Shown here: positions 1 to 20,112 of the stretch, piece by piece
Layout: the number at the start of each line of letters is the position of its first letter
Numbering within the stretch: position 1 is the stretch's first letter
From: Chrysochromulina parva
Taxonomy: Eukaryota; Haptophyta; Prymnesiales; Chrysochromulinaceae
DNA: 20,112 bases
NCBI GenBank assembly: GCA_002887195.1
Contig: PJAB01000827.1
Location: forward strand, 1 to 20,112
Direction of reading: 5' to 3'
Position numbers and translations under genes: made by a program
Notes under the pieces: generated by a model
The model's database searches: none
What the model saw: only the letters and a program-made list of their open reading frames with translations
Told to the model about the DNA's origin: nothing

Positions 1-82
1 TCGCCGAGCCCGAGCTCGTGGATGATGGCGCAATCACACCCGCAATCATCATGCAATCAGGATGCAATCAGGATGCAATCAC
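1..82 (-). repeat. Intron 7 of the TRPM-like gene: minisatellite plus copied exon end
   Basis: The donor is GTGATTGC after exon 83-154. Bases 1-31 are identical to exon bases 90-120, so the intron's 3' part is a copy of the exon end. The acceptor should lie about 7 bases left of the window, where the copied GGCCGAG would end. Between them are repeats of GATTGCATCCT type. Confidence 0.7.
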
Positions 83-2616
83 CTCGGCCTCGCCGAGCCC
101 GAGCTCGTGGATGATGGCGCCGCCCGAGAAGCACGTGAATAGTACCGAGAGCACCTGCATGCAATGAGGGAGGCCATCAGCATGCAATGAGGGAGGCCAT
201 CAGCATGCAATGAGGGAGGCCATCAGCATGCAATGAGAGCACCTGCTCCGATGCGTCTGCCATCACGTCGACAGACATGATCGTATTCTTGAGCAGTACG
301 GGCGCGCGCTGGTGCAGTTCCTTGAGCATCACGATCTCGGGCAGCCCAAAGAGTTTCGTCCACGCCGCTCCCGACGTGAGCTCGCACCTGATGAGGTTGG
401 CAATCAGCCAATGCGATCAGCATGCACTCAAGACAGCCCACCCACACAGAGAGTTTCGTCCACGCCGCAGCCGAGCTGTGAGCTCGCGCACATCGTGATG
501 AGCTCGCTTGCCGAGGGCGATGGCAGCTGTGAAAGCAAGCCGCGACGTAGCGAGGCGAAGGCTTGGGTGACGGAGCCCGTCTGATCGAGAAGGACAACAG
601 ACTTGCCCGTCTGTGCTCACGCGAGCGAGGGGGCACCGCATCCAAATTAGGGCATCGCACCCAAGACGCTCAGCGCGACGCCGCGGCACCGCGAGCGACC
701 GACGCACCCACACCGCTGATCAGTCGCACAATCAGGCTCGCTCAGGCGCGCTCTTGGACGTAGAGAGATCCCCCACCTGAAGCAGCTGCTTGAGGCGTGG
801 AAGCATAGCCGCAATCAGCATGCAATCAGCATGCAATCACCTGAAGCAGCTGCTTGAGGCGTGGAAGCATAGCCGCTTGGCCGTTGGCGACGAGATAGCC
901 CAACGGCCCGACGGCGGATAGGTCGGGAGCGTCGAGCACCTGATGAGGGACGCAATCAGCATGCACTCAGGGAGGCACTCAGGGTACGTCACCTGATGAT
1001 GAGGGACGCAATCAGCATGCTGATGAGGGATGCAATCCACAGTGCACTCGGCATGCAATCAGCATGCTGATGAGGGATGCAATCCACAGTGCACTCGGCA
1101 TGCTATCCTATGCACCGAATCCAGCAAGATGTAATGAGTGCCCCGGTTGAACAAGGTCTGCATGTAGTGAAGGCCCCACTTCTCACGAGGCGAGAAGAGG
1201 CCGTCGTGACCGAGCATCGCCTCGTCTGCGTTGCGTGGCACCTGCATGCTGCTGAAGGTCGATGGGTCCCTGACGAGGGTCGCAATCAATAGGGCGCTCG
1301 TTGGAGCACTCCAAGGCACTCACACAAGCAATCACACAAGCAAGCCGATGTCCACGATTACATGTAATCCTCCACATCATAGAATTGCGAAATCGTCTCG
1401 CAATCCGGCGGCTCCTCGGAACCCAACGGCCTCGCGCCCCTTCGGATGAGCGTGCACTTATCGAGGCACGACTGCGTAATGGGTGCCACGCCGCCCCGTT
1501 CGCCCCCTTCGCCCCGGCTCTGCAGTCCGTGCAGTCTCTCCATGGAGTCGATCACCACAATCGGGGGCCGCGAGTCCGTCAGCTTCATCGCCGCCTCGAT
1601 GAGTAACGCCGCTGCGGGCGAGGGGCTCAATTAGAGAGCAATTAGAGCGCAATTAGAGCGCAATTAGAGCGCAATTAGGGGGCAATTCGAGCGCAATTAG
1701 AGGGCTCTCCGCATAGTCACTCACCTGAGGGCGAGGGGCTCTGCACGTAGTCCACGATCAACCAGTTGGGCGTGCGCGAGAGGGTCGTGGCCGCATCCAG
1801 CAGCGCCGCAAAGACGTTCACCAGCTTCGCGAACAGGATCTCATTGATGATCTTGAGGGCGAACTCGTTCACACCCTCAAGGCATCCGGCGCCCTCGTTC
1901 ACACCGGCCCGAAGCGCCTGTTGTTGGGCGGCGGCCCGAAAGCTGCTGAACGAGGGAAGGGCAATCAGCCCCGGCGTGGCAAAGTCTTTCGGATGGAGGT
2001 GTCCCGCGTCCGAGACGATGAGCGTCTTGGGTGGATCTAGTCTCCAATGTCCAACGAACAGGCGCTGTAGCTGCGCTGACGATAGGACATGGCGCTGGCC
2101 TGAGCGCCTGTCCTTCGGCACGAAGCAGACCTTCGTGCGCTGGCCAGTCTCCTTGCAGATGTACTCGCCGCACGTGAGCGTCTGGTCGCCATCGCCGTCC
2201 TTCTCGTCGGCCTCAAGCTCGGCCTCCACCAGCTTCGTCGATCCGATCTCACCGAGCTCGGCCTCTACCGGCATGCCGTCGCTTGTGGGCGGCGCGGCCT
2301 CGGCGGGAGGTGATGCAAGGGACGGCTCGGCTCGAGCGGAGAGGTAGCCGTCAAGGTCTGCGTTGCTGGGCATGCGCATCGAAAATCCGGAGTCCACGCC
2401 AAAGCCTGGGTCGGGCGCAGATGGCGCGTACCGATCCTGCTGCGCCGGCGTCCACGATGCGGTCAGCTCCGTGGCGCTCGAGCCTGGCTCAAATGTGGGC
2501 GCAGCCCGCCTGGGTGGACGCGCCGCCGCCGCTGACAGATGCCGCATCGCCGCATCCACAAATTGCAGCTGGACGTCATCGTCCATGTCACTGGCGGCCG
2601 GGACTGTTGTCGCCAT
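1..2616 (-). CDS. TRPM-like SLOG (LSDAT) domain protein, 5' part, 3' end outside window
   Basis: Exons read on the minus strand: 2616-1725, 1611-1376, 1241-1116, 939-841, 610-492, 387-243 and 154-83. Together they give about 563 aa in one open frame, and the gene continues past the left edge. The chosen start is the ATG at 2616 (MATTVPAASDMDDD). Blocks in order match the nucleotide-binding SLOG/LSDAT region at the N-terminus of TRPM channels: LDPPKTLIVSDAG, NWLIVDYVQSPSPSAALLIEAAMK, RPPIVVIDSMERLHGL, GTHYILLDS, and TGKSVVLLDQTGSVTQAF. In TRPM proteins the corresponding blocks carry GG-rich ligand loops; here those glycines are mostly replaced (SDAG, DYVQS). The channel part, if any, would lie outside the window. 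The first ~150 residues are acidic and low complexity. The family call rests on motif order by eye and is moderately sure. The exon 4-5 junction has an alternative acceptor at 777 that would run into a stop. Confidence 0.62.
155..242 (-). repeat. Intron 6 of the TRPM-like gene, 33-bp type minisatellite
   Basis: Three and a half copies of a unit reading (sense) ATTGCATGCTGATGGCCTCC. The 12-base word gagagcacctgc (plus strand) occurs at both ends (147-158 and 235-246), so the intron start GTGCTCTC is also the start of the next exon. This looks like a target-site or tandem duplication spanning the AG|GT junction. Confidence 0.65.
388..491 (-). repeat. Intron 5 of the TRPM-like gene with a diverged copy of exon 6 start
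   Basis: The 5' end of the intron (451-491) is a diverged copy of the start of exon 6 (351-387), including gagtttcgtccacgccgc on the plus strand. The remainder carries short TGATCGCATTGG-type words. The divergence suggests an older duplication than that in intron 4. Confidence 0.6.
611..840 (-). repeat. Intron 4 of the TRPM-like gene, contains identical 36-bp copy of exon 4 end
   Basis: Bases 777-812 are identical to exon bases 841-876, and 28 bases of minisatellite (813-840) lie between. The first 64 bases of the intron therefore form an AG-to-AG duplication: the copy again ends in CTTCAG|GTG. Using the acceptor at 777 leads to an in-frame TGA, whereas using the one at 611 (GAGCACAG|ACGGGC) keeps the frame and yields KQLLQ-TGKSVV. 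I prefer 611. Confidence 0.6.
940..1115 (-). repeat. Intron 3 of the TRPM-like gene with internal tandem duplication
   Basis: The block GCATGCCGAGTGCACTGTGG (sense) and its continuation to CCCTCATCAGCATGCTGATT occurs twice in a row, followed by more TGATTGCGTCCC words. Donor GTGCAT after TTGCTGGATTCG, acceptor CATCAG before GTGCTCGACG. Both neighbouring exons stay in phase 0. Confidence 0.6.
1242..1375 (-). other. Intron 2 of the TRPM-like gene
   Basis: Donor GTGGAGG after CAATTCTATGAT, acceptor GCATGCAG before GTGCCACGC. It contains short GTGTGATTGCTT words but no clear copy of the flanking exons. It is phase 0 and joins ISQFYD to VPRNADEAML. Confidence 0.55.
1612..1724 (-). repeat. Intron 1 of the TRPM-like gene: 11-bp (CTAATTGCGCT)n and copied exon end
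   Basis: The donor GTGAGTG follows GAGCCCCTCGCCCTCAG (1741-1725). The intron ends with the near-identical GAGCCCCTCGCCCGCAG (1628-1612), so the acceptor is a copy of the exon end. In between is a minisatellite CTAATTGCGCT of about seven units. Confidence 0.7.
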
Positions 2617-2738
2617 CGAGTCGGATTGAACCCGTTCGCTGAAAAAATAGTTCTGATGAAATTCGTGCAAAAAGTGGAATGCATGCTCGGATGCTGTTCA
2701 AAAGGACTCACTACAGGATCTCCACTCTGCCAAGGCTT
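2617..2738 (-). promoter_or_regulatory. Short spacer between DPH7 stop and the TRPM-like start
   Basis: Only 122 bases separate the DPH7 stop codon from the ATG of the next minus-strand gene. It must hold the 3' end of one transcript and the promoter of the other. A pyrimidine-rich CTATTTTTTCAG (sense) lies just before the start and would serve as an acceptor if a 5' leader intron or spliced leader is used (inference). Confidence 0.4.
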
Positions 2739-5732
2739 TCACACCGCCCACAGGTGCAACGCTCGATCATAAAACGAGCACGTCGCTGCGACCATACGCT
2801 CGCCCGTCTCGGCGCCCCTGGAGGTTGCCCCCGCCGCCTCCACCGCCGACCCCCCAGATGGCGGCTGGACGATGGATCCGGCGAGGACGACGCCAAGGAA
2901 CGTGCCCGTGCCCTCGTCACGCAAAGGGGCCACAAACGATACCAGCCAATCTCCGGTGGCTGGGTCAACGTAAGGATCAGTCCAGCGAGCCTCGGCCGTG
3001 ATTGGATCTCCCTCGGCCGAGATTGGATCTCCCTCGGCCGAGATTGGATCTCCCTCGGCCGTGATTGGATCTCGAAAGGCGACGAGCCAGGGCCTCGAGC
3101 GCACGTCCCAGGTGGCGCCGTCCTGAGCGCGCCACTCGTAGATCACGTCGCCCTCCTCACCTGCACTCAGACGCACTCAGACGCAATCACAGACACACTC
3201 GGACGCAATCAGTGGCACTCTGACGCCATCAGACGCAATCACAGAGGCAATCAGACGCCATCAGAGGCCATCAGAGGCCATCAGAGACACTCAGAGGCCA
3301 TCAGAGGCCATCAGACGCAATCAGACGCCATCAGAGTGCTCACCGAGACAGCGCCAGACGCAATCAGACGCAAATCAGACGCAATCAGACGCAATCAGAC
3401 GCAATCAGACGCCATCAGAGTGCTCACCGAGACAGCGCCAGACGCCAGGCTCCCCCACTGTCATCGTCAACGTCGAGCCATATGCGAGCTCGCCTGATGA
3501 GGGAGGCCATCAGAGGGTCATCAGCATGCAATCGTCAACGTCGAGCCATAAGCGAGCTCGCCTGATGAGGGAGGCCATCAGAGGCTCATCAGCATGCAAT
3601 CGTCAACGTCGAGCCATATGCGAGCTCGCCTGATGAGGGAGGCCATCAGAGGGTCATCAGCATGCAATCGTCAACGTCGAGCCATATGCGAGCTCGCCTG
3701 ATGAGGGAGGCCATCAGAGGGTCATCAGCATGCAATCGTCAACGTCGAGCCATATGCGAGCTCGCCTGAGCTCGAGAGGATCTCGCGGTCGATTCCGTAT
3801 GCCGCGTAGTATGTGCCATCGAGCGCTGACGCGACGCCGAGCACCTGATGAGGGAGGCCATCAGAGGGTCATCAGTGTGCAATCAGAGACCATCGAGCGC
3901 TGACGCGACGCCGAGCACTTCGAGTGAGAGAGGGACGTCCCTAAATAGGCAATCACCTTCGAGTGAGAGAGGGACGTCCCTAAATAGGCAATCACCTTCG
4001 AGTGAGAGAGGGACGTCCCTAAATAGGCAAGCAGCGCCGTCGGAATGCATGCACGGATCTTATCGAGCATCGCCTCCCGCCCGTGTGAGAGCGGCTCGGC
4101 TCCAAGACAGTCACGCAGCTTCAAAGCCGCCGACTCACACGCGTGACGCAGCAGCTGTTCAGAGCCATCGGAGGTCATTGCCTTATTAGGAGTGCCGTCG
4201 GAGGTCATTGCCTTATTAGGAGAGCGCCGCCAGTCCGCACCGTATCCGAGGCCGCCCGCGCCCAGCCCGTGGGCCGTGTACTTCGCAATCTGCTCGAGGG
4301 TCACGACGAGATTCTTAGTCACCACCTCCTTCTCCTTCTCCACCTCGTTCACCACCTCGTCCTTCTCCTCCTCCTCCTCCTCCTCCTCCGCCACCACCGC
4401 CCGGAGCACGGCGAATCCCGCATGCATACGCGCTGCTAAGAGGACCCTCGGACGCTCCGGATGCCATCGGAGACGCCACACGCCACCGCCGTCGCCGCCC
4501 TCCTCGGCAAGGGGCGCGCGCAGCTGACGCGTGTCCCACAGGCGGACGGTTTCGTCATAGGAGCCCGTCGCGAGCAGGTGCTCGTGATCGGGACAGGGCG
4601 CGATGCAGCACACCTGATGCAAACGAGCCATCAGAGCCGCAATCAGCATGCAAACGAGCCATCAGAGCCGCAATCAGCAGATGCCCGTGATCGGGGCAGG
4701 GCGCGATGCAATACAGCAGCAGCATGCGCTCGAGACGGCGCTCGTCCAGGTGCGCGCCGAGCTGAGCGCTGCGCTGAGCACTAGCTGGGAGGCGCGCCTG
4801 GCGGCGGTGGAGGCGGAGCGTTTGGGCTGGTGCTCAACACGGCGCTTGAGGGCTGGCGCGAGGCGGCGGCCCTGTGTGGATTTCCAATTGAGTCGCAATC
4901 AATGGCCAATCAATGGCCAATCAATGGCCAATCAATGGCCAGTCGCACCCCGGCCCTATGCGGATTTCCAATTGAGTCGCAATCAATGGCCAATCAATGG
5001 CCAGTCAACGGCCAGCCGCACCCCGGCCCTATGCGATTTGCGGTTGGTCGCCGTCGCCGAGGGTGTTCCACAGCCACCGTCGTCGTCGATGGCAGTGCGT
5101 AGGTCCCAACGCTTGAAGAGGCCGTCGTCTGCGCCCGAGTAGAGCGTGTGCTGATCATGCCATCCGAACGCCACTGCCCAGCCCTCCAGCTCATGCGCCT
5201 GCCACGCCGTAAGCAGCCGAAGACCGCCCTCAGCTAGAGCACCGACGTATACCTTGCCTGCGGTGCTGCTGAGTGCGAGGCGTGTGAAGGGCGTGTCACT
5301 CCATGCGAGGCTCATGCACACGCCCGCGTCCTCGCACGCCATACTTCCGGCGTCCACGAGCTCCGATCCGCGCCCGTTTCCATCCGCGCAGCCAGCGGCG
5401 GCAGCAGCGTCGGCACCGCGCAGCGAGTAGAGATGCGCAGTTCCCGCGGCGGTGGCGAGCGCGAGCACGTGAGGTCCACCAGGCCGAGGGGGTAGCCACG
5501 CGCAGTCCAGGACGCCGGTGCCCTCGATCGCATGGGTCTCGACAAGTGCGTCCGCCGCGGTGGAAAGCAGCGCGAGCCTCCCGATGCGCCCTCCACTCAC
5601 CGTTGATGGATCCGCGTCCGGAGTCAGTTCGTAGCTCCCACAAGCCAGCAGATGCTCGTGCCCCTCGTAGGGGCAGAAGGCAACAACGTCCGCGTTCAGA
5701 GGCGTTCCCTGCGAGGCAAGGGTGGTGGGCAT
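2739..5732 (-). CDS. DPH7: DPH7 (diphthine methyl-esterase, WD40) with a Cache domain inserted near its C-terminus
   Basis: Exons on the minus strand: 5732-5022, 4613-3996, 3844-3766, 3493-3428 and 3160-2739. They make 631 aa with all phases matching. DPH7 (WDR85) removes the methyl ester of diphthine on eEF2 during diphthamide synthesis in the cytosol. Family marks: [22 protein letters not shown] (13-34), AHELEGW and YSGADDG (WD blades), [33 protein letters not shown] (361-365) and the terminal strand [13 protein letters not shown] (617-629). Known DPH7 proteins have a variable loop between YGADW and that last strand. Here the loop is about 250 aa and encodes a Cache sensor: [12 protein letters not shown] (451-462), SRPWL (513-517), [11 protein letters not shown] (551-561), [20 protein letters not shown]. 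Acidic run at 313-320. The ATG at 5732 matches the usual N-terminus. Confidence is high for DPH7 and good for Cache; an artefact or alternative splicing remains possible. Confidence 0.85.
2999..3079 (-). repeat. In-frame 21-bp coding repeat inside the Cache domain
   Basis: Four copies of a 7-residue unit DPI(T/S)AEG lie between SRPWL and WTDPY, at residues about 522-548. In Cache domains these two motifs are normally joined by a short loop, so the repeat lengthens a surface loop next to the ligand pocket. It keeps the frame. Confidence 0.8.
3161..3427 (-). repeat. DPH7 intron 4: 10-11 bp minisatellite with copied exon end
   Basis: Sense words are TGATTGCGTC and TGATGGCCTC. A 50-base block at 3396-3445, which spans the exon-4 end and the donor GTGAGCAC, is repeated at 3312-3361 inside the intron. 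The acceptor GAGTGCAG precedes GTGAGGAGGG, so the intron and the next exon both begin GTGAG. Confidence 0.75.
3494..3765 (-). repeat. DPH7 intron 3: GC-AG intron made of four 68-bp tandem units
   Basis: Left edges of the units are at 3465, 3533, 3601, 3669 and 3737, each 68 bases apart. Each unit begins with a copy of the downstream exon start (GCGAGCTCGCATATGGCTCG, sense) and ends CATCAG. The only splice-like solution is CTCAG|GCGAGC...CATCAG|GCGAGC, a GC-AG intron of exactly 4 x 68 = 272 bases. One copy differs by an a/t change. Confidence 0.8.
3845..3995 (-). repeat. DPH7 intron 2: 39-bp repeats of the exon end plus copied exon start
   Basis: The last 39 bases of exon 2 (from 3996) are repeated at 3957 and 3918. 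Each copy ends CTCGAAG, and the two junctions between adjacent copies read AAG|GTGATTGCC. The copies are followed by a 29-base copy (3890-3918) of the next exon's start (3816-3844). The intron therefore carries duplicates from both flanks and then TGATGACCCTC words. Reading through the 39-base units stays in frame (13 aa each), so retention is possible. Confidence 0.7.
4163..4222 (-). repeat. 30-bp in-frame duplication in DPH7 exon 2
   Basis: It encodes PNKAMTSDG twice (residues about 369-387), immediately after YGADW. The DNA (sense CCTAATAAGGCAATGACCTC) resembles the intron minisatellite vocabulary and could be exonised intron sequence. It marks the left border of the Cache insertion. Confidence 0.65.
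4614..5021 (-). repeat. DPH7 intron 1 with ATTGATTGGCC minisatellite and copied exon edges
   Basis: It joins RKSHRAG to [14 protein letters not shown], as expected in DPH7. A 19-base exon-end word at 5017-5035 recurs at 4944-4962. A diverged copy of the downstream exon start (4576-4611) sits at 4678-4713. The middle (about 4714-4880) is not repetitive and, read on the plus strand, gives a coiled-coil-like open stretch ([18 protein letters not shown]). Confidence 0.7.
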
Positions 5733-5955
5733 GATGCTCCGCCTCGCCCGTCGGGAACCCCCCCCCTGGCGGCGGCCCGCGTCGCCGGGGCTTCTTCCGT
5801 CTCGGAGCAAAAAGTTGCCTCTGGCAAAGGCTCTACACCAACGAGCCTTCAGTCGCCACGTGTGTGGGCGGTCTTCACATGAACGTGTCGCGTCCGACGG
5901 TTCGGCTCTCGCGTTGGTCGGTCCCTTATCGCTGCCGCCTTGCTCGGACGCGCTC
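5733..5955. promoter_or_regulatory. Bidirectional promoter region DPH7 / TQT-motif protein
   Basis: 223 bases between two divergent start codons. No TATA box is evident. It is GC-rich at the DPH7 side and more mixed toward the plus-strand gene. The frame upstream of the plus-strand ATG is open, so an upstream start (ATG at 5731) cannot be excluded. Confidence 0.5.
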
Positions 5956-7284
5956 ATGGCAGATCCGGAGCGCCAACCTGCGTCCAACAAGCCCTACCTG
6001 GGCGCCTTCTACCTCCGTGACGAGGCTTGCTACCGCATCATCGAGGCCACCGGCCCGAGCACCGTCTCCGTGAAAGGCGTCGACGAGCCGGGTGGCAAAG
6101 AGTGGACGACGACAGGCGAGGTGTTCAAAAAGGGCCTCGCCTTGGACTACAAGTTCAGGGCGGTCGAGCGCGACGTCTTCGGGCGCATCATCGGCGCCGG
6201 CGCCATCAGGTGGGAGTGGCCCAAGGACGACCAGTGGGAGCGCCTCCTCTCGTGGAAGAGCGCAGCGACACCGTACCTCGGCAAGTACGTCGACGCGACC
6301 AACCCGCAGAAGTTTCGGACTTTGGAGCCCGGTGCCGTGGGCACCACCTCAAAGGTGCTCCTGCGCGGCGCCGATGTCCAGGAGGGAGGCGACTTCAAAC
6401 AGTGGACGGCCTCTGGCTCCGTGACAGCGGATGGCCTGGTGCTTGATCTCTCGAAGATGCCCGGCGGCGGCGGCGGCAGAAATGAGAAGGCGACGCTGAT
6501 GGTGGGCGGCGGGCTGCAGTTTTCGGACAAGAGCGGCACCGTGTGGAAGCGGCTGCCCCCCAAGGAGTACATCAACGAGTTCGCGCGCTTGCACGACATC
6601 CAGGCCAAGCTGACCGTGGTCCTGAACGAGCTGGTCTTTGACGAGCAGTTTGCGGCATATTCGATACCAGAAGATCCTCTGAAGAGATTTGCGGAGCTGC
6701 TGATGGCGCGAATCTCGGGTGGAGCGCCCGAGGCGGCGGCGACGCAGACCTCGCGACCGATGACTGCCAAGCCCGACCAGCCCGCGGGCACGCAGATGAC
6801 GCCTCGTCATGCAATCTCGAATCGCGAGGATCCTCGGAGTCTCGTCCATCTCGAGACCCAGATGACACCTCGGGATCCCGGAGATGCCGAGACCCAGATG
6901 ACCCCGCGCACGGCGGACGAGATCGAGACGCAAACGTCGCGCCCCGGAACGCGCCCCGCCTCACGGGAAGGCGCTCTTGTGCTTCGGTACGGCTTTGGCG
7001 GCGAGGGTGCCCCTGCGCCGGCGGCCAGTTCCGTCAGTTTCGTCGAGGACCATTTCCCAAACCCCCCGATGTCTCCGATTGGCGAGGACGGGCCGTTGGA
7101 TGCCGAGGGGGACGAGGGCGGCGCCGGCGCATCGGCAGAGGAGCACGCGTTGGACGGCAGCTCGCTAGCAGAGGATCTCGCAGCGGCTCCTGCTGAAGGA
7201 GGAGCTGACGGAGGGGCAGCTCCGGCGGCGTCCGATCCCCCGGCACCGCCTCCCGAGGCGCCGCCGGCCGCTGACGCCGCGTGA
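5956..7284 (+). CDS. Intronless 442-aa protein with five TQT/TQM motifs, possible dynein light chain (LC8) ligand
   Basis: I do not recognise the family. The start is the ATG at 5956 (MADPERQPASNKPYLG). Residues about 12-205 look like two related beta-rich segments containing YLGAFYLRDEACYRIIEATG and TPYLGKYVDATNPQKFRTLEPG, with several Trp residues. Residues 205-253 are helical (YINEFARLHDIQAKLTVVL). Then follows a disordered tail with TQT at 263 and 325 and TQM at 279, 301 and 313, spaced 12-22 residues, mostly in the context TQMTPR or TQTSRP. The TQT core is the classic LC8/DYNLL-binding motif (established knowledge), so a multivalent LC8 scaffold is a reasonable inference. The last ~60 residues are Ala/Pro/Gly-rich and acidic. 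It is divergent from DPH7. Codon use is like its neighbours. Confidence 0.8.
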   Translation: MADPERQPASNKPYLGAFYLRDEACYRIIEATGPSTVSVKGVDEPGGKEWTTTGEVFKKGLALDYKFRAVERDVFGRIIGAGAIRWEWPKDDQWERLLSWKSAATPYLGKYVDATNPQKFRTLEPGAVGTTSKVLLRGADVQEGGDFKQWTASGSVTADGLVLDLSKMPGGGGGRNEKATLMVGGGLQFSDKSGTVWKRLPPKEYINEFARLHDIQAKLTVVLNELVFDEQFAAYSIPEDPLKRFAELLMARISGGAPEAAATQTSRPMTAKPDQPAGTQMTPRHAISNREDPRSLVHLETQMTPRDPGDAETQMTPRTADEIETQTSRPGTRPASREGALVLRYGFGGEGAPAPAASSVSFVEDHFPNPPMSPIGEDGPLDAEGDEGGAGASAEEHALDGSSLAEDLAAAPAEGGADGGAAPAASDPPAPPPEAPPAADAA

Positions 7285-7626
7285 TCCATGCTCACGCACG
7301 AGAGAGACTAGAGCCCCTGGTCTCTCCACGGTCCGCACTCTCTACGTTCACCAGATTACACCACACACCACACATGACCGGACTCCACGATACAGTACGC
7401 CGGGCCACAACAACGCTGACGAATGTATAATGGTGTAATAGACAAATAGACCAGCAGGGAGTTAGAGGGGAGTGCGAATAGAGCGCCAGTCCGCGAGGCG
7501 GCTCGGCCTTATCCTTTTTTGGGTGCAAGTTGGCGGAAATCACAAACGGTGGCCGTATCCGAGAGTTTGTTGAACATCTTTGAACCCCGGCCAGGCCAGC
7601 CGCCTCAGGAGCTGCGTGCAGTTCAC
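7285..7626 (+). other. Intergenic: 3' end of the TQT gene and promoter of the metalloprotease
   Basis: 342 bases, clearly less GC-rich than the genes around it. It contains aatgtataatggtgtaatag near 7422-7442, with a TATA-like core and a TGTAA that could be a polyadenylation word. No conserved gene was seen; the stretch from 7519 is open in the protease frame but lacks an ATG. Confidence 0.4.
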
Positions 7627-9324
7627 ATGATGCGCGCAGCTCGTTTGCTGCTGGCGATGTGCGCCGTCCCGTGCGCGGGCTGGCGTACGATCACGCAGAC
7701 TAGTTACGGCGGCCAGATCTCGCAAATCCGGCAGCAGATGAGCGGCACTAGTTCCGCGAGCGTGTACCAGCGGCTCGGCTGGATGTGGACGTGGCCCGCA
7801 AGCGCGAGCGACACTACCGGGCTTGGCGGGGGGGTCACGTGGGCGTGGGATCCAGAGCTCTGCGATCTTCTGTTGCCCATCTTCCGCGAGCGCTTCACAA
7901 CCGTCTCCTTCATCGATTGCTCCTGGATCAAGGCCGCCATGCATAGCGCCTTTGATACATGGTCGCAAAACCATCCGTACATCACCTTCCGGGAAGTGAC
8001 CGACATGTGTGAGTCGACAGGTCAATTGCAGCCGGGCACCACTGGCTGCTCACACGCCGAGATCTGGGTGACGAAGAAGAATATGAGCAATCCAACCGTA
8101 TCGGCGGATCAGGCAGCGCGCGCCGGCGCCACGCAGGCGTTTGTCTCGAGCAGCTTTCGGTTCACGAACGGCCAAGCGGCGCGGCAGCAGCTGATCGAGG
8201 TTACTCGGGGCTCCATCCAGTTTGCGTATGAGGAACCCATGTGCTGGTACTTGGACAGTGGCTTTTGCGCCGGCTTCCACCGCTTGAAGCAAAGTTCCTC
8301 GCCGGAAGCGGCCCTTGCAGGCGGCGTTGGGCTGCTGTTCTCCGTTTGGAGCATCGCGATGTTGTCCGTGGCTTATTCGGTAGTTAGGGCCGTCAAGCGC
8401 CAGCTGACAACGATGCTTGAACTCGAAGATCTGGCCGTCTCAGATCTCGACGGCGATGGCAAAGTCGACGCCACTGAGGTCGCACAGCATGTCGTGAAGC
8501 GATCGTACAAGAGGACGCAAGCGTTCCTCAACGCGCTGGCGGAGGAGGCGATCCTGCTGACCGCGCTCAAGTTCACGGTCCTGCTCATCCCGTGGCCCTT
8601 TTACGTGTATGTCTTCCAGGTGTGCTGGGACTGCTACGATTTCGAGGCGGCGGCGGCGCACGAGGTCGGCCATCTCCTCGGCCTCAGCCATCCGGACACG
8701 AAGGACCGGGAGCTGCGTCCTCCATTCACCTCAACCGGACAGAACTCGTACAACGCCCTGCTCGCCGCGGGAAATGTGATGAACTCGTCCACGTGCGGCA
8801 ATCCTTGGGATTACGTACGAGAATGGGATCCAGTGGGGGACCCCGACGCACCCGTGTACCAGGGTGTCCAACTGACGGCCGCAGGAACGCGGATGGCCAT
8901 CATGGAGGCCTTCACGACGCACAACCCATCCGTGTGCCTCTCGCAGGACGACTACGAGGGCCTTCTCACACTCTACCCCGTGTGCGGCAGCGGCATGCCC
9001 CCAGAGCCCACGTGCATCAAGACCAAGGTCAGCATCGGCGCCTTGCGCGTCTCCGTCTTCGTCCTCGCCCCTTTCATCTTCTCTCTGCTCATCGCGATCC
9101 TCGTCCACTGCTGCGTCGAACGCGCGGCCAAGGAACAACTCGATGAGCAGAAGCGTCGTAAATTGGAGAAAAGGAAGGAGGCTAGGGAAGCGAAGCGAAA
9201 GACGAGCTTGGAGGACGGCACGCAAGAGGGCAGTCTAGCGAGGATTGGCTTCTCCGGCGACAAGGTCCTACCAAACAAGGGGTCGCCTGGGCCGCCAGCC
9301 GTCGATCCATTGTATGTTGACTGA
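7627..9324 (+). CDS. Matrixin-like (M10) zinc metalloprotease with TM/EF-hand/TM insertion and C-terminal membrane anchor
   Basis: 565 aa, no introns. The ATG at 7627 is chosen because it gives a signal peptide (MMRAARLLLAMCAVPCAG). Residues 90-150 hold the N-terminal half of a matrixin fold (IKAAMHSAFDTWSQ, ITFREVTDMCE, AEIWVTKKN), followed by CWYLDSGFCAGFH at 206-218. The zinc site HEVGHLLGLSH is at 345-355 and a likely Met-turn (NVMNSS) at 393-398. Between the two halves, residues 227-340 contain a hydrophobic helix (~229-253), an EF-hand loop DLDGDGKVDATE (273-284) and a second hydrophobic helix (~307-331). A third hydrophobic helix at ~469-495 is followed by a basic charged tail (EQKRRKLEKRKEAREAKRK). 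It probably cleaves extracellular or wall proteins; a Ca2+-responsive role for the insert is inference. Many cysteines fit a secreted fold. Confidence 0.85.
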   Translation: MMRAARLLLAMCAVPCAGWRTITQTSYGGQISQIRQQMSGTSSASVYQRLGWMWTWPASASDTTGLGGGVTWAWDPELCDLLLPIFRERFTTVSFIDCSWIKAAMHSAFDTWSQNHPYITFREVTDMCESTGQLQPGTTGCSHAEIWVTKKNMSNPTVSADQAARAGATQAFVSSSFRFTNGQAARQQLIEVTRGSIQFAYEEPMCWYLDSGFCAGFHRLKQSSSPEAALAGGVGLLFSVWSIAMLSVAYSVVRAVKRQLTTMLELEDLAVSDLDGDGKVDATEVAQHVVKRSYKRTQAFLNALAEEAILLTALKFTVLLIPWPFYVYVFQVCWDCYDFEAAAAHEVGHLLGLSHPDTKDRELRPPFTSTGQNSYNALLAAGNVMNSSTCGNPWDYVREWDPVGDPDAPVYQGVQLTAAGTRMAIMEAFTTHNPSVCLSQDDYEGLLTLYPVCGSGMPPEPTCIKTKVSIGALRVSVFVLAPFIFSLLIAILVHCCVERAAKEQLDEQKRRKLEKRKEAREAKRKTSLEDGTQEGSLARIGFSGDKVLPNKGSPGPPAVDPLYVD

Positions 9325-9665
9325 GAGGTCAGAGTTGGGAGCGGAAGAGCGCCTTATACCGTGCCTCATAAGGGTGATATGGGCATGCACTCTTGACTTG
9401 ACGCTGCGAGGCCGAGGGTGCTGGGGGAATCCACGGGCGTGGACCGACCTGGACCAGGGTCTTGACCGGATCAGTAGTAAAGGGACGCTCGTGCGCGGTC
9501 GGTACTCATTTGTCATCAAAAGGTCTTTTCTTCGAAAATGGCGAAGACAACTTTTGTCAACAGGTTTACTCCGTCGCTGCACGCTTCAAAACCCGCAAGG
9601 CCAAACATGGCCAAAGCGACGATTGGGGGGTTTGTTCCATTTAGGGTGTGACTCGAAACTGTGTT
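9325..9665 (+). other. Intergenic stretch downstream of the metalloprotease, one tiny ORF
   Basis: 341 bases, mixed composition. A 37-codon ORF at 9538-9651 (MAKTTFVNRFTPSLHASK...) is open, but I recognise no family and it may be chance. No RNA gene was recognised. Confidence 0.3.
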
Positions 9666-9842
9666 GTAACCACCGTGACCGATGTAACTGAACAACTGAG
9701 GTGAGCTCATGATATGTCGCCCCGCCATGGGCATGGCGGCGCTGGCGGACACTGATCGTTTGCACCTCCCTCGTCCGGGCCACCACCGGCCTACCCGACC
9801 GGCAGGCGGCACGGCTAGTACGCGACCCGGTCCGCGCACATG
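9666..9842 (+). repeat. Left arm of a ~180-bp inverted repeat
   Basis: This stretch, from gtaaccaccgtgaccgatgt to about catgtc, is the reverse complement of 11058-11272 with high identity. Inner parts include cgccatgggcatggcg (a small palindrome), ccgggccaccaccggcc and ccgaccggcaggcggcacgg. It could be a terminal inverted repeat of a mobile element or an inverted duplication. No target-site duplication was found outside the arms. Confidence 0.8.
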
Positions 9843-10139
9843 TCCGCGCACGGGCCGTGGGCAACATGTGCGATTGATGACGGACGATTGTGGAGAGTTT
9901 GACCGGTGCCACGTGGAGTGAGCGACATTGCGTTGTGGAGACACGCGACAATAGAGAGCCTCGCTCCTTACCGCGCTCGCTCTTCGCTCCCCAAGATCTT
10001 GGAACGACAGGAACGGTCTAACCTGAAGTCCGCCAAGCACGGCCTGGGCGTCCATGCTCTCCACCGCCGAGGAGATCGCCAAGGAGATCGCCGAGGTCTG
10101 CTCCTGGAAGCTCGCCGAGGTCCGCTCCGAGCTCAGACC
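9843..10139. other. Sequence between left inverted-repeat arm and the 259-aa gene
   Basis: Contains direct copies of cgaggtctgctcctgg (about 10092 and 10149, the second inside the gene). gaggagatcgccaaggagat at about 10068 is an inverted relative of the minus-strand coding end of the gene (10199-10231). No separate gene is supported. Confidence 0.35.
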
Positions 10140-10919
10140 TCAGTTCCCGAGGTCTGCTCCTGGCAGCTCCGAGGTCACGTCCTCCTCAGAGCGGAGGAGC
10201 TCCTCTGCAATCTCCTCTGCGATCTCCTCGGGGATCGAGGCCGAGGAGGAGGAGGTGTCGAGCTCCTCAGAAATCGAGCCGAGCGCCGACAAGGAGGAGA
10301 AGGACGACGACGACGATGAGGGACACTCGAACCGCGGGCTCATCGGATCCAGCCCAAAGTGACTGTGGCTGCTGCCACCCGCCAAGGCCGCGTCCGCCAG
10401 CACTCCGAGAGCACTCGACGACGGGCCGGGCGCCGCCTGAGCCGTGGTGATCGCGGGAGGCTCGTCCACGTCCACCTCGGCAGGCGCACCCTCCTCTTCC
10501 TTGCCATGGCTCTTGTCCTCGCTCGAGGTCGAACCCTTTTCGTCGCTCGGGCTCCAGCAGATGCCGTCGGTGCGCTGCTTCTGCTCGGAGTACAGACGTC
10601 GGATCTCGGCGTCGTCATCGGCCGGACGTTCGCCACGGCGCCGCTTGTGCCGGTGCGAGCTCGTGTCGAGCACGGGCCGGAAGAGTGTCGCGACCGTCAG
10701 AGACGAGCTGAAGGGCTCCCGCCGACTGGCCGCGTGCACCGGCGTTGCTGGAGGCGGCGGCGGCAACATCTGGCAGATGGCAATGAGGTCGACGATGCCG
10801 ATCTCGCGCAGCGTCTCAGAGAGGTCGAGCTTGACGAGCGCCTGATCTGCTACCAGACGGATGACCGTGCCCGTTCCTTCGCCACGCGCACTGACACGCG
10901 TGCCAACGACAATGCACAT
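10140..10919 (-). CDS. 259-aa protein with N-terminal SH3/KOW-like segment and Ser/Glu-rich tail
   Basis: The start is the ATG at 10919 (MCIVVGTRVSARGEGTGTV). I do not recognise the family. Residues 1-50 look like a small beta barrel (VGTRVSARGEGTGTVIRL, QALVKLDL) of the kind seen in SH3, KOW or CAP-Gly folds. The rest is disordered: a basic patch (SSHRHKRRRGERP), acidic runs, a Ser run (PSSSSSSFSS) and a C-terminal EEIAEEIAEELLRSEED helix. It is intronless and lies wholly between the two inverted-repeat arms, so it may be cargo of a mobile element or simply a neighbour. It has no transposase signature. Confidence 0.55.
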   Translation of the reverse strand: MCIVVGTRVSARGEGTGTVIRLVADQALVKLDLSETLREIGIVDLIAICQMLPPPPPATPVHAASRREPFSSSLTVATLFRPVLDTSSHRHKRRRGERPADDDAEIRRLYSEQKQRTDGICWSPSDEKGSTSSEDKSHGKEEEGAPAEVDVDEPPAITTAQAAPGPSSSALGVLADAALAGGSSHSHFGLDPMSPRFECPSSSSSSFSSLSALGSISEELDTSSSSASIPEEIAEEIAEELLRSEEDVTSELPGADLGN

Positions 10920-11057
10920 GGCGATTGTAAGGGCTCTGAGCGGGGCGGAGACGCTTTTGTGCGCCTCTGAGGGAAAAAGCCGCCGTCTTGGGCGCAGCGA
11001 TCGCCTTAGCGCACAATAATCTCCTCAAATCACGCGTGCGATCACCGGCGTCAGACA
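10920..11057 (-). promoter_or_regulatory. Upstream region of the 259-aa gene
   Basis: 138 bases between its ATG and the right inverted-repeat arm. Nothing specific is seen apart from an AT-richer patch near 11014-11030. Confidence 0.3.
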
Positions 11058-11272
11058 TGCGGACCATTCGCGTACTAGCCGTGCCGCCTGCCGGTCGGGT
11101 AGGCCGGTGGTGGCCCGGACGAGGTGCAAACGATCAAGCAAGCAATTCAACTTTCAAGAAGCACGATTAGCAAACGATCAGTGTCCCGTCCGCCAGCGCC
11201 GCCATGCCCATGGCGGGGCGTCAAATCATGAGCTCACCTCAGTTGTTCAATTACATCGGTCACGGTGGTTAC
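11058..11272 (-). repeat. Right arm of the inverted repeat, with 44-bp insertion
   Basis: Reverse complement of 9666-9842. It differs mainly by an extra 44 bases: the word gcaaacgatca occurs at 11126-11136 and again at 11170-11180, flanking a 33-base AT-richer insert (11137-11169) absent from the left arm. Confidence 0.8.
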
Positions 11273-11430
11273 TGTACCAGCGGGCGGGCGGCGACCCTGG
11301 CACGACTGACAGCGGTTCACGACTCACCTCTCATGACGTGATGCTGCCCGCAGCTCGCGCGCCGTCCCGGGCGCTCTGTGAGGCGATCCTACCGATCTCC
11401 CAACAGCGTGCTGCGCTGCTGCCGCGCAGC
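11273..11430 (-). other. 3' region of the MYB gene
   Basis: Contains a diverged copy of the coding end (agctcgcgcgccgtcccgg versus agctcacgcgccgtcgcgg) about 85 bases further on. This could supply an alternative acceptor (CCTCACAG) and an extended C-terminus ending RELRAASRHER. Confidence 0.35.
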
Positions 11431-14134
11431 TCACGCGCCGTCGCGGGCGCCGTTGGTGAGGGGAGGCGCGGCGGGCGCCAGCGTGCTGAGCGCCGTGGCG
11501 CCGTCGCGGGCGCCGTCGGCGAGGGGAGGCGCGGCGGGCGCCAGCGTGCTGAGCGCCGTGGCGCCGTCGCGGGCGCCGTCGGCGAGGGGAGGCGCGGCGG
11601 GCGCCAGCGTGCTGAGCGCCGTGGTGAGCTGTGCGCGTGCAGAGAGGAGGGGTGATGGAAGGACATACGGCGTCGCCCCATCTCCTCTGCCAAAGTCGGA
11701 GGGCAACGGTCATCAGTTGCAATCAGTGGCAATCGGTGGTCATCAGAGGTCATCAGTGGCAATCACACCTGGCCTCAAGCTGAAGCAGTGCCTCATCCGT
11801 GGCAATCAGTGGCAATCGGTGGTCATCAGAGGTCATCAGTGGCAATCACACCTGGCCTCAAGCTGAAGCAGCGCCTCATCCGTGGCAAGAAAGTCAAGCA
11901 TTGCCGACGGCGTCAGACCGAACTGAGGCGAGAGCTGCGAGGCGAGATCGCTCGAGATCGGTGAGTGCCAATCAGAGCCAATCAGTGGCAATCAGTGGCA
12001 ATCAGAGCCTATCAGAGCCAATCCAAGCCAATCCGAGGCAATCCGTGGCACTCACCTGCGAGGCAAACTCTTGGAGCTCACGCGGCGTCTCGAGCGCGCC
12101 CAGGAAGCTCATCACACCGCTCGCGCTCAGGCACTGCACCGCGTCGTAACGGGCGCTCAGGCAGCCCATATTAGGCAATTGCGTCGAGCTCAGCGCGGAG
12201 GTGGCGCCGTGTTGGGCGCCTGCGCCGGGCGCCTGCCCGGCGAATGAGACGAGATCGAGATCGCTCGAGATCGGTGAGTGCCAGTCAGAGCCAATCAGAG
12301 CCTATCAGAGCCTATCAGAGCCAATCAGAGCCAATCAGAGCCTTTCAGAGCCACTCGGTGGCCCTCACCTGCCCGGAGATCGTGACGAGCTTGAGGTCGG
12401 TCGCGCCCACGGGACGTTTGGTTCGTAGTTTCGATTTGGAGCCGCCGGAGCCTTTGCCTGGGCTGCTGCCGCCACCATCCTCGCCGGCGGCGCTGGCGCT
12501 GGCGCTGGCGTTGGCGCTGGCGTTGGCGTTGGCGTTGGCGTTGGTGCTGCTGCTGCTGCTGCAGGGCGGAGGAGGCGGCATCATGTCCCTCGGCATCATG
12601 TCCCAAGTCGCCGCCGCCACCGCCGCCACCGACGCCGCAGACAGCCCGCTCGCCATCGCACCCCCCTGCGCAGCGCCATGCTGGGCGGTAGCGCCGTGTT
12701 GGGCGACAGCGCCGTGTTGAGCGGACGTCGCCCCGGCACAACGGCTTCGCTTCGCGGCTGGCTCGGGCGCCCGCGACGGCGCTCGACCCGCCGCCGTCGC
12801 CGGCAGCGCCGCGCCCGAGTCCGCGCCGTACTGAGCGCTTGCATGCGCGCCCCCGCGTGCTCCTCGCACGGCTTCCGCAGGCACGCCGGGGTGGATGACG
12901 TCGGGGAATTCGGGCAGCTCTGAGGAGGTCCTCATCACGTCATCAGCGGCGCCGCCGAGCACGTCGGCGAGCGCTGCCGTCATCGGTGAGGCTCCAATCG
13001 AGAGGACATCTCCAATCGAACCGCCGACAGCCGCCGACGAAGCTGACGAAATTGACCAGACGGACGAGATCGACGAGATTGACGAGACTGCGCCCGCTGC
13101 CGGTTTCGTCACTGGCGGCGGTTTCGCGAGGGTGCCGCCATGCTCAGGCGGATACGCGCCCGGGCTCGGCGTCGCACCGATGGCATTCTGCAGCCGGGCG
13201 GTCGCGTCGAGCAGCTCGGCTGGCGTTCGCGCGCGCTGTGAACGAGGGTGTGAACGAGGGACGAGGCGCGTTGGTGAGCATGCAGAGGCGAGGCGGGAGA
13301 GGGCATTCAGACGAGTCCTAAGATGGCACTCGTCCCAAAATGGCACGCGTCCCAGAAAGGCAATCGAGGTCCCACTCACGAGCATGCAATCGAGGGCCCA
13401 CTCACGAGCATGCAATCGAGGGCACACTCACGAGCATGCAATCGAGGGCACACTCACGAGCATGCAATCGAGGGCACACTCACGAGCATGCAAAGCAGCG
13501 CATCCAGACCGCCTTGAGCGACCGCCGAGCGCGGCGCAGAGCCCTCGACGACAGGGAAATCGATGAGCTGCGCGAGCGACGACTGCGGGTTCGTGCGCAG
13601 CAGGTTGTTGATCTTCGCCGCCTCGATGTGCGTCGGCGTGCCCATCGACCTCGACGGCTCCGTGCCCGGAAGCGACGGCAGCCCCTCCGGGAAGCCCTTG
13701 GGTAGCTGGCCGTCCACGAGCATGTGTGCGATGTTCTCGCCGCGGCGGAGCGCCGAGTTCCAATGGTTCTTGACCGCGTTGTCCGTGCGCCCGGGTAGGT
13801 ACTTGGCAATGTCCGCCCACTTGTTGCCAAACTCGTCGTGGAGCTGCATGAGCTTGCGGTCCTCGTCCAGCGACCAGGCGGACTTGTTGATGTCGTGGTC
13901 GAGGTGGTTGTGCCAGCGCTCGCGGCACTGCTTGCCCGTGCGCCCGGGCAGCGACAGCGCCACAGTCGTCCATGCGCGCGTCCCGTGCTGGTGCACGAGG
14001 GCGCGCACGGTGTCGTCCTCGAGCTGGGTCCACTGCTTGCGCTGCGTCCCCGATCCTCGCGCGGAGACTTCTTCGTCGTCCGCATCGATCGAAGCCTCGA
14101 CGATCTGGGCGCTCGAGGATCCCGCGTCGCTCAT
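11431..14134 (-). CDS. R2R3-MYB transcription factor
   Basis: Exons on the minus strand: 14134-13484, 13235-12369, 12232-12056, 11934-11852 and 11686-11431. They give 677 aa with every phase matching. Two MYB repeats lie at about 31-79 and 83-131. The tryptophans are W35, W55, W74 and W87, W106, W125, with recognition helices TGKQCRERWHNHL and TDNAVKNHWNSAL. The first Trp of R3 is kept as Trp, unlike land-plant R2R3 factors, as in animal and protist MYBs. It acts in the nucleus as a sequence-specific DNA-binding regulator (family knowledge). Exon 2 is low complexity (SSISSISSVWS, AQHGA copies, an (NA/SA)n run). Exons 3-4 (ARYDAVQCLSASGVMSFLGAL, LTPSAMLDFLATDEAL) look like a small helical module. 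The C-terminus has a 21-aa repeat. The last junction is the least certain, and a further 3' intron at 11447 is possible. Confidence 0.85.
11435..11623 (-). repeat. 63-bp x 3 coding tandem repeat in MYB C-terminus
   Basis: Units start at 11435, 11498 and 11561, each 63 bases, encoding a 21-residue unit containing ALSTLAPAAPPLADGARDGA. The oldest copy differs by LTNG for LADG. The repeat is in frame, and the end of the preceding sequence also begins TTALSTL. Confidence 0.8.
11687..11851 (-). repeat. MYB intron 4: 83-bp tandem duplication containing the exon 4 end
   Basis: An 83-base block (edges at 11769 and 11852) is present twice. The copy includes the last ~40 bases of exon 4 (CTTCAGCTTGAGGCCAG) and the donor GTGTGATTGCC. 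The true acceptor is likely ACTTTGGCAG at 11687. Sense-strand words TGATGACC and TGATTGCC fill the rest. Confidence 0.7.
11935..12055 (-). repeat. MYB intron 3
   Basis: The exon end GCCTCGCAG is repeated exactly as the acceptor GCCTCGCAG at 11935. The middle is a minisatellite TGATTGGCTC. A 28-base word at 11943-11970 is identical to one in intron 2. Confidence 0.7.
12233..12368 (-). repeat. MYB intron 2
   Basis: The exon end TCCGGGCAG reappears as the acceptor GCCGGGCAG. Between them is a TGATTGGCTC / TGATAGGCTC minisatellite and the 28-base word shared with intron 3 (12256-12283). Confidence 0.65.
12488..12545 (-). repeat. Hexanucleotide coding microsatellite in MYB exon 2
   Basis: A run of ggcgct/ggcgtt on the plus strand encodes alternating Asn/Ala and Ser/Ala on the minus strand, next to a CAG run encoding Ser. 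The frame is kept. Confidence 0.8.
13236..13483 (-). repeat. MYB intron 1 with 26-bp repeats, each carrying a GTGAGT donor
   Basis: Four full units (13380, 13406, 13432, 13458) and one partial repeat the exon end TGCATGCTC followed by GTGAGT. The intron thus has five consensus donors in a row, 26 bases apart. The acceptor is CTCGTTCACAG at 13236, preceded by another CTCGTTCACA. A run of GGGACG(A/C)GTGCCAT words lies between. Confidence 0.75.
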
Positions 14135-14335
14135 CGCGTCACCGTCACGGGAGTGCGCGACCCAATCGGGGTGGCGGAGCCCCTGAAGTCCCTGAACGCC
14201 TCACGGCAACTCAATGAAATCGCAATCAAACAAAGTAACGAAGAAAGAGGAGTCGACGTACGCAAGTGTGACGAGATTCAAGATGCAAGGAGTCATTCAC
14301 ACTTGTGGTGACCGCGATTCCAACGTCCATACACC
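14135..14335. promoter_or_regulatory. Bidirectional promoter region MYB / LRR protein
   Basis: 201 bases between divergent ATG codons. The centre (14205-14260) is distinctly AT-richer (caatgaaatcgcaatcaaac) than the genes, as expected for a shared promoter. No TATA box is evident. Confidence 0.5.
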
Positions 14336-17178
14336 ATGCCGCGCCCTGCGGTGGCGTCGGCTAGGACGCCGTTTGACGACGACGAAGACGTTGCCTTTCC
14401 GCACGAGGACGAGGCAGCGTATACGAGTGCCGAGGTGCTCCCGACCACGGACGAGCTGCTCGAGCTCTCCGGCGAGGACACACTCGACCAGATCCGCGAG
14501 GTGGTGCTGCGCGAGCGCGGCCTGCGCGAGGTGGGCAGCCTGCTGCGGCAGCTGCCGCGGCTCGAGGTGCTCTCGCTCTCGAACAACTGCTTGCACTCGC
14601 TCGTGGGCTGGCCGCCGCTCCCGGAGCTCACCGTGCTCAACCTCAACTTCAACCGGCTGTCGTCGCTCGAGCCGCTCACGGTGTGCACGCGGCTGACGAA
14701 GCTGTACGCCGCGTCGAATCGAGTGGGCGCGATCGGCTCGCTCGCCGCATGCACCGAGCTGCGATGCCTCTCGCTCTTCCGCAACCGCATCAGCTCCCTC
14801 GACGCTGCCGTCAACGCGCTCGCCGCGCTGCCTCATCTGACCGAGCTCGATCTCGGAGCCAACCCGTGCGCCCTCGGCCCGGCGTACCGGCACCGGCTGG
14901 TGGCGGCGCTGCCCGCGCTGAGCAGCCTGGACGGCGACACGCTCACCGAGCTCGACTACGAGATCGCCGTCGGATTCCTCGAAGAGGGGTCGACGGCGGA
15001 CGCCCAACACGGCGCCCACCCCGAGCACGGAGACACCCAACACGGCGCGCGCGGCGAGCAGAGCGGCGGCAGCGGCGGCAGCGACGAACGCTCCCGTGCG
15101 CCCACGCTCCGCGCGGGTGGCGAAGGCGGCAGCGTCGCGAGCAGCAGCAGCGGCAGCCTTGGCGGCGGTCTTACCGGTAGCCGACGAGGCGCCGCAGACG
15201 TTCTCGTCCTTGATGATAGTGGTTACGGAGCGCCGTCGCGGTACGGAGCGCCGTCGCGCGCGCAGCCGCCCTTCGTGCCGGGCGGCGATGGTGGTTTCGA
15301 CAGGGCGCTGGGCGGAGCCCATGGCCGGCGTCTCGATAGCGATGAGGAGGAGGACGACGACGACGATCGCGGACGCGGCGCAGGCGGGCCCATGGACGCG
15401 GTGGCATCGGCGATGGCGGCGGCGGCGGCGGCGGCCGATGCGGCTGAGTGGCAAATGGACGGCGGCGCTGGTGGCGGCCTCGCAGCCGAGGAGGGAGGCA
15501 TGGGAGGCATGGAGGAAAGCTACGCTGCGCAGCGGCCAACCTCAGCGGCCGTCCGCCCCGGCACCGCCTCTCGTCTTCACACCGCCTCTCGTCTTCACAC
15601 CGCCTTCGGCTCACACCCGCCCACCGGCTTACCGGTCAGACCTCACGGAGCGTTGAACGCCTCCGCCCCCCGCCCCGGCACCGCCTCCGCCAGGCCCGGC
15701 ACGGCCACAACGCTCGCCACAACGCGCCTCGAGTCAGCCTACACGCGCTTAGGCACCGCCTCCGGGGCTCGCCCTGGCTCCGCCGCCAACAGCCGCCCTG
15801 GCACCGCCGCCAACGGCCGCCCTGGCACCGCCACAGGCGGCGGAGGCGGCGGCGGCGGCGGCGGCGGCGGGGAGCGTCTGCCGATGGCTTCCGGCTCAGT
15901 GCGCGAGGCGTCTCTCTTCCGAGACCCCTTTTTGAACACCAACCCCATCCTACTCGAGTACCTCTCCCAAGCCGAGATCGAGAAGCATGCGGAGGGGGCC
16001 GGCAGCAGCCGCGGCAGCAGTCGCGGAGGCAGCCGTGGCGGCGACGGGCGCGGCGACGGCCTGAGCGACGGCTACCGAGAGGAGGGAGTAGGCGAGAACG
16101 GCTCGGCCCTCGGGGCCGCCTACGTCCCCAAGGGCGCTTGCCTCTCTCTACCTGATGGCACAGCTGCAGGGGTCATCAGCTTGCGTCGTCCGATGGTCGA
16201 ACGACTCCGACTGACTGCCATCACGATGGAACGAAATCAGGAGGTGAGCCTCGAGAGGCCCTCTGATGACGACTGATGACCTCTGATATTGCCTCCAATC
16301 AACTCTGATGACCTCTGATGACGACTGATGACCTCTGATATGGCCTCCAATCAACTCTGATGACCTCTGATGACCTCTAATTGCCTCTGATATTGCCTCC
16401 AATCAACTCTGATGACCTCTGATGACCTCTAATTGCCTCTGATATTGCCTCCAATCAACTCTGATGACCTCTGATGACCTCTAATTGCCTCTGATTGCCT
16501 CCAAGTGACTCTGATGACCTCTGATGACCTCTAATTGCCTCATGATGGCCTCCCCCATTAGGTGAGCATCGACACCCTCGCCGCCTCGGCGCTCTTCGAC
16601 GGGCAAGAGGCCGAATGCGGCGACGCGGCGACAACTGAACTGCGCCGGCTGCTCATCGCGCTCCAGGTGCGTGCCCCTGATTCCATCTCATTCATTACCA
16701 TCTCATTGCCATCTCATCGCCATCTCATCGCCATCTCATCGCCATCTAATTACGAACGAATGGCTCCTCCTCCCTAATTAGGACGTGACCTCGGAGCGAG
16801 ACCAAGCCCGCAAGGAGCTCGACACGGCGCGCGAGGCGGCGCACGCGCGCGCCGTCGTCCTGAGCGCCTCGGACGCCGACGGTGCGCCCAACACGGCGCT
16901 CGACCCCCTCGGTGCGGCAGAGGAACTCGCGGCGCTTCGGAAGGAGAATGCGGTGAGCTTCTGATGACCTCTGATGACCGCTGATCGCCTCTGATCACCT
17001 CTGATCGCCTCTGATGACCTCTGATGGCCTCCCTCATCAGGAGCTGCGCAAGGAGAACGCGAATATGTTCACGCTCATGGAGGAGAACGACGCGCTGCGC
17101 AATGAGACGCAGACGCTCCGGCTGCGCCTCGAGTGCCTCGAGCAACTCGCGACGAGCATCCAGGAGGACTGCCCATGA
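14336..17178 (+). CDS. SDS22-type leucine-rich repeat, coiled-coil protein (possibly ciliary or centrosomal)
   Basis: Exons 14336-16243, 16562-16666, 16782-16952 and 17041-17178, all phase 0, give 773 aa. About five LRRs lie at 50-180 (LEVLSLSNNCLHSLVGW, LTVLNLNFNRLSSLEPL, LYAASNRVGAIGSL, LRCLSLFRNRISSLD, LTELDLGANPCAL), followed by an LRR cap ending LSSLDGDTLTELD. Next is a long disordered Ser/Gly/Glu region with RPGTA-type repeats and a Gly run at about 500. After that comes a short conserved-looking segment NTNPILLEYLSQAEIEKHA (about 538-556). Exons 2-4 encode helices and a coiled coil (DQARKELDTAREAA, ELRKENANMFTLMEENDAL, LRLRLECLEQL). SDS22-like LRR plus coiled coil is common among axonemal and centrosomal proteins, so such a role is an inference. 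It is divergent from MYB. Confidence 0.85.
15836..15872 (+). repeat. (GGC)n run encoding poly-Gly
   Basis: A GGC/GGA run codes for about twelve glycines directly after the RPGTA repeats of the LRR protein. It is a simple coding microsatellite. Confidence 0.85.
16244..16561 (+). repeat. LRR-gene intron 1: 52-bp higher-order minisatellite
   Basis: The donor GTGAGCCTCGA and the next exon start GTGAGCATCGA are copies of each other. The body repeats a 52-base unit built from TGATGACCTC, TAATTGCCTC and CCTCCAATCAAC. It ends CCCATTAG. The repeat words are on the sense strand, as in the minus-strand genes. Confidence 0.8.
16667..16781 (+). repeat. LRR-gene intron 2
   Basis: Donor GTGCGTGCC, acceptor CCTAATTAG. 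The body repeats TCATCGCCATC and similar words. No copy of a flanking exon was seen. Confidence 0.7.
16953..17040 (+). repeat. LRR-gene intron 3
   Basis: 88 bases from GTGAGCTTC to CTCATCAG, made of TGATGACCTC / TGATCGCCTC words. The exon sequences on its two sides are themselves copies: exon 3 ends with codons for LRKENA and exon 4 begins with ELRKENA. Confidence 0.75.
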
Positions 17179-17549
17179 GCGCCGTGTTGGGCGCACTTCA
17201 GAGCCGCCCATGGGAAAAATCCGAGAGGCTTTATCACTCATCGTCCGTATGGACTCTGAGCACAGCCAGCATTGCCAGGGCATTGAACGTGCCCTCAGGC
17301 GTGCGCGGCGTGTCCGCGTGAGTCGCCTGAGTCGCGCGAGCAAGCAGAGACGCCTGACGGCCCAACGACCGATGCGATGCGATCTCCTGCAAAGGTTCTA
17401 AAATGAATACATTTGCATGCCCGGTCGTGATTTTTGGTTTCGCAGTACCGGGAGGTGGCCCCTCGGCATTGTGACTCAAAACCGTGTCCTCCGAGGCAAC
17501 ATGCTCGATACAACGCGCTGGACCCTCTTCACACGCACGCTCGCATTTT
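17179..17549 (+). other. Intergenic between LRR and PH genes
   Basis: 371 bases with no supported gene. It starts with a copy of the dispersed word gcgccgtgttg at 17179. A patch near 17395-17450 (ttctaaaatgaatacatttgc) is AT-rich and may hold the LRR gene 3' end or the PH gene promoter. Confidence 0.4.
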
Positions 17550-18917
17550 ATGGCACGCCTCGACGCGACGATGGCGACGATCAAGGAGGGAAAGCTGCTC
17601 AAGCGCTCGCCCCAGTCGACGCTCTTCGGCGGAAAGAAGATGCAAGAGCGATTCTTGATCCTTCGTGCCGACGCGCTGCTCTACTATCTGCCGAGCGACG
17701 CCGAGGGCATCGCAGCGGGCCGCAGCGGCGAGGCGTCGTCGCGTTGCAAGGGCATGATCCCGATCGAGGACGTGATCGGTGTGTACCGCGCGTTCGAGCT
17801 GCCCACGGACTCCAAGGACATGCAGAAGATGGCACGCAGCCTCATGCCATCGGAGGCGCCCGCGACCATCTTCATCCCGGTGGCGCAACGCGATAGCGCC
17901 GAGCGCATGAAGGGCAACGTGCGCATCTATGAGTTGCGCGACAGCGATGCGGCCGGCGCCGCCAGCTGGGTCGAAGCGCTCCGTGCTGCGGTCGACTTGC
18001 CGCACAGCGCGGCAGCTTCGGCGCACGAGTCGGCGAGCGCAGCGAAGAGTGCGGTGACCAAGGCACGAAAGGCGCAGGTGGCACTGGAGGCGGCGCAGGC
18101 GGCGGAGGTAGCCAAGGACGCGATCGCTGCCGCCGATGCCGCCAACGTCGAGGCGATCGGTGCCGAGGCGGCCGCCGTCAAGGCAGCCGCCGCACTGCAG
18201 CGCATACCAACCACTATGCAGGATCTGCGCACGGCGGCGGCGGCGGCGGCCAACGAGGCGCGAGAGGGGGCTGCGGAGGCGGCCAGGGCCGCAGACGCTG
18301 CGGCGGACGTTGCCGCCAAGAAGGAGGCGCGCGAGGCCAGGAGGCAACAGAGTGGGGCCTGGCCCGACCCTGAAGCGACGGAGGCGGCGGCCCCGACCGC
18401 TGCTGCTGCCGTCGAGGCCGCCGTCGAGGCCGCCGCGTTCGAGACCGCCGCTGCTGCAATCGCTAGCGCCGTCGCGAGCGCTGCGATCCCCCAGACGCCA
18501 CCGCCGCATCCGGCAGAAAGGGTCTCGTGGTACGCGGATGCCACGAGCCCCGCTGCGACCAGCATGCACGTGCTCACAACGGCGCCCTCCCCACCCCACA
18601 GGTACGCGGATGCAAAGAGTTCCGCTGCGAGCGATGCCCCCCTGCCCGCCACACCCAGCGATGCCCCCCTGCCCGCCACACCCAGCGATGCCATCCTACC
18701 CGCCACACCCAGCAATCCCCCCCTGCCCGCCACACCTAGCAATCCCCCCCTACCCGCCACACCGAGTGGGCGCCTCAAAGCCACAGCGGTGATCAGACTC
18801 GAGAGTTGGCGAGATCGCTCCTCAGCGGTTTCGTCACTCGAGACTGGGCGAGTTGGTGTGAAGCTGAGCTTACGGACCGCCTCAGCTGACGGTGAGGAGG
18901 CGCCGCAGCTCTCGTAG
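17550..18917 (+). CDS. PH-domain protein with Ala-rich helix and LPATPS repeats
   Basis: 455 aa if unspliced. The start is the ATG at 17550 (MARLDATMATIKEG); ATG 17571 is a close alternative. A PH domain spans residues about 12-148: IKEGKLLKRS, the strands ERFLILRADALLYYLP, VRIYELRDS, and the helix with conserved Trp 140 (AASWVEALRAAV). PH domains bind phosphoinositides or proteins at membranes (family knowledge). Residues 150-312 form a very Ala-rich, charged helix, probably a long single helix or coiled coil. The tail has five LPATPS-type nonapeptides (361-406) with TP sites suited to proline-directed kinases. A putative 72-base in-frame intron at 18530-18601 would shorten the protein to 431 aa. 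Confidence 0.8.
   Translation: MARLDATMATIKEGKLLKRSPQSTLFGGKKMQERFLILRADALLYYLPSDAEGIAAGRSGEASSRCKGMIPIEDVIGVYRAFELPTDSKDMQKMARSLMPSEAPATIFIPVAQRDSAERMKGNVRIYELRDSDAAGAASWVEALRAAVDLPHSAAASAHESASAAKSAVTKARKAQVALEAAQAAEVAKDAIAAADAANVEAIGAEAAAVKAAAALQRIPTTMQDLRTAAAAAANEAREGAAEAARAADAAADVAAKKEAREARRQQSGAWPDPEATEAAAPTAAAAVEAAVEAAAFETAAAAIASAVASAAIPQTPPPHPAERVSWYADATSPAATSMHVLTTAPSPPHRYADAKSSAASDAPLPATPSDAPLPATPSDAILPATPSNPPLPATPSNPPLPATPSGRLKATAVIRLESWRDRSSAVSSLETGRVGVKLSLRTASADGEEAPQLS
18530..18601 (+). other. Putative 72-nt in-frame intron in the PH gene
   Basis: It begins GTACGCGGATGCC and ends CTCCCCACCCCACAG, a strong pyrimidine tract, and the following exon again starts GTACGCGGATGC. Its length is divisible by three and it has no stop, so both spliced and unspliced reading work. 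The duplicated start fits the pattern of the other introns in the window. Confidence 0.45.
18630..18767 (+). repeat. 27-bp x 5 coding repeat in the PH protein
   Basis: Units encode (S/N)(D/P/N)xPLPATP-type nonapeptides, for example DAPLPATPS and NPPLPATPS. Copies differ by single bases, so expansion is recent. Confidence 0.8.
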
Positions 18918-19475
18918 TGCACCAGGCACCACACCAGACTACAAAGTACAATGTCGCGGAGGAGCGGTGCCACTGTGTGAACCTTGGTGTGCAGCGGTGA
19001 TTTCCCATTCGAGAGTAGCGTACAGTAGCGCATCTTGCGCCAAACGAAAGGAAAATAGAATGCATGTATGATAGAACGCGGGAAAGGGCGTCGTATTCTT
19101 TGCCCATCTCCCGTCTGTAGGCGAGGTACGTAGACGTCGCACCCGACGTCGTACCGTATCGCCCGACACCCGAAGTCATGACCCGAAGTACACCCGAAGT
19201 CACCCGAAGTCACTACCGACGTAGCACCCGAAGTCACCGACGTACACCCGAAGTCACTACCCGGTGCGGTACGCGGTACACGAGCGTCCTCTACCGTGTA
19301 TCCGGATACACTCCCCTCGACAGTACGCAACGCCAACGGAAAAGTTCGCCTCTACGGACGCGACGATGGGGTTTAGCACACTGCTCACAGCTCACGCCTT
19401 CTCACGTCCACACAGCCATTCCATTTCCACAATTCCAGTGCACCTGTGCAACTCAGTGTACGCACTCACACAGGC
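18918..19475. other. Intergenic between convergent genes, with an acccgaagt repeat cluster
   Basis: 558 bases without a supported gene. At 19167-19258 the word acccgaagt occurs about six times, irregularly spaced and mixed with ccgacgta. The flanking part holds AT-richer sequence (ggaaaatagaatgcatgtatg) that may include the 3' ends of both convergent genes. Confidence 0.5.
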
Positions 19476-19742
19476 TCACGCGTCCGTCTCGGCCTCAAAC
19501 TCGGCATAGAAGTTGGCAACATCTGCCTTCTTCAGCACCAAGCCGATGAAGTCCTCTTCCAGACGTGGTATCACGACAGGGGTGGCGCCCCCTATGCTCC
19601 GAGAGGCTCCCTGGGCCTCGAATGCATGCAAAGCGCCCCCTATGCTCCGAGAGGCTCCCTGGACCTCGAATGCATGCAAAGCGCCCCCTATGCTCCGAGA
19701 GGCTCCCTGGACCTCGAATGCATGCAAGGCGCCCTCAAACAA
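19476..19742 (-). CDS. Terminal exon of an unrecognised gene, with 16-aa repeats
   Basis: The frame is open from about 19742 to the stop at 19476 and has no Met, so an upstream exon must be spliced on. Three 16-residue repeats (ALHAFEVQGASRSIGG) are followed by PVVIPRLEEDFIGLVLKKAD and NFYAEFEAETDA. The last 30 residues look like genuine helical protein. The repeats could partly be intron: each unit contains GGTCCAG, a possible acceptor. It may belong to the same gene as 19958-20112. Family unknown. Confidence 0.4.
   Translation of the reverse strand: MFEGALHAFEVQGASRSIGGALHAFEVQGASRSIGGALHAFEAQGASRSIGGATPVVIPRLEEDFIGLVLKKADVANFYAEFEAETDA
19585..19728 (-). repeat. 48-bp x 3 tandem repeat
   Basis: Units start at 19585, 19633 and 19681 and are nearly identical, differing at one ggg/gga base. 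48 is divisible by three, so a coding frame is kept. Confidence 0.9.
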
Positions 19743-19957
19743 GGTGGTCTGCGGCGCTTATGGTGGCGGCGGTGAGGCTTCGTCCTTAGTTCCAGCGCCG
19801 GGACCCTTGGTAGTAGTTACCCTGGTATCCCACGGGACCGAATGCACGGCAGACGGACCTAATGCAGCCAATGCAGATGACGAGGTGGAGGCGCATGCGC
19901 AGGTCGTGCTCGATACGGCGCGCGAACCAGACGCGTTGCCTTCGCCTCTTGGTTTGC
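19743..19957 (-). other. Stretch between the two right-edge exons
   Basis: 215 bases with no recognised gene. It is either the intergenic space between two tandem minus-strand genes or an intron joining them. Confidence 0.3.
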
Positions 19958-20112
19958 CTAGACGCGTATCGCAGCGGCCATAGCCTCGACTTCCTTGAGC
20001 GCCGCCGCCTTGGCCGCCGCCTTTTGCTTGAGCGTCTCGTCGTTCCAGATGAGGGCCTGCTGGCCAAAGTGGAGGAAGCGTTCCTTGCTGCCGGCGCTCA
20101 CGAACTCGATCG
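19958..20112 (-). CDS. Terminal exon of an unrecognised gene, 5' part outside window
   Basis: The minus-strand frame enters at the right edge (IEFVSAGSKERFLHFGQQAL) and ends at a TAG at 19958 after a Lys/Ala helix (LKQKAAAKAAALKEVEAMAA). I do not recognise it. An intron between this stretch and 19476-19742 is possible, but no good donor is seen near the stop. Confidence 0.45.
   Translation of the reverse strand, partial: IEFVSAGSKERFLHFGQQALIWNDETLKQKAAAKAAALKEVEAMAAAIRV

Follow-up and report, generated by a model that had tools for sequence, protein, structure and literature searches.

DPH7 (WDR85, diphthine methylesterase; YBR246W in yeast) demethylates methylated diphthine on eEF2. In double Cache (dCache) domains, it is the first lobe that usually holds the ligand. 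The accessible part of PMC4822843 describes Cache domains as principally extracellular and as far scarcer in eukaryotes than they are in bacteria; their presence in eukaryotes is put down there to horizontal transfer, and two small Cache families are given as principally intracellular. In the available portion of PMC10104139, the amino-acid motif of dCache_1AA consists of R126, W128, Y129, Y144 and D173 (PctA numbering). Enzymes of the diphthamide pathway can carry additional domains, as the accessible text of PMC3585130 reports for lower-eukaryote Dph6 with extra YjgF-YER057c-UK114 domains. Here, we analysed a window of 20,112 nucleotides from Chrysochromulina parva contig PJAB01000827.1, which contains a DPH7 gene that appears to have taken up a Cache module. 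As with Dph6, to the extent that the available text describes it, a diphthamide-pathway enzyme has an extra domain in some lineages, whereas the enzyme and the domain are different ones. Our overall explanation, which we regard as likely, is that the first-lobe module of a bacterial-type dCache was inserted in the last-blade loop of the only DPH7 detected in this genome, where it likely forms an accessory lobe.

The predicted gene spans positions 5732-2739 of the minus strand in five exons. Joining 5732-5022, 4613-3996, 3844-3766, 3493-3428 and 3160-2739 gives a protein of 631 amino acids with zero inner stops. Its features are given below, together with their state in P0121, a 225-aa public-metagenome protein that carries the same insert.

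5022..5732, minus strand: DPH7 exon 1, encoding aa 1-237 with the first blades of the propeller; ATG at 5732
4614..5021, minus strand: intron 1, GT-AG; contains pieces similar to adjoining exon sequence
3996..4613, minus strand: exon 2 (aa 238-443), with DPH7 blades, YGADW, the repeat linker and the start of the insert in a single open frame
4230..4244, minus strand: YGADW (aa 361-365), the final DPH7 strand preceding the insert
4164..4222, minus strand: 30-nt tandem repeat forming a 20-aa linker; five units in P0121
3996..4163, minus strand: N-terminal part of the insert (aa 388-443), probably helical (low-confidence helices in the P0121 model)
3845..3995, minus strand: intron 2, GT-AG; absent from P0121
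3766..3844, minus strand: exon 3, from the gene model and the P0121 comparison
3494..3765, minus strand: intron 3, GC-AG, with four 68-nt tandem units copying adjoining exon sequence; absent from P0121
3428..3493, minus strand: exon 4, from the gene model and the P0121 comparison
3161..3427, minus strand: intron 4, GT-AG; P0121 continues into sequence resembling its start (GEHSDGL)
2739..3160, minus strand: exon 5, with the Cache C-half and the DPH7 terminal strands in a single open frame including the stop
2868..3158, minus strand: Cache-like C-half (aa 493-589), with Pfam, PDB and profile matches
2991..3062, minus strand: 21-nt tandem repeats, in frame (aa 525-548), within the Cache-like domain
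2742..2792, minus strand: DPH7 terminal strands (aa 615-631)

Both junctions of the insert are exonic and in frame, as each falls inside one open frame. Frame 4661-3861 holds YGADW as well as the start of the insert, and frame 3176-2739 holds the Cache block as well as the DPH7 C-terminal end. The landmarks of the Cache block are RSRPWL (512-517), ARWTDPYVD (549-557) and a last segment at 579-589. A preliminary description of this DNA had proposed a phase-consistent open exon chain that leads from DPH7 into a Cache-like module and back to DPH7, and the 631-aa model with its two junctions in open frames bears this out; the numbering proposed then, with residues 361-631 reaching from YGADW to the C-terminus, agrees with the model. 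Codon-position GC gave no clean separation of exons and introns in this gene.

The N-side junction was also found in P0121 (8 members on 2 contigs, the longest of 8076 bases). This protein runs from YGADWRRS through five 10-residue linker units and then through the insert to GVWRCLG, and it reads straight across the sites of introns 2 and 3, matching the predicted joins. The two inserts are identical at 97 of 105 residues, with 8 mild differences, six of which fall in the N-terminal part, aa 388-443 (50/56 identical). As P0121 reads on into intron-4-like sequence, it seems to represent genomic DNA without introns 2 and 3. It ends before the Cache C-half, and the C-side junction is witnessed by the window only. 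We consider it very likely that the insertion is translated in frame.

Judged by alignment, the predicted 631-aa protein is a DPH7 with a conserved core. It has the WD40 propeller and the terminal strands in common with other DPH7s and keeps all of the columns that are invariant across an alignment of 31 sequences (37/37), among them Y, G, D and W of YGADW and the residues SFY. Because all invariant residues tested are kept, the enzyme is probably active. Its nearest relative, P0001, is identical at 242 of 357 aligned residues, and the match to P0001 over positions 4983-5732 (mainly exon 1) has 67% identity. A protein search at E<=0.001 yielded 244 matches; in the best 120 of these 244, diphthine methyltransferase, methylated diphthine methylhydrolase and DPH7 are the prevailing names, some others being 'hypothetical' or WD40 proteins, and Pleurochrysis carterae is the top named algal match by E-value among the matches listed (43% identical). 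One DPH7 locus was detected when the 45-Mb assembly was searched with P0001, the next-best matches being at the level of generic WD40 proteins (33% at E 6e-8 or weaker). An exon-by-exon search of the genome, in which first-look candidates were scored and short exons may escape, found no further DPH7 copy lacking the insert.

The window protein differs from other DPH7s in its last-blade loop. YGADW and ATCSFYD (617-623) are 251 residues apart, with a Cache-like added part, whereas this spacing is 9-105 residues in other DPH7s (121 other proteins were examined, and both motifs were located in 116). P0001 has a short stretch in place of the insert, and its AlphaFold model (alignment of 31 sequences; mean pLDDT 91.4) contains strands at 337-343 and 353-359 with a loop between them. 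With these strands flanking the short loop, the model indicates that the insert replaces the loop joining two strands of the last propeller blade, which we take to be the a-b loop. The earlier claim that the insertion lies at a point where DPH7 is variable holds, given the range of loop lengths in the 116 relatives. The same insertion in related DPH7s, which was also raised then, was found in part: P0121 carries the N-side join and the insert, whereas the nearest other DPH7s are without it. Across searches of proteins, genomes, metagenomes and viral contigs, the insert was found only in the C. parva genome and in P0121.

The similarity to Cache is located in the C-terminal half of the insert. 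Pfam dCache_1 matched the insert alone at E 3.6e-4 (20.6 bits) and the whole protein at E 2.2e-3 (18 bits), scores that lie below the curated 45-bit gathering cut-off, and MCP-like_PDC_1 matched the insert at E 0.013. The best PDB matches are chemoreceptor sensor domains (3c8c, E 2.8e-4; 5ave and 6iov, E 3.3e-4). With dCache_1/PDC sensors (PF02743, PF22673; PDB 3c8c, 5ave), the insert shares the order and residues of a block opening with D-R-x. A window-independent profile, made from 22 dCache domains that were picked by the Pfam model and not by the window, gave 26.0 bits for the insert with its repeats collapsed and 20.0 bits for the insert as is (hhalign 94.2%). The best shuffle reached 3.8 bits (2000 shuffles, 1246 of which returned a score) and the propeller part of the window protein -1.5 bits. 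On sequence grounds, this second half appears to be Cache, and we hold Cache descent of the insert to be highly probable. The Cache-like module that had been described inside DPH7 is supported for this half; a dCache match was obtained with both Pfam and the independent profile, but under the Pfam cut-off.

Bacterial sequences gave further matches. A cyclase-type Cache profile of 26 domains, with seeds from a search that matched 59 of 249 genomes, scored 13.6 bits for the collapsed insert and 5.6 bits as is. In a prokaryote collection, two of 48 candidate stretches were confirmed, both with WTDPYVDP; by eye, one of these loci reads as a chemoreceptor and the other as a histidine kinase (54% and 55% identity over 39 and 33 residues). 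Another profile, built from 24 bacterial fragments at loci of three prokaryote searches (22/200 genomes matching in the last), reached 58 bits; as these fragments were picked by their likeness to the window, the score is selection-biased, and the window-independent profile is the one we rely on. In the phylum of G001, 395 genomes were searched with a single match, a protein already known from L018. The insert matches positions 113-148 of the 240 in the dCache_1 profile, and in the bacterial cyclase L046 the Cache match is followed by a further stretch that by eye is a second lobe; the insert seems to be the first lobe only of a double Cache. With the Cache region alone as query, a protein search of 7998 candidates gave nothing at E<=10, which crowding by the repeats may explain, and with the repeats collapsed it gave one match, P0121, among 1041 candidates. 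A donor or second Cache gene was not found in the exon-by-exon search of the genome, where PF02743 and PF22673 (E<=10) match the DPH7 locus only (E 0.0138 and 0.242, respectively). Among viral contigs, 49 stretches matched a pattern and none was confirmed as a relative.

The N-terminal half of the insert is collinear with the bacterial Cache-cyclase, with a window segment opposite DGTYIQATNIA and VWRCL opposite TWRFF. This half alone scored -2.4 bits against the cyclase-type profile (best N-half shuffle, 5.8), and no match was returned for it with the window-independent profile of 22 domains. Cache domains have a long N-terminal helix ahead of a PAS-like sheet; AlphaFold modelled P0121 poorly (pLDDT 35.2), with the helices of the N-half at pLDDT near 50. 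The N-half is putatively Cache, by position and collinearity only.

Residues of the ligand pocket were compared by eye with the dCache_1AA motif, PctA itself not being in the alignment. R514, W516 and Y555 of the insert correspond to R126, W128 and Y144, while Leu517 occupies the position of the structural Tyr129 and residues 579-614 contain no Asp for Asp173. The insert does not carry the full motif, as the Y129 and D173 positions are not kept. In addition, a 24-aa run of GDPI(T/S)AE repeats stands directly before the conserved PYVD strand. The loss of the Tyr129 and Asp173 positions together with this run beside PYVD speaks against ordinary amino-acid sensing by the predicted domain; the domain may instead bind a different kind of ligand, contact other proteins or have a structural role. 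Unlike the dCache domains of bacterial chemoreceptors, histidine kinases and cyclases, the insert appears as a first lobe only, without membrane-like helices, and sits in a soluble enzyme with a repeat expansion and changed pocket residues. No membrane-like segment was found by hydropathy (maximum 19-residue Kyte-Doolittle mean of 1.15 in the insert and 1.64 in the whole protein), which departs from the extracytoplasmic, transmembrane-tied setting typical of Cache. The lack of membrane helices is compatible with Cache descent, since two small Cache families are principally intracellular according to the accessible part of PMC4822843.

These observations bear on what the insert may do. As a first dCache lobe with three pocket positions retained, it could bind a cytosolic metabolite and alter DPH7 activity or eEF2 docking, in line with the coupling to a metabolite that the preliminary description had proposed. 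If this were true, translational fidelity in this alga would depend, via a metabolite-gated DPH7, on how much of a cytosolic ligand is present. We think such gating unlikely, as the positions of Y129 and D173 are not kept, a repeat has expanded beside the PYVD strand, and a domain that is principally extracellular, as far as the available text of PMC4822843 goes, is found here without a membrane-like segment. It is similarly doubtful that a bacterial-type sensor lobe, taken up by the last propeller blade, ties the last eEF2 diphthamide steps to a cytosolic ligand that is not one of the standard amino acids. A more modest role is that of a neutral passenger, a drifting insert tolerated by a permissive loop. 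The variable length of this loop in the 116 relatives, the several repeat expansions in and beside the insert and its restriction to C. parva and P0121 are consistent with such drift. However, the insert has kept 97 of 105 residues, with mild changes only, between lineages whose introns and linker repeats are not the same, although these lineages may be close in time. We regard neutrality as a tentative possibility and lean slightly towards some selected function for the insert.

The Cache exons could also be skipped or transcribed separately, as an isoform or nested gene, leaving an ordinary DPH7. We scanned only the GT donors of exon 2 past YGADW against the AG acceptors of exon 5 past the Cache block. 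The GT donor at 4140 (CGC|GTGTGA) is in phase with the acceptor at 2817 (CTCCAG|GGGC), a splice that would shorten the YGADW-to-ATCSFYD spacing to 40 residues, and donors 4134 and 4014 are also in phase with this acceptor. Donors 4140, 4134 and 4014 fit the consensus at 5, 3 and 4 of 9 positions, whereas the four modelled introns fit at 5-7, and the better donor at 4138 (7/9) is out of phase with acceptor 2817. Moreover, a single open exon contains both the Cache C-half and ATCSFYD, and the insert of P0121 is open and in frame with YGADW. Skipping or separate transcription is therefore improbable in our view. An assembly chimera or chance similarity, with no real Cache insertion, is the explanation to which we give the least credence. 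The assembly is fragmented (2199 contigs for 45 Mb) and rich in tandem repeats, and the Pfam cut-off was not reached, but a chimera is rejected by the open frames across both junctions and by the independent P0121, which repeats the N-side junction, and the score of the C-half is well above those of shuffled sequences.

Under the explanation that we prefer, a Cache first-lobe insertion, the module would be translated and would fold into a lobe of its own, attached to a surface loop of the soluble propeller, a fold that we consider likely, and the enzyme core would be left intact. Most likely, the insert would serve as an accessory lobe for interaction or stabilisation and would have lost or changed the classical sensing of amino acids. 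We judge this to be a lineage-specific domain insertion that combines two known parts in a new architecture. The preliminary description knew of no such architecture, and in agreement with this, our literature search, which mostly covered papers available without subscription, found no paper joining 'DPH7' or 'diphthamide' with 'Cache domain'. DPH7 is conserved and soluble and acts on a translation factor, and a Cache lobe inside such an enzyme would be an unusual kind of insertion. A whole domain has been absorbed by a surface loop, with all invariant residues tested still in place. The DPH7 insert would offer a direct test case for ligand regulation of diphthamide synthesis.

The repeats and introns of this gene show features of their own. 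In predicted exons, the tandem units (30 and 21 nt) have lengths divisible by three and the 68-nt unit of intron 3 does not, in favour of our preferred explanation; an 84-nt unit located largely in intron 4 is divisible by three too and counts against it. A 39-nt in-frame unit, present in about three copies at 3918-4030, straddles the border of exon 2 and intron 2. Introns 2 (3845-3995) and 3 (3494-3765) contain tandem copies of adjoining exon sequence with CTGAT-rich units, and they look like recent gains by tandem duplication. The sequence CTGATGAGGGAGGCCATCAG (window 3494-3513) has 162 exact copies in the genome (91 + 71), six of them in PJAB01000827.1, compared with 0 for a reversed control; it is an introner-like repeat.

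Another DPH7, that of Myrmecia bisecta (P0084), has a precomputed annotation of PF01126, presumably heme oxygenase, and is possibly another DPH7 fusion. Elsewhere in the window, a Pfam search of three neighbouring readings gave a matrixin match only, which has no bearing on the DPH7 gene: the reading at 7450-9324 of the plus strand is of a matrixin-type metallopeptidase (Peptidase_M10, E 1.2e-8). By eye, a minus-strand reading at 13454-14200 (TRAWTTVALSLPGRTGKQCRERWHNHL ... KYLPGRTDNAVKNHWNS) is R2R3 MYB-like.
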